This document shows positions 1 to 56,777 of a DNA stretch of 56,777 bases, piece by piece. The notes beneath the pieces are model-generated. The model ran no database searches and was not told the origin of the DNA. It saw only the letters and a list, made by a program, of their open reading frames with translations. The stretch's first letter is position 1. The number at the start of each line of letters is the position of its first letter. Origin of the DNA: Luteimonas padinae (GTDB taxonomy: Bacteria > Pseudomonadota > Gammaproteobacteria > Xanthomonadales > Xanthomonadaceae); NCBI RefSeq assembly GCF_014652935.1, contig NZ_BMZT01000013.1, positions 1-56,777 on the forward strand. Reading direction: 5' to 3'. Both the position numbers and the translations under genes were made by a program.

Positions 1-84
1 GCTTCGCGGCACCCCGGCTGGTCGGCGTCCCGCACTCCGCTCTCGCCTACACGCTAGAACAAAGCAAAGACACAAGCGGCTACC

Positions 85-2037
85 TCAGCGCGCGGCGTTG
101 CTGCTCATCGTCGCGTTGCGGCTGCTGTCGCGGTACTGCGCCGGATCGCGCATGCCCGCGGTGTGGCACTGGCCGGCGGTGTGCCCGCGGTTGGTCGCGC
201 CCGGAAGCTGGGCATACGCGCGCTCCACCGTGCCGTCTTCGGGATCGCCCAGCACCAGGTCGCTGGCGGCGTTGCAGTAGTCGTTGGTGTACCAGTTCGT
301 GGTGCGGAACGCGGTGGTGTAGTAGTTCACCTTCGACCGCGCCGAGGTCGGGATGCCCGCCAGCCAGGCCGAGGCGCCGCTGTAGGTCATGTTGCTGTTC
401 GAGCCGCAGGCCACGCCGAACCAGTTGCCCACCGTGGCGATGATGCCGGAGAGGTTGGTGCCCTGGTAGGGCGTGCCCACCGACTGCATCAGGCGCGAAC
501 CGCTGGCGTTGTCGAGACCGCTCCAGTAGTAGGCATACAGGTGCAGCGAGGCCGCGCCACCCTGGCTGTGGGCGACGGTGCCGAACGAGTTCCACTGCGC
601 GCCGAAGCTCTTGATGCGCTGCGCGAACTGGTCGTGGCTGCGGTTCTGGTTGGCGTCGAGGAAGGTGGCGGAGTTGGCGAACTGCGCCTGCGGCCAAACG
701 CCGCCCGAGCAGTAGCCGTGCACCAGCACCAGCTTGCGCCCGGTGGCGGCGGCACGCGCGTCGGCTGCGGCGGGACGCGGTCCCATCGTCATCAGCTCGT
801 CGATCGCGGCCTGCCTGGCCGGGGCGGTGCGCGGGAGGCGCAGGCGCGGCGTCGACAGCGGCAGGCGCGTGGCCGTCGCCAGCGGGATGAAGTGGTCGGG
901 GTCCTCGATCCTGAGCGCGCGCAGTTCGAATGGCGCCAACGCGCCCGCGCGCGCGATCCAGCGCTCGTCCAGGCCCAGCGACAGTCCGCCGTCGCCGGCC
1001 TCGGCCATGCCGCCGATCCAGGCCACCGGCACCTCGCCGCCCTTGCCGTCGCGGCCCCAGACCTCGGCGAGCACGCGGTAGTGCGCGCCCTTGCCGGCGT
1101 TCGCGAGCGGCAGCCGCACCGACAGCCGCCCAGGCGACGAGTACGCCGCAGAAGCCGTGCCCGCCGCCAGCCGCGGTCCCGCTTCGATCACCGGCAGCGC
1201 GTGCTCGGCGGTGCGCACGAAGGGCGTGCCGAGGCGGTCATGGCCGTGGACGATGACCTGCGCGATCCAGGTGCCGGTGGCGTCGGGCACGAAGCCGCCG
1301 GCCAGGCGGCCGTCACCGGCACCGCCATCGCCGTGGCGGCCGTCGTCGTGCATCGGGCGCAGCGTGGCCGTGCCGTCGGGCGCAACGATCCGCAGCTGCG
1401 CCGAACGCACGTGCCCGGCGTCGCGGCCCAGCGCGACACGCGTGCCGTCGTCGGCGGCCAGCATCGCGACGATGTCCATCCGCTCGCCGACCAACTGCCG
1501 GCGATGCACCTGGTGCGATGCGAGCTCGAGGCGGTCGTCGCCCTTGAGCAGCAGGTAGCCGCGCGCACCCTCGCCCGACCGCGCCTGCAGGTGCAGGGTC
1601 CAGTCGCCGCGGACCAGGCCGTCGAGGCGGACCACTGTGCCGGCCTGGCCGTCATGCTCACCGCCCAGTCGCGACGCGCGCGCGCCGCGGGCGAGCGTCG
1701 CCTGCGCCAGCTCCACGCCGGCCGGCGACACCAGCCGCGGCGACCAGTCGGCGCCGCCGGACAGCAGCATCGCGTCGAGCCGGCCGTGGTGCACCGGCAC
1801 GCGCAGCGTGGCCTGGCCGGAGGCGTCGAACACCACCGGCAGCAGCGCGCTGCGCGACAGGATCGCGGCGTGCGCCGGATCCGGCGCACGCATGGCCTCG
1901 AACTCCGTGGCCGGGCCGGCCAGCTGCTTCGGCTGCAGCGGCGCCCTCCCGGCGCCGGTCGCCGCTCCCGTTCCCATCGCGATCAGCATCGACGCACACA
2001 GCATCGTGCGCACGACCGTTCCCGTCCGCTTGCGCAT
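85..2037 (-). CDS. Secreted alpha/beta hydrolase, conditioned-medium-factor-like
   Basis: A 650-residue protein with an N-terminal export signal (MRKR, then a hydrophobic stretch ending near residue 30), so probably secreted or periplasmic. The first two thirds look like beta-rich domains with no catalytic motif I can name. The last 215 residues are a lipase-like fold: a strand followed by HGYCSGG (oxyanion region, near residue 440), then the nucleophile elbow AHSQGG near residue 490. The Asn/Tyr/Cys-rich tail contains likely acid and histidine residues. The layout resembles proteins annotated as conditioned medium factor in Xanthomonads; this rests on memory of the family, and the substrate is unknown. 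I chose the ATG at 2037, not an upstream start, because GGGAGA sits 9 nt before it and the signal peptide begins there. The next gene is divergent. Confidence 0.8.
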   Translation of the reverse strand: MRKRTGTVVRTMLCASMLIAMGTGAATGAGRAPLQPKQLAGPATEFEAMRAPDPAHAAILSRSALLPVVFDASGQATLRVPVHHGRLDAMLLSGGADWSPRLVSPAGVELAQATLARGARASRLGGEHDGQAGTVVRLDGLVRGDWTLHLQARSGEGARGYLLLKGDDRLELASHQVHRRQLVGERMDIVAMLAADDGTRVALGRDAGHVRSAQLRIVAPDGTATLRPMHDDGRHGDGGAGDGRLAGGFVPDATGTWIAQVIVHGHDRLGTPFVRTAEHALPVIEAGPRLAAGTASAAYSSPGRLSVRLPLANAGKGAHYRVLAEVWGRDGKGGEVPVAWIGGMAEAGDGGLSLGLDERWIARAGALAPFELRALRIEDPDHFIPLATATRLPLSTPRLRLPRTAPARQAAIDELMTMGPRPAAADARAAATGRKLVLVHGYCSGGVWPQAQFANSATFLDANQNRSHDQFAQRIKSFGAQWNSFGTVAHSQGGAASLHLYAYYWSGLDNASGSRLMQSVGTPYQGTNLSGIIATVGNWFGVACGSNSNMTYSGASAWLAGIPTSARSKVNYYTTAFRTTNWYTNDYCNAASDLVLGDPEDGTVERAYAQLPGATNRGHTAGQCHTAGMRDPAQYRDSSRNATMSSNAAR

Positions 2038-2180
2038 ACCGGTTCTCTCCCATTGGTGGGCGGATCCCCATCCGCCGCGCTCCCTTATAGACCAGTCCCG
2101 TGAAGGCGGGCGGCGGCGCGCTGCCGCCGCGTGCCGACCTGGTGCACGATGTCGGCTCCATCGACCATCCGGGGAACACC

Positions 2181-3503
2181 ATGCCCAAGCTCCTGTCGCT
2201 GTCCTGCGCCCTGGCACTGGCGCTGTCCGCCCCTTCCGCCCTCGCGCAGGAGGCGCAGCGCGCCGAAGTCGCCGAGGCCGCGCAGCGCCTGCAGGCCAGG
2301 GTGGTCGACTGGCGCCGCGACATCCACCAGCACCCCGAGCTCGGCAACCGCGAGACGCGCACCGCGAAACTCGTCGCCGACCACCTGCGCGCGCTCGGCC
2401 TCGAGCCGAAGACCGGCATCGCCACCACCGGCGTCACCGCGGTGCTCAAGGGCGGCAGGCCCGGCCCGCGCATCGCGCTGCGCGCCGACATGGACGCGCT
2501 GCCGGTGACCGAGGCCACCGGCCTTCCCTTCGCGTCGAAGGCCACCGCGACCTTCAACGGCGAAACCGTGGGCGTGATGCACGCCTGCGGCCACGACGCC
2601 CACACCAGCATCCTGATGGGCGTGGCCGAGGCCCTGGTGGCGATGCGCGACGAGCTGCCCGGCGAGGTGTTGTTCGTGTTCCAGCCGGCCGAGGAAGGTC
2701 CGCCGGACGGCGAGGAGGGCGGCGCGGAGGTGATGCTGGCGCAGGGCATCTTCCAGGACTTCAAGCCGGACGCCGTGTTCGGCCTGCACGTGTTCTCGAC
2801 CCTCAACGCCGGCCAGCTCGGCGTGCGCAGCGGTCCGACCATGGCGGCGTCGGACCGCTTCAACATCGTGGTGCAGGGCCGGCAGACGCACGGCTCGCGG
2901 CCATGGGGCGGCGTCGACCCAATCGTGGCCGCGGCCGACATCATCGGCACCGCGCAGACCGTGGTCAGCCGCCGCCAGGACATCTCGCGGCAGCCGGTGG
3001 TGCTGAGCTTCGGCGCGATCCGCGGCGGCGTGCGCTTCAACATCATTCCCGACCGCGTGGAGATGATCGGCACCATCCGCACGTTCGACGAGGACATGCG
3101 CAAGGCGGTGTTCGCCGACCTGGCCAACGTGGCGGAGAAGGTCGCCGCCGCGCACGGCGCCACCGTGGTGGCGAAGGTGCCCGACATCGAAGGCACCCCG
3201 GTCACCGCCAACGACCCGGCGCTGACCGCGCGCATGCGCCCGAGCCTGGAAGCCGTGGCCGGCGCCGGCCACCTGGTCGACATGCCGCTGAACATGGGCG
3301 CCGAGGATTTCTCGTACTACGCGCAGCAGGTCCCCGCGGTGTTCTTCTTCGTCGGCGCCACGCCCGCCGGGCAGGACCCCACGACGGCGCCGAGCAACCA
3401 CTCGCCCGAGTTCTTCCTCGACGAAACCGCGCTGGACCTGGGCCTGCGCGCGATGCTGCAGCTCTCGCTGGACTACCTTCACGGAGACACTGGGGCGTCC
3501 TGA
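2181..3503 (+). CDS. Exported M20-family amidohydrolase (hippurate hydrolase / N-acyl amino acid hydrolase type)
   Basis: A 440-residue metallo-hydrolase of the M20D (HipO/AmaA) family, which removes acyl groups from N-acylated amino acids or peptides. Metal-binding motifs are in the expected order: RADMDALP (101-108), CGHDAH (136-141) and QPAEEG (168-173), with the lid domain in the middle and a late His/Glu region (GAEDFSYY). A signal peptide (MPKLLSLSCALALALSAPSALAQ) places it in the periplasm. The ATG at 2181 is preceded by GGGGAA and begins the signal peptide, so the in-frame codons upstream were rejected. It is divergent from the secreted hydrolase and is followed by an inverted-repeat element. 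The exact acyl substrate cannot be told from sequence. Confidence 0.92.
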   Translation: MPKLLSLSCALALALSAPSALAQEAQRAEVAEAAQRLQARVVDWRRDIHQHPELGNRETRTAKLVADHLRALGLEPKTGIATTGVTAVLKGGRPGPRIALRADMDALPVTEATGLPFASKATATFNGETVGVMHACGHDAHTSILMGVAEALVAMRDELPGEVLFVFQPAEEGPPDGEEGGAEVMLAQGIFQDFKPDAVFGLHVFSTLNAGQLGVRSGPTMAASDRFNIVVQGRQTHGSRPWGGVDPIVAAADIIGTAQTVVSRRQDISRQPVVLSFGAIRGGVRFNIIPDRVEMIGTIRTFDEDMRKAVFADLANVAEKVAAAHGATVVAKVPDIEGTPVTANDPALTARMRPSLEAVAGAGHLVDMPLNMGAEDFSYYAQQVPAVFFFVGATPAGQDPTTAPSNHSPEFFLDETALDLGLRAMLQLSLDYLHGDTGAS

Positions 3504-3510
3504 AGAGCTT

Positions 3511-3651
3511 TTGCCACGGATTTACGCGGATGACGCGGATTTGCACGGATCAAGCAAAAGAAGAAGGCATGGTCCGAGGCACCAGCCGGCGCCTTTCGAT
3601 TGACCTGCTCTATCCGTGTAAATCCGCGTTGATCCGCGTCATCCGTGGCAA
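3511..3651. repeat. Dispersed CGCGGAT inverted-repeat element, copy 1
   Basis: The left arm begins TTGCCACGGAT and continues with CGCGGAT units every 9-11 nt, ending CACGGAT. An A/G-rich stretch (AGCAAAAGAAGAAGG) follows. The right arm is the reverse complement, ending ATCCGTGGCAA, with ATCCGCG units. About 140 nt in all, able to fold as a long imperfect hairpin. It lies between the amidohydrolase stop and queF. This is the simplest of four copies in the window. Confidence 0.85.
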
Positions 3652-3695
3652 GGCGTTTCCCGGCACCCGGCCGCACGGCGCGCGATAATGCCGGC

Positions 3696-4526
3696 ATGAC
3701 CAGTGAACTCCCGCTCGGCCGCGAGGTCGCCTACCCGCGTGCCTACGATCCGTCGCTGCTGTTCCCGATCCCGCGCGCGCAGGGCCGTGCGGCGCTCGGG
3801 CTCGGCGACGGTGCCCTGCCCTTCGCCGGCCACGACCGCTGGCATGCCTACGAGCTGTCCTGGCTCGACGGCCGCGGCCGGCCGGTGGTGGAGACGGCGA
3901 CGTTCCTGGTGCCGGCGGGTTCGCCGAACCTGGTCGAGTCGAAGTCGCTGAAGCTCTACCTCAACTCGCTCAACGGGTCGCGCTTCGACGGCCGCGACGA
4001 GGTCCGCGCGCGGATAGTCGCGGACCTGTCGGCGGCCGCGGGCGCTCCGGTGGCGGTGGAATTCGGCCTGCCGCCCGTCGATGCCGGCGACGGCGCCATG
4101 CCGGGTGCACCGGTACCGGTATCGCTCGACGACCTCGACGTGGAATGCGACGAGTACGACGCGCCCAACCCCGCGCTGCTGTCGGCGAGCGACGACGAAG
4201 TGGTGGACGAGGTCCTGCATTCGGCGCTGCTGAAGTCGAACTGCCCGGTCACCGGCCAGCCGGACTGGGCGAGCATCCGTATCGCCGTCCGCGGCCCGCG
4301 CATCGACCGTGCCGGGCTGCTGCGTTACCTGGTCTCGTTCCGCGAGCACGCCGGCTTCCACGAGCAGTGCGTCGAGCAGGTCTTCGTCGACCTGATGGCG
4401 CGCTGCCGGCCGCAGGCGCTCTCGCTCGAGGCGCGCTACACCCGCCGCGGCGGGCTCGACATCAACCCGTGGCGGGCCACGCCGGGCCTGGCGCCGCCAC
4501 CCGCGGCGCGCGATCCGAGGCAGTAG
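3696..4526 (+). CDS. queF: NADPH-dependent 7-cyano-7-deazaguanine reductase QueF
   Basis: Reduces preQ0 to preQ1 with two NADPH in queuosine biosynthesis; cytosolic. At 276 residues it is the long two-domain (E. coli-type) QueF. The substrate-binding ESKS motif is at 81-84. The catalytic cysteine that forms the thioimide is Cys183 in [11 protein letters not shown], with the partner aspartate at 190. The FHE motif is at 221-223. The ATG at 3696 gives the usual N-terminus ([20 protein letters not shown]). It lies alone just after a repeat element; the next gene has its own ribosome site. All key residues are present. Confidence 0.97.
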
Positions 4527-4595
4527 CCGGCTTCGATGTTTCCTTAACGGGCCCGGTGTATACCTGACAGCGCTTCGCGCGGCACAGGAGGCCCC

Positions 4596-5009
4596 ATGAG
4601 CAGACCCCAGAACCCCAACGACCCCGGCTCGCTGTCGCTGAAGCCGGGCACCACGCCGGCCAATCCGGACCGGCCGGGCGGCAAGCCCGACTTCTCCAGC
4701 GTCCAGTCCGGCGTCACCAGTACCGAGGCCAAGGCGGCGAAGCCCGACTTCGGCAACGTGCAGTCCTCGGTCACCTCGACCGAAGAAGCGGTGGGCGAAC
4801 GCCAGTACACCGTGCAGAAGGGCGACACGCTCTCGCACATCGCCCAGGCGCATTACGGCAAGGCCAGCCAGTGGTCGCGCATCTTCGAGGCCAACCGCGA
4901 CCAGCTGGACGATCCCGACCGGATCCAGCCCGGCCAGGTGCTCAGGATTCCCGCCGCGGCCCGCGAGGACGGCGGCACCACGACCAGCCCCCACGGAGAC
5001 CCGCTATGA
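4596..5009 (+). CDS. Cytoplasmic-type LysM domain protein
   Basis: A 137-residue protein with no signal peptide. Residues 1-65 are low in complexity and hold a twofold internal repeat ([15 protein letters not shown] / [15 protein letters not shown]). Residues 70-119 form a single LysM domain, which binds N-acetylglucosamine-containing glycans: [18 protein letters not shown], then IFEANRD and the closing [10 protein letters not shown]. It resembles the small YgaU/Kbp-like LysM proteins, but without a BON domain. AGGAG lies 5 nt before the ATG. Its last codon overlaps the start of the next gene as ATGA, so the two are translationally coupled. The function is not known. Confidence 0.85.
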
Positions 5010-5509
5010 CCCGACGCCCCATCAATGCCGCCCCCGCCGCGCTGGCCGCGGCGCTGCTGGCCACGCTGGCACTGGCCGGCTGCAAGAAAGACGAGCCCGC
5101 GCCGCCGCCTCCGGTGGCCACCCCGGCCCCGGCACCCGCGCCCGCTCCGCCGCAGGAACCCGCGGCCCCGGTGGTCAGCGTGACCTCGGTCGATCTCGGC
5201 AATGCCATCGGCGCCGACAACCGCGTGACCACGCCGGCCACGACCTTCGCGCCGAACGACACCATCTATGCCTCGGTGGCGACGACGTCGTCCGATCCGG
5301 CCTCGCCGCAGCGCGGCCAGCTGACCGCGCGCTGGACCTACGAGGGCAACCAGGCGGTCGACGAGACCAGCCAGGACTTCGACTTCACCGGCACCGGCGC
5401 CACCGCGTTCAAGGTCAGCAAGCCCGACGGCTGGCCCACCGGCAACTACCGCGTCGAGATTCTGTACGACGGCGAGGTGGTGCAGACCCGCGATTTCGAA
5501 GTGCGCTGA
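5006..5509 (+). CDS. Proline-rich lipoprotein with a beta-sandwich domain
   Basis: A 167-residue lipoprotein. The signal ends in a lipobox (LALAGC, acylated Cys26). A linker of Pro/Ala repeats (about residues 30-55) follows, then a domain of about 110 residues rich in Thr, Val and aromatics that looks like a beta-sandwich (WTYEGNQAV ... [14 protein letters not shown]). No enzyme motif is visible. It is coupled by an ATGA overlap to the LysM gene, so the two probably act together at the envelope. The family is not recognised by name. Confidence 0.8.
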
Positions 5510-5530
5510 GGCGCAGCGCGGTGCATCAAG

Positions 5531-5561
5531 GCGCGGTCCCAAGGGGCCGCGTCTTTTTTTT
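5531..5561 (+). terminator. Rho-independent terminator after the LysM/lipoprotein pair
   Basis: GCGCGGTCCC and GGGGCCGCGT pair around a very short loop and are followed by eight T residues. It stands 21 nt after the lipoprotein stop and separates it from icd. Confidence 0.8.
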
Positions 5562-5676
5562 GGTCGCCACCCCCGCGCGCCCCCGCGCCTTTGCCCGCAT
5601 CGTCGCGAAGCGCGACAATGACGGTCCACATCCGCGGCGCCCGCCCCGGCGCCGCGGCACCCCACGGAGGAACCCG

Positions 5677-7005
<1,329 letters not shown>

Positions 7006-7053
7006 CCCGCAGGGCGGATGCGGGCAACCGCCGTATCCGCTGGTAAAACCCGC

Positions 7054-7088
7054 AATGCCCGCGACTTCCGTCGCGGGCATTGTCGTTT
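7054..7088 (+). terminator. Hairpin terminator after icd
   Basis: A 12-bp perfect stem, AATGCCCGCGAC / GTCGCGGGCATT, with a TTCC loop and a weak T-rich tail (GTCGTTT). It lies 49 nt after the icd stop. Confidence 0.65.
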
Positions 7089-7226
7089 CCGGAGCCTGGT
7101 TTCCCCGCCACCCCATCGTCCAGGCGAGCCCGGGCGGCGAGTGCGCTCCGCTGCCGCCGTGCCTTCATCCGGCGCACACCGGGGGGATGAATACGATGCG
7201 CGACCCCTGGAATCACGGAGCCGCGC

Positions 7227-7403
7227 ATGTCGTCCTTCGCCCTCTACCTGATCGGCATGGTCATCATCATCGGCGGCCTCGCCTGGGGCGCCTCGATGGC
7301 CGGGCTGGCCACGCAGTGGATCGCGATGGGTGCGATCGTGCTGCTGGGCATCGGCATCGTGACCGCGGTGTCACGCACCCGCCGCAAGGATCCGCCGGCC
7401 TGA
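7227..7403 (+). CDS. Small two-helix membrane protein
   Basis: A 58-residue protein with two hydrophobic helices (about residues 4-24 and 31-48) and a short basic tail (SRTRRKDPPA) that would sit in the cytoplasm. CGGAG precedes the ATG by 7 nt. The start, length and composition are those of a genuine inner-membrane miniprotein, and it lies between icd and the aceK remnant. The function is unknown; it could also be a remnant, but its frame is intact. Confidence 0.7.
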   Translation: MSSFALYLIGMVIIIGGLAWGASMAGLATQWIAMGAIVLLGIGIVTAVSRTRRKDPPA

Positions 7404-7479
7404 GGCCCGGCGGCCCGTTCGCGCGCCAACGACACCCCGGCGCACGCCGGCAGGCCATCGTCCGGGCGACACTGCGGCC

Positions 7480-7853
7480 ATGAGCCCTTCGCCGAACGAC
7501 CCGCTGGTTCCCCGCGCCGCCGCGCTGGTGCTGGATGCGTTCGAAGACTATGACGCCCGCTTCGGCGACCTGACGCGACGGGCGCGGCGACGGAAGTGAA
7601 CTTCCGCGACCTGCCCGAAGCCCGCGAGGAAGACGGGACCCGCCCGCTGGAAGACTGGCTCTACGCCCGCCCCGACGACGTCTTCCCTGCCCTGTTCCCG
7701 CGCTTCCTCGGCCTCTCGCCGCCCCTGCGCCAGGCCCTGCTCGACGCCCATCCCGGCATCTTCGACGCCGCGTGGTGGCGCGGCGTGCAGGCGAAGCTGC
7801 GCGCCGGCGGCTACCTCGATGTTCCTCCGTATCCCGCTTCGGCGCGGGTGTGA
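7480..7853 (+). pseudogene. aceK: aceK remnant: isocitrate dehydrogenase kinase/phosphatase, internally deleted and frameshifted
   Basis: The first 33 codons (ALVLDAFEDYDARFGDLTRRA) resemble the start of AceK ([20 protein letters not shown] in E. coli). They run to a TGA at 7597. In another frame, from about 7580 to 7853, lies a clear AceK C-terminus: TEVNFRDLP (TEVNFRDIP in E. coli), ED...DDVFPALFPRFLG (DVFPEEFRHWL) and WWRGVQAKLRAG. Some 450 or more codons that would hold the ATPase/kinase core are missing, and the two ends meet out of frame near 7575-7585. It sits downstream of icd, the AceK substrate. The loss looks recent, because the 83-codon tail is still in one open frame. E. coli comparisons are from memory. 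Confidence 0.85.
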
Positions 7854-7877
7854 TCGCTGCGGGTGGGGATCCTATTC

Positions 7878-8204
7878 TTGCCACGGATGAACGCGGATGG
7901 GCGCGGATTTTCGCGGATAGAGCAAAGGCAGAGAAGAAGATTTTCAGCCACGGATTTACGCGGATCACGCGGATCTCACCGAGGAGAACTGTGGCCCAGG
8001 GCCAATCCGGCGCAGCTCGCCAGAAGCAAGTCCAGAACAAAAAGCCCGTGCAGGGCCCGATGCCCACGCTGGCCTCGGCCAGATCCGCGTAATCCGCGCA
8101 AATCCGTGGCAAGGATCTTTTCCGCTTTTCCTGCCCTTTCCGCTTTCCTGCCTTCCCAGCTCTATCCGCGTAGATCCGCGCCCATCCGCGTTCATCCGTG
8201 GCAA
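7878..8204. repeat. Dispersed CGCGGAT inverted-repeat element, copy 2, with a second copy nested inside
   Basis: The outer arms run from TTGCCACGGATG (7878) to CATCCGTGGCAA (8204). A complete inner pair runs from GCCACGGATTTACG (7947) to AATCCGTGGC (8110). The outer copy keeps the purine-rich tract (AGAGCAAAGGCAGAGAAG) beside its left arm. This accounts for nearly all of the 420-bp gap between the aceK remnant and the methyltransferase gene; nothing else is seen there. Confidence 0.85.
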
Positions 8205-8273
8205 ATGCTTCTCCCGAACGCGCCGGTTTAGCGGTTAGGCTTGCGGACCTCACCGCTTCACGGAGACGCGACC

Positions 8274-9143
8274 ATGGCCGCACGGCTTTCGCCCCTGTTG
8301 ATTCCGTTCTTCCTCGCGGCCTGCGCCGCCACGCCCGCGACCGACACCGGGGCGGCTGCGGCGCCTGCGCCGGCACAGGCCGCGGGCATGTCGATGCGCG
8401 CACCCGATCCGCTGCTCGACCAGGCGCTCGGCGGCGCGTGGCGCTCGCCGGAGAACGTGGCCCGCGACCAGTACCGCCATCCGCGCGAGACGCTGGCCTT
8501 TTTCGGCATCGAGACCGGGCAGACCGTGGTCGAGATCACGCCCGGCGGCGGCTGGTACGCCGAGATCCTGGCGCCGTGGCTGCGCACCGGCTACGTGGCC
8601 GCGGTGGTCGACCCGCAGGCGCGGCCGGAAGGCCGGGCGCGCGATTACGCCGCGCGCTCGAAGGACGGCCTGGACGCGCTGTTCGCCGCGAAACCGGCCC
8701 AGTTCTCCGATGCCCGCGTGGTGCTTTACGACCCGAAAACCCCGGTGTTCGGCCCCGCCGGTTCGGCCGATGCCGTGCTGACCTTCCGCAACGTGCACAA
8801 CTGGCGCTCCGACGGCGTGGCCGGGGCCATGTTCAAGGGCTTCTTCGAGGTGCTGAAGCCGGGCGGCGTGCTCGGCGTGGTCGAGCACCGCGCCGCCGGC
8901 GACGTGGCCGATGACGACGGCTCGGGCTACGTCGGCCAGAACCAGGTGATCGCACTCGCGACCGCGGCCGGCTTCCGGCTCGACGAGGCGAGCGAGATCA
9001 ACGCCAACCCGCGCGACACCCGCAACCATCCCAACGGCGTCTGGACCCTGCCTCCCGGCAACAACCACGACGCCGAGGACCGCCAGATGTACCAGGCCAT
9101 CGGCGAGAGCGACCGGATGACGCTGCGCTTCATCAAGCCCTAG
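8274..9143 (+). CDS. Exported (lipoprotein) class I methyltransferase-fold protein, COG4798-like
   Basis: A 289-residue protein that begins with a lipoprotein signal (FLAAC, Cys17), followed by a low-complexity linker. It then has a Rossmann methyltransferase domain with a glycine-rich SAM motif, VVEITPGGGWYAEIL (85-99), a conserved NVHNW segment and a late VVEHRA strand. Predicted methyltransferases of this group carry export signals although SAM is cytosolic, so the reaction is uncertain. The ATG at 8274 starts the signal and has CGGAG 8 nt upstream. Its stop overlaps the GTG of the next gene by one base (TAGTG). Confidence 0.85.
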   Translation: MAARLSPLLIPFFLAACAATPATDTGAAAAPAPAQAAGMSMRAPDPLLDQALGGAWRSPENVARDQYRHPRETLAFFGIETGQTVVEITPGGGWYAEILAPWLRTGYVAAVVDPQARPEGRARDYAARSKDGLDALFAAKPAQFSDARVVLYDPKTPVFGPAGSADAVLTFRNVHNWRSDGVAGAMFKGFFEVLKPGGVLGVVEHRAAGDVADDDGSGYVGQNQVIALATAAGFRLDEASEINANPRDTRNHPNGVWTLPPGNNHDAEDRQMYQAIGESDRMTLRFIKP

Positions 9144-9700
9144 TGCTGGTCGCATTCAACAAGCCCCACGGCGTGCTCTGCCAGTTCACCGACAGTAGCC
9201 AGCCCCCGCGACCGACGCTGGCGGGCTTCGGCCTGCCGGCGGGCGTGTATCCCGCCGGAAGGCTCGACCACGACAGCGAGGGCCTGCTGCTGCTCACCGA
9301 TGACGGCGCCCTGGTCCACCGCATCACCGACCCGCGCCACAAGCTGGCCAAGACCTATCTGGTGCAGGTGGAAGGCGCGCCGTCCGCAGAGCAGCTGCAG
9401 CGGCTGCGCGACGGCGTCGAGCTGCGCGATGGCCCGACCCGTCCGGCGCAGGCGCGCCTGCTCGACGCGCCGCCGCCGCTGTGGCCGCGCGACCCGCCGG
9501 TGCGGGTGCGCAAGACCGTGCCCAACGCCTGGCTGGAGCTTGCGATCAGCGAAGGCCGCAACCGCCAGGTGCGGCGGATGACCGCCGCCGTCGGCCTGCC
9601 GACCCTGCGCCTGGTGCGCACGCACATCGGCGGTGCCGGACTGGACGGACTCGCACCGGGCCAGTGGCGCGAGCTTCCGGCCACGCGTCCGTTCTCCTGA
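9143..9700 (+). CDS. rluE: RluE-type 23S rRNA pseudouridine synthase
   Basis: Isomerises a uridine in 23S rRNA (U2457 in E. coli RluE). 185 residues, without the S4 domain, as in the RluE subgroup. It has the NKPHGVLCQF start, the catalytic GRLDHDSEGLLLLT block (Asp42), KTYLVQVEG and the EGRNRQVRRM motif near residue 143. It starts with GTG, overlapping the stop of the preceding gene, so the two are probably cotranscribed. The family assignment is firm; the exact target base is inferred. Confidence 0.9.
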   Translation: MLVAFNKPHGVLCQFTDSSQPPRPTLAGFGLPAGVYPAGRLDHDSEGLLLLTDDGALVHRITDPRHKLAKTYLVQVEGAPSAEQLQRLRDGVELRDGPTRPAQARLLDAPPPLWPRDPPVRVRKTVPNAWLELAISEGRNRQVRRMTAAVGLPTLRLVRTHIGGAGLDGLAPGQWRELPATRPFS

Positions 9701-9824
9701 ACAGTTCAGCCGGCGCACCGCTGCCGCACGCCATGCGCAAGGCACCGGCGCTGGCCCCCCTCACTTTCTGATAACGTTTTCAGTCCCCGCACGACCGGTG
9801 TCGAGCGGACCGCGGAAAGGGGCC

Positions 9825-10925
9825 ATGAAAGCGAACCAGAACCGTGGCCGGGTGCTCGTCGTCGACGACCAGGCCGCCAACCTGCGCGTGGTGAGCGCCC
9901 TGCTCGAACGGCAGGGCTACGAGGTCGCCGTTGCCGGAGACGGAGAGGCGGCGCTCGCGATCGCCGAGGACCAGGCGCCCGACCTGATGCTGCTCGACAT
10001 GATGATGCCGGGCATGGACGGCTTCGGGGTCATGGAGGAAATCCGCCTGCGCGCGCTGCTGCCGCGGGTGCCGGTGGTCTTCCTCACTGCCGCCCAGGAC
10101 CGCGGCCTGCTGCTGCGCGCCTTCGAGGCCGGCGCGGTCGACTACGTGGTGAAGCCCTTCATCCCGGATGAGCTGGTGGCGCGGGTGAACGCGCACATCG
10201 GCCTCAAGCTCGCGCGTGACCGGCTGGAACAGGTCGCGCGCGAACGCCAGGAACTGGTGAACCTGGTCGCGCACGACCTGAAGAATCCGCTGACCAGCGT
10301 GGTCTTCGCCAGCGACATCATGGTCGCCGGCACGCTGCGGCCCGAACGCGTGCCGCGCTACCTGCAGATGATCCGCGACAGCGCCGAGGAAGGGCTGGGC
10401 TACATCAGCCGCTACCTGGAAACCCAGGCGCGCGCGCGCGATGCGCGCAGTGCCCGCGACGCGCGCGTCGAGCTGGCCAGCGTGGTGGAGTGGATCGTGG
10501 GCCGCTACGAGCTGCAGTTCGAGGACAGCGGCAGCCGGCTGCGCGTGTGCCGGCCGATCGAAGGCGTCGTGGCGATTGACGAGCTGGTGCTGCGACAGGT
10601 AGCCGGCAACCTGGTCGGCAACGCCATGAAGTACGCGCCCTCCAGCGACGTCGACATCCTCTGCAATCCCGGAGCGCCGGGGTTCCGGCAGCTGCGCGTG
10701 GCCGACCGCGGCCCCGGCGTGCCGCGCGACCGCCAGCGCGAGCTGTTCACGCCGTTCTCCCGCCTGACCGAGGTCGATCCGGCGCGCGCCGGCACGTCCA
10801 GCGGCCTGGGGCTGTCACTGGCCCGGCAGATCGTCAGCGACGCCGGCGGCCAGCTCTGGTATGAGGACCGCGAGGGCGGCGGGGCCTGCTTCGTGGTGGA
10901 GCTTCCGGAGGCGCCGACGGCCTGA
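9825..10925 (+). CDS. Hybrid response regulator-histidine kinase
   Basis: 366 residues with an inverted hybrid layout. A receiver domain (1-125) carries DD at 14-15, phospho-acceptor Asp58 (LLDMMMPGMDGF) and Lys110. A short coiled linker leads to a HisKA domain with His150 in LVAHDLKNPLTSV. A HATPase domain follows, with an N-box (NLVGNAMKYAP), G1 (DRGPGVP), an F-box and G2 (SSGLGLSLA). There are no membrane segments, so it is a soluble kinase whose receiver likely gates its own activity or relays from a partner. The ATG is preceded by GAAAGGGG. No cognate regulator is adjacent. Confidence 0.92.
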   Translation: MKANQNRGRVLVVDDQAANLRVVSALLERQGYEVAVAGDGEAALAIAEDQAPDLMLLDMMMPGMDGFGVMEEIRLRALLPRVPVVFLTAAQDRGLLLRAFEAGAVDYVVKPFIPDELVARVNAHIGLKLARDRLEQVARERQELVNLVAHDLKNPLTSVVFASDIMVAGTLRPERVPRYLQMIRDSAEEGLGYISRYLETQARARDARSARDARVELASVVEWIVGRYELQFEDSGSRLRVCRPIEGVVAIDELVLRQVAGNLVGNAMKYAPSSDVDILCNPGAPGFRQLRVADRGPGVPRDRQRELFTPFSRLTEVDPARAGTSSGLGLSLARQIVSDAGGQLWYEDREGGGACFVVELPEAPTA

Positions 10926-10976
10926 GGTCGCGGCGCGCCGCGCCTGCCGGAGTGGTCCGCCGACCGGGCCGGGGGC

Positions 10977-11423
10977 TCAGTCCTCGCCGCGGGTCGGCCG
11001 CTCGCCGATGTCGGTCGCGTGCGGATCCGGCTCGGGGCGGTCGAGCGCCTCGCGGATGCGGCTGGAGCGGCCTTCGATGGCTTCACGCTCGGCCAGCTTG
11101 CGGCGATGGCGGGCGACCGCGTACAGCGCGGCACCGACGCCGACCGCGGCTGCGGCCAGCGCCACCGGATGGCGACGGGCCACGGTGCCGACCGCACGCG
11201 CGCCGGTGCGCGCCGCGCCCATGGCCACCCCGGCCTGCAGCCACTTGCCGGCACCGGCCTGGGCGCCTTGCAGCCAGTGGCCGGCGCTGCCGGGCGCATC
11301 CTGCAACCACTTGCCGGCACCATCGGCGCCGTTGCGGAGGCCGTCGCCGAGGCGGCTGGCAAGGTCCAGCGCCCGGTCGGGAATGGCGTTGCGGACATCG
11401 CGGATGAGGGTGCGCTTGCGCAT
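10977..11423 (-). CDS. Small single-span protein with a period-11 WLQ repeat
   Basis: 148 residues. The N-terminal half carries three copies of an 11-residue repeat with W39, W50 and W61 (GKWLQ, GHWLQ, GKWLQ), which would form an amphipathic helix. One transmembrane helix (about 85-103, HPVALAAAAVGVGAALY) follows, then a charged tail rich in Arg, Glu and Asp. AGGAG lies 7 nt before the ATG. I do not recognise the family. The shape suggests a membrane-surface or membrane-shaping protein, but that is inference. Confidence 0.65.
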   Translation of the reverse strand: MRKRTLIRDVRNAIPDRALDLASRLGDGLRNGADGAGKWLQDAPGSAGHWLQGAQAGAGKWLQAGVAMGAARTGARAVGTVARRHPVALAAAAVGVGAALYAVARHRRKLAEREAIEGRSSRIREALDRPEPDPHATDIGERPTRGED

Positions 11424-11538
11424 GCATGACTCCTGGTGGCGGTGCGACGGCTGGCGCCGGCGCGGTTGATCGGGAGGATCGGAGGCTGGCAGTGTCGGCC
11501 GCCCGCCGTGGTGCCGGCGTGATCCGACGCGCGTCCGT

Positions 11539-14070
11539 TCAGCTGCCGCGCGGGCGTGCGCGATGGGTGGCAACGGCGTTCCAGGGATCCTCGGGCCAGG
11601 GATGCTTCGGGTAGCGTCCCTTCATTTCCCGGCGTACTTCCGGCCATGTGCGGTCCCAGAAGCCGCGCAGGTCGGTGGTGACCTGCAGCGGGCGACCCGC
11701 GGGCGACAGCAGGTGCAGCAGCAGCGGCACGCGGCCGTCGGCGACGCGCGGCGTGTCGGCCAGGCCGAACAGCTCCTGCAGCTTCGCCGCCAGCACCGGC
11801 GGGCGCGGCGCGCCGTCGTCGCCGATGCCGTAGTCGATGACGCGCGCCTGGCCCGAGGGCACGGTGATGCGCACCGGCGCCAGCGCGTCGAGCGCCTGTT
11901 GCAGCGGCCAGTCGAGGCGCGAGCGCAGCGCGTTCGAGAGCTCCTCGGCGCCGAGCGCATCCAGGCGCGTCTTGCCGGCGAAGGCCGGACGCAGCCAGTC
12001 GTCCAGGCTGTCGAGCAGGGCCGCGTCACCGACGTCGGGCAGGCCGAGGTCGGGCCGCCAGGCGCGCAGGCTGGCAACGCGCGCGCGCCACTGGCGCAGG
12101 CCGTCGCTCCAGGGCAGCACATCCAGGCCAAGGTCGCGCACCGCGTCAGCCAGGGCCTGCGCGGCAGCGGCGGGATCGGGCCGCCCGGCGGGCCGGCTGT
12201 CGAGCACGATGCCGGCGAAGCGGCGCACGCGCTCGGCGACCAGGGCGCGGCGCCCAGCGTCCCAGCGGGTCTCGTCGCGTTCGCTGAAGTGCTCGCCGAA
12301 GTCGCGCCGCAGCACCGCCTCGTCCACCGGCGCCGCGCGCAGCAGCAGGGCGTCGCCGCGCGCCTCGAAGCGCAGCTCGGTGGCCACCAGCCAGGGCTCG
12401 CCCACCAGCCCGCTGTCGTCGGTCAGTCGCGCCATGCGGCCGTTCGCCAGCTGGTAGCGGCGCAGGTCGGAGGCGTGGCGCGCGGCGATGCGGTCCGGAA
12501 AGGCGTGCGCCAGAAGGTCGCCGAGCGCGTGTGCCGGGAGCTCGCCGGGCGGCGGCGTCTCCACGCGCAGGCGGCGGCGCCACTGGCGGGCGGCGGCATC
12601 GATGGCGGCGAGCGCGGCGCGGCTGGCGTCGGCGGGCACGCGCCGCTCGCGGAATCCCGCGAGCGCGCGCCAGCGCGCGGCCAGCGCATCGCTGCGCGAA
12701 CGCAGCGGATCGCGCGCCTCGAGCAGCGCGGCCAGGTCGCAGGCCAGCGCGCGCGACACCGGGTCGCGCGCGGCCAGCAGCATCGCGGCCAGCCGCGGGT
12801 GCGTGCCGAGCACGAGCATCCTTCGGCCCTGCGGCGTGATCGTCCCGGCGGCATCGAGTGCGCCGAGCCCGCGCAGCAGGTCGCGCGCCGCGGCCATCGC
12901 CCCTGGCGGCGGCGGATCCACGAAGCGCAGCGCCTCGCTGCCCCAGACCGCCAGCTCCAGCGCCAGGCCCGCCAGCTCGACCTGCGCGATCTCCGGCCGC
13001 CGCTGCGGCTCCAGGCGCTGCGACTCCGGCCACAGCCGCCAGGCCCGGCCCGGGGCCACGCGCCCCGCACGCCCCGCGCGCTGGTCGGCCGACGCCTGCG
13101 CGATCCGCACCACGTCGAGCCGGCTGAAGCCACTGTTGGGGTCATGCCGCGGCTCGCGCGCCAGCCCGCTGTCGACGACCACGCGCACGCCGGGCAGGGT
13201 CACGCTGGACTCCGCCACGTTGGTCGCCAGCACCACCCGCCGCCGGCCATCGGCCGCCGGCTGCAGCACGCGCGCCTGCTGCTCCACCGGCAGGTCGCCG
13301 TGCAGCGCCAGCACCTCGACGCCGGGCATCGCGGTCCCGGTTGCGGCGACATCGCTCCCGGCATCCTCCAGCACCCGGGACAGGCGCTCGATCTCGCGAC
13401 GCCCGGGCAGGAACACCAGCACGTCGCCCGGATGCGACGCCAGCGCATGCCCGACCGCCCGTCGCGCCTGGTGCTCGACCGCCTCGTCGCGGCGAGCCGG
13501 GAAATGCGCCACCTCGACCGGAAAGCTCCGCCCCGCGCTCGACAGCCGCGGGGCCTCAAGAAACGCCGCCAGGCGCTCGCCATCCAGCGTCGCCGACATC
13601 ACCACGATCCGCAGGTCCTCGCGCAGCCCCGCCTGCACGTCCAGCGCCAGCGCCAGCCCCAGGTCCGCCGCGAGATGGCGCTCGTGGAACTCGTCGAACA
13701 GCAGCGCCCCCACGCCCTCGAGCATCGGATCGTCCTGCAGCATGCGCGTGAGGATGCCCTCGGTGACCACCTCGACCCGCGTCGCCGCCGACACCCGGCG
13801 CTCGAAGCGGATCCGGTAGCCGACCGTCTGCCCGACCTCCTCGCCCAGCGACGCCGCCATGAACCCCGCCGCCGCCCGCGCCGCCACCCGCCGCGGCTCC
13901 AGCATCACGATCCGCCGCCCTTCGAGCCACGGCGCGTCCAGCAGCGCCAGCGGCACGCGCGTGGTCTTGCCCGCCCCCGGCGGCGCCTCCAGCACCAGCC
14001 GCGGATGCGCCGCGAGCGAGGCCCGGATCTCCGGCAGCAGTCCATCAATGGGAAACGTCGGCTCGCTCAC
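11539..14070 (-). CDS. hrpB: ATP-dependent helicase HrpB
   Basis: DEAH-type RNA helicase of the HrpB family, about 843 residues from the GTG at 14070. Walker A (APPGAGKTT) is at 29-37 and the DEFH box (DEFHERHL) at 126-133; then SAT (VMSATLDG), QRAGRAGR and the HrpB-specific C-terminal domain ending PKHPWPEDPW. Its cellular role is poorly defined. The GTG start gives the normal family N-terminus (FPIDGLLPEI). A GGAGG lies about 15 nt upstream, farther than usual, so the start is the least certain part. No in-frame ATG fits better. Confidence 0.93.
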   Translation of the reverse strand: MSEPTFPIDGLLPEIRASLAAHPRLVLEAPPGAGKTTRVPLALLDAPWLEGRRIVMLEPRRVAARAAAGFMAASLGEEVGQTVGYRIRFERRVSAATRVEVVTEGILTRMLQDDPMLEGVGALLFDEFHERHLAADLGLALALDVQAGLREDLRIVVMSATLDGERLAAFLEAPRLSSAGRSFPVEVAHFPARRDEAVEHQARRAVGHALASHPGDVLVFLPGRREIERLSRVLEDAGSDVAATGTAMPGVEVLALHGDLPVEQQARVLQPAADGRRRVVLATNVAESSVTLPGVRVVVDSGLAREPRHDPNSGFSRLDVVRIAQASADQRAGRAGRVAPGRAWRLWPESQRLEPQRRPEIAQVELAGLALELAVWGSEALRFVDPPPPGAMAAARDLLRGLGALDAAGTITPQGRRMLVLGTHPRLAAMLLAARDPVSRALACDLAALLEARDPLRSRSDALAARWRALAGFRERRVPADASRAALAAIDAAARQWRRRLRVETPPPGELPAHALGDLLAHAFPDRIAARHASDLRRYQLANGRMARLTDDSGLVGEPWLVATELRFEARGDALLLRAAPVDEAVLRRDFGEHFSERDETRWDAGRRALVAERVRRFAGIVLDSRPAGRPDPAAAAQALADAVRDLGLDVLPWSDGLRQWRARVASLRAWRPDLGLPDVGDAALLDSLDDWLRPAFAGKTRLDALGAEELSNALRSRLDWPLQQALDALAPVRITVPSGQARVIDYGIGDDGAPRPPVLAAKLQELFGLADTPRVADGRVPLLLHLLSPAGRPLQVTTDLRGFWDRTWPEVRREMKGRYPKHPWPEDPWNAVATHRARPRGS

Positions 14071-14165
14071 CCGCAAAGGATAAGGACCTCCGGCCCGTAA
14101 AGCAGCGCGCGACAGCGCGTCGGGCTCGCCCCCACCGCCGAAGCCGGAGCACGTCACGTCGCCGA

Positions 14166-14275
14166 AGCGCGCCGCTGCGCAGGGGGCATGGGCAGCGCAC
14201 AAGGATGTGCGCGGAAGGCGAATCAGCCACGGACGGCTGCTTCGCCGGTCCATGCCCCCTGCGCAGCGGCGCGCT
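14166..14275. repeat. Perfect 26-bp inverted repeat enclosing two hairpins (hrpB-tatD gap)
   Basis: The arm at 14166-14191 is an exact reverse complement of 14250-14275 (left arm starts AGCGCGCCGCTGCGCAGG). The 58-nt interior folds into two further hairpins. One is GCGCAC/GTGCGC (14195-14212, loop AAGGAT). The other is GGCGAA/TTCGCC stacked on CAGCC/GGCTG (14217-14246). Together they make a T-shaped three-way junction. It lies between the divergent hrpB and tatD starts and fills most of their 268-bp gap. Confidence 0.8.
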
Positions 14276-14338
14276 CCCTCCCGAAGCCGAACGCCTCCAC
14301 CGGCAGCCCACCAACAGGCACCCACCTACAATGCCCGC

Positions 14339-15130
14339 ATGGACCTCATCGACATCGGCCTAAACCTCACCCACGACAGCTTCGACCACGACCGCGACCG
14401 GGTCTGGCAGCGCGCCCGCGCCGCCGGCGTCGTCCAGGCCGTCCTCACCGGGGCCAGCCGCGAGCACTCCCCGCTCGCCCTCGAACTCGCCCGCACCCGC
14501 CCCGGCGAATGGTTCGCCACCGCCGGCGTGCACCCGCACCACGCCAGCGAATACACCGCCGAATGCGACGCCGAGATGCGCGCCCTCCACGCCCATCCCG
14601 AAGTCGTCGCCGTCGGCGAATGCGGCCTCGACTACTTCCGCGACTTCTCCCCGCGCCCCGCCCAGCGCAAGGCCTTCGAACGCCAGCTCGAGATCGCCGC
14701 CGACACCGGCAAGCCGCTGTTCCTGCACCAGCGCGACGCCCACGCCGACTTCGTCGCGATCATGAAGGACTTCGAGGGCCGCATCGGCCCGGCGGTGGTG
14801 CACTGCTTCACCGGCACCCGCGAGGAGCTGTTCGACTGCATCGACCGCGACTGGCACATCGGCATCACCGGCTGGCTGTGCGACGAGCGCCGCGGCCAGC
14901 ACCTGCGCGACATCGTCGGCAACATCCCCGCCAACCGGCTGATGGTGGAGACCGACGCGCCCTACCTGCTGCCGCGCACGCTCAAGCCCGTGCCGAAGGA
15001 CCGCCGCAACGAGCCGGCCTTCCTGCCGCACATCGTCGAGGAGCTCGCGCGCGACCGCGGCGAGGACGTCGCGGTGACCGCAGCCAATGCCACGGCCGCC
15101 ACGCGCGCGTTCTTCCGCCTGCCGGGCTGA
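14339..15130 (+). CDS. tatD: TatD family metal-dependent deoxyribonuclease
   Basis: A TIM-barrel metallohydrolase of 263 residues; TatD is a 3'-5' exonuclease on single-stranded DNA and RNA. The N-terminus IDIGLNLTHDSFDHDRD is TatD-type rather than YcfH-type. Metal ligands are seen in AVGECGLDYFRD, PLFLHQRDAH, VVHCFTG and METDAPYLL. The ATG at 14339 is used; an ATG 8 nt earlier is out of frame. It is divergent from hrpB, with the cruciform in between. Confidence 0.95.
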   Translation: MDLIDIGLNLTHDSFDHDRDRVWQRARAAGVVQAVLTGASREHSPLALELARTRPGEWFATAGVHPHHASEYTAECDAEMRALHAHPEVVAVGECGLDYFRDFSPRPAQRKAFERQLEIAADTGKPLFLHQRDAHADFVAIMKDFEGRIGPAVVHCFTGTREELFDCIDRDWHIGITGWLCDERRGQHLRDIVGNIPANRLMVETDAPYLLPRTLKPVPKDRRNEPAFLPHIVEELARDRGEDVAVTAANATAATRAFFRLPG

Positions 15131-15138
15131 GGATCCGC

Positions 15139-15963
15139 CTACGGCATCATGGCGTCCTGGTCCAGCGGCGCGCCCACCACGAAGGTCGTGGTTTCCAGTT
15201 CGTAGCCGATGGCATCCGGCGGCGCGTCCGCATCCAGCACGATCTGGTCGGCATGCATGCCGGCGCCGGGGTTGAACCCGCGGTCGGTGTGGCTGGCGAA
15301 GCCCCAGCGCGCGCCCCCGGACCAGACGCAGGCCGTGCCGCCACGCTGCGACCGCCAGCGGTTGCAGGACTGGCCAGCCACGGTTTCCGGCGCGGAGCCT
15401 GCCTGCGGATCGCTTCCGCTGGACGCATCGACAGAGGCCAGGACGATGTCGGGATTGCCTTCGCCCTCCGTGCGCGCCCCCGTCTCCAGGTCGACCAGGA
15501 TCGAGCGCTGCGCGTCCACGTATCCGTGGATGCCGGTGAGGGCGAGCGTGAACGTGCAGAGCGCCTCGGGCGTGCCGGCCGCGTCCGGCGGCTCGGCATG
15601 CCAGGTTTCCATGCGATAGGCGAGATGCTCGCGGTCGCGCCACATGCGCCAGCGCGATGTACCGACCAGGTGCTCATCGGACGACGGCAGGGGCTGGGTC
15701 GCGATTCCCGCATTCCTGCAGCTTTCGACGCGGTGCCGGTAACCCTCCAGCTGGGCATTGCGCCCGTTCTCGAGCATCTGCACGACTTGATCGAGGTACA
15801 GGCTCGGCGCGTCTCCTGCATCAGGGGATGCCGGGTCCGGGGATCCCGGCCGCCTTTCGTCCTGATCGCCCGCATCGCTGCAGCCAGCGCCAAGAAACAA
15901 CAACAGCGCGAAGGCAAGTCCGGTTACCCGGCCCGTGCGCACGCTGCGGAATGTGTCCTGCAT
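15139..15963 (-). CDS. Hypothetical lipoprotein, third gene of the OmpA-lipoprotein cluster
   Basis: 274 residues from the ATG at 15963, preceded by GGAG at 9 nt; an alternative ATG lies at 15978. A lipoprotein signal (LLLFLGAGC) is followed by an acidic linker, and then a domain of about 220 residues containing four cysteines that could form disulfides (ESCRNAG, EALCTF, QSCNRW, TACVW). No catalytic motif is visible and I do not recognise the family. It begins a few bases after the stop of the OmpA-like lipoprotein, so the three genes reading leftward from 18625 look like one operon. Confidence 0.75.
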   Translation of the reverse strand: MQDTFRSVRTGRVTGLAFALLLFLGAGCSDAGDQDERRPGSPDPASPDAGDAPSLYLDQVVQMLENGRNAQLEGYRHRVESCRNAGIATQPLPSSDEHLVGTSRWRMWRDREHLAYRMETWHAEPPDAAGTPEALCTFTLALTGIHGYVDAQRSILVDLETGARTEGEGNPDIVLASVDASSGSDPQAGSAPETVAGQSCNRWRSQRGGTACVWSGGARWGFASHTDRGFNPGAGMHADQIVLDADAPPDAIGYELETTTFVVGAPLDQDAMMP

Positions 15964-15982
15964 GGTCCGGAACTCCATGGGT

Positions 15983-17032
15983 TCAATCCAGGCGGACGAG
16001 TTCTACCCGACGGTTCTTCGCGCGCCCCTCGTCGGTGTCGTTGTCGGCCACAGGCTGCGACTGGCCGTGGCCCGTGGCTTCCAGCCGTGATGCGTCGATG
16101 CTCTGCACCACCAACGCGGCCACCACCGACTGCGCTCGCGCTTCGGACAGGCGCTGGTTGTGCGCGGCATCCCCCGTGGCGTCGGTATGGCCATCGATCG
16201 ACAGGCGCAGCGCGGGATCCTCGCGCAGCAGCGCCAGCACCTGGTCGATCTGCGGCTGCGAGTCGGAAAGGATGTCGGCCTTGTCGACGGCGAAGTTGAC
16301 TTGGATGGCCACGCGGCCGTCGGCGTCGATCTGCCGCTTGAGTTCGGAGGCCTCGAGCAGGCCGGCGGTGATTTCGAGCGGCGTGGTTTCGACCACGCGC
16401 AGGTTTCCGCCGTTCGAGTAGCCGCCCACCTGGATCCAGATGTCGCGGTCGTGCCGGCGGATCACGAAGGTTTCCACCGGTCCGGAAAAGGTATTGCCCA
16501 TCGACGAATAGAGGCGGGACTGGAGCTCGGGATCGGCATCCTCCACCGCCTCGCGGAACTCCTCGGGAATGCGTCCCTGCGCGATGCTCTGGCCGCCCGC
16601 CTGCCGGATCGCGGCCTGCATGTTGCGCTGGTATTCAAGCAGGGAGAACGTCTTGCCTTGCGCCTTGTCGCCGATGATCCGGCCGCCGAACAAGCGGCCC
16701 TCGACCCATTCCATGCGGTCTCCGGTCCAGAACGGGATGCGCTCGAAGTCGGAGGCCTCCTCGCCCTGGTACACGTAACCCGCGGGCAGGCGCAGGTACG
16801 GGAACTCGCCCAGCGCAATTTCGCTGAGCGGAACGTTCGCGATGTCGAAGCCGGGTTCCGGGGCGCTCTCCGCTTCGCTGGCGGCGGATCCGGCATCCGG
16901 ATCCGGCGTCGCCTGCGGCGCAGGAGGTGCCGCAGTTGCGGCCGCGGACTCCTGTTCTTTGTCAGGCGCGCCTCCGCACGCCGCCAAGCCCAGGGCCAGC
17001 GCAACGGCCACTGCAGGATTTCGGTTTCGCAT
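15983..17032 (-). CDS. OmpA-family lipoprotein with one N-terminal module
   Basis: 349 residues. The lipobox is GLAAC. After a low-complexity linker comes one copy of a module (FPYLRLPAGYVYQG ... FWTGDRMEWVEGR) shared with its neighbour, and then an OmpA-like peptidoglycan-binding domain (last 119 residues: NFAVDKADIL, DGHTDATGDAAHNQRLS, AKNRRVEL). It likely tethers the outer membrane to peptidoglycan. Its OmpA domain matches that of the upstream paralogue at about 108 of 119 residues, far closer than the N-terminal halves, which suggests a recent duplication or gene conversion. Confidence 0.88.
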   Translation of the reverse strand: MRNRNPAVAVALALGLAACGGAPDKEQESAAATAAPPAPQATPDPDAGSAASEAESAPEPGFDIANVPLSEIALGEFPYLRLPAGYVYQGEEASDFERIPFWTGDRMEWVEGRLFGGRIIGDKAQGKTFSLLEYQRNMQAAIRQAGGQSIAQGRIPEEFREAVEDADPELQSRLYSSMGNTFSGPVETFVIRRHDRDIWIQVGGYSNGGNLRVVETTPLEITAGLLEASELKRQIDADGRVAIQVNFAVDKADILSDSQPQIDQVLALLREDPALRLSIDGHTDATGDAAHNQRLSEARAQSVVAALVVQSIDASRLEATGHGQSQPVADNDTDEGRAKNRRVELVRLD

Positions 17033-17050
17033 GGTCTTCTGCTCCTTCAG

Positions 17051-18625
17051 TCAGTCCAGCCGCACCAGCTCGACCCGGCGGTTCTTCGCCCGGCCTTCTT
17101 CAGTGTCGTTGTCGGCCACCGGCTGCGACTGGCCGTGGCCCTTGGCTTCCAGTCGCGATGCGTCGATACCCTGCGCCACCAGCGCGGCCACCACCGACTG
17201 CGCGCGCGCTTCGGACAGGCGCTGGTTGTGTCCGGCGTTTCCGGTGTCGTCGGTGTGGCCGTCGACCGACAGGCGCAGCGCCGGATCCTCGCGCAGCAGC
17301 GCCAGCACCTGGTCGATCTGCGGCTGCGAGTCGGGAAGGATGTCGGCCTTGTCGACCGCGAAGTTGACCTGGATGGCCACGCGACCGTCGGCGTCGAGCT
17401 GCTGCTTGAGCGCGGAGGCCGGCAGCAGCGCCGCGGTCTGCACGAAGCCCTTGCGCTCGGCGACCACCCAGCCCGAGGAGAGGTAGTCCAGCGCCGCGTG
17501 CACCCAGACCTGGCGCCCGTCCGCAAGGTCGACGCGGTAGACGCGCGATTCATAGTCGTCCCAGCCGAAGCCCGTGGCATCGCTGTAGAAGCCCTTCAGG
17601 TCGCTGTCGTAGCGATCCGACGCTTCTTTGGGGATCCGACCCTCGAACACCAGCACGCCGCCGGCCTCGGCCATCATCGCCTCGAGGTTGCGACGCACTT
17701 CGTGCATGGAGTTGGCGCGCTCCCGGGCCCTCACGTCCGCGGCATAGGTCCTGCCCTCCACCTCCTCGAACCCGCTGCCGGTCCAGAACGGGTACATGTC
17801 GAAGTCGCGCTGCTTGGGCCGGTTGCCATCGGCATAGCCCGCCGGAAGCGACAGATGGGGGAACGCGCCGCTCCAACGCGCGCTGGCCTCGAACGGACGC
17901 TCTTCCACCACCACCAGCGCAGCGCCGTGGGAATGCGTGGACAGCTGCATCCAGATGTTCCGGCCCGTCTGGCGGATGACGTGGACCGTGGTCGCTGCCT
18001 CGGCATCGAGATTGACCCCCTCGATGAAGCCGCCGCCGATCTCGGCCTCGAGCTGCGGGCCGTAGTAGAAGTCGCGCTGCAGCGGACCCTCGAACACCTG
18101 CTTCGCGCCGGCCTGCTCGAACACCGCCTCCAGGTTGTGGCGCAGTTCGCGCGGGGAGAACTCCTTGTCACCGCGGTGGTCGCGATCGATGCCGAGCAGG
18201 CTGTTCCAGCTCGCACCCTCGACCCAATGCAGGCCGTCGCCGAGCCGGAACGGAAAGCGCGCGAAGCTGCGCTGGTCGGGCCGGTTGACCGGACCGTAGC
18301 CCGCAGGCATGGAGAAGAACGGAAGCTCGCCCAGCGACGCACTGCTCAACGGTACGCTTTGGATGTCGAACGGCACCAGCGCGATCGGGTTGCCTTCCTT
18401 GTCCTCGAGGCCCGACCCGGAACGCGCCGCATCGTCAGCGCCGGCGTCGTCCGTCTCGGGCAGCGCCGCCACGGCTGCTGCGCCGTCGGCGCGCGGAATC
18501 GTGGCATCGTCGGAAGGCCCGGCGGCTGCGCCAGCCGCCGCATCGCCGGCGGGGTCGGTCGCACCGACGCAGGCGGACAGCATCATCGCGAGCACGCACG
18601 CGGCGGCCAGGTTCCCGTTGCGCAT
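17051..18625 (-). CDS. OmpA-family lipoprotein with two N-terminal modules
   Basis: 524 residues with lipobox MLSAC. Two tandem copies of the LPAGY module follow (LPFFSMPAGYGPVNRPDQ near residue 100 and LSLPAGYADGNRPKQ near residue 260), each continuing with a conserved WVEG / VEGRTY-type segment. The OmpA C-terminal domain (DGHTDDTGNAGHNQRLS) comes last. The 349-residue paralogue next to it has one module fewer. First gene of the cluster, envelope-anchored. The role of the module is unknown; I did not recognise it as a named domain. Confidence 0.88.
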   Translation of the reverse strand: MRNGNLAAACVLAMMLSACVGATDPAGDAAAGAAAGPSDDATIPRADGAAAVAALPETDDAGADDAARSGSGLEDKEGNPIALVPFDIQSVPLSSASLGELPFFSMPAGYGPVNRPDQRSFARFPFRLGDGLHWVEGASWNSLLGIDRDHRGDKEFSPRELRHNLEAVFEQAGAKQVFEGPLQRDFYYGPQLEAEIGGGFIEGVNLDAEAATTVHVIRQTGRNIWMQLSTHSHGAALVVVEERPFEASARWSGAFPHLSLPAGYADGNRPKQRDFDMYPFWTGSGFEEVEGRTYAADVRARERANSMHEVRRNLEAMMAEAGGVLVFEGRIPKEASDRYDSDLKGFYSDATGFGWDDYESRVYRVDLADGRQVWVHAALDYLSSGWVVAERKGFVQTAALLPASALKQQLDADGRVAIQVNFAVDKADILPDSQPQIDQVLALLREDPALRLSVDGHTDDTGNAGHNQRLSEARAQSVVAALVAQGIDASRLEAKGHGQSQPVADNDTEEGRAKNRRVELVRLD

Positions 18626-18711
18626 TCCTCTTGCTCCTACGGTCGGAAAGCGGCGAGCTTACCGGATGTTCCCGACGGTCCCGGGACACGCGCCGCTCCG
18701 CGGCGCGCGCC

Positions 18712-19524
18712 TCAGCTGCGCAGGCCCACTCCCCGCTTCAGCAGCCACAGCCCCAGCGCGCCCAGCGCGACGACGAAGCCGACCATCAGCGCATACGCCA
18801 CCCACAGCGGCACGTCGCTCTGGCCGAGCAGGCCGTATCGGAACGCGTTGACCATGTAGAAGATCGGGTTGGCGTGCGTGGCCGCTTCCGCCCAGCCCGG
18901 CAGCAGCTTGACCGAATAGAACACGCCGCCGAGGTAGGTCAGCGGGGTGAGGATGAAGATCGGCACGATCGCCACGTCGTCGAACTTCTTCGCGAACACG
19001 GCGTTGACGAAGCCGGCCAGCGAGAAGATCGTCGCACCCAGCAGCACGGTGGACAGCGTCACCAGCGGGTGCGGGATGCGCACGGTGGTGAACAGCATCG
19101 CGATGCAGAGCACGATCACGCCCACCATCAGCCCGCGCAGCACGGCGCCGGCCACGTAGCCGCCCAGGATCACCCAGGGCGGCATCGGGCTGACCAGCAG
19201 CTCCTCGACGTGGCGCCCGAACTTGGCGCCGAAGAACGACGACGAGATGTTGCCGTAGCTGTTCTGGATCACGCTCATCATCACCAGGCCGGGGACGATG
19301 AAGTCCATGTAGGTGATGCCGTCCATGGTCCCGATGCGGCTGCCGATCAGCCCGCCGAAGATCAGGAAGTACAGCGTCATGGTGATCGCCGGCGGCACCA
19401 GGGTCTGGCTCCAGATGCGCAGGATGCGCGTCACCTCGCGGCGCGCGATGGTGCCGAGGGCGACGAGGTTGGCGCGCAGCGGAGAGGCGTCGGCCGGGGG
19501 CGGCGTGGTCGGGATGCGGCTCAT
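18712..19524 (-). CDS. yadH: ABC-2 type transporter permease, YadH-like
   Basis: 270 residues with six hydrophobic segments of the ABC-2 permease fold, including the conserved block SPMPPWVILGGYVAGAVLRG and PLTYLGGVFYSV ... ANPIFYMVNAFRYG. It would form the membrane half of an exporter with the ATPase gene directly upstream. Their ends overlap (ATGA), which indicates translational coupling. Similar to E. coli YadH, whose substrate is not established. Confidence 0.88.
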   Translation of the reverse strand: MSRIPTTPPPADASPLRANLVALGTIARREVTRILRIWSQTLVPPAITMTLYFLIFGGLIGSRIGTMDGITYMDFIVPGLVMMSVIQNSYGNISSSFFGAKFGRHVEELLVSPMPPWVILGGYVAGAVLRGLMVGVIVLCIAMLFTTVRIPHPLVTLSTVLLGATIFSLAGFVNAVFAKKFDDVAIVPIFILTPLTYLGGVFYSVKLLPGWAEAATHANPIFYMVNAFRYGLLGQSDVPLWVAYALMVGFVVALGALGLWLLKRGVGLRS

Positions 19525-20513
19525 GCGGCGGGTCCGTTGGGGCCTGGGGGGGTGGCAGCGCGTGCGGGGGTGGCGGCTGCTCCCGGGTCGCCGGTCATGC
19601 GCACGAACAGCTCCTCCAGCCGGTTGGACTTGTTGCGCATCGAGCGCACGCGGATGCCGGCGGCATCGAGCGCTGCGAACACGCGGTTGAGGTCCATCGC
19701 GCGCGGCATGTCGACGTCGAGGGTGTGCGCGTCCGCGGCGCGCACCTGGGCGCCGGGAACGTCGGGCAGCATCGCGGGCAGGTCGTCCTCGACGTCGAAC
19801 AGGAAGCCCTCGACGTCGAGCCTGGACAGCAGCGCGCGCATCGGCCCGGCCTCGACGATGCGGCCGTGGTCGATGATGGCGAGGTTGCGGCAGAGGTTCT
19901 CCGCCTCCTCCAGGTAGTGCGTGGTGAGGATGATGGTGGTGCCGCTGGCGTTGATCCGGCGCAGGGTTTGCCACATGCCGCGGCGGATCTCGATGTCGAC
20001 GCCGGCGGTGGGCTCGTCGAGGATCAGCAGCTTCGGCCGGGTCATCATCGCGCGCGCGATCATCAGCCGCCGCTTCATGCCGCCCGAGAGCGTGCGGCTC
20101 ATCTTCTCGGCCTTGTCCCACAGCTGCGCCGAGCGCAGCTCCTCTTCCGCGCGCACCATCGCCTCCGCGCGCGGGATGCCGTAGAAGCCGGCGTAGTTGA
20201 CCAGGATGTCGAGCGGCTTCTCGAACATGTTGAAGTTGATTTCCTGCGGCACCAGGCCAAGCAGGCGCATCGCCCGGTCGCGCTCGGCGTGCAGGTCGAC
20301 GTCGAACACGCGCACTTCGCCCGAGGTCTTGTTGACCAGGGACGAGACGATGCCGATCAGGGTCGACTTGCCGGCGCCGTTGGGGCCCAGCAGCGCGTAG
20401 AAGTCGCCGGGCGCGACATCCAGCGAGACGCCCTTCAGGGCCTCGACGCCATTGTCGTAGGTCTTGCGCAGGTCGCGCACGGAAAGCGCGGCGGGCGGTG
20501 CGGCTTCGCTCAT
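19521..20513 (-). CDS. yadG: ABC transporter ATP-binding protein, YadG-like
   Basis: 330 residues: Walker A GPNGAGKST (43-51), a Q-loop (LVPQEINFN), signature LSGGMKRR, Walker B LLILDEPTAGVD and the H-loop TTHYLEEAE. The C-terminal extension of about 100 residues is typical of ABC-2 exporters of the YadG/NodI kind. It is the first gene of the yadG-yadH pair and divergent from the flavin reductase gene, 70 bp away. The substrate is unknown. Confidence 0.9.
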   Translation of the reverse strand: MSEAAPPAALSVRDLRKTYDNGVEALKGVSLDVAPGDFYALLGPNGAGKSTLIGIVSSLVNKTSGEVRVFDVDLHAERDRAMRLLGLVPQEINFNMFEKPLDILVNYAGFYGIPRAEAMVRAEEELRSAQLWDKAEKMSRTLSGGMKRRLMIARAMMTRPKLLILDEPTAGVDIEIRRGMWQTLRRINASGTTIILTTHYLEEAENLCRNLAIIDHGRIVEAGPMRALLSRLDVEGFLFDVEDDLPAMLPDVPGAQVRAADAHTLDVDMPRAMDLNRVFAALDAAGIRVRSMRNKSNRLEELFVRMTGDPGAAATPARAATPPGPNGPAA

Positions 20514-20551
20514 CGGGTTTCCCTGGGCGCGGGGGGGATCGGGGGAGCGGT

Positions 20552-20557
20552 ATTATA
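20552..20557 (-). promoter_or_regulatory. Candidate -10 box for yadGH
   Basis: On the minus strand the sequence reads TATAAT, 39 nt before the yadG start. It is the only AT-rich block in the 70-bp divergent gap. No good -35 hexamer is seen at 16-18 nt, so the call rests on the -10 alone. Confidence 0.4.
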
Positions 20558-20583
20558 GAAGTCCCGCGGGCCCCGGCCCGGCA

Positions 20584-21360
20584 ATGGTCCGTTCCATCGT
20601 GCCCGCACTGTTCCCGCTGAAGCTCGCCTCGCGCCGGATGCTGGCGCCGACCGTCGCCCACCTCGCCTTCAGCCGCGACGACGGCCTGCCGCTGGACTAC
20701 ATCCCCGGCCAGTTCATCCAGGTCCATTTCGAATACGCCGACGGCAGCGCGGCCAGGCGCAGCTATTCGCTGGCCACCATCCACGACCACGCGATGGGGC
20801 CGGGCGAGCTGGTCGAGATCGCGGTCAGCTACGTGCCCGGCGGCGCCGCCACCGCGCTGTTCGAGAACCTCGACATCGGCGGCACCGTGCAGGCCAGCGG
20901 GCCCTTCGGCCGCTTCTGCCTGCAGCCGCGCGACGACAATCGCCGCTACCTGCTGGTCGGCACCGGCACCGGCGTCACCCCCTACCGCGCGATGCTGCCG
21001 CTGCTGGAGCAGGCGATGGCCTCCCGCGGCGTCGAGGTCGTGCTGCTGTTCGGCGCACGCAGCCCCGACGAGCTGCTCTACGGCGACGAGTTCCGCGCCT
21101 TCGCCGACGCGCACCCGGGCTTCCGCTTCGTGCCCTGCTTCTCGCGCGCGCTGCCCAAGCCGGGCTCGGCGCACGACCATCCCGACGTGCGCCACGGCTA
21201 CGTGCAGCAGTTCCTGGCCGAGTTCGCGCCCTCGGCCGAGGGCGACATCGCCTACCTCTGCGGCAATCCGGACATGGTCGACGCCTGCTTCGAGGCGCTG
21301 AAGGCGCATGGCCTGCCGGTGCCGCACATCCGCCGCGAGAAGTACGTCAGCAGCAAGTAG
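20584..21360 (+). CDS. Ferredoxin-NADP reductase family flavoprotein
   Basis: 258 residues. An FAD-binding barrel with the RRSYSLATIHD motif (the RxYS motif that binds FAD) is followed by an NAD(P)-binding domain with GTGTGVTPYRAML and CGNPDMVDACFEAL. This is the FNR fold that passes electrons between NAD(P)H and ferredoxin or flavodoxin. There is no iron-sulfur domain. The C-terminus ends in a Lys/Ser tail (REKYVSSK), not in the aromatic residue seen in Fpr proteins, so the electron partner is open. The ATG at 20584 is the best start, though a GTG at 20599 is possible. Confidence 0.85.
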   Translation: MVRSIVPALFPLKLASRRMLAPTVAHLAFSRDDGLPLDYIPGQFIQVHFEYADGSAARRSYSLATIHDHAMGPGELVEIAVSYVPGGAATALFENLDIGGTVQASGPFGRFCLQPRDDNRRYLLVGTGTGVTPYRAMLPLLEQAMASRGVEVVLLFGARSPDELLYGDEFRAFADAHPGFRFVPCFSRALPKPGSAHDHPDVRHGYVQQFLAEFAPSAEGDIAYLCGNPDMVDACFEALKAHGLPVPHIRREKYVSSK

Positions 21361-21481
21361 GCACCGGGCCCGTCGCCCCGCTACAGGGCGCGTGGCGGGC
21401 TGGTCACATACGGGGCCGGGCGCGCGTCCGGGGAGGACAGGACGAGCGCATCGAATCCATCTTCCAACCCGGGGACGACGA

Positions 21482-22996
21482 ATGAGAACAAGACGAGCCA
21501 TCAGGGCGATCCTGCCCGTCGCGGCGCTGGCGGCGCTGCTCGCCGGCTGCACGCCCGCGCCCGAGGGCGGCGGGGCGCCCGACACCCGCCTGCGCGTGGG
21601 CGACATCACGTTCGAGCCGTGTTCGCTCAGCGCCGTGGGCGCGCGCGCGGTCGAGGCCCAGTGCGCCCGCTTCGAGGTGCCCGAGGACCACGACGCGCCC
21701 GACGGGCGCCGCATCGGCCTCGCGCTGGCGCTGCTGCCGGCCGAAGGCACGGCCGAACCCGACCCGGTGGTGATGATCGCCGGCGGCCCCGGCCAATCGG
21801 CGCTTGAGTCCTATCCGCAGGTGGCGGCGGCGTTCTCCGACCTGCGCCGCAACCGCCACGTGCTGCTGGTCGACGCCCGCGGCACCGGTGGCTCGCACCC
21901 GCTGCACTGCGCGGCGGAGGACGAGGGCAGCGCGTTCGACGTCGAACAGATGACGGCCGAGGCCATGCGCGCCTTCGCCGAGCGCTGTCGCGACGCGCTG
22001 TCGGCCGACGGCACCGACCTGCGCCGCTACGGCACCACCGACCACGTGCGCGACCTCGAAGCGGTGCGCAAGGCGCTGGGCGCGCCGCAGCTCAACCTCG
22101 TGGGCATCTCCTACGGCACGCGCGTGGCGCAGCAGTACGCCAAGGCCTGGCCGGAGGCCACGCGCACCGTGGTGCTCGACGGCGTGGTGCCGAATGCGAT
22201 GGTGCTGGGCCAGGAGCACGCGCGTAACCTCGAGCAGGCGCTGGACACCCAGTTCCAGCGCTGCCGCGACGAACCCGCCTGCGTCGGCACCCTGGGCGAC
22301 CCGTCGGCGCAGCTGGACGCGGTGCGCGCCACGCTGGAAGCCAGCGACCTGGCCCCGGTGCAGTACCGCCATCCGGTCAGCGGCGAATGGCTGGAGGACC
22401 GGCCCTCGTTCGGCCATCTCGCGGCCCTGCTGCGCATGTTCTCCTACCAGCCCGCGGCCTCGGCCACCCTGCCACTGCTGCTGCACGACGCCTCGCAGGG
22501 CCGCTACGCGCCGATGATGTCGCAGGCGCGGATGCTGGCCGACTCGCTGGACAGCCAGATGGCGCAGGGCATGCAGCTGTCGGTGATCTGCACCGAGGAC
22601 GTGGCCGACATGGCCATCGATCCCGAGGACGCCGGCAGCCTGCTCGGCACCGGCATGGTCGAGTTCTTCCACGCGCAGTGCCCGGCCTGGCCGACGGCGC
22701 CGCGCGCGGGCGGCTTCCGCGATCCGCTGTCCGGCGACGTGCCGGTGCTCGCGATCAGCGGCGAGTTCGATCCGGTCACGCCGGCGCGCTACGGCGAAGA
22801 AGTGACCCGGCACCTGGCCAACGGCCGCCACCTGGTCGCCCCCGGCCAGGGCCATAACGTCATCGGTGCGGGCTGCATGCCGAAGCTGTTCGCGCAGTTC
22901 GTCGAGCGCGCCGACGCCTCGGACATCGACGCCAGCTGCCTCGACCGCCTCGCGGCGGCGCCGCCCTTCGCGGGCAACTACGGATGGGAGCCCTGA
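21482..22996 (+). CDS. Lipoprotein alpha/beta hydrolase with TAP-like C-terminus
   Basis: 504 residues, an S33-type hydrolase related to tripeptidyl/prolyl aminopeptidases. It has a lipobox (LLAGC, Cys near 20), an oxyanion strand (IAGGPGQSA), the nucleophile elbow GISYGTR and a late catalytic segment (ISGEFDPVTP ... GQGHN) in the TAP-like domain. It probably trims peptides or esters in the periplasm. The stop at 22996 is one base before the ATG of an ABC ATPase gene, so hydrolase and transporter form one operon. Confidence 0.88.
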   Translation: MRTRRAIRAILPVAALAALLAGCTPAPEGGGAPDTRLRVGDITFEPCSLSAVGARAVEAQCARFEVPEDHDAPDGRRIGLALALLPAEGTAEPDPVVMIAGGPGQSALESYPQVAAAFSDLRRNRHVLLVDARGTGGSHPLHCAAEDEGSAFDVEQMTAEAMRAFAERCRDALSADGTDLRRYGTTDHVRDLEAVRKALGAPQLNLVGISYGTRVAQQYAKAWPEATRTVVLDGVVPNAMVLGQEHARNLEQALDTQFQRCRDEPACVGTLGDPSAQLDAVRATLEASDLAPVQYRHPVSGEWLEDRPSFGHLAALLRMFSYQPAASATLPLLLHDASQGRYAPMMSQARMLADSLDSQMAQGMQLSVICTEDVADMAIDPEDAGSLLGTGMVEFFHAQCPAWPTAPRAGGFRDPLSGDVPVLAISGEFDPVTPARYGEEVTRHLANGRHLVAPGQGHNVIGAGCMPKLFAQFVERADASDIDASCLDRLAAAPPFAGNYGWEP

Positions 22997-22997
22997 G

Positions 22998-23740
<743 letters not shown>

Positions 23741-23744
<4 letters not shown>

Positions 23745-24922
23745 AGCTCTTGAACAACACGGTGTGGACCGTGGCCCGCAAGGAACTGGTCGACCTGTTC
23801 CGCGACCGGCGCACGGTGATGCTGGGCCTGCTGATGGGGCCGCTGCTGTTCCCGCTGCTGATCGTCGGCATGGGCACGCTGGCCGAGAAGCGCGCGCGCA
23901 CGCAGCTGGAGTCGGTGCTGGAGGTCCCGGTAATCGGCGCCGCGCACGCGCCGAACCTGGTTGCCTTCCTCGGCACGCGCGACATCGAAGCGACCGAGCC
24001 ACCGGGCGACCCGGAACGCGCGCTGCGCGAGCAGGACCATGACGTGGTGCTGCGCATCCCCGAAGCCTTCCAGGAACAGTGGCGCGGCAGCCGCATGGCC
24101 ACGATCGAGATCCTCTACGACTCGTCGCGCCAGGACTCGCACATCCCCGTGGAGCGCGTGCGCGCGGCGCTGGGCGAGTACAGCCAGCAGGTCGGCGCGC
24201 TGCGCATGATCAGCCGCGGCTTCAGCCCGGAGGCCACGATCGCGGTGATGGTGGCGCAGCGCGACGTCGCCACGCCGGAGGCCAAGCGCGGCATGCTGCT
24301 GGCGATCCTGCCCTACCTGCTGATCTTCAGCTCCTTCCTGGGCGGCGCCTACCTGGTGACCGACGTGACCGCCGGCGAGCGCGAGCGCCAGTCGCTGGAG
24401 CCGCTGCTGGCCACGCCGGCCTCGCGCAGCGCGATCATGAGCGGCAAGATCCTCGCCGCCTGCCTGTTCGGGATGCTCAGCATGGCGCTGATCGTGCTCG
24501 CGTTCCGGCTGAGCTTCGCGCTGGCGCCGGCCGCGATCCAGATGGTCTCGGTGTCGGCGGCGATGATGCTGAAGATCCTGCTGGTGCTGCTGCCCATGGT
24601 GCTGATCGGCACCACCCTGCTGACCCTGATCGCGGCCAGCGTGAAGTCGGTGAAGGAAGCGCAGAGCTACATGAGCGTGTTGATGCTGCTGCCGATCGTG
24701 CCGACGATCGTGCTGATGGTGAACCCGCTCAAGAACGAGCTGTGGCAGTTCGCGGTGCCCTTCCTGGCCCAGAACCAGATGCTGCTGAAGATCATCCGCA
24801 GCGAGTGGGTGTCGCCGCTGGAGTGGGCGACGTACCTGGGCGCGGGCTTCGGCATGGGACTGCTGCTGTGGCTGATGGCGGCGCGGCTGTACCACCGCGA
24901 GAAGCTGGCGATCTCGGCCTGA
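23741..24922 (+). CDS. natB: ABC-2 permease, NatB-like
   Basis: 393 residues. One N-terminal membrane helix (about 25-45) is followed by a large periplasmic region (about 50-180), then five or more helices in the C-terminal half (LLAILPYLLIFSSFLGGAYL onward) and the conserved TAGERERQSLEPLLATP motif of the NatB/ABC-2 group. It forms an exporter with NatA. It ends at a bidirectional terminator shared with the convergent gene on the right. Confidence 0.88.
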
Positions 24923-24940
24923 TCCGCATCGACGCGACAC

Positions 24941-24971
24941 GAAAAAGCCCGGTCGATGGCCGGGCTTCTTC
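24941..24971. terminator. Bidirectional terminator between natB and the TonB-domain lipoprotein gene
   Basis: AAGCCCGG and CCGGGCTT pair around a short loop, with five A residues to the left and CTTCTT to the right. It can end transcripts from both sides and sits between two convergent genes. Confidence 0.8.
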
Positions 24972-24988
24972 GTGGTGGCGCTGGCGCT

Positions 24989-26032
24989 TCAGCCGCCGGG
25001 ATTGAAGGCGATCGTCCGGCGCGTGGTCACCGGCTGCGCGACCGGTTCGAAGCGCCAGCGCCGGACCGCGGCCACGGCTTCGCGGTCGAACACGCGCGGC
25101 GGGTCGGCGCGCACCACGCGCGCGTCGCTGACGCTGCCGTCGGGCGCCACGGTGAACTCGACCTGCACTTCGCCCGACTGCGCGGCGCGCAGGGCCTCGG
25201 CGGGATAGCGCGGCGCCGGCGTGCTCAGCGGGCGCAGCGTGGGCGCCGCGGGCGCCGCCGGCGTGGCCGCGGCCGCCGCCTGCTGCTGCGCGCGACGCTG
25301 CTCGGCGGCACGTTCCTCTGCGGCACGCTGCTCTGCGGCCACGCGCTCGGCCTCGGCGCGGGCCGCGGCGTCGCGCTCGGCGGTGCGCTGCTGCTCGGCC
25401 AGCTGCTCCGCGGCGACGCGCTGCTGGTCGGCCTGCGCGCGTTCGCGTTCGGCGGCGAGCTGGCGCTGGCGTTCGGCTTCCTGCTCGGCGCTCAGGGCCT
25501 GCTGCTCGATGCGGGCCTTGGCCGCCGCGTCGGCGCTGTCGATCGAGGCCTGCAGGCGCTGCAGCGCGGGATGGTTGGCGTCGGCGCGCGCCACCAGCGC
25601 GGCGAGGCGGCGCGACTCCTCGAAGTCTTCGCGGTCGCGCGCCTGCTCGGTGGCGATGACGAGCATCGGCATCAGGTCCGTCAGCGCGCTGGCGACGGCG
25701 GCGTCGCCAGGCGATTTCTCGCGCAGCGCGAGGTAGTACTCGAGCGCGTTGTCGCCCGCGGGCGCGTATAGCCGGCTCTCGGCGTAGGCCGTGCGGCCGC
25801 GCTCGCGCAGCTCGTCGGCACTGAGGGCGGCCAGTGCGTCGGCCTGGGCCGCGGCCTGTTCGGCGGCGGCTTCGGTCGCCGCGGCGGCGGTGGCCGGGCT
25901 ACCGCCGGCAGCCGCGTCGGCAGGCGCCGCGGCCTCGTCCTTGCCGCACGCCGAGATGGCCACGATCAGGGCCGCCGCGAGTGCCAGGCGCGGCAGCCCA
26001 CGCCACGCAGAAGCTTGGTTGTTCAGCAACAT
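24989..26032 (-). CDS. Lipoprotein with coiled coil and TonB C-terminal domain
   Basis: 347 residues. The signal ends in ISAC (Cys29), so the protein is probably acylated instead of having the usual TonB membrane helix. Residues 60-180 are helical and TPR-like. Residues 180-255 are a long Glu/Ala/Arg/Gln coiled coil. The last 80 residues are a TonB C-terminal domain (LSTPAPRYPAEALRAAQSGEVQVEF ... AVAAVRRWRFEP). A lipid-anchored, soluble TonB-like protein could not couple directly to ExbB/ExbD by a transmembrane helix. It may instead be an envelope scaffold. A GGGGGAG precedes the start. Confidence 0.85.
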   Translation of the reverse strand: MLLNNQASAWRGLPRLALAAALIVAISACGKDEAAAPADAAAGGSPATAAAATEAAAEQAAAQADALAALSADELRERGRTAYAESRLYAPAGDNALEYYLALREKSPGDAAVASALTDLMPMLVIATEQARDREDFEESRRLAALVARADANHPALQRLQASIDSADAAAKARIEQQALSAEQEAERQRQLAAERERAQADQQRVAAEQLAEQQRTAERDAAARAEAERVAAEQRAAEERAAEQRRAQQQAAAAATPAAPAAPTLRPLSTPAPRYPAEALRAAQSGEVQVEFTVAPDGSVSDARVVRADPPRVFDREAVAAVRRWRFEPVAQPVTTRRTIAFNPGG

Positions 26033-26052
26033 CGGTTGTACTCCCCCTGGGT

Positions 26053-26066
26053 GTGCGGATCCGCAC
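26053..26066. promoter_or_regulatory. 14-bp perfect palindrome upstream of the TonB-domain lipoprotein
   Basis: GTGCGGATCCGCAC lies 21 nt before the start of the lipoprotein gene, between it and mnmE. It could be an operator or part of a small hairpin. The regulator is unknown. Confidence 0.35.
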
Positions 26067-26127
26067 GTATGCCTAGGACGCGATACGCGGGGCCGTTTGT
26101 CAACACCCGGTCATGGTCCGTCCGGGC

Positions 26128-27471
26128 CTATTTTCCGATGCAGAAGCGCGAAAAGATGTGGCCGAGCAGCGCGTCCGCGTCCACGCGCCTGGTAATGTCG
26201 CCCAAAGCGTGATGTGCATCACGAAGTGACTCCGCCGCGAGATCGAGCGCTTCCGCGTCGAGCGCGGCGGCGGCGGCCTCGAGTCCACGCTGCGCCCGCC
26301 GCAGCGCGTCGACATGGCGCGCACGCGCGGTGAATTCGCCCTCGCCGGAGGCATCGCCCACCACCAGCGCGCGCAGCCGCGCGTGCAGGGCCGCCATGCC
26401 CGCCCCGGTGGTCGCCGACACGCGCAGCGCGCCATCGGGCAGGGGCGGCGCATCGGCCGGCAGCAGGTCGGCCTTGTTGTGCAGCCAGAGCACCTGCGGC
26501 ACGCCGTCGAGATCGGCGGCCACCGCGGCACGGCCGGCGTCGGGATCGCGGGCGTCGACGACGGCGATCGCGAGCCCCGCGCGCCCCAGCTCGTCGCGGG
26601 CGCGACGCATGCCCTCGCGCTCGATCGTGTCGCCGGCGTCGCGCAGGCCGGCGGTGTCCACCAGCACGAGCTCCGCGCCGTCGACGTGGACGGTTTCGCG
26701 CAGCAGGTCGCGCGTGGTGCCGGCGACGTCGGTGACGATCGCGCGCTCGCTGCCGGCCAGCGCGTTGAGCAGCGAACTCTTGCCGGCGTTGGGCGGCCCC
26801 ACGATCACCGCGTGCAGGCCATCGCGCAGGCGGCGGCCACGCTCGGCGTCGCCGAGCAGTGCGGCGAGGTCGGCCCGCGCACGCTGCAGGCGCGCGACCA
26901 GCTGCGCACCGCCCAGGGTTTCCAGCGGCTCGTCGGCGAAATCGATCGCGGCCTCGGCGTGCACGCGGATCGCCAGCAGCTCGTCGGCCAGGGCTTCGAC
27001 GCGGTGCGAGAACCGGCCTTCGAGCGAGCGTCGCGCCGCGCGCGCGGCGGTCAGGTCGCCTGCGGCGACGAGGTCGGCAACCGCCTCGGCCTGGGCCAGG
27101 TCGAGGCGGCCGTTGAGGAAGGCGCGCTCGGTGAACTCGCCCGGCCGTGCCATGCGCGCGCCCAGCGCGCAGCAGCGCGCGACCAGTGCCTGCAGCAGCA
27201 CGGGATTGCCGTGGCCCTGCAGTTCCACCACATCTTCGCCGGTGTAGCTGGCCGGTGCCTGGAACAGCAGGACGATGCCATCGTCGAGGGCCTCACCGTC
27301 GGCATCGAGGAAGCGGACGTGGTGCGCGTGGCGTGGCCGCAGGGCCTGTCGCCCGCAGAGCGTGCGCGCGATCGCGGCGGCCGCGGGGCCGGACAGGCGC
27401 ACGATGCCGACGCCGCCGACGCCGGGCGCGGTGGCGACGGCGGCGATGGTGTCGGAGGCGGCGCGGTTCAT
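26128..27471 (-). CDS. mnmE: tRNA modification GTPase MnmE
   Basis: Works with MnmG to place the carboxymethylaminomethyl group on wobble uridines. 447 residues: an N-terminal folate-binding domain ([22 protein letters not shown]), a helical domain, and an inserted G domain with G1 [10 protein letters not shown]3 DTAG and G4 NKAD. The C-terminal CIGK motif contains the catalytic cysteine. It lies 30 bp after yidC, in the conserved rpmH-rnpA-yidC-mnmE order beside dnaA. Confidence 0.97.
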
Positions 27472-27501
27472 CGCTGCGCCGGGCGCAACCGCCGCCCGGA
27501 C

Positions 27502-29259
27502 TCAGTCCCTGGCAACGGCCTTGGCCGGACGGTCGCCGCCGGCATCGGGCTTGTCGGCGAACTTGCGGATCAGCCACCACTGCTGCAGCAGGCCGAGCGC
27601 GCCGTTGGTCACCCAGTACAGCACCAGGCCCGAGGGGAAGAAGATCATGAACACGCCGAAAACCAGCGGCATCAGCTGCATCATCTTCTGCTGCATCGGG
27701 TCCATGCCGACCATCGGCGCCAGCTTCTGCGTGCCCCACATCACCAGGATGTTGAGCACCGGCAGGATGAAGTACGGATCGCGCGCGGTCAGGTCCTGGA
27801 TCCAGCCGATCCACGGCGCGTGGCGCAGCTCGACCGACTCCAGCAGCACCCAGTACAGGGCCAGCCAGATCGGCATCTGCAGCAGCACCGGCAGGCAGCC
27901 GCCGACGGGATTGATCTTCTCCTTCTTGTACAGCTCCATCATGGCGACCTGGAACTTCTGCTTGTCGTCGCCGTAGCGCTCCTTGAGCTGCTGGATACGC
28001 GGCTGGAACTTGCGCATCTTCGCCATCGACTGGTACTGCGCCTTCGACAGCGGGTACAGGACGGCCTTCACCACCACCACCAGGCCGATAATCGACCAGC
28101 CCCAGTTCTGCAGCAGGCTGTGCAGCTTGTCGAGGATCCAGAACAGGCCCTCGCCCAGGACGGCGAAGATCGAGAAGCGGCTGTAGTCGACGGCGCGGTC
28201 GAGGCCGGGCACGCCCTGCGCCTTGATCTGGCCCACCAGCTTCGGGCCCACCCACAGGCGCGCGCTGGTGCTGGCCTGGTCGCCCGGCGCCACCGCCAGG
28301 CCGGGACCGACCTCGCGGATCAGGTGGTGCATGCCGCCCGCGGGGCCCGGCACGGTGTGCAGGGAGATCGTCACCTCGTCGCTGCCGCCCGGGATCCAGG
28401 CGCTGAAGAAGTGGTGCTGGAGCATCGCCAGCCAGCCGCCGGACTGGCGCACGTTGACCGGGCCCTCGTCGGCGAAATCAGCGTAGCGCACGCGGCTGTA
28501 GCCCTCGCCGGGGCTGAACCAGGTGGCGCCGTACAGGCTGAAGGACTCGGGATTGGTCCAGCCGGTCTTGAGCACCTGCGGCAGGCGCACGAGCTGGCGG
28601 TAGACGTGGCCCTGCCAGAGGCTGTCGCTCCTGTTGTAGACGGTGTCGCGCACCTCGACCACATAGCTGCCGCGGGTGAAGACATAGCTGCGGCGGATGC
28701 TGACGCCGTCGGCGCCGTGCCAGACGAAGGGCACTTCAAGGGTGTCGGCGTTGTCGGCGAGGGCGTACTCCGTGCCCGGCGACTCGGCCACGAAACCGGA
28801 CTCGTGGCTCGGCGCGGCGCTGGTGGCGCTGACCCAGCCGCTCTGCGCGGCATAGAAGCGCTCGGGCGCGTCGTCGAACATGCGCACCGGGGCGCTGTCG
28901 TCGTCGCGCGTCTGCGGGAACTGCAACAGGTCGGCGCGGGCGATCGAGCCGCCGCGCAGCGCAAGGTCGAGCACGTCCGTGCGCACATGCACCAGACCCT
29001 CGGCCGCAGGTGCCGCGGCCGCCTGCGGGTTGCTGCCGGGCACCGCCGCGACCTGCGGCGCTTCCGGTACCGCGCCCGGCACGGCGGGCGCGCCGGGGAT
29101 CGCCTCGGGCGCACCGGGCACCGTGGCAGCGGGATCGGCCGCGGCGGTCGTGGCCTGCGCCGTCGGCAGCGGTTCGCGCTGCTCCTTGCCCCATTCCATC
29201 CACAGCAGGGTCGCCACCATCAGCCAGGCGAAGATCAGGAAGGTACGGGTCTGGTTCAT
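27502..29259 (-). CDS. yidC: Membrane protein insertase YidC
   Basis: Inserts proteins into the inner membrane, alone or with SecYEG. 585 residues: N-terminal membrane helix ([20 protein letters not shown]), a large periplasmic beta domain (about 60-340) and the conserved five-helix core with the cytoplasmic hairpin ([17 protein letters not shown]), [10 protein letters not shown] and [17 protein letters not shown]. The positively charged C-terminus is short. The ATG at 29259 begins the helix. It follows rnpA at once. Confidence 0.97.
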
Positions 29260-29272
29260 CGGGCAGGCAGGC

Positions 29273-29689
29273 TCATTCGCCGCTGGGGCGCGGCGTCGGG
29301 ACGTGGACGGGGGATGCGGCGGGCATTGTGCCGCCCGCCTCCGGCGCGGGCAACGCACCGGCGCGGCGCAGCGCGTCGTGGAAGGCCTCGCGCAGCGCGA
29401 CCCGGGTCGCGGACGCGGCGGCGTGGCGCGCCACCACGACATAGGCCGCGGGCGGCAGGCGCTCGCGCAGGGCGCGGAATTCCTCGCGCAGCGCGCGTTT
29501 GATGCGGTTGCGGCCAACCGCGCGGCGGTCGACCTTGCGCGACACGGCCAGGCCCAGCCGGGCCGGCTGGCCGTCGCGGAGCAGGTGCAGGGCGAGCAGG
29601 GGCGTGCCGGTGCGGCGGCCCTCGCTGAAGACGCGGTCGAAATCCGCGCGCACGCGTACGCGCGCTTGGCGGGGCAAGCGGCGGTCCAT
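29273..29689 (-). CDS. rnpA: Ribonuclease P protein component
   Basis: Protein subunit of RNase P, which matures tRNA 5' ends. 138 residues, with the N-terminal [17 protein letters not shown] and the RNR signature [16 protein letters not shown]. The Pro/Ala-rich C-terminal tail of about 25 residues is longer than in many homologues. I chose the ATG at 29689 because it gives the family N-terminus ([12 protein letters not shown]). An ATG at 29740 overlapping the rpmH stop (TGATG) would add 17 residues. Neither has a clear ribosome site, so coupling to rpmH is likely. Confidence 0.92.
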
Positions 29690-29739
29690 CGGAACCGGGA
29701 GCGCGACGGGGCGGCCGGCGTGCGGGCCGCCCGCGATCA

Positions 29740-29880
29740 TCAGGCGCTGAGGCGCTTGCGGCCCTTGGCGCGGCGGCGGGCCAGGATCTTGCGGCCGTCG
29801 GCGGTGGCCATGCGGGCACGGAAGCCGTGGTCGCGCTTGCGCTTGAGGTTGCTGGGCTGGTAGGTGCGCTTGGTGGCCAT
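29740..29880 (-). CDS. rpmH: 50S ribosomal protein L34
   Basis: 46 residues of typical L34: [20 protein letters not shown], then [20 protein letters not shown]. First gene of the rpmH-rnpA-yidC-mnmE set and divergent from dnaA. The length and every conserved block are as expected. Confidence 0.97.
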
Positions 29881-29921
29881 GGCGGTTTGCTCTGAGCGTG
29901 ACGCGGAGGAAAGAACCGGAG

Positions 29922-29951
29922 ATTCTATCCCGGCCCGGATCAGCGGGTCAA
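29922..29951 (-). promoter_or_regulatory. Sigma-70-type promoter of rpmH-rnpA-yidC
   Basis: On the minus strand, TTGACC (29951-29946) and TAGAAT (29927-29922) are 18 nt apart, and the -10 lies 41 nt before the rpmH start. Confidence 0.65.
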
Positions 29952-30038
29952 ACCCTGCCGCCCTGCCCGCCCCCGCGCCGTGTTCGCGCAAGCCGCCGGG
30001 GGAGCGCAGGTGGTAGGCTGGCGTCCCCCTTCCCACCC

Positions 30039-30073
30039 CCCGCCGCACGTGGTCCGCCACGACGTGCGGCGGG
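30039..30073. promoter_or_regulatory. 12-bp hairpin in the dnaA leader
   Basis: CCCGCCGCACGT (30039-30050) and ACGTGCGGCGGG (30062-30073) pair perfectly around an 11-nt loop. The hairpin ends 26 nt before the dnaA ATG, and no clear ribosome-binding site is seen between them. It could affect dnaA expression; no T-tract follows. Confidence 0.5.
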
Positions 30074-30099
30074 CCCCGCCGTCGGTACGTGAATCCCAC

Positions 30100-31434
30100 A
30101 TGGAAGCCTGGCCCCGCTGCCTCGAACGCCTGGAAGCCGAACTCCCGGCCGAGGATGTCCACACCTGGCTGAGGCCGCTGCAGGCCGCGCGGCGCGAGGA
30201 CGCGACCGTGCTGTACGCCCCCAACGTCTTCATCCGCGACGCGGTGGTCGAGCGCTACCTGCCGCGGATCCGGGAACTCCTGGGCCACTTCGGCGGCGGC
30301 GCGGACGTCTCGCTCGAAATCGGGTCCCTGCCCGCGGCCCCGGCGCCGCCACGCATGACCCCGACGGCGGCGGCCACTGCCGCCTCGGCGACCGCAAGCG
30401 CGGCGGCGTTCCACGGCAACCTGGATCCGCACTACACCTTCGACAACTTCGTCGAGGGCCGCAGCAACCAGCTCGGCCGCGCGGCCGCCTGGCAGGCGGC
30501 GCAGAAGCCCGGCGACCGCGGCCACAACCCGCTGCTGCTCTACGGCGGCACCGGCCTGGGCAAGACCCACCTGATGTTCGCCGCCGGCAACGAGATGCGC
30601 CGCAACAATCCCGGCGCGCGCGTGCTGTACCTGCGCTCGGAGCAGTTCTACAACGCGTTCTTCCGCGCGCTGCAGGAACGCACCGCGGACCAGTTCAAGC
30701 GCCAGTTCCAGCAGCTCGACGCGCTGCTGATCGACGACATCCAGTTCTTCGCCGGCAAGGACCGCACGCAGGAGGAGTTCTTCCACACCTTCAACGCGCT
30801 GTTCGAGGGCCGGCAGCAGATCATCATGACCTGCGACCGCTTCCCCCGCGAGGTCGAGGGCCTGGAGCCGCGGCTGAAGTCGCGACTGGCCTGGGGCCTG
30901 CCGGTGGCGATCGACCCGCCGGACTTCGAGACCCGCGCGGCGATCGTGCTGGCCAAGGCCCAGGAGCGCGGCACCCACGTACCCGAGGAAGTGGCCTTCC
31001 TGCTGGCCAAGAAGATGCCGTCGAACGTGCGCGACCTCGAGGGTGCCCTGAACACGCTCTCCGCCCAGGCGAACTTCACCGGGCGCGCGATCACCACCGA
31101 GTTCGCGCAGGAGACGCTGCGCGACCTGCTGCGCGCCCAGCAGGCGGCGATCAGCATCCCCAATATCCAGAAGACCGTGGCAGACTACTACGGCCTCCAG
31201 ATCAAGGACATGCTGGGCAAGAAGCGGACGCGTTCGCTGGCCCGCCCGCGCCAGGTGGCGATGGCGCTGGCCAAGGAGCTGACCGAGCACAGCCTGCCCG
31301 AAATCGGGGATGCCTTCGCGGGCCGGGACCACACCACGGTCCTGCATGCCTGCCGACAGATCCGCGCCCTGGCGCAGACCGACGGCAAGCTCCGCGAGGA
31401 CTGGGACAAGCTCATCCGCAAGCTCAGCGAGTGA
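30100..31434 (+). CDS. dnaA: Chromosomal replication initiator DnaA
   Basis: Binds DnaA boxes and melts oriC. 444 residues: domain I ([20 protein letters not shown]), a variable Ala/Thr/Pro linker (about 85-110), AAA+ domain with Walker [10 protein letters not shown] and Walker [10 protein letters not shown], and the C-terminal DNA-binding domain with the signature [14 protein letters not shown]. The ATG at 30100 gives the Xanthomonad N-terminus. It is divergent from rpmH and followed by oriC and dnaN. Confidence 0.98.
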
Positions 31435-31477
31435 GGGTCCGGCGGCGCTGGAGCCGGTGGACGGAGGCGGGACAAGC

Positions 31478-31655
31478 TGTGGACAACTCGACCTCCCGCC
31501 CGGGACCCGAAAGTTGTCCACAGGTTCTCCCACCGCAGGACGCGATCTTGTCCACGGGGTTGTAGCGCTGGATTTACGTTTCAAATCAATGGCTTGTGTG
31601 GGTTGTCAACCGAAATTTCCGACACCACCACCACCGCTTTCTGTATTTATCCAAT
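31478..31655. other. oriC candidate with DnaA boxes (dnaA-dnaN gap)
   Basis: The 252-bp gap holds four DnaA-box-like 9-mers: TTGTCCACA on the minus strand at 31478-31486, TTGTCCACA at 31514-31522, TTGTCCACG at 31548-31556 and TTATCCAAT at 31647-31655. Between the last two lie the most AT-rich stretches of this GC-rich region (about 31570-31650), a plausible unwinding element. The position between dnaA and dnaN matches known origins in this order. Confidence 0.75.
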
Positions 31656-31686
31656 TCAAGAGCTAGGGCAAGGGGATACCACCGGC

Positions 31687-32787
31687 ATGCGTTTCAGTCT
31701 GCAGCGAGAAGCCTTCCTCAAGCCGTTGGCCCAGGTGGTCAACGTGGTCGAACGCCGGCAGACGCTGCCGGTGCTGGCAAACCTGCTGGCCCTGGTGAAG
31801 GACGGCCAGCTCTCGCTGACTGGCACCGACCTCGAAGTGGAGATGGTCGCCCGCTGCGCCGTGGACGACGCCCAGGACGGCGAGGTCACGATCCCGGCCC
31901 GCAAGCTCTTCGATATCGTTCGTGCCCTGCCCGACGGCAGCAAGGTGACCGTCAGCCAGTCCGGCGACCGGATCACGGTCCAGGCCGGCCGCAGCCGCTT
32001 CACCCTGGCCAGCCTGCCGGCCAACGACTTCCCGTCGATCGACGAGGTCGAGGCGACCGAGCGTGTCGAGGTGCCCGAGGCTGCGCTGAAGGAACTGATC
32101 GAGCGCACCGCGTTCGCCATGGCCCAGCAGGACGTCCGCTATTACCTGAATGGCCTCCTGTTCGACCTGGGCGAGCACCGCCTGCGCTGCGTGGCCACTG
32201 ACGGCCACCGCCTGGCGCTGTGCGAGGCGGCGCTGGACGGCGGCGCGCAGGCCAAGCGCCAGATCATCGTGCCGCGCAAGGGCGTGACCGAGCTGCAGCG
32301 CCTGCTGGAAGGCGGCGACCGCGTGCTCGAGCTGGAGATGGGCCGCAACCACATCCGCGTGAAGCGCGACGATGTGACCTTCACCAGCAAGCTGATCGAC
32401 GGCCGCTTCCCGGACTACGAGGCCGTGATCCCGATCGGCGCCGACCGCGAGGTGAAGGTGGATCGCGAGGTCCTGCGCGCGTCGCTGCTGCGTGCCGCCA
32501 TCCTGTCGAACGAGAAGTACCGCGGCGTGCGCATCGAGGTATCGCCGGGCCAGCTGAAGATCAGCGCCCACAATCCGGAGCAGGAAGAAGCCCAGGAAGA
32601 GGTGGAAGCTGATACCGCGGTGGACGGCCTGGCCGTGGGCTTCAACGTGAACTATCTGCTCGATGCGCTGGGCGCGCTGCGCGACGAAACCGTCGTGCTG
32701 GCGCTGCGCGACGCCAACTCCTCGGCGCTGGTGCGCGAGGCGGCCAACGAGCGTTCACGCCACGTCGTGATGCCGCTGCGTCTGTGA
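31687..32787 (+). CDS. dnaN: DNA polymerase III beta sliding clamp
   Basis: Ring-shaped clamp that holds polymerases on DNA. 366 residues in three similar domains, with the family start MRFSLQREAFLKPLAQVVNVVERRQ... beginning at 31687, the EVEMVARC segment, NDFPSIDEVE and the C-terminal SSALVREAANERSRHVVMPLRL-type end that forms the peptide-binding pocket. Upstream in-frame codons lie in oriC and were rejected. Confidence 0.98.
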   Translation: MRFSLQREAFLKPLAQVVNVVERRQTLPVLANLLALVKDGQLSLTGTDLEVEMVARCAVDDAQDGEVTIPARKLFDIVRALPDGSKVTVSQSGDRITVQAGRSRFTLASLPANDFPSIDEVEATERVEVPEAALKELIERTAFAMAQQDVRYYLNGLLFDLGEHRLRCVATDGHRLALCEAALDGGAQAKRQIIVPRKGVTELQRLLEGGDRVLELEMGRNHIRVKRDDVTFTSKLIDGRFPDYEAVIPIGADREVKVDREVLRASLLRAAILSNEKYRGVRIEVSPGQLKISAHNPEQEEAQEEVEADTAVDGLAVGFNVNYLLDALGALRDETVVLALRDANSSALVREAANERSRHVVMPLRL

Positions 32788-32796
32788 GCCCGCGAG

Positions 32797-32812
32797 GGTT
32801 CCACGTGGAACA
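32797..32812. promoter_or_regulatory. parS-like site 1
   Basis: GGTTCCACGTGGAACA, one mismatch from the symmetric TGTTCCACGTGGAACA. It lies in the dnaN-recF gap. parS is the ParB-binding centromere-like site normally clustered near oriC. Confidence 0.75.
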
Positions 32813-32860
32813 GGGACGCCCGGCTTCGACCGGGCGTTATGCTTTCCGGGGGTCATCGGG

Positions 32861-33934
32861 ATGCGTCTGAATCGTCTGGAGCTGCGCAACCTGCGGAATC
32901 TGGCGGAGGTCGTGCTGGAGCCCGGCGCCGGGTTGAACCTCCTGGTCGGGCGCAACGGAGCCGGGAAAACCAGCGTGCTCGAAGGCCTGCACCTGCTGGC
33001 CTATGGACGCAGCTTCCGCGGACGCGTCCGCGACGGACTGCTGCGGACCGGCAGCAGCGCAGTCGAAGTGTTCGCCCAATGGCACACCGAGGCCGGTGAC
33101 CGCAGCCATCGCGCGGGCCTGAGGCATGGCGGCGGCAGCTGGGAGGCCAGGATCGACGGTGGGACGGTTGGCCATCTCGGCGAACTCTGCGCGGCCTTCA
33201 TGGTGGTGACCTTCGAGCCGGGCAGCCACGCGCTGGTGTCCGGGGGCGGCGAGCCCCGGCGCAGGTTCGTCGACTGGGGGCTGTTCCACGTGGAACAGGG
33301 ATTTCTTCCGATCTGGCGCCGCTATTCGCGAGCGCTGAAGCAGCGAAATGCGCTGCTGAAGTCGGGGGCGGGGATCGGACAGATCGCGGCCTGGGATCAT
33401 GAGCTGGCAACGTCCGGAGAGGAACTGACCCGTCGTCGGGCCCTGTATCTGGACCGGCTGCAGGACCGGCTGGAGCCCGTTGCCGCGGCACTCGCGCCCT
33501 CGCTCGGGCAGGCCATGCTGGAGTTCGAACCCGGCTGGCGCCAGTCCAGCCTGTCGCTGGCGGATGCGTTGGCGGTTGCGCGGGACCGGGACCGGATGCT
33601 GGGCCATACCAGCGTGGGACCGCATCGCGCCGACTGGCGGTTGCGGCTGTCCGGCAAGGGCGAGGGCGAGACCCTGTCGCGCGGGCAGGCCAAGCTGGCG
33701 GCGCTCTCCTGCCTGTTCGCGCAGGCGACGGACTGCGCCGCCGAGCGTGGCGACTGGCCGGTGATCGCGCTGGACGACCTGGCGTCGGAGCTGGATGCGG
33801 AGCATCGGGGGCGAGTGCTGGCGTTCCTGGGAAACGTGCCGGCCCAGGCGTTCATTACAGGCACCGATCCGCTTCCGCTGGATGACGGCAGCAGGGTGTT
33901 TCACGTGGAACAGGGTCTGGTGACCCCGGGCTAG
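32861..33934 (+). CDS. recF: DNA replication and repair protein RecF
   Basis: SMC-like ATPase that helps load RecA at gaps. 357 residues: Walker A GRNGAGKTS (34-42) after MRLNRLELRNLRNL, the YGRSFRG segment, signature-like TLSRGQAKLAAL and Walker B VIALDDLASELD. Two parS-like sites lie inside the coding sequence, and one of them is a perfect 16-bp palindrome. Confidence 0.97.
   Translation: MRLNRLELRNLRNLAEVVLEPGAGLNLLVGRNGAGKTSVLEGLHLLAYGRSFRGRVRDGLLRTGSSAVEVFAQWHTEAGDRSHRAGLRHGGGSWEARIDGGTVGHLGELCAAFMVVTFEPGSHALVSGGGEPRRRFVDWGLFHVEQGFLPIWRRYSRALKQRNALLKSGAGIGQIAAWDHELATSGEELTRRRALYLDRLQDRLEPVAAALAPSLGQAMLEFEPGWRQSSLSLADALAVARDRDRMLGHTSVGPHRADWRLRLSGKGEGETLSRGQAKLAALSCLFAQATDCAAERGDWPVIALDDLASELDAEHRGRVLAFLGNVPAQAFITGTDPLPLDDGSRVFHVEQGLVTPG
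33282..33297. promoter_or_regulatory. parS-like site 2 (perfect, inside recF)
   Basis: TGTTCCACGTGGAACA, a perfect 16-bp palindrome matching the parS consensus, encoded within recF. Confidence 0.8.
33897..33912. promoter_or_regulatory. parS-like site 3 (3' end of recF)
   Basis: TGTTTCACGTGGAACA, a parS-type site with one asymmetric position, in the last codons of recF. Confidence 0.75.
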
Positions 33935-34043
33935 GTGGGCCGGTGGTTGCGGTTGCGAGCGCGGTCGTCGGTGTTCGATGCCCGGTATGCAGTGGTCAGC
34001 TACCGGCATCAGCGCTCATTTTTGGTTCTTCTCCCGACCGAGG

Positions 34044-34057
34044 AAAAAGGCGCGTGG
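34044..34057 (-). promoter_or_regulatory. Alternative 3' partner helix and U-tract after RNA copy 1
   Basis: On the minus strand CCACGCGCC followed by TTTTT comes just after copy 1. It is a perfect 9-bp complement of GGCGCGTGG (34166-34158), the 5' strand of the copy-1 outer stem. This allows a mutually exclusive terminator-like helix, though it would enclose about 100 nt. Confidence 0.3.
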
Positions 34058-34068
34058 GAGCATCGCGG

Positions 34069-34172
34069 CGCTTCGACGCATGGCCTGCTGCCGCTCATGT
34101 CCCCCGATGCCGGCCCCACAGGGGCCGGCATCTCCTCCTTGACTTCCCGTCAGCAGGCCACGCGCCAAAGCG
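34069..34172 (-). ncRNA. Candidate structured RNA element, copy 1
   Basis: Read on the minus strand: an outer 15-bp helix (34172-34158 with 34083-34069) in which the only three non-Watson-Crick pairs are G-U. Then CCTGCTG/CAGCAGG, an internal loop ACGGGAAGTCAAGGAGGA, a perfect 12-bp hairpin (GATGCCGGCCCC, loop TGT) and a second loop strand GGGGGACATGAGCGG. Both loops and the CCTGCTG stem are identical to copy 2 at 34311. The outer and terminal helices differ in sequence but still pair. No open frame here looks real. Class unknown. Confidence 0.6.
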
Positions 34173-34310
34173 TGCAAGGTCCCGGCGGGCCGTTGGAAAA
34201 GGCGCGGCGTGGGCCACCTTGCGTGAGCCCCGAGGCGCGTCGACGCTCTGCCCTTCTCCACCGGCTCCGCGACGCTTCCACTATCCCTCGACCGCCGACA
34301 CTGTTCCGGA

Positions 34311-34406
34311 CTGCGGTGCGATGCCTGCTGACGGGAAGTCAAGGAGGAGGCTGTGGCCGCAGGCCGCAGCCGGGGGACATGAGCGGCAGCAGGCATCGCA
34401 CCGCAG
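34311..34406 (+). ncRNA. Candidate structured RNA element, copy 2
   Basis: Plus strand. A perfect 20-bp basal helix (CTGCGGTGCGATGCCTGCTG with its complement at 34387-34406) opens into an internal loop of ACGGGAAGTCAAGGAGGA on the 5' side and GGGGGACATGAGCGG on the 3' side. The loop is capped by a 10-bp hairpin (34349-34371, loop GCA) with one U-G pair. The loop sequences and the CCTGCTG/CAGCAGG pair are identical to copy 1, while both variable helices have different sequences that keep pairing. The two copies point away from each other, 138 nt apart. Confidence 0.6.
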
Positions 34407-34546
34407 CACGACCCCCCTCCCGCCGGCCGCGTCTGGGATCAGCGCAGGGCGCGATCCCTCACTTGCGACATGAACCTCATTTTCAGCCTCGTCTTCGGCA
34501 GACCTCAGCCCTCAACAGCCAAGCCCAAGCCGCCGCCAACCACCGA

Positions 34547-34595
34547 TTGCCGGGTTGCCAGGTTGCCAGGTTGCCAGGTTGCCAGGTTGCCGGGT
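34547..34595. repeat. 8-bp tandem repeat GGTTGCCA
   Basis: About five head-to-tail units of GGTTGCCA with slightly degenerate end units (GGTTGCCG). It stands just before parS-like site 4 in the recF-gyrB gap. Confidence 0.85.
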
Positions 34596-34609
34596 CGCAG
34601 GATCGCGCT

Positions 34610-34625
34610 TGTTCCACGTGGAACG
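34610..34625. promoter_or_regulatory. parS-like site 4 (recF-gyrB gap)
   Basis: TGTTCCACGTGGAACG, one mismatch from the perfect palindrome; fourth site within 1.8 kb. The rest of the 969-bp gap (33935-34903) holds the RNA element pair, the 8-bp tandem repeat and the gyrB promoter. I see no credible gene in it. Confidence 0.75.
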
Positions 34626-34789
34626 TTCCCCGATTCGGGCTCCAGGGCGGCGCCCGTGCGCGCACCAGGCCTGAGGCCGTCGATGGACCCGCTTCTCCGG
34701 AGGGCAACCGGGCCCGCCCTCCGGGAGTGGTCCCGCCGCACATCCAGCGAAGCTCCCGGATGCGCCATGCAGGCCACCCGGGGCACCCC

Positions 34790-34816
34790 TTGCCAACGGG
34801 CCTGAAATGCTATAAT
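34790..34816 (+). promoter_or_regulatory. gyrB promoter with extended -10
   Basis: TATAAT at 34811-34816 is preceded by TGC (an extended -10). TTGCCA lies at 34790-34795 with a 15-nt spacer, shorter than ideal, which the extended -10 could offset. It would give a leader of about 80 nt before gyrB. Confidence 0.65.
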
Positions 34817-34840
34817 CCCCGCCTCAAGCCCTATAAGTAA

Positions 34841-37357
<2,517 letters not shown>

Positions 37358-37368
37358 ATACAGGGCTT

Positions 37369-37393
37369 GACGCCGCCTTCAGCCGGCGGCGTC
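37369..37393 (+). terminator. Hairpin after gyrB
   Basis: GACGCCGCC and GGCGGCGTC pair with a 7-nt loop, 12 nt after the gyrB stop. There is no T-tract, so it may be a pause or processing site and not a full terminator. Confidence 0.4.
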
Positions 37394-37427
37394 TACAACG
37401 GCGCAATTCATCCCAGAGGACGTTCCC

Positions 37428-38243
37428 ATGAGGATCCTGCCGCTCGCCGCCGCGCTTTCCGCCACCCTGGCGATCACGGCCTGCGCCACCACCACCTCCT
37501 CCACCGGGCGTACCCAGTATGTCGGCGCGGTGTCCCAGGCCCAGCTCGACCAGATGGGCGCCCAGGCCTTCAACGAGCAGAAGGCGCAGATGCGCCAGAC
37601 CAGCGACGCCGCGCAGAAGCGCTACGTCAGCTGCGTGGTCAACGCGATCGTCGCCCAGTTGCCGGCGGACCAGCGCCGGATCGCCTGGGAGTCGGCGGTG
37701 TTCGTGGATGACAATCCGAACGCGTTCGCGCTCCCCGGCGGCAAGGTCGGCGTGTACACCGGCATCTTCAGCGTGGCCCGCAACCAGGACCAGCTGGCGG
37801 CGGTGATCGCGCACGAGGTCGGCCACGTGGTCGAGAACCACCACGACGAGCGCATCACCCGTCAGATGGGCGCACAGGGCGCGCTGGGCGTGGTCGGCGC
37901 GCTGGTGGGTTCGCGCTACGGCGAGGGCGCCACCCAGGCCACCAGCCAGCTCGGCGGCGCCGCCCTGCAGACCGCCTTCCTGCTGCCGGGTTCGCGCGTG
38001 CAGGAGAGCGAGGCCGACGTGGTCGGCCAGCGCCTGATGGCCGCCGCGGGCTTCGATCCACGCCAGGCGGTCAACCTGTGGCAGAACATGATCGCTGCCA
38101 GCGGCGGTTCGCGCCCGCCGCAGTGGCTGTCCACGCACCCGGATCCCTCCGCCCGCATCGGCGAGCTGCAGTCGCGCGCGACCGCACTGGTGCCGACCTG
38201 GGAGCAGGCCCGCGCGGCCGGCCGTCGACCGGCCTGCGGCTGA
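37428..38243 (+). CDS. M48 family metalloprotease lipoprotein (LoiP/YggG-like)
   Basis: 271 residues. Lipobox ITAC (Cys19), then a compact M48 peptidase domain with zinc motif HEVGH (129-133) and the third-ligand region ESEAD (near 190). It has no transmembrane helices and no TPR repeats, so it is closer to LoiP than to HtpX or BepA. It likely degrades or matures outer-membrane proteins. CAGAGGA lies upstream of the ATG. It stands between gyrB and a TPR protein gene, all on one strand. Confidence 0.9.
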   Translation: MRILPLAAALSATLAITACATTTSSTGRTQYVGAVSQAQLDQMGAQAFNEQKAQMRQTSDAAQKRYVSCVVNAIVAQLPADQRRIAWESAVFVDDNPNAFALPGGKVGVYTGIFSVARNQDQLAAVIAHEVGHVVENHHDERITRQMGAQGALGVVGALVGSRYGEGATQATSQLGGAALQTAFLLPGSRVQESEADVVGQRLMAAAGFDPRQAVNLWQNMIAASGGSRPPQWLSTHPDPSARIGELQSRATALVPTWEQARAAGRRPACG

Positions 38244-38363
38244 ATCTCCACGCCATTGGCCGATGGTGCGCTCGCGCCATCGGCCCGGATTCTGTTAGGT
38301 TTGGCACCCCCCGTGCGCAGGCCGGCGTCCGCCGGCACGCGTCCCGCAGCCAAGAGGTCCGCC

Positions 38364-39599
38364 ATGTTCGCTTCCATGTTCCATCGCACCATCCTGATGA
38401 CGGCGGTCGCCGCCGCCCTCGGCCTGGCGGCCGTTCCCTCGCCGGTTTGGGCCCAGGATGGCGAGCAGCGCAACGAGCGCCGCAGTGCGCGCGATGCCTT
38501 CCAGCAGCGCGGCCAGTCGCGCAAGCGCGCGGAGAAGGCGGACACCCAGGCCGTTGCCCAGGAGTACCCGCAGGCCACGCGCCAGGAGCCGGGTCTCAAG
38601 ACGAGTACGCGGATCGGCGCCCAGCTCAACACGCTGTCGGAAGCCCAGCAGGCCGGCGACCTCGCCGCCGCCGAGGCCGCCGCCGCCGTCATCCTGGAGA
38701 ACGACCGCGCCAACGCCTACGAGCGCGCGCTCGCCCTGCGCCTGCTGGCAGACGTGGTGATGGACACCGACGCCACGCGTGCCGCCGACTACATGCGCCA
38801 GGCGCTCGAGGCCGATGGCCTCAACAACAACGACCACTACAACACCATGCTGGGCCTGGGCCAGCTGCAGCTGCAGGAAGAGGATTACACCGCGGCGCTG
38901 GCGACGTTCGATCGCCTCGTGGCGGAGACGCATTCGGACAAGCCCGAGCTGCAGGTGCTGCGCGGCAACACGCTGTATCGCCTGGAGCGCTACAACGACG
39001 CGATCGCGGCGCTCGAGCCGGTGGTCAAGGGCAATCCGGAGGCGCGTGCCGACTGGACCCAGCTGCTGATGGCCTCCTACGCCGACGCGGGGCGGCCCGA
39101 CGATGCCAAGGTTCTGGCCGAACAGGTCGCAAGCCAGGCACCCGGCGACAAGCGCGCCCAGCTAAACCTGGCCAACGTCTACCTGCAGGCGGACGACTAC
39201 CCGAACGCGATCGCCGTCTACGAGCGCCTGCGCCAGGCCGGCGAACTCAGCGAAGAACGCGACTACAACAACCTTGCCGCGCTCTACCTGAACTCCGAGA
39301 ACGGCGAGGCCAATGCCATCAGCGTACTCAACGAGGGCCTCGAGAAGGGCCTGCTGAAGGGCGACTACCGCACCTACTCGTCGCTGGCGCAGGCGTACTA
39401 CTTCAGTGACCAGTACGAGAAGGCGATCGAGTTCTACGGCAAGGCGGCGCCCCTGGACGACGACGGCAGCACCTACCTGAACCTCGCCAAGGTGCTGTCC
39501 AACGAGGGCCGGGACGCCGACTCCAAGGCGGCGGCCCAGAAGGCACTTGACAAGGGCCTGCCCAATCCGGAGGAGGCGCGCAAGCTGCTTGCACGCTGA
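38364..39599 (+). CDS. Periplasmic TPR repeat protein upstream of tonB
   Basis: 411 residues with a signal peptide ending VPSPVWAQ near residue 31, a charged linker (to about 75), then eight or more TPR-like helix pairs (for example TLYRLERYNDAIAALEPV and YYFSDQYEKAIEFYGKAAP) up to the C-terminus. TPR arrays are scaffolds for protein contacts. Its place directly before tonB-exbB-exbD suggests a role with the TonB system or outer-membrane traffic, but this is context only. The ATG at 38364 follows AAGAGG; a second ATG at 38376 is possible. Confidence 0.85.
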   Translation: MFASMFHRTILMTAVAAALGLAAVPSPVWAQDGEQRNERRSARDAFQQRGQSRKRAEKADTQAVAQEYPQATRQEPGLKTSTRIGAQLNTLSEAQQAGDLAAAEAAAAVILENDRANAYERALALRLLADVVMDTDATRAADYMRQALEADGLNNNDHYNTMLGLGQLQLQEEDYTAALATFDRLVAETHSDKPELQVLRGNTLYRLERYNDAIAALEPVVKGNPEARADWTQLLMASYADAGRPDDAKVLAEQVASQAPGDKRAQLNLANVYLQADDYPNAIAVYERLRQAGELSEERDYNNLAALYLNSENGEANAISVLNEGLEKGLLKGDYRTYSSLAQAYYFSDQYEKAIEFYGKAAPLDDDGSTYLNLAKVLSNEGRDADSKAAAQKALDKGLPNPEEARKLLAR

Positions 39600-39742
39600 T
39601 CCGGCGTGCAAATCAAGCGCCCTGACGCGGTGGTACTGCGCCGCAAGATTGGTATAAGCTTGGAAATTCCCGCGCAGAACACGGTCGCGGATCCAGACAA
39701 CATTCGGGGCGCTCGCCGCCCGGCCAGAATCGAGTTCCCCGC

Positions 39743-40408
39743 ATGACGCAGCACGCCACGACCCTTGACCGGAACAACGACCAGGACGAGGGCCTGAACT
39801 GGGCGCGTATCGCCGGCTTCACCATGGTGGTGGCCTTCCACGCCGCCGCCGTCCTGCTCCTGCTGGCGCCGGTGAACCCGCCGAACGCCGCGCAGGAGGA
39901 AGAACAGGTCACCCGCGTGGTGATCATCGAACCGCCGCCGCCGCCCCCGCCGCCGCCGCCGCCGCCGTCGAAGCCGCCGGAACCCCAGCCGATCCGTGAG
40001 CTGGTGCCGCCGCAGCCCTCGCCGCTGCCGCCGCCGCCGGAAGAGCCGCCGGTGGTCTTCGACGAGCCCTCGCCGATGGACACTCCGGCCCCGCCGCCGG
40101 CCCCGCCGGCGCCGCCCGCCCCGGCCCCGAGCATCGGCGCCAGCGTCGACCCCTCGTCCAAGAGCATGAACCCGCCGAAGTATCCGCCGGCCGCGCTCCG
40201 CGCCGGCATCACCGGCCAGGTCGTGCTGGTGGTGGACGTGGACGCTTCGGGTAACGTGACCAACGTGTCGGTGGAGAAGTCCAGCCGCAACCGCGACCTC
40301 GATCGTGCCGCGATCGACGCCGCCCGCCGCTGGCGCTTCAACCCCGAGGTCCGCGACGGCGTCCCCGTGGCCGGCCGCGTCCGTGTCCCGGTGGACTTCG
40401 TCCTCTAA
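39743..40408 (+). CDS. tonB: Energy transducer TonB
   Basis: Passes energy from ExbB/ExbD to outer-membrane receptors. 221 residues: short cytoplasmic start, one membrane helix (about 21-43, with the conserved His33 facing ExbB/D), an EEEQ segment, a long Pro-rich spacer (a run of 12 prolines at 64-75), and the C-terminal domain SMNPPKYPPAALRAGITGQV ... AARRWRFNPEVRDG. The first gene of a tonB-exbB-exbD-exbD set; there is no strong ribosome site before the ATG. Confidence 0.96.
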   Translation: MTQHATTLDRNNDQDEGLNWARIAGFTMVVAFHAAAVLLLLAPVNPPNAAQEEEQVTRVVIIEPPPPPPPPPPPPSKPPEPQPIRELVPPQPSPLPPPPEEPPVVFDEPSPMDTPAPPPAPPAPPAPAPSIGASVDPSSKSMNPPKYPPAALRAGITGQVVLVVDVDASGNVTNVSVEKSSRNRDLDRAAIDAARRWRFNPEVRDGVPVAGRVRVPVDFVL

Positions 40409-40501
40409 GGGCGCAAGCACGCCGCGAGTGCCGCAAGCTTTGCAACACCGCTCCGCCCGCTCCACCCTTTCCAACATCACAACATCTAGAAGGTAAGCGT
40501 C

Positions 40502-41248
40502 ATGCTGCAGGAAACCACTAACGTCCCCGCCGCTGGAGGCAGCAACGCCGCAGCGCTCCAGCAGATGGGCTTCGCGGACATGATCCAACACATGGACGCG
40601 GTCGGCTGGGTGGTGCTCATCACCCTGCTGGTCATGTCGGCCATGTCGATCTACTGGATCATCTTCAATGCCATCAAGCACGCCCGCCTGCGCGGCCGCT
40701 CGGACCGCGTGATCAACACGTTCTGGGAAACCCAGAACGCGCAGGACGCGATCCGCTCCATGGAAGAAGAAGCGCGCAGCGAGCCCTTCTCGAAGGTCGC
40801 CCTCGATGCCGCCCAGGCCGCGGCGCACCACCAGCGCCATGAAGGTTCGCGCCTGGTCGAGTCGCTCAACCGCTCCGAGTTCGTCGACCGCGCGCTGCGC
40901 CAGGGCGTGACCCGCGAGTCGCTGAAGCTCGAAGCCGGCCTGACCGTGCTCGCCACCGTCGGTGCGACCGCGCCCTTCGTCGGCCTGCTCGGCACCGTGT
41001 GGGGCATCTACCGCGCCCTGATCCGCATCGGCGCCAGCGGCCAGGCCGACATCGGCGCGGTGGCCGGTCCGGTCGGCGAGGCGCTGATCATGACCGCCAT
41101 CGGTCTCGGCGTCGCGATCCCGGCGGTGCTCGGCTACAACTTCTTCGTCCGCCTGAACCGCGGCGTGAACAACAAGCTCGACACCTTCGCCCACGACCTG
41201 CACGACTTCTTCGCCACCGGCTCGCGCGTCGGCGAGCAGAAGCACTAA
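40502..41248 (+). CDS. exbB: Biopolymer transport protein ExbB
   Basis: Proton-channel subunit of the TonB motor. 248 residues: first membrane helix (VGWVVLITLLVMSAMSIYWI), a cytoplasmic region rich in Ala and Glu, then two more helices in the MotA/TolQ/ExbB signature (LEAGLTVLATVGATAPFVGLLGTVWGIYRAL and MTAIGLGVAIPAVLGYNF). It is preceded by AGAAGG and lies between tonB and exbD1. Confidence 0.96.
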   Translation: MLQETTNVPAAGGSNAAALQQMGFADMIQHMDAVGWVVLITLLVMSAMSIYWIIFNAIKHARLRGRSDRVINTFWETQNAQDAIRSMEEEARSEPFSKVALDAAQAAAHHQRHEGSRLVESLNRSEFVDRALRQGVTRESLKLEAGLTVLATVGATAPFVGLLGTVWGIYRALIRIGASGQADIGAVAGPVGEALIMTAIGLGVAIPAVLGYNFFVRLNRGVNNKLDTFAHDLHDFFATGSRVGEQKH

Positions 41249-41279
41249 GCGCAGACGTACGGGTCCGAGGAGAACCGAC

Positions 41280-41705
<426 letters not shown>

Positions 41706-41720
41706 TTCGGAGTTTGCACC

Positions 41721-42134
41721 ATGGCTTTTTCATCCGATTCCGGTGACGGCCCGATGGCCGACATCAACATCATTCCGCTCTGCGACGTGATGCTGGTGCT
41801 GCTCATCATCTTCATGGTCACCGCGCCCCAGCTGTCGTATCCGATCGACATCGACCTGCCGCAGCGTTCGACGAATCCGCCGGTGAACCCGGTGGATCCG
41901 CCGGAGCCCATCCGGCTGCGCATCGACGCCGGCGGCCAGGTGTTCTGGAACGACAGCCCGGCCCCGATGTCGGCGCTGCGCAACATGATGGAGAGCGAGG
42001 TCCAGCGCGATCCCAACAACCAGCCCACGCTCGAGATCGACGTCAACGCCGAGGCCGATTACGGCGTGCTGGCCAAGGTGCTGGCCGAAGCGAAGAATGC
42101 ACAGATGATGAAGATCGGTTTCGTGAGGAACTGA
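41721..42134 (+). CDS. exbD2: Biopolymer transport protein ExbD2
   Basis: 137 residues, paralogous to the first ExbD (shared [22 protein letters not shown] with the key Asp). Its periplasmic part differs ([29 protein letters not shown]). It closes the tonB-exbB-exbD-exbD2 operon and is followed by a strong terminator. Confidence 0.95.
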
Positions 42135-42197
42135 TCCGCAAGAGTCTCCCGGCGTCGCCTGCAGCGCGTCGCGGAGGCACAACACGCTTGCTTTCTT

Positions 42198-42226
42198 GCG
42201 CCGCCCCACAAGGGCGGCGCTTTTTT
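42198..42226 (+). terminator. Rho-independent terminator of the tonB operon
   Basis: A 9-bp stem (GCGCCGCCC / GGGCGGCGC) with a short loop and six T residues, 64 nt after exbD2. Confidence 0.9.
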
Positions 42227-42245
42227 GCGTGTGAAAGAAACGCGT

Positions 42246-42512
42246 TTGCCACGGATTTGCGCGGTTGGGAGCGGATCTACACGGATAAGACAACAGCTTT
42301 GCCAGGATCGCGGTAGGAGCAGCTATAGCTGCGACCAGTGCGCCGAACGGCGTAACAGGCTTGCCTCGCAAAACCGTCATTCGCGGGCGGGGCGCTGCCT
42401 GTGATGAGCCCCGCAGATTCCGGTCGCAGCTGTAGCTGCTCCTACACAAGTGCGCTGTGCTTTATCCGCGTGATCCGCGTGATCCGCGTCCATTCGCCTC
42501 CATCCGTGGCAA
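42246..42512. repeat. Dispersed CGCGGAT inverted-repeat element, copy 3, interrupted by a REP pair
   Basis: The arms run from TTGCCACGGATTTGCG to CCATCCGTGGCAA. The middle holds two inverted 24-nt REP-type units at 42313-42336 and 42422-42445 in place of the usual purine-rich loop. The exbD2-pdxJ gap (42135-42527) contains only this element and the terminator. Confidence 0.85.
42313..42445. repeat. GTAGGAGC-type REP pair (BIME-like)
   Basis: GTAGGAGCAGCTATAGCTGC (42313 on) and, inverted, its near-complement ending GCTCCTAC (42445). Each 24-nt unit carries its own palindrome (AGCTATAGCT / AGCTGTAGCT) and starts with GTAG, the mark of REPs moved by TnpA-REP (RAYT) enzymes. The two form an inverted pair. 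Confidence 0.8.
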
Positions 42513-42527
42513 GAGCTCTTTGCGCCG

Positions 42528-43268
42528 CTACAGAAGTGCGAGGTAGCGGCCGACGGTGGTGGACAGGCCGTCATAAAGGGCTTCGCTGACGAGAGCGTGG
42601 CCGATGGAGACTTCCTCGACGCTGGGAACGGCGGCCAGGAAGTCGCGCAGGTTGGACTGGCTGAGGTCGTGGCCGGCATTGACCCCGAGGCCGGCGGCGC
42701 GCGCGCGGCGCGCAGTGTCGGCGCAGGCGGCCAGCGCAGCGGTGGCATCGCCGGAGGCGTGGGCGTCGGCGAAGGGGCCGGTGTAGATCTCGATGCGGTC
42801 GGCGCCGGCATCGGCGGCCGACTCGACGGCGCTGCCGGCGTCGGCGAACAGGCTGACCCGGCAACCGAGGCCGCGCAGTTCGGCGACCAGCGGCGCGAGA
42901 CGGTCGCGGTCGCGCTCGAAGTCGAAGCCGTGGTCGGAGGTGATCTGGCCGTCGTCGTCGGGCACCAGGGTCGCCTGGGCAGGCCGGACCGCGCGGCAGA
43001 GGGCGATGAAGCCCGGGTAGCCGGGGCGGGGAGCGGCGAAGGGATTGCCTTCGAGATTGAGCTCGACGCCGCGTTCGCCGGCGAGCGCGGCCAGGGCGAT
43101 GACGTCGTCGGCGCGGGCGTGGCGCGCGTCGGGGCGGGGATGCAGGGTCAGGCCGTGGGCGCCGGCGTCCAGGCAGGTGCGCGCGGCGCGCAGCATGTCG
43201 GGCTCGGCGCCGCCGCGCGAATTGCGCAGCACGGCGATCTTGTTGAGGTTGACGCTCAGTCGGGTCAT
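42528..43268 (-). CDS. pdxJ: Pyridoxine 5'-phosphate synthase
   Basis: Condenses aminoacetone phosphate and deoxyxylulose phosphate to pyridoxine 5'-phosphate (vitamin B6). 246 residues, TIM barrel: [77 protein letters not shown] and [13 protein letters not shown]. It is convergent with the tonB operon, the same neighbourhood as in Xanthomonas. The ATG at 43268 gives the family start. Confidence 0.97.
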
Positions 43269-43329
43269 GGGGCGGCAGGATACGCCGGCCGCCAGCGATG
43301 TGCCCGGGCCCTGTTCGTCCGGCGTGAAC

Positions 43330-43632
43330 TCAAGCCTGGGTGGAATCGCCCGGCGTCGCCGCCGCTGCCGTCGCTGCCGCCGCCGCGGCGACCGAAGCAC
43401 CGCTGGCGCGGCGGGCCTCTGCCTCGTCGCGCAGGCGCTTCAGCTCCATCGGGTCGAGCATCATGCTGTCGTCGCGCGACTGGTTGCCGACGCGCTGCGC
43501 CAGCAGCCCGAGTACCCAGGCCACGGTGCCGGCCAGGGCGACGAGCAGGCAGATCACGGCCAGCGCCATCGAGGATGCGTTCAGCGCCACCGCGAAGGCG
43601 GCCACGGCCAGGAGCAGGAACAGCCAGGGCAT
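43330..43632 (-). CDS. Small two-helix membrane protein
   Basis: 100 residues: two hydrophobic helices with almost no loop (about 2-17 and 22-46), a cytoplasmic stretch with [20 protein letters not shown], and an Ala-rich tail. GGAG lies 8 nt before the ATG. The conserved-looking charged block after the helices argues that it is real. The function is unknown. Confidence 0.75.
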
Positions 43633-43788
43633 GGGGTGTCTCCGCGGGGTCGGATGCGCAGTCTAGCCCGCCTGACGCCGCGCCCGCGCGGCCGCCGGAC
43701 GGCGGGAGTCTGCCGCCGGTCGCAGTTCGGGACACGCAGCGCCCGGCGCTGTGTCGCCGGGGACGGCCGGAGCCGGCGGCGCGCCCGC

Positions 43789-45228
43789 CTAGAGCAGCGG
43801 TGACAGCAGGCGGGCGAGGGCCTCCGGCAGGCGGGCACGCAGCAGCGGGCGATGGCGACCGCGCTGGACGCGCGGCGCATTGGCGAGCTCGCCTTCGAGC
43901 AGGGTCGCCAATGTGGCGGCGATGCCCGGATCGTCGAACAGCACCGAGACCTCGAAGTTCAGGCGGAAGCTGCGGTGGTCGAAGTTGGCGCTGCCCACGA
44001 GCACCAGTTCGTCGTCGACCAGCAGGGTCTTGCTGTGCAGCATGCGCGGGCCGTACTCGTAGATCTTCACCCCGGCCAGCAGCAGGGCGCCGAAGTAGGA
44101 GCGCGCCGCCAGCGTGACCAGCTTCGAATCGCTCTCGCGCGGGACCAGCAGGCGCACGTCGAGGCCGGCCGCGGCGGCCGAGGTCAGCGCCATCATCGCG
44201 GCCTCGCCGGGCACGAAGTAGGGCGTGGTCATCCACACCCTCCGCTTCGCCGCGTGGATGGCGGACACGTGCATGCGGTGGATCGCCTCCCACGGCGAGT
44301 CCGGGCCCGACACCAGCACCTGCGCGCGGATCGGCCCGGGGCCGGCGTCCGGCGGGGTATCGCGCGCCACGCGGGACAGGAAGTCGCGGCTGCCGGTGGC
44401 ATAGGCCCAGTCCTCGCAGAACACCAGCTGCAGCCGGCGCACGACCTCGCCCCCCAGGCGCAGGTGGAGGTCGCGATAGGCGTGATCGCCGAGGCGCTCG
44501 TCCTGCTCGTCGGTGACGTTCATGCCGCCGGTGTAGGCAACGCGGCCGTCGATCACCACGATCTTGCGGTGGGTGCGCAGGTTGGCCCAGGGCCGGCGCC
44601 AGACGTGGCCGAAGCGCATGGGGTGGAACCAGGCGACTTCACCGCCGGCGTCGAGCAGCGGCTGGAAGAAGCGGCGCGCGCGTGCCGACCCGATCGCGTC
44701 CACCAGCAGCCGCACCTCGACGCCGGCGCGTGCGCGCTCGGCCAGTGCGTCGCGCAGCGCGGCGCCGGTTCGGTCGGGCTCGTAGATGTAGTACTCGAGG
44801 TGGACGTGCTTCGTGGCGGCGGCGACGTCGGCCAGCAGCGCGTCGTACTTCGCCGCCCCGTCCACGAGAAGGCGCACTTCACGCGCGGTCGCCGGCGCGA
44901 GACCGGTGATGGTCAAGGCGAGGCGGGCGAGCTCGGCGGCGTCGGCGTGCGCCGCGTGCTCGAAGGCGGCGCCGGCATCCATCGACTCGCGGCTGCGCGC
45001 GCGCCGGAGGCGATGGCGCCGGATCCGCTGCGGCCCGAATACGTGGTAGATGAAGAAGCCGAGGTAGGGCAGCAGGGCGAGGCCGAGCAGCCAGCTCAGC
45101 GTCGCCACCGGCTCGCGCTTCTGCAGCACGATCCAGCCGCCGAGCAGCAGCAGGTAGGCGGCCCACAGCGCCAGCAGCCACGTGCCCAGCTGTGGGATCG
45201 ACAGGAGGGCCTGCCAGGCTTCGCGCAA
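43789..45228 (-). CDS. cls: Cardiolipin synthase (phospholipase D family)
   Basis: Makes cardiolipin from phosphatidylglycerol at the inner membrane. 479 residues: two N-terminal helices (TWLLALWAAYLLLLGGWIVL, WLLGLALLPYLGFFIYHVFG) and two HKD motifs, HRKIVVID (near 230) and HSKTLLVD (near 405, followed by LVGSANFDHRSF). The start is a TTG at 45228, the only upstream start in frame, with a purine-rich GGGGGAAG about 15 nt ahead. That start is less certain than the gene itself. It is divergent from the radical SAM gene. Confidence 0.93.
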   Translation of the reverse strand: MREAWQALLSIPQLGTWLLALWAAYLLLLGGWIVLQKREPVATLSWLLGLALLPYLGFFIYHVFGPQRIRRHRLRRARSRESMDAGAAFEHAAHADAAELARLALTITGLAPATAREVRLLVDGAAKYDALLADVAAATKHVHLEYYIYEPDRTGAALRDALAERARAGVEVRLLVDAIGSARARRFFQPLLDAGGEVAWFHPMRFGHVWRRPWANLRTHRKIVVIDGRVAYTGGMNVTDEQDERLGDHAYRDLHLRLGGEVVRRLQLVFCEDWAYATGSRDFLSRVARDTPPDAGPGPIRAQVLVSGPDSPWEAIHRMHVSAIHAAKRRVWMTTPYFVPGEAAMMALTSAAAAGLDVRLLVPRESDSKLVTLAARSYFGALLLAGVKIYEYGPRMLHSKTLLVDDELVLVGSANFDHRSFRLNFEVSVLFDDPGIAATLATLLEGELANAPRVQRGRHRPLLRARLPEALARLLSPLL

Positions 45229-45287
45229 CGCGTCCAGACGCTTCCCCCGTCGCAGGGACTGAGACCACCAGCGTCTAGGCTAGCCGC

Positions 45288-46421
45288 ATGCGCGACGATG
45301 GCAAAGCCAGGCTGGCCGCCCTGGGACCCCTCAAGGGCCGCGGGGCGGCCTCGCGCGTCACCGGCCGCTTCGAACAGCGCAGCGCCAGCCGCGAAGACGA
45401 TGGCTGGGGCTCGGGCCATGACTTCACCGACGCGAGCGGCGAGGCGCTGGAGCCGGGCCCGGCCACCACGGTCACCGTCGAGCGCGCGCGCAGCATCATC
45501 AGCCGCAACCAGTCGCCGGACGTGGGCTTCAGCCAGTCGGTCAATCCCTATCGCGGCTGCGAGCACGGCTGCGTCTACTGCTTCGCCCGGCCCAGCCACG
45601 CGTATCTCGACCTGTCGCCGGGCCTCGACTTCGAGACCCGCCTGTACGCCAAGACCAACGCGGTCGAGCTGCTGCGCGCCGAGCTGGCGCGCCCGCGCTA
45701 CGCCTGCTCGCCGATCGCGCTTGGCGTGAACACCGATGCCTACCAGCCGCTGGAGCGCCGCCAGCGCCTCACCCGCGGCCTGCTCGAAGTGCTGGCCGAA
45801 GCCCGTCATCCGGTGCACCTGATCACCAAGAACGCGCTGGTGCTGCGCGATCTGGACCTGCTGGCGCCGATGGCGGAGCAGGGCCTGGTGCAGGTGGCGC
45901 TGTCGGTGACCACGCTCGACAACCGCCTGGCCGCGCGCATGGAGCCGCGGGCCTCCGCACCGCACGCGCGGCTCAAGGCCATCGCCGGGCTGCACGAGGC
46001 CGGCGTGCCGGTCAGCGTGATGGTGGCGCCGGTGATCCCGGCGATCACCGACGGCGAGCTCGAGGCGATCCTTGCCGCCGCGCGCGGGGCCGGCGCGACG
46101 GACGCGTCCTATGTGCTGCTGCGCCTGCCACACGAGCTCAAGGAGGTGTGGCGGGAATGGCTTGCCCAGCACTATCCCGACCGCGCCGCGCATGTCATGA
46201 GCCTGGTCGCCCAGATGCGCGGCGGGCGCGACTACGACAGCGCCTTCGGCAGCCGCATGCGCGGCGAGGGGCCCTTCGCCCAGCTGCTGGCCGCCCGCTT
46301 CGCGAAGGCCCGCAGGACGCTGGGGTTCACCCGGCTGCCGGCGCTCGACTGCGGCCGCTTCATCGCGCCGGTACGGCCCGCGGCGGCGCCGCCGCCCTCG
46401 CCGCAGGGGAGCCTGTTCTAG
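45288..46421 (+). CDS. PA0069-family radical SAM protein
   Basis: 377 residues, with the radical SAM iron-sulfur motif YRGCEHGCVYCFAR near residues 90-103 (CxxxCxxC), the preceding VNP segment and a TIM-barrel remainder (ALGVNTDAYQP, HLITKNALVLRDLDLL, VSVMVAPVIPAI). It belongs to the group related to spore photoproduct lyase in annotation. No substrate is known. It stands alone, 59 bp from the divergent cls. Confidence 0.9.
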   Translation: MRDDGKARLAALGPLKGRGAASRVTGRFEQRSASREDDGWGSGHDFTDASGEALEPGPATTVTVERARSIISRNQSPDVGFSQSVNPYRGCEHGCVYCFARPSHAYLDLSPGLDFETRLYAKTNAVELLRAELARPRYACSPIALGVNTDAYQPLERRQRLTRGLLEVLAEARHPVHLITKNALVLRDLDLLAPMAEQGLVQVALSVTTLDNRLAARMEPRASAPHARLKAIAGLHEAGVPVSVMVAPVIPAITDGELEAILAAARGAGATDASYVLLRLPHELKEVWREWLAQHYPDRAAHVMSLVAQMRGGRDYDSAFGSRMRGEGPFAQLLAARFAKARRTLGFTRLPALDCGRFIAPVRPAAAPPPSPQGSLF

Positions 46422-46480
46422 CCGCCCGGTACACACGGCATACACGCACCGGAGACAGGGCTCTGGTGTACGGTGCCGCG

Positions 46481-47314
46481 ATGAAAGAGCAACACGGCCA
46501 AGCCGGGCATCCCGCCGCCGGGGACGTGGCGACCGAAGCGGTCGGCGCGGCCGACGCCGCATCCGGCGATGCCGGCGACCTCGATCAGCAGCTGCGCGAC
46601 TGCCAGGCGGAACTCGAACGCGTGACCAGGGACCATGCCCTGGTCTCGCATGGCATCGCCCACGACCTGCGCGCGCCGCTGCGTGCGATCGATGGCTTCG
46701 CGGCGATGCTGGAGGCCGGCTCCGGCGAGAGTCTCGACGCTGCCGGGCGCGACCAGCTGGCGCGCATCCGCGCCGCGGCCGCGCGCATGGCCTCGCTCAT
46801 CGACGCGCTGCAGGCACTCTCGCGCGCGTCGCACGACGCGCTCGAGATCGGCGAGGTCGACGCCAGCCTGCTGGTGGACTGGGCGCTGGTGGAACTGTGC
46901 GACGCCGAACCCGGGCGCCGGGTGGAATCGAGCGTGCAGCCGGGCATCCTGGTGCGCGCCGACGAGCGCCAGCTCAAGCTGGTCTTCGACCACCTGCTGC
47001 ACAACGCATGGAAGTTTTCCGCCGGCCGCGACGCCGTGCACATCACCGTCGATGCAGAGCAGGCGCGCGACACCGTGCGGATCCACGTGCGCGACCAGGG
47101 CAGCGGCTTCGACACGCGCCACGCCGACCGCATGTTCGATCCCTTCCAGCGCCTGCATGGTGCCGACGAGGGCGGAGGCCACGGGCTGGGCCTGACGATC
47201 GCGCGCCGCATCATCGAACGCATGCGCGGCCGCATCTTTGCCGACAGCGTGCGCGGCGAGGGCAGCGTGTTCCACGTCGAACTGCCGGCGGCCCGGAGTC
47301 CGGCGTCGCCATGA
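46481..47314 (+). CDS. Soluble histidine kinase
   Basis: 277 residues: an Ala/Gly-rich start, a short coiled coil (about 34-52), then HisKA with His61 in SHGIAHDLRAPLRAIDGFA and a HATPase domain (N-box HNAWKFSAG, DQGSGFD, GGGHGLGLTIARRIIERM). It has no membrane segments and no visible input domain beyond the coiled coil, and it resembles the kinase core of bacteriophytochromes. Its stop overlaps the next gene as ATGA, so it is paired with that response regulator. Confidence 0.9.
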   Translation: MKEQHGQAGHPAAGDVATEAVGAADAASGDAGDLDQQLRDCQAELERVTRDHALVSHGIAHDLRAPLRAIDGFAAMLEAGSGESLDAAGRDQLARIRAAAARMASLIDALQALSRASHDALEIGEVDASLLVDWALVELCDAEPGRRVESSVQPGILVRADERQLKLVFDHLLHNAWKFSAGRDAVHITVDAEQARDTVRIHVRDQGSGFDTRHADRMFDPFQRLHGADEGGGHGLGLTIARRIIERMRGRIFADSVRGEGSVFHVELPAARSPASP

Positions 47315-47748
47315 GCAACCGCCCGATCCTGCTGGTCGAGGACAATCCCGACGACGTCGAACTCACCCGCATCGCCTTCGCCGAGGCCAAGATCGCCAAC
47401 CCGCTGCACGTCGTGGGCAACGGCGTGGAAGCGCTGGACTACCTGTTCGGCCGCGGCGCCTGGGCGGACCAGGCGCGCCGCGAGCCACCGGCGCTGGTGC
47501 TGCTGGATCTCAACATGCCGCGGATGGACGGCCGCGAAGTGCTGCAGGCGATCCGCGCCGACAGCGGGACCCGCAGCCTGCCGGTGGTGGTAATGACCAC
47601 CAGCACCGAGCCCTTCGACGTCGAGGCCTGCTATTCGCTGGGCGCGAACAGCTACATCCGCAAGCCGGTGGACTTCAGCCAGTTCATGTGGGCGGTGAAG
47701 CAGGTCGGGATGTACTGGCTGGTGCTGAACCACCCGCGCGAGGGCTAG
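47311..47748 (+). CDS. Single-domain response regulator, Rcp1-like
   Basis: 145 residues, one receiver domain with acidic pair ED (10-11), phospho-acceptor Asp66 (LLDLNMPRMDGREVL), the TTS segment and Lys near 118 (YIRKPVDFSQF). The extended loop (YLFGRGAWADQARREP) and the C-terminal helix FMWAVKQVGMYWLVLN are typical of Rcp1-type regulators of phytochrome-like kinases. It has no output domain. It is translationally coupled to the kinase gene upstream. Confidence 0.92.
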   Translation: MSNRPILLVEDNPDDVELTRIAFAEAKIANPLHVVGNGVEALDYLFGRGAWADQARREPPALVLLDLNMPRMDGREVLQAIRADSGTRSLPVVVMTTSTEPFDVEACYSLGANSYIRKPVDFSQFMWAVKQVGMYWLVLNHPREG

Positions 47749-47800
47749 GGCGGATCGCGGGGACGCCGCCGGGGGACGCCGCCGGTCGCGCAACCGGCGC

Positions 47801-48505
47801 TCAGCCCGCGGGGAACAGCGCCTCGGCGCGCTGGAACAGGATCCAGCTGGTGGCGATGAACTTGTCGCCGCCCTGCGGACGGTTGCCGCGATGGGTATGG
47901 GTGAAGGCGGTGGGCGCGATCAGCAGGTCGCCGGTACGCGGCGTAACCTTGCGGCCCTGGAACAGGAACTCGGTCTCGCCGGCGTCGAAGCCGTCGTTGA
48001 GGTAGAGCGTCCACAGCAGGTGCCGGTGCAGGGTTTCGGCCTGAGGGTCGCGCGGATAGAGCTCGCAGTGCCAGTACGGATAGCCGCCTTCGCCGTCGGC
48101 GTACCACTGCAGGTTGACCGTGCCCGGGCGCAGGCAGGCCATCGCCAGCCGGCCCAGCGCACGGTCGTCCATGGCGGCGATGTCGTCGGCCTGCAGCCGC
48201 CGGAGCGCGCCGTCGGCCCCGGGCTGCTGCAGCATCAGCGGCGCGATCAGCGCCTGCGGATACTTGCGCAGATAGGCCAACAGCCCGCCGTAGACGGCGA
48301 CGTTGAGCGCCTGCTCGACGTCGGCCCAGTCGGCGCGCCCGGCCAGCCCGATGTCCCGGCTCTTCTTCAGCTCCGGAAACACCCCGCTGCCCACGCGCCC
48401 GGGCTGCAGCGCATCGCTGGCGCGCATGCGCTCGACGATCGCCGCGCAGGTCGCCGCGTCCAGGGCACCCGGGGTCACTTCGATGAAGTCGGCGGTCGGT
48501 GTCAT
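47801..48505 (-). CDS. 2-oxoglutarate/Fe(II) dioxygenase family protein
   Basis: 234 residues. A jelly-roll dioxygenase core with NLQWYADGEGGYPYWHCELYP (likely first His/acid ligands), LNDGFDAGETEFLF, then PTAFTHTHRGNRP, where the distal His and the 2-oxoglutarate-binding Arg would lie. It resembles prolyl-hydroxylase-type oxygenases, but the substrate is unknown. Convergent with the kinase/regulator pair. The promoter side abuts a repeat element. Confidence 0.8.
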   Translation of the reverse strand: MTPTADFIEVTPGALDAATCAAIVERMRASDALQPGRVGSGVFPELKKSRDIGLAGRADWADVEQALNVAVYGGLLAYLRKYPQALIAPLMLQQPGADGALRRLQADDIAAMDDRALGRLAMACLRPGTVNLQWYADGEGGYPYWHCELYPRDPQAETLHRHLLWTLYLNDGFDAGETEFLFQGRKVTPRTGDLLIAPTAFTHTHRGNRPQGGDKFIATSWILFQRAEALFPAG

Positions 48506-48545
48506 ACGGGGCTCGCTTCTGGTGGGACTTGGGGGAAGAGCTTTC

Positions 48546-48843
48546 TTGCCACGGATGGACGCGGATTACGCGGATTTACACGGATAGAGCAAAAACTGGG
48601 AAAAAGCTTCTTGCCACGGATGAACGCGGATCACGCGGATTCAGCTGAAGCAAGATCGCCGGGGAGAGGCACAGCCGGAAACACTGCCCTGGCCAGGCGA
48701 GTGTGCCTGCACTGGCCTCGACCCGATCCGCGTAATCCGCGTAATCCGCGTCCATCCGTGGCAAAAAAGCTCTTGGCCTTTTCCCTTCTCCTGCCTTTGC
48801 CCTATCCGTGTAAATCCGCTTGATCCGCGTTCATCCGTGGCAA
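48546..48843. repeat. Dispersed CGCGGAT inverted-repeat element, copy 4, with a second copy nested inside
   Basis: The outer arms run from TTGCCACGGATGG (48546) to ATCCGTGGCAA (48843). An inner complete pair runs from TTGCCACGGATG (48611) to CATCCGTGGCAA (48764). The outer left arm is followed by AGAGCAAAAACTGGGAAA, the purine-rich tract seen in the other copies. It fills the 360-bp gap between the dioxygenase start and the fbp stop; nothing else is seen there. Confidence 0.85.
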
Positions 48844-48865
48844 AGGCTTTTCCGCACCTCCAGCG

Positions 48866-49894
48866 TCACCCGGCTGATGCGTCGTGGTCGCGGTGGTAGC
48901 GGGTGGCGGCTTCGACTTCGGACTTCGAGCCGAGGAACACCGGCACGCGCTGGTGCAGCTGTTCCGGGGCGATCTCCATGATGCGCGCGCGGCCGTTGGT
49001 GGCGGCGCCGCCGGCCTGTTCGACCAGGAAGGACATCGGGTTGGCCTCGTACATCAGGCGCAGCTTGCCCGCCTTGCCGGGGTCCTTGCGGTCCCAGGGA
49101 TAGATGAAGATGCCGCCGCGGGTCAGGATGCGGTGCACGTCGGCCACCATCGACGCCACCCAGCGCATGTTGAAGTCCTTGCCGCGCGGGCCTTCCTTGC
49201 CCACCAGCAGGTCGCGCACGTAGTCCTGCATCGGCGCTTCCCAGTGGCGCTGGTTGGACATGTTGATCGCGAATTCCTTCGTCTCCTCCGGGATGCGGAT
49301 GGATTCGCGGGTCAGCATGAAGGTGCCGGTTTCGCGGTCGAGGGTGAAGGCGTGGGTGCCGTGGCCGAAGGTCAGCACCAGGGTGGTCTGTGGGCCGTAG
49401 ACGCAGTAGCCGGCCGCGACCTGGCCGGTGCCCGGCTGCAGGAAGTGTTCGTCGGCGATCGTGGCGACGCCGTCGGGCGCGCGCAGCACCGAGAAGATCG
49501 TGCCCACCGAAACGTTGACGTCGATGTTGCTGGAGCCGTCCAGGGGATCGAACAGCAGCAGGTAGTTGCCGCGCGGATACGCATCCGGAATCTGGTGGCA
49601 GTGCTCCATCTCCTCCGAGGCGCAGGCCGCGAGGTGCCCGCCCCAGGCGTTGGCCTCGAGCAGGATCTCGTTGCTGATCACGTCGAGCTTCTTCTGCGCC
49701 TCGCCCTGGACGTTGCCGGTGCCGGCATCGCCGAGCACTCCGCCCAGCGCGCCCTTGCCGACCGCGATCGAGATGCTGGTGCAGGCGCGGGCGACCACCG
49801 CGATGAGCTGGCGCAGGTCGGCGTTGATGCGGCCGGCGCGCTGCTCCTCGATCAGGTGGCGGGTGAGGGAGACGGCGTGGCGGGGGCTGGACAT
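48866..49894 (-). CDS. fbp: Class I fructose-1,6-bisphosphatase
   Basis: Gluconeogenic hydrolysis of fructose-1,6-bisphosphate. 342 residues: [10 protein letters not shown] start, metal/catalytic block [56 protein letters not shown] (sugar phosphate binding), [29 protein letters not shown] end and [12 protein letters not shown]. The ATG at 49894 gives the family N-terminus. It is divergent from the MgtC-type gene, 61 bp away. Confidence 0.96.
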
Positions 49895-49955
49895 GGCGAC
49901 CTGCGGACGGGAAGGACGCCGCCATTCTCCCGGCTGCCGCCGGGGAAGCAAGCGC

Positions 49956-50918
49956 ATGGCAGACTGCGGGGCTTCAACGACACCGGACTCCAACGTACCC
50001 GAGGACACCGCGGCCCTGCTGTACGCCTTCTCCGCCGCGCTCGGTGCCGGGCTGCTGGTGGGCCTGGTGCGCGAGCGCGGCCACGCCACGCAGCCCACTG
50101 CCGGCCTGCGCACGCACGCGCTGGTGGCGCTGGCAGCGACGGTCGCGGCCTGGCTGGGGACCGCGGTGCTGGTGGTGGTGCTGGCCGCCGTCGCGCTGCT
50201 GGCGGCGATGGCCTACCACGCCAGCCACGAGCAGGACCCGGGCCTGACCGGCGAGGTGGCGCTGGTCGCCACCGCCCTGCTGGGCGCGCTGGCGCTGCGC
50301 TCGCCGGCGATCGCCACCGGCCTGGCGGTTCTGGTGGCGGTGCTGCTGTTCGCGAAGCAGCCGCTGCACCGGCTGACGCGCGACCTGCTGAGCGAGCGCG
50401 AAGTCTTCGACGACCTGTTCCTCCTGGCCTCGGCGCTGGTGGTGCTGCCGCTGCTGCCCGACCGCGGCTTCGGCCCCTACCAGGCGATCAACCCGCGCAC
50501 GCTGTGGCTGCTGGTGGTGCTGGTGATGGCCGTCGGCGCGCTGGGCCACGTCGTGCTGCGCGTGATCGGCAACCGCTGGGGGCTGGCGGTGTCGGGGTTT
50601 TTCGCCGGCTATGTGTCGTCGACCGCCGCCGTGCTCAACCGATGGATCGGCGCCGGCGGTGCGATGGCCGCCGCGGTGATCGCCGCGGCGGCCGAACTGC
50701 ACGCGTCGATCGCCACGCTGGGCAGCCTGCGCCTGGGCGACGCCATCGACCCGGCGCAGGGGCGATGGCTGATGGTCGGCCTGCTCGCCGCCAGCCTGGG
50801 CACGAAGTCGGTGCTGGCCTTCGCCAGCGGCGGACGCGGCTACGGCCTGCGCGTGGCCGCCGGGCTGCTGGCGGCGCTGGCCGCCGGCGTCGCCGCGGCG
50901 GCGTTCGTGCCGGGCTGA
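49956..50918 (+). CDS. MgtC/SapB-DUF4010 membrane protein
   Basis: 320 residues, almost all hydrophobic: an N-terminal MgtC-like part ([15 protein letters not shown] ... [20 protein letters not shown]) and a C-terminal DUF4010-like part with the conserved [13 protein letters not shown] and [21 protein letters not shown]. About nine membrane helices. Its role is unknown. GGGGAAG precedes the ATG. Its stop is one base from that of the convergent receptor gene. Confidence 0.85.
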
Positions 50919-50919
50919 G

Positions 50920-53079
50920 CTAGCGGCGGTCGAACCGCCACTCCAGGCCGAGCAGCCAGCTGCGGCCGGCGCCGGGCTCGTAGAAGCGGCCGTTGCCCTC
51001 GTTGACGATGACCGAGCCGACGTGGTCGCGGTCGAGCACGTTGTCGATGCGCGCGAACACCCGCAGCGGGCCGGAGGCGGTGGCCCAGCGGCGCGATGCC
51101 TCGACGTGGAGCAGGCCGTAGCCCGCGGCCGAGCCGGTGCCGGCGTCGTTCACCATCACCTCGCCCATGGCTTCGGCCTCCAGCGCCGCCGACCAGGCGC
51201 CGCCGTCGTTCCACTGCAGGCGCGCGAAGGCGTGGCGCTCGGGCACGCCGGGAATGCGCCGGCCGGCGGCGATCGCGCCGGTGTCGGCCGCGCCGCTGCG
51301 GAACTCCGCTTCCAGCTGCGTCGCCGCCAGCTGCAGGTCCCAGGCCTCGCCCAGCGGCTGCCACCAGGACAGCTCCACGCCCTGGCGGCGCGCGCTGCCG
51401 GCGTTGCGATAGCTGCTGCGGCCTGCGACGTTGCTGGCCACGGCGATCTCGTCGTCGGTGTCGGCACGGAACAGCGCCGCTTCCAGCAGACCGCCGGCCG
51501 GCGTGCGCCACTTCATGCCCAGCTCGAGGTTGTCGCTGACCGCCGGGCGCAGGCCGAAGGCCAGGCCGGCGCCGCCGTCGGCGCGGTAGGAGAGTTCGTT
51601 GAAGGTGGGGGTTTCGAAGCCGCGGCCCGCCGACGCATAGATGCGCAGGTGCTCAGAGGGCGCGAAGGTGATGCCGGCCACCGGCGAGGTTTCGGCGTAA
51701 TCGACGCGGCCGCTGTCATCGGGATTGCCCGCGGTGACGTAGTGGTCGCGCGAGGTGAACGCGGCCTCGCTGCGGCGCGCGCCAAGCAGCAGCGACCAGT
51801 GCGGCGCGAACCGCCACCAGGCCTGCGCGTACAGGTCGTCGGACTCGACCTCGTTGCGCTCTTCCCGGCGCAGCGTGCCGCGCACGCCCAGCGACTCGCC
51901 GACGAAGTTCTCGAAGCCGCGGCGGTGCTGGCGCTGGCGCTCGCCGGACAGGCCCGCGGCAAGTTCCAGCGGACGGCCCGCCAGCGCACCGCTCCAGGAC
52001 CAGCGCGCATCGTAGCCGGCGTAGCGGTTGTCGAGGTCGATCACGCCGCCGGAGTGCAGCGGATTGCGCTGCGGCGCCGGCGGGATCGGCAGCACCTGGG
52101 TGACCTCGCGGTCGCCGCCCCAGGCCGACAGCCGCAGCGCCTGCGCCTGGCCGAAGCCCTGCTCGAACACCGCGCCGGCCTGCGACTGGCGCACGCTCTT
52201 GCGGGTGTCGTAGACGTAGGCGTTGGCGACGGCCTGGCGAGGATCCTCGCGCATCTGCTGCGCGGTCAGGCCCAGCGGATCGCGCGCCTCGGGGATGTCG
52301 ACGTGATTGAGCACCAGGTCGAGGCGACGGCGCTCGCCCAGGTCGAAGCCCAGCTTGAGGTTGGCGACGTCGCGGCGCGCCGCGGAATGGTCGCGCCAGC
52401 CGTCGGTGTCCAGGCGCGAGAGCGACAGGTTGTAGCCGACCACGTCGTTGCCGCCGAGCAGGCGTGCCGCGCCGGTCCAGGTGCCGTCGCTGCCGACGGT
52501 GGCGCGCAGGCGCCAGGGGTCGCCGGCCTGGCCATCAGCGCTGTGGATCGAGACCACGCCGCCGGACGAGTTGCCGTGCAGCGCCGAGAACGGCCCGCGC
52601 AGCACCTCGATGCGTTCGGCGCCGGCAAGGCTGAAGTGCGACAGCTGGCCCTGGCCGTCGGGCATCGACGCCGGGATGCCGTCGGCGTACAGCCGCAGCC
52701 CGCGCACGCCGAAAGTCGCGCGCGCGCCGAAGCCGCGGATCGACAGCTGCGTGTCCTGCGCCAGGTTCTGGCGGTCGCGCGCGAGCAGGCCGGGCACGCC
52801 GCGCAGGGCCTCGGAGACGTCGCCCTCGGCGGTGGAGCGCTCGCCTTCGAGGTCGATGGTGGCGGTGGAGGCGGGTGTGTCGAAGGCCGGCACGGTGCGC
52901 AGGCGGGTGGCTTCGACCACGACGGCGTCGAGGGTGGTGGGGCTGGCGGCGGGGGCCTGGACCTCGGCGGGCGAGGCCGCGAGGGCCGCGGCGGAGCAGG
53001 AAACAAGCGCGAGCGCGATGGCGAACGGCAGCGTCGACAGCGCGGGGGCGGCTGCCGGAGCGGGGGAGAGGGAAGTCAT
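50920..53079 (-). CDS. TonB-dependent outer membrane receptor
   Basis: 719 residues. Signal peptide (ending AAALA near 34), a candidate TonB box (TLDAVVVEA, 49-57), plug domain (RGVPGLLARDR, QLSIRGFGARATFGVRGLRL, RIEVLRGPFSALHGNSSGGV) and a 22-strand beta-barrel ending LLGLEWRFDRR with the terminal aromatic motif. The barrel and plug most resemble Fe-siderophore or metal receptors of the PA1910/FecA broad group, but the ligand cannot be told. It depends on the TonB-ExbBD motor encoded 10 kb away. Confidence 0.92.
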   Translation of the reverse strand: MTSLSPAPAAAPALSTLPFAIALALVSCSAAALAASPAEVQAPAASPTTLDAVVVEATRLRTVPAFDTPASTATIDLEGERSTAEGDVSEALRGVPGLLARDRQNLAQDTQLSIRGFGARATFGVRGLRLYADGIPASMPDGQGQLSHFSLAGAERIEVLRGPFSALHGNSSGGVVSIHSADGQAGDPWRLRATVGSDGTWTGAARLLGGNDVVGYNLSLSRLDTDGWRDHSAARRDVANLKLGFDLGERRRLDLVLNHVDIPEARDPLGLTAQQMREDPRQAVANAYVYDTRKSVRQSQAGAVFEQGFGQAQALRLSAWGGDREVTQVLPIPPAPQRNPLHSGGVIDLDNRYAGYDARWSWSGALAGRPLELAAGLSGERQRQHRRGFENFVGESLGVRGTLRREERNEVESDDLYAQAWWRFAPHWSLLLGARRSEAAFTSRDHYVTAGNPDDSGRVDYAETSPVAGITFAPSEHLRIYASAGRGFETPTFNELSYRADGGAGLAFGLRPAVSDNLELGMKWRTPAGGLLEAALFRADTDDEIAVASNVAGRSSYRNAGSARRQGVELSWWQPLGEAWDLQLAATQLEAEFRSGAADTGAIAAGRRIPGVPERHAFARLQWNDGGAWSAALEAEAMGEVMVNDAGTGSAAGYGLLHVEASRRWATASGPLRVFARIDNVLDRDHVGSVIVNEGNGRFYEPGAGRSWLLGLEWRFDRR

Positions 53080-53255
53080 GCGGGCATTGTCGCCCGTGGC
53101 AGGGGGAAAGGCCGGTGCGTGCGTGGGAAAGGAGTGTTCCCGTCGGATTTTTTGCGGGGCGAGTTCATCTCCAAGACCAGGGCAAGGCCGGTTTTCTTCG
53201 GGTCGGTCGGGGCGGCTCCGTTGGAAGCCTGGTGCGACTCCGTTGGAGGCCTCGC

Positions 53256-53309
53256 TGCCCGTCCCGCGCACAGGGGGTGTGCTCCCGGCACCTGTGCACG
53301 GGACGGGCG
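53256..53309. repeat. Large hairpin upstream of the TonB-dependent receptor
   Basis: 19-nt arms (53256-53274 and 53291-53309) pair with two imperfect positions around a 16-nt loop. The 316-bp gap to phhA also holds two near-identical 18-nt units containing CTCCGTTGGA (about 53214-53249) and one half of a REP (GGCTGTAGCCGCTCCTGCAG, near 53350). No gene is seen in the gap. Confidence 0.6.
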
Positions 53310-53395
53310 GTGACGTTGTCGGCTTCGGGTGGCGATGACTCCAGCGGTCGCGGCTGTAGCCGCTCCTGCAGAGGGCAGGGGCGGGCGAGGAGAGG

Positions 53396-54298
53396 TCAGA
53401 CGTCGCCGTCGGTGGCCCAGCCCTCGCCGGTGCCGCGCTGGAAGACGGTGTCGGATTCGAGCACCGTGCCGGCCGGGATCGAGGACTGCTCGGCCAGGCG
53501 CGCATAGATGGGCGTGAAGTCCGGATCGGTCGCCGCCATCAGCTGCTCGAAGCTGTCGATGACGAAATAGGTCTTCTGGTAGGTGTCGATGCGGTAGCGC
53601 GTGCGCATGATGCGCTCCAGATCGAAGCCGATGCGGTTGGGCGCGGCGGACTCGAGGCTGTGCACCGACTCGCCGCTCGAGGACACGATGCCGCTGCCGT
53701 AGATGCGCAGGCCGTCGGCTTCGCGGATCAGGCCGAACTCCACCGTGTACCAGTACAGCCGCGTCAGGTTCTGCAGCGCGTCCGGCCCGATGGCGTGCGC
53801 CTTGACCCCGCCGCGCCCGTAGGCCGCCATGTAGTCGGCGAACACCGGGTTCATCAGCAGCGGCACGTGGCCGAAGAGGTCGTGGAAGAGGTCGGGCTCC
53901 TCGATGTAGTCGATCTGGTCCGGGCGGCGGATCCACCAGGTCACCGGGAAGCGGCGGTTGGCCAGGTGATCGAAGAAGTCGAGCTCCGGCAGCAGGCCCT
54001 CGACACCGATCAGGCGCCAGCCCGTGGCCGGCTCCAGCACCGCGTTGAGGTCGTCGTACTTCGGGATGCGGTCGGGCGTCATGCCCATCGCGTCCTGCGC
54101 GCGCAGGAACTCCCCGCTGGCACGGCCGACCAGCAGCTTGCGCTGGCGCTCGAACAGCGTCGCCCAGGTCGCATGGTCCTCATCGGTGTAGCCGGCCCAG
54201 TTCTGGTCGACCACGCCGGTGGCATAGACCGGCACCTTGCCCTTGTCGGTGTGGATGTTCTCGACGCGGCGGGGTGCGGTGGGGGCCTGGGCGGACAT
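53396..54298 (-). CDS. phhA: Phenylalanine 4-monooxygenase
   Basis: Hydroxylates phenylalanine to tyrosine with tetrahydropterin and Fe(II). 300 residues, single catalytic domain as in bacteria. Iron ligands His139 and His144 lie in PDLFHDLFGHVPLL and Glu187 in LYWYTVEFGL; YGSGIVSSSGE and the C-terminal DFTPIYARL are also conserved. The start at 54298 (MSAQAPTAPRR) has CGGAGTCC upstream. It is divergent from an Lrp-type regulator, its probable controller. Confidence 0.96.
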   Translation of the reverse strand: MSAQAPTAPRRVENIHTDKGKVPVYATGVVDQNWAGYTDEDHATWATLFERQRKLLVGRASGEFLRAQDAMGMTPDRIPKYDDLNAVLEPATGWRLIGVEGLLPELDFFDHLANRRFPVTWWIRRPDQIDYIEEPDLFHDLFGHVPLLMNPVFADYMAAYGRGGVKAHAIGPDALQNLTRLYWYTVEFGLIREADGLRIYGSGIVSSSGESVHSLESAAPNRIGFDLERIMRTRYRIDTYQKTYFVIDSFEQLMAATDPDFTPIYARLAEQSSIPAGTVLESDTVFQRGTGEGWATDGDV

Positions 54299-54587
54299 GG
54301 CGGACTCCGGAATGGCGGTGGTGATGACGGCGATGCGGGCTGGCGGTGGTGCAGGGAGCTCGATGGCGCAGGGGGCTGGGGGTGGCGCGCGGCGGCGGCC
54401 GTCGTGCTGCGGAAGTGGCTTGCCGTGAGGCGTCCCGCGGATGGCCGCCACATGACGTGGCCGGGGAGGCACTGGCGGGACGGAGCATCGAAATGGTCGC
54501 CGCCCCCCCCCTGCTGCTGGCTGGACGCATGTTTCGTGCGCCGCTACACCCCTGAACATCGACTCTAGCGACAGAAGCTCGCAAGAT
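54299..54587 (-). other. phhA leader, G/T-rich, no gene
   Basis: The first 290 bp before phhA hold no credible open frame on either strand. It has a runs-of-G/T composition unlike the neighbouring coding DNA. An 8-bp stem CGTCCCGC/GCGGGACG (about 54428-54482) encloses a second one (GCCAC/GTGGC), and would lie in the phhA leader if its promoter is near the operator further upstream. Confidence 0.4.
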
Positions 54588-54630
54588 GGTTGCAATTGTT
54601 GCCTGCCTTCCGTCTAGCAACGCAATATTC
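54588..54630. promoter_or_regulatory. Candidate Lrp-type operator between phhA and its regulator
   Basis: GTTGC (54598-54602) and GCAAC (54617-54621) form an inverted repeat spaced by 14 nt, each flanked by AT-rich bases (GGTTGCAATTGTTGC and AGCAACGCAATATTC). It is the only AT-rich block in the gap. The position next to the Lrp-type gene fits autoregulation and phhA control. Confidence 0.5.
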
Positions 54631-54656
54631 TTGTGCCAGATCGCCGGAGACATCCC

Positions 54657-55142
54657 ATGCCCGCCGCAGACACGCTGGACCGCATCGACCTGCAGCTGCT
54701 GGCCGAACTGCAGCACCAGGGCCGCCTGAGCAACGCCGAACTGGCCGAGCGCGTGCATCTCTCCCCATCTGCCTGCCTGCGCCGCGTGCAGCGGCTCGAA
54801 CGCAGCGGCGTGATCGCCGGCTACCGCGCCGAAGTCGACCCCGAACGCATCGGCCTGGGTCTGACCGCCTTCGTCCGCATCCGCCTCAACCACCACGATG
54901 CCGCCGCCGTCGCCGACTTCGCCCGCGGCGTCAACGAATGGGACGAAGTGGTGGCCTGCCACGCCCTGACCGGCGACATGGACTACCTGCTGCAGGTGGC
55001 CGTGACCGACCTCGAACACTTTTCCCGCTTCCTGCTCGACCGCGTGCTGGCGCGCCCGGGCGTGGGCGACGTGAACTCGAGCTTCGTGCTGCGCACGGTG
55101 AAAGCGATGCGGGGCTTGCCGCTGCCGGAGCGGATCGCGTAG
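54657..55142 (+). CDS. Lrp/AsnC family transcriptional regulator
   Basis: 161 residues: N-terminal winged helix-turn-helix (LDRIDLQLLAELQHQGR, LSNAELAERVHLSPSACLRRVQRLE), hinge and C-terminal RAM ligand-binding domain (DEVVACHALTGDMDYLLQVAV ... VNSSFVLRTVKAM). The GDMDYLLQV block suggests amino-acid sensing, and the divergent phhA suggests phenylalanine or tyrosine. The ATG at 54657 follows CCGGAG; an upstream ATG at 54633 would add eight basic residues. Confidence 0.93.
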   Translation: MPAADTLDRIDLQLLAELQHQGRLSNAELAERVHLSPSACLRRVQRLERSGVIAGYRAEVDPERIGLGLTAFVRIRLNHHDAAAVADFARGVNEWDEVVACHALTGDMDYLLQVAVTDLEHFSRFLLDRVLARPGVGDVNSSFVLRTVKAMRGLPLPERIA

Positions 55143-55216
55143 CGGCCCGCGGCGACCCTCGACGTCGCCGCGAGGCGATCGCGGCAGCGTGAGTCGCAGA
55201 GGCGGTGGAGCGAAGC

Positions 55217-55268
55217 AGCAGCGCGAAACAGCAGCGTGAAGTAGCAGCGTGAAGTAGCAGCGCGAAGC
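55217..55268. repeat. 13-bp tandem repeat, four copies
   Basis: Unit AGCAGCGYGAAGY repeated head to tail (55217, 55230, 55243, 55256), plus a partial unit before it. It lies between the Lrp-type gene and the integrase stop. The unit is not a multiple of three, and no frame here looks coding. Confidence 0.85.
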
Positions 55269-55315
55269 AGTGCCAGCTGTGCCAGCCGTGCCGCCTGCGT
55301 GGTTGCGACCGGGTC

Positions 55316-56365
55316 TCAGTCGCGGTCGAGCGGGCTCAGCACGCCTCCCGCCCCGCGGCCGAGGACATGCGTATAGATCTGCGTCGTCGCCACGTCCTTG
55401 TGCCCCAGCAGCTCCTGCACCGTACGGATGTCGTGGCCGGCCTCGAGCAGATGGGTCGCGAACGAATGGCGCAGCGTATGGCAGGTGGCCGGCTTGTCGA
55501 TCCCCGCTGCCACCCGCGCAGACTTGACCGCGCGCTGCAGCACCGCCTCATCGACGTGGTGTCGCCGGCGCGTCCCGCTGCGCGGATCGTCCGACAGGCC
55601 GGAGGCCGGGAACACATACTGCCAGCCCGGCTCACGGCCGGCCGTCGGATACTTGCGCGACAGCGCGTGCGGCAGCCACACCTCACCGTACCCCTGCGCC
55701 AGATCGCGCCCGTGCAACACCCGCACGCGCTCGATCTGCGCCAGCAGCGCCGCTTCCAGCCGCCGCGGCAGCGGCACGCGCCGGTCCTTGCCGCCCTTCC
55801 CGTTGCGCACCACGATCTCGCAGCGCCCGAAGTCCACGTCCTTGACCCGCAACCGCACCGCCTCCATCAGGCGCATGCCGGCCCCATAGAGCAGCGACGC
55901 CATCAGGCCCGCCTGGCCATCGATCAGCGCGAGGAGCGACCGGACCTCGGCACTGGTGAGTACCACCGGCAAACGCTTCGGCCGCTTGGCACGCGTGACC
56001 GAACCGACCCAGGGCAGGTCGACGCCCAGCACCTCCTTGTAGAGGAACAGCAGCGCCGACAACGCCTGGTTCTGCGTGCTGGCAGCCACATCGTCGCGGA
56101 CCGCCAGCGCGGACAGGAAGGCCTCGACCTCGGCAATCCCGAGCTCGCGCGGATGGCGGCGATTGTTGGCGAGGATGAAACGGCGGGCCCAGCCCACGTA
56201 GGCGCGTTCGGTACGGATGCTGTAGTGCTTCGTCCGGCAGCGGATGCGGATCTGCTCGAGAAGGCGGGGTGGGCCTGGAGAAGCAGGCCCACCACCGCCG
56301 GAACCCGTGACGCCGCCATCCCTGGCAGCAGCGAATACCGCCTCATCCTTGGCCCGGTATGACAT
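55316..56365 (-). CDS. intI: Integron integrase IntI
   Basis: Tyrosine recombinase that captures gene cassettes at attI and attC. 349 residues: an unusual Gly-rich N-terminus of about 33 residues, core-binding domain ([18 protein letters not shown]), catalytic Arg165 ([13 protein letters not shown]), Lys near 193, His296 and Arg299 ([19 protein letters not shown]), His322 and Tyr331 ([15 protein letters not shown]). The extra IntI-specific patch ([22 protein letters not shown] to about 260) separates it from XerC/D. All catalytic residues are present. It is transcribed away from the cassette side. Confidence 0.95.
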
Positions 56366-56382
56366 ACCGCCTCATCCGTGGG
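56331..56382. repeat. Duplicated GGATGAGGCGGTAT motif across the intI start
   Basis: On the minus strand GGATGAGGCGGTAT occurs twice, about 28 nt apart. One lies just before the intI ATG, the other inside its first codons. GGTATGTCATACC is also palindromic over the start codon. It may be a short duplication or a regulatory repeat. Confidence 0.6.
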
Positions 56383-56529
56383 GTATTCGACTCCATCATT
56401 ACCGCGCCGGGCGGAATCAGGAAGGAGATAAAGGATTGATTTCGTGTGGGGTTTTTCTGATAGTCGGGACCGGGACGATGCGGGCGGGTGATGCTACATT
56501 CCGGACTTGGAAGCTACTTAGTGTTAGGC
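56366..56529 (+). other. attI-like region with GTTAGGC core
   Basis: The 160 bp between intI and the first cassette. It ends in the core site GTTAGGC (56523-56529), which matches GTTRRRY; cassette exchange would occur after the G. The position between a divergent intI and an open frame on the other side is the standard attI layout. A possible cassette promoter lies inside (TTGATT near 56437 and TGATAG 16 nt later), but is weakly supported. Confidence 0.7.
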
Positions 56530-56532
56530 GCC

Positions 56533-56777
56533 ATGGGTGAGTCTGTCGCAATGGAAGCTCGTCATATCATTGGCGTCGCAGCGGTCTACGCCTTCGTTTA
56601 CTACGCAGTCGCACGCTCCGCATTGGCGGATATCCGGCGCTTTGACCCTGCGCTGTCTCAGCATCTTGGAGCTCCCGGAGGTATCAGCTCCAAGAACTCG
56701 ATGGCTGTAATTGAGATGCTCTTGGATCGCGGTCTCCCCCAAGAGCACCAGCCGCGCAGATTTCGGGCAAAACTGCG
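56533..56777 (+). CDS. First integron cassette gene, partial: small membrane-anchored protein
   Basis: Begins at an ATG three bases after the GTTAGGC core and stays open to the end of the window (81 codons visible). One N-terminal hydrophobic helix (HIIGVAAVYAFVYYAVARSAL, about 11-31), then a soluble domain (RRFDPALSQHLGAPGG, SMAVIEMLLDRGLP). GC is visibly lower than in the neighbouring genes (roughly 56% by eye), and codon use is mixed, as expected for a captured cassette. I do not recognise the product. The 3' end and attC lie outside the window. Confidence 0.6.
   Translation, partial: MGESVAMEARHIIGVAAVYAFVYYAVARSALADIRRFDPALSQHLGAPGGISSKNSMAVIEMLLDRGLPQEHQPRRFRAKL

Follow-up and report, generated by a model that had tools for sequence, protein, structure and literature searches.

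What are the two similar, outward-facing hairpins between recF and gyrB of Luteimonas padinae, and do they belong to that site in particular? The preliminary description of the window (the whole stretch analyzed here, 56,777 nt) had reported two copies with sequence blocks in common and had read them as a structured RNA holding a special seat beside oriC and gyrB. We examined the fold of the pair, its copies in this and other genomes, the ends of the DNA that carries it, and the variation of its helices and internal loop.

Hairpin Pair Between recF and gyrB

Both the coordinates of the two copies and their common blocks were found again (Table 1). dnaA, dnaN, recF (32861-33934) and gyrB (34904-37357) were recognized among the open reading frames of the window, and the hairpins occupy the recF-gyrB interval. 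As RNA, copy 1 (left) has an outer helix of 22 bp, made up of 15 bp plus CCTGCTG/CAGCAGG, and a terminal hairpin of 12 bp; copy 2 (right) has an outer helix of 20 bp and a terminal hairpin of 10 bp. The fold z-scores were -9.6 and -8.9, respectively, and none of 200 shuffles reached either value. When the opposite strand was folded, three pairs were lost from the outer helix of copy 1 and one from the terminal hairpin of copy 2, in agreement with the earlier statement that the imperfect pairs are G-U on one strand only.

Table 1. Features of the repeated element and its hairpins in the window
Feature	Position	Strand	Remarks and basis
MITE-like element with hairpin pair	34024..34476		453 bp; inverted repeats and comparison of copies
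Left target-site duplication TCATTTTT	34016..34023	+	7/8 match to right copy; sequence
Right target-site duplication TCATTTTC	34477..34484	+	sequence
Left terminal inverted repeat GGTTCTTCTCCC...	34024..34045	+	22 bp; 2 mismatches to search pattern
Right terminal inverted repeat	34455..34476	-	22 bp; 3 mismatches to search pattern
Left structured hairpin	34069..34172	- (RNA sense)	core 34091-34150; fold, exact-core pattern, covariance model 104 bits
Right structured hairpin	34311..34406	+ (RNA sense)	core 34331-34386; fold, exact-core pattern, covariance model 116 bits

A search of the whole window at the Rfam gathering threshold gave no family for the hairpins, the sole match lying elsewhere and being unrelated. 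At a lax threshold the hairpin interval returned chance matches only, to three plant microRNA and two archaeal RNA models, and none of 19 more hairpin-bearing loci rose above the gathering threshold. Rfam membership was rejected on these results. The unrelated match in the window is a TwoAYGGAY RNA of Rfam at 14159-14282 (+), which scored 46.9 bits where the gathering threshold is 43.

A Repeated 453-bp Element

The two gyrB-side hairpins belong to a single repeated DNA element, one forming its left part and the other its right. Rather than the two copies described earlier, the genome (3.12 Mb) has 15 exact matches to the core, 7 of them forward and 8 reverse; the reversed pattern, used as a control, gave 0. 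Copies are of two types, left and right, which lie on opposite strands. A DNA search of the same genome with the interval gave nine matches longer than 300 bp, another two with lengths of 158-173 bp, and some shorter fragments; the exact cores fall inside the 11 blocks longer than 150 bp that resemble the interval, and about a dozen full or partial copies of the element are present. Its limits in the window were set from the ends GGTTCTTCTCCC...GGGAGAAGAACC, one or both of which most copies in the genome retain. To the right of the element, at 34547-34594, lies a short tandem array with an 8-bp unit, TTGCCAGG.

Bacterial MITEs are described, in passages of PMC3733652, as non-coding elements with 15-30 bp inverted repeats that can be mobilized by transposases recognizing them, and that can fold and thereby stabilize or destabilize mRNA. 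The 22-bp repeats of the window element lie within that range. Target-site duplications were seen in the window (7/8), on both sides of the copy on contig C8 (AAAAGAAA, 8/8) and around a copy in the related genome G048 (TTTTTCTT, 8/8); the copy at C1:316691 is flanked by TTTTTCGT/TTTTTTGT, and for several other copies in the own genome the flanks are ambiguous, with no clear duplication.

A special seat beside oriC is not supported. The recF search matched 50 of 52 genomes of the genus, and we inspected nine of the 29 recF loci retrieved, the window's own aside. The hairpin core was absent from all seven relatives in which recF-to-gyrB could be read, including the closest (G008, recF 90% identical). 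In another locus (L352) it was absent near recF, though gyrB was not located there. G048 has its own core copy in the recF-gyrB interval (L348), along with dozens elsewhere in its genome. The pair beside gyrB is thus one copy of a dispersed element rather than a fixture of that site.

Likely Mobilization by ISL3-Family Transposases

The 453-bp element is best read as an ISL3-mobilized MITE that would favor the T-tracts of terminators, because ISL3 insertion sequences of sister species have the same ends. In G030, a 1309-bp insertion sequence (L376) has CAACTTTT at both sides, an 8-bp AT-rich duplication, and its 401-aa frame scored 334 bits against the NCBIfam ISL3 model (NF033550; cut-off 180). 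Its left end is GGTTCATCTCCCAAGTCCGGGG and its right end reads GGTTCTTCTCCCAACTGAGGGA; both versions were seen at the ends of G048 copies. ISL3 elements with the window element's ends were found in G030, G027, G025 and G026 (both ends) and in G050 (left end, where the contig stops). An autonomous partner with the same ends is therefore present in sister genomes and not in the own genome, whose two ISL3-type matches lack the ends of the window element. One of these genes (L185, which we take to be ISPpu12-like) was rejected as a transposition partner because it has no GGTTCTTC ends. Orphan ends in G048 were followed as a possible autonomous element, and the search led to no such element. The window element thus resembles the ISL3 family in its terminal repeats and differs in lacking a transposase, while L376 gave no match to the hairpin model. 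Its movement was probably in trans, driven by a transposase of the ISL3 family.

Of 64 element ends, 27 lay flush behind a terminator-like hairpin and 45 adjoined a run of A or T; among 2000 positions drawn at random from the window the corresponding numbers were 15 and 3. The 64 ends include some doubtful matches, which were retained. Across 60 sampled elements of the hairpin family, 48 of them from outside the genus, end-like words were weakly enriched: they pointed outward in 38 of 120 flanks and the wrong way in 15 of 120, and 5 of 60 elements had both ends.

Membership of a mobile DNA hairpin family had been named in advance as evidence against a functional RNA. In this genus the pair does ride on an ISL3-type MITE, but no description of the hairpin element was found in the open-access literature (preprints excluded).

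Hairpin pairs and mobile ends seem to mix, with more than one vehicle in use, because the ends differ in G1062 and because ISL3-type ends in the own genome also hold another hairpin. In G1062, five copies are near-identical over about 350 bp and end, by eye, in ATACCG-CTTGC... / ...GCAAG-CCGTAT, which is not ISL3-type; the hairpin pair lies within these repeats (L412, L442-L445) and the amplification looks recent. The other hairpin is unrelated, with the core GGCCGG-AGTGGGAGCAGGAC and differing left and right arms. It forms an outward pair in three own-genome elements (L174 at C10:29014, L182 at C1 ~180 kb and L183 at C3 ~84 kb), is single in L179 (C1:235169), and was found also in sister genomes; L354 and L404 are further loci with it.

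Three more observations concern the ISL3 elements themselves. In G030 an ISL3 copy (L400, C1:103551) is apparently inserted within a hairpin core, with GTAAGTAAAGG as left flank. L389 and L404 in G033 are deletion derivatives of about 250 bp that retain the C-terminus of the transposase. G033 has six such short ISL3 matches, which we read as MITEs caught forming.

Distribution, Arrangement and Gene Context

The covariance model found hairpins in 18 of 52 genomes of the genus, the own genome included, with up to 76 in one genome. A broader model matched 87 of 395 genomes and 7 of 54 genera in the sample of the window's family; and 29 of 348 genomes in the order sample, every one in the window's family. 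The class sample gave 4 of 369, three of the window's family and one of family f118. Within f118 itself, matches came from 166 of 399 genomes, spread over 74 of 141 genera. Per-genome counts in the family, order, class and f118 samples are lower bounds, with 10 or 11 candidates scored in each genome. Taken over the two bacterial families, more than 250 of the sampled genomes thus have the core, with paired arms changing to match. Family f118 is probably a Burkholderiales family, because plasmids of Variovorax paradoxus (two matches) and Burkholderia anthina (one match) hold model matches.

An exact-core scan of IMG/VR gave three rows, one of them a true hairpin, and a plasmid and phage search using one copy from the window's family as query yielded nothing informative. 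Of 119 chance-like stretches returned by an over-loose contig pattern, 43 served as a negative control, and the model matched none of these. Opposite-strand rows were removed from two hairpin sets: a stricter cut-off reduced A2 from 97 to 82 rows (15 lower-scoring opposite-strand matches of the same loci), and A5 went from 109 to 101 (8 rows).

Outward inverted pairs were the commonest arrangement, at 52 of 93 sampled loci, followed by 34 singles, 4 arrays and 3 inward pairs. The window's family contributed 32 outward pairs, 1 inward pair, 23 singles and 4 arrays (n = 60), and f118 20, 2, 11 and 0 (n = 33). By eye, a few singles show a degenerate partner. In f118, 15 of 22 pairs are spaced by 52-60 nt.

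By a crude frame finder, 9 of 60 loci in the family and 6 of 33 in f118 lie over a predicted frame. Divergent promoter regions are under-used, because among the other loci, wherever both neighbors were called, convergent, tandem and divergent sites numbered 25, 44 and 7 in total (19:26:6 in the family, 6:18:1 in f118, 2 unresolved). Some f118 copies occupy short gaps between co-directional genes, for example on the B. anthina plasmid, within its meta-cleavage cluster. Single hairpins in the sampled loci of both families took no clear orientation relative to neighboring genes, which makes a reading as an mRNA element awkward. The fixed orientation of a riboswitch was not seen, as divergent sites were the rarest and singles lay both ways. 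An intrinsic terminator was also rejected, since none of 101 hairpins was followed by a U-run (at least four T in the next 8 nt). When full transcripts were folded, the left hairpin was predicted to pair with the right one, instead of each forming by itself, for 5 of 14 elements on either strand, including that of the window; a requirement that the left and right arms avoid pairing was rejected on that count.

Covariation and Strand-Specific Wobble

Helix changes were counted in three sets of distinct hairpins: 72 from the window and its genus (A3), 118 from the family's other genera (A6) and 55 from f118 (A7). Cells were paired in 96.9, 92.9 and 91.9% of cases, respectively, vs. 69.7, 63.7 and 59.5% in shuffles. 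Two-sided changes numbered 656, 1134 and 571 vs. 200, 347 and 147 in shuffles, none of which came as high, and at most 106, 281 and 129 in slid controls; these counts lean towards the model because the alignments were fitted to it, and they are not independent events because the copies are related. On a cruder measure, the number of pairs with any two-sided change, 1, 4 and 0 of 500 shuffles reached the observed value. Copies within a single genome can have largely different arms around the same core, as in G130 and G1361.

In the outer and terminal helices, read on the strand of the purine loop, G-U outnumbered A-C by 116:9, 212:28 and 101:10 (429 to 47 in total), the covariance models themselves slightly favoring G-U. 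Wobble on one strand and compensatory helix change were thus found in all three sets, the latter with the exception of the short middle helix, which is poorly supported (84.7, 62.4 and 79.3% paired, compensation nearly nil). The covarying helices, the nearly invariant purine-rich loop and the strand-specific wobble first noticed on two copies now stand on 72, 118 and 55 hairpins, and the further covarying copies come from two families and are not just repeats of the gyrB locus. The reading as a functional RNA is well supported, and the hairpins likely fold and act as RNA.

A possible rearrangement was seen in two species of genus g51. L298 and L258 seem to be one site, lying after a gene whose protein ends in GPNYQN-, yet they have the hairpin in opposite orientations, by eye as if the core had been inverted between its own arms.

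Internal Loop

The loop GG-N-GG/GG-N'-GG is almost invariant in its eight guanines, with 3 exceptions over 200 hairpins and 2 over 55 (5 non-G in 2040 cells), as against 16 and 18 variants at N and N' (34 in 510 cells). Two of 202 hairpins could not be aligned to the core and were left out, and the sums and the joint count for the 200 were added by hand from the variant list. In that set guanines and middle positions differed with a Fisher p of 3e-9, kinship of copies being ignored. The N-N' pair was A-G in 235 of 255 hairpins, G-A in 12 (one of which, L289, depends on a doubtful core alignment), A-A in 4, C-G in 2, U-A in 1, G-C in 1 and G-G in none; G-A was seen in two genomes of the window's genus and across several f118 genera. 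The joint changes of N and N' speak for a genuine middle pair with facing guanines on both sides.

Such a loop could be a protein-read, ligand-binding or quartet-forming site. A Shine-Dalgarno-like decoy was considered, as AAGGAGG lies exposed and either strand is a rough fit to the anti-SD sequence; the U-A, C-G and G-C middle pairs favor a pair instead. The recognition motif of CsrA contains GGA, and CsrA-like sites were considered as well. Complementarity between the left and right loops was rejected as the cause of the common core, five loci (L415, L427, L430, L432 and L435) having G-A in one hairpin only. It is conceivable but improbable that the core is a pseudo-symmetric four-stranded motif in which the eight guanines stack as G-quartets round the covarying middle pair and hairpins of different transcripts dimerize. 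If this were true, the two families would possess dozens of portable RNA-dimerization sites, spread by MITEs and working in either orientation.

Proposed Explanation and Alternatives

We propose, with a probability of roughly 0.7, that the locus holds a copy of a repeated element of 453 bp, probably mobilized in trans by an ISL3-family transposase, and that the outward hairpins of this element come from a widespread covarying family and likely act as RNA. The transposase would likely place the element in T-tracts behind terminators or in other AT-rich gaps, where it would do little harm. Whichever side a transcript entered from, it would include one hairpin in the functional sense, and because the two hairpins point outward the element would work in either landing orientation. 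The internal loop would then be bound by a protein or another RNA, and binding would most likely alter the decay or processing of a read-through or operon transcript. From the pattern of sequence change we infer that the hairpins may act at the RNA level; a role in crossing transcripts that is independent of orientation would be our best guess, and an effect on those transcripts is guessed.

The main alternative is that the hairpins work as single-stranded DNA, in the manner of REP/BIME/REPIN sequences (including the SMAGs of Stenotrophomonas) with their RAYT transposases: a strand-specific nuclease-type transposase would read the folded strand and so generate pairs, singles and arrays. REPs are portrayed in PMC3733652 as dispersed intergenic palindromes, 20-40 bp long and tagged by GTAG or CGTC, many per genome and plausibly transcribed, and in PMC2817692 as occurring in singles, inverted pairs and arrays. 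The hairpin family is likewise dispersed in these three arrangements, a bias towards one strand is expected from single-stranded DNA too, and the invariant loop would suit a recognition site. Unlike REPs, the hairpins measure about 80-105 nt, have an invariant internal loop in covarying arms and, in this genus, ISL3-type ends. No GTAG or CGTC tag was found at their foot, where the outermost modelled pairs vary and the aligned hairpins were inspected, and the largely different arms within G130 and G1361 are unlike freshly copied units. We regard this alternative as unlikely.

It is more improbable still that the hairpins are structural baggage of an ISL3-derived MITE, shielding it from impinging transcription or terminating that transcription, with a loop conserved because the copies are young. 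The ends held in common with an ISL3 element and the many similar copies in some genomes would fit. However, the same core with largely different arms is found in dozens of genera and in a second family, the G1062 element has it between different ends, the hairpins have no U-run (0/101), and the sampled data already point to conservation of the loop despite randomized arms in copies that predate genera.

NEMIS/Correia, ERIC and YPAL are MITEs of the RNA-folding kind, and to our knowledge none combines a conserved, covarying loop with two outward-facing copies of it. The 453-bp window element is also longer than the 70-300 bp given for bacterial MITEs in passages of PMC3733652.

Under the proposed explanation, the hairpins would form a large structured repeat lacking an Rfam entry, with up to 76 copies per genome and a presence in 74 of the 141 genera sampled from one family. 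They would join two questions that are usually kept separate, namely the reason for folding in small mobile elements and the function of their RNA. The almost invariant eight-guanine loop, with its natural compensated variants, would offer a compact object on which to test both.
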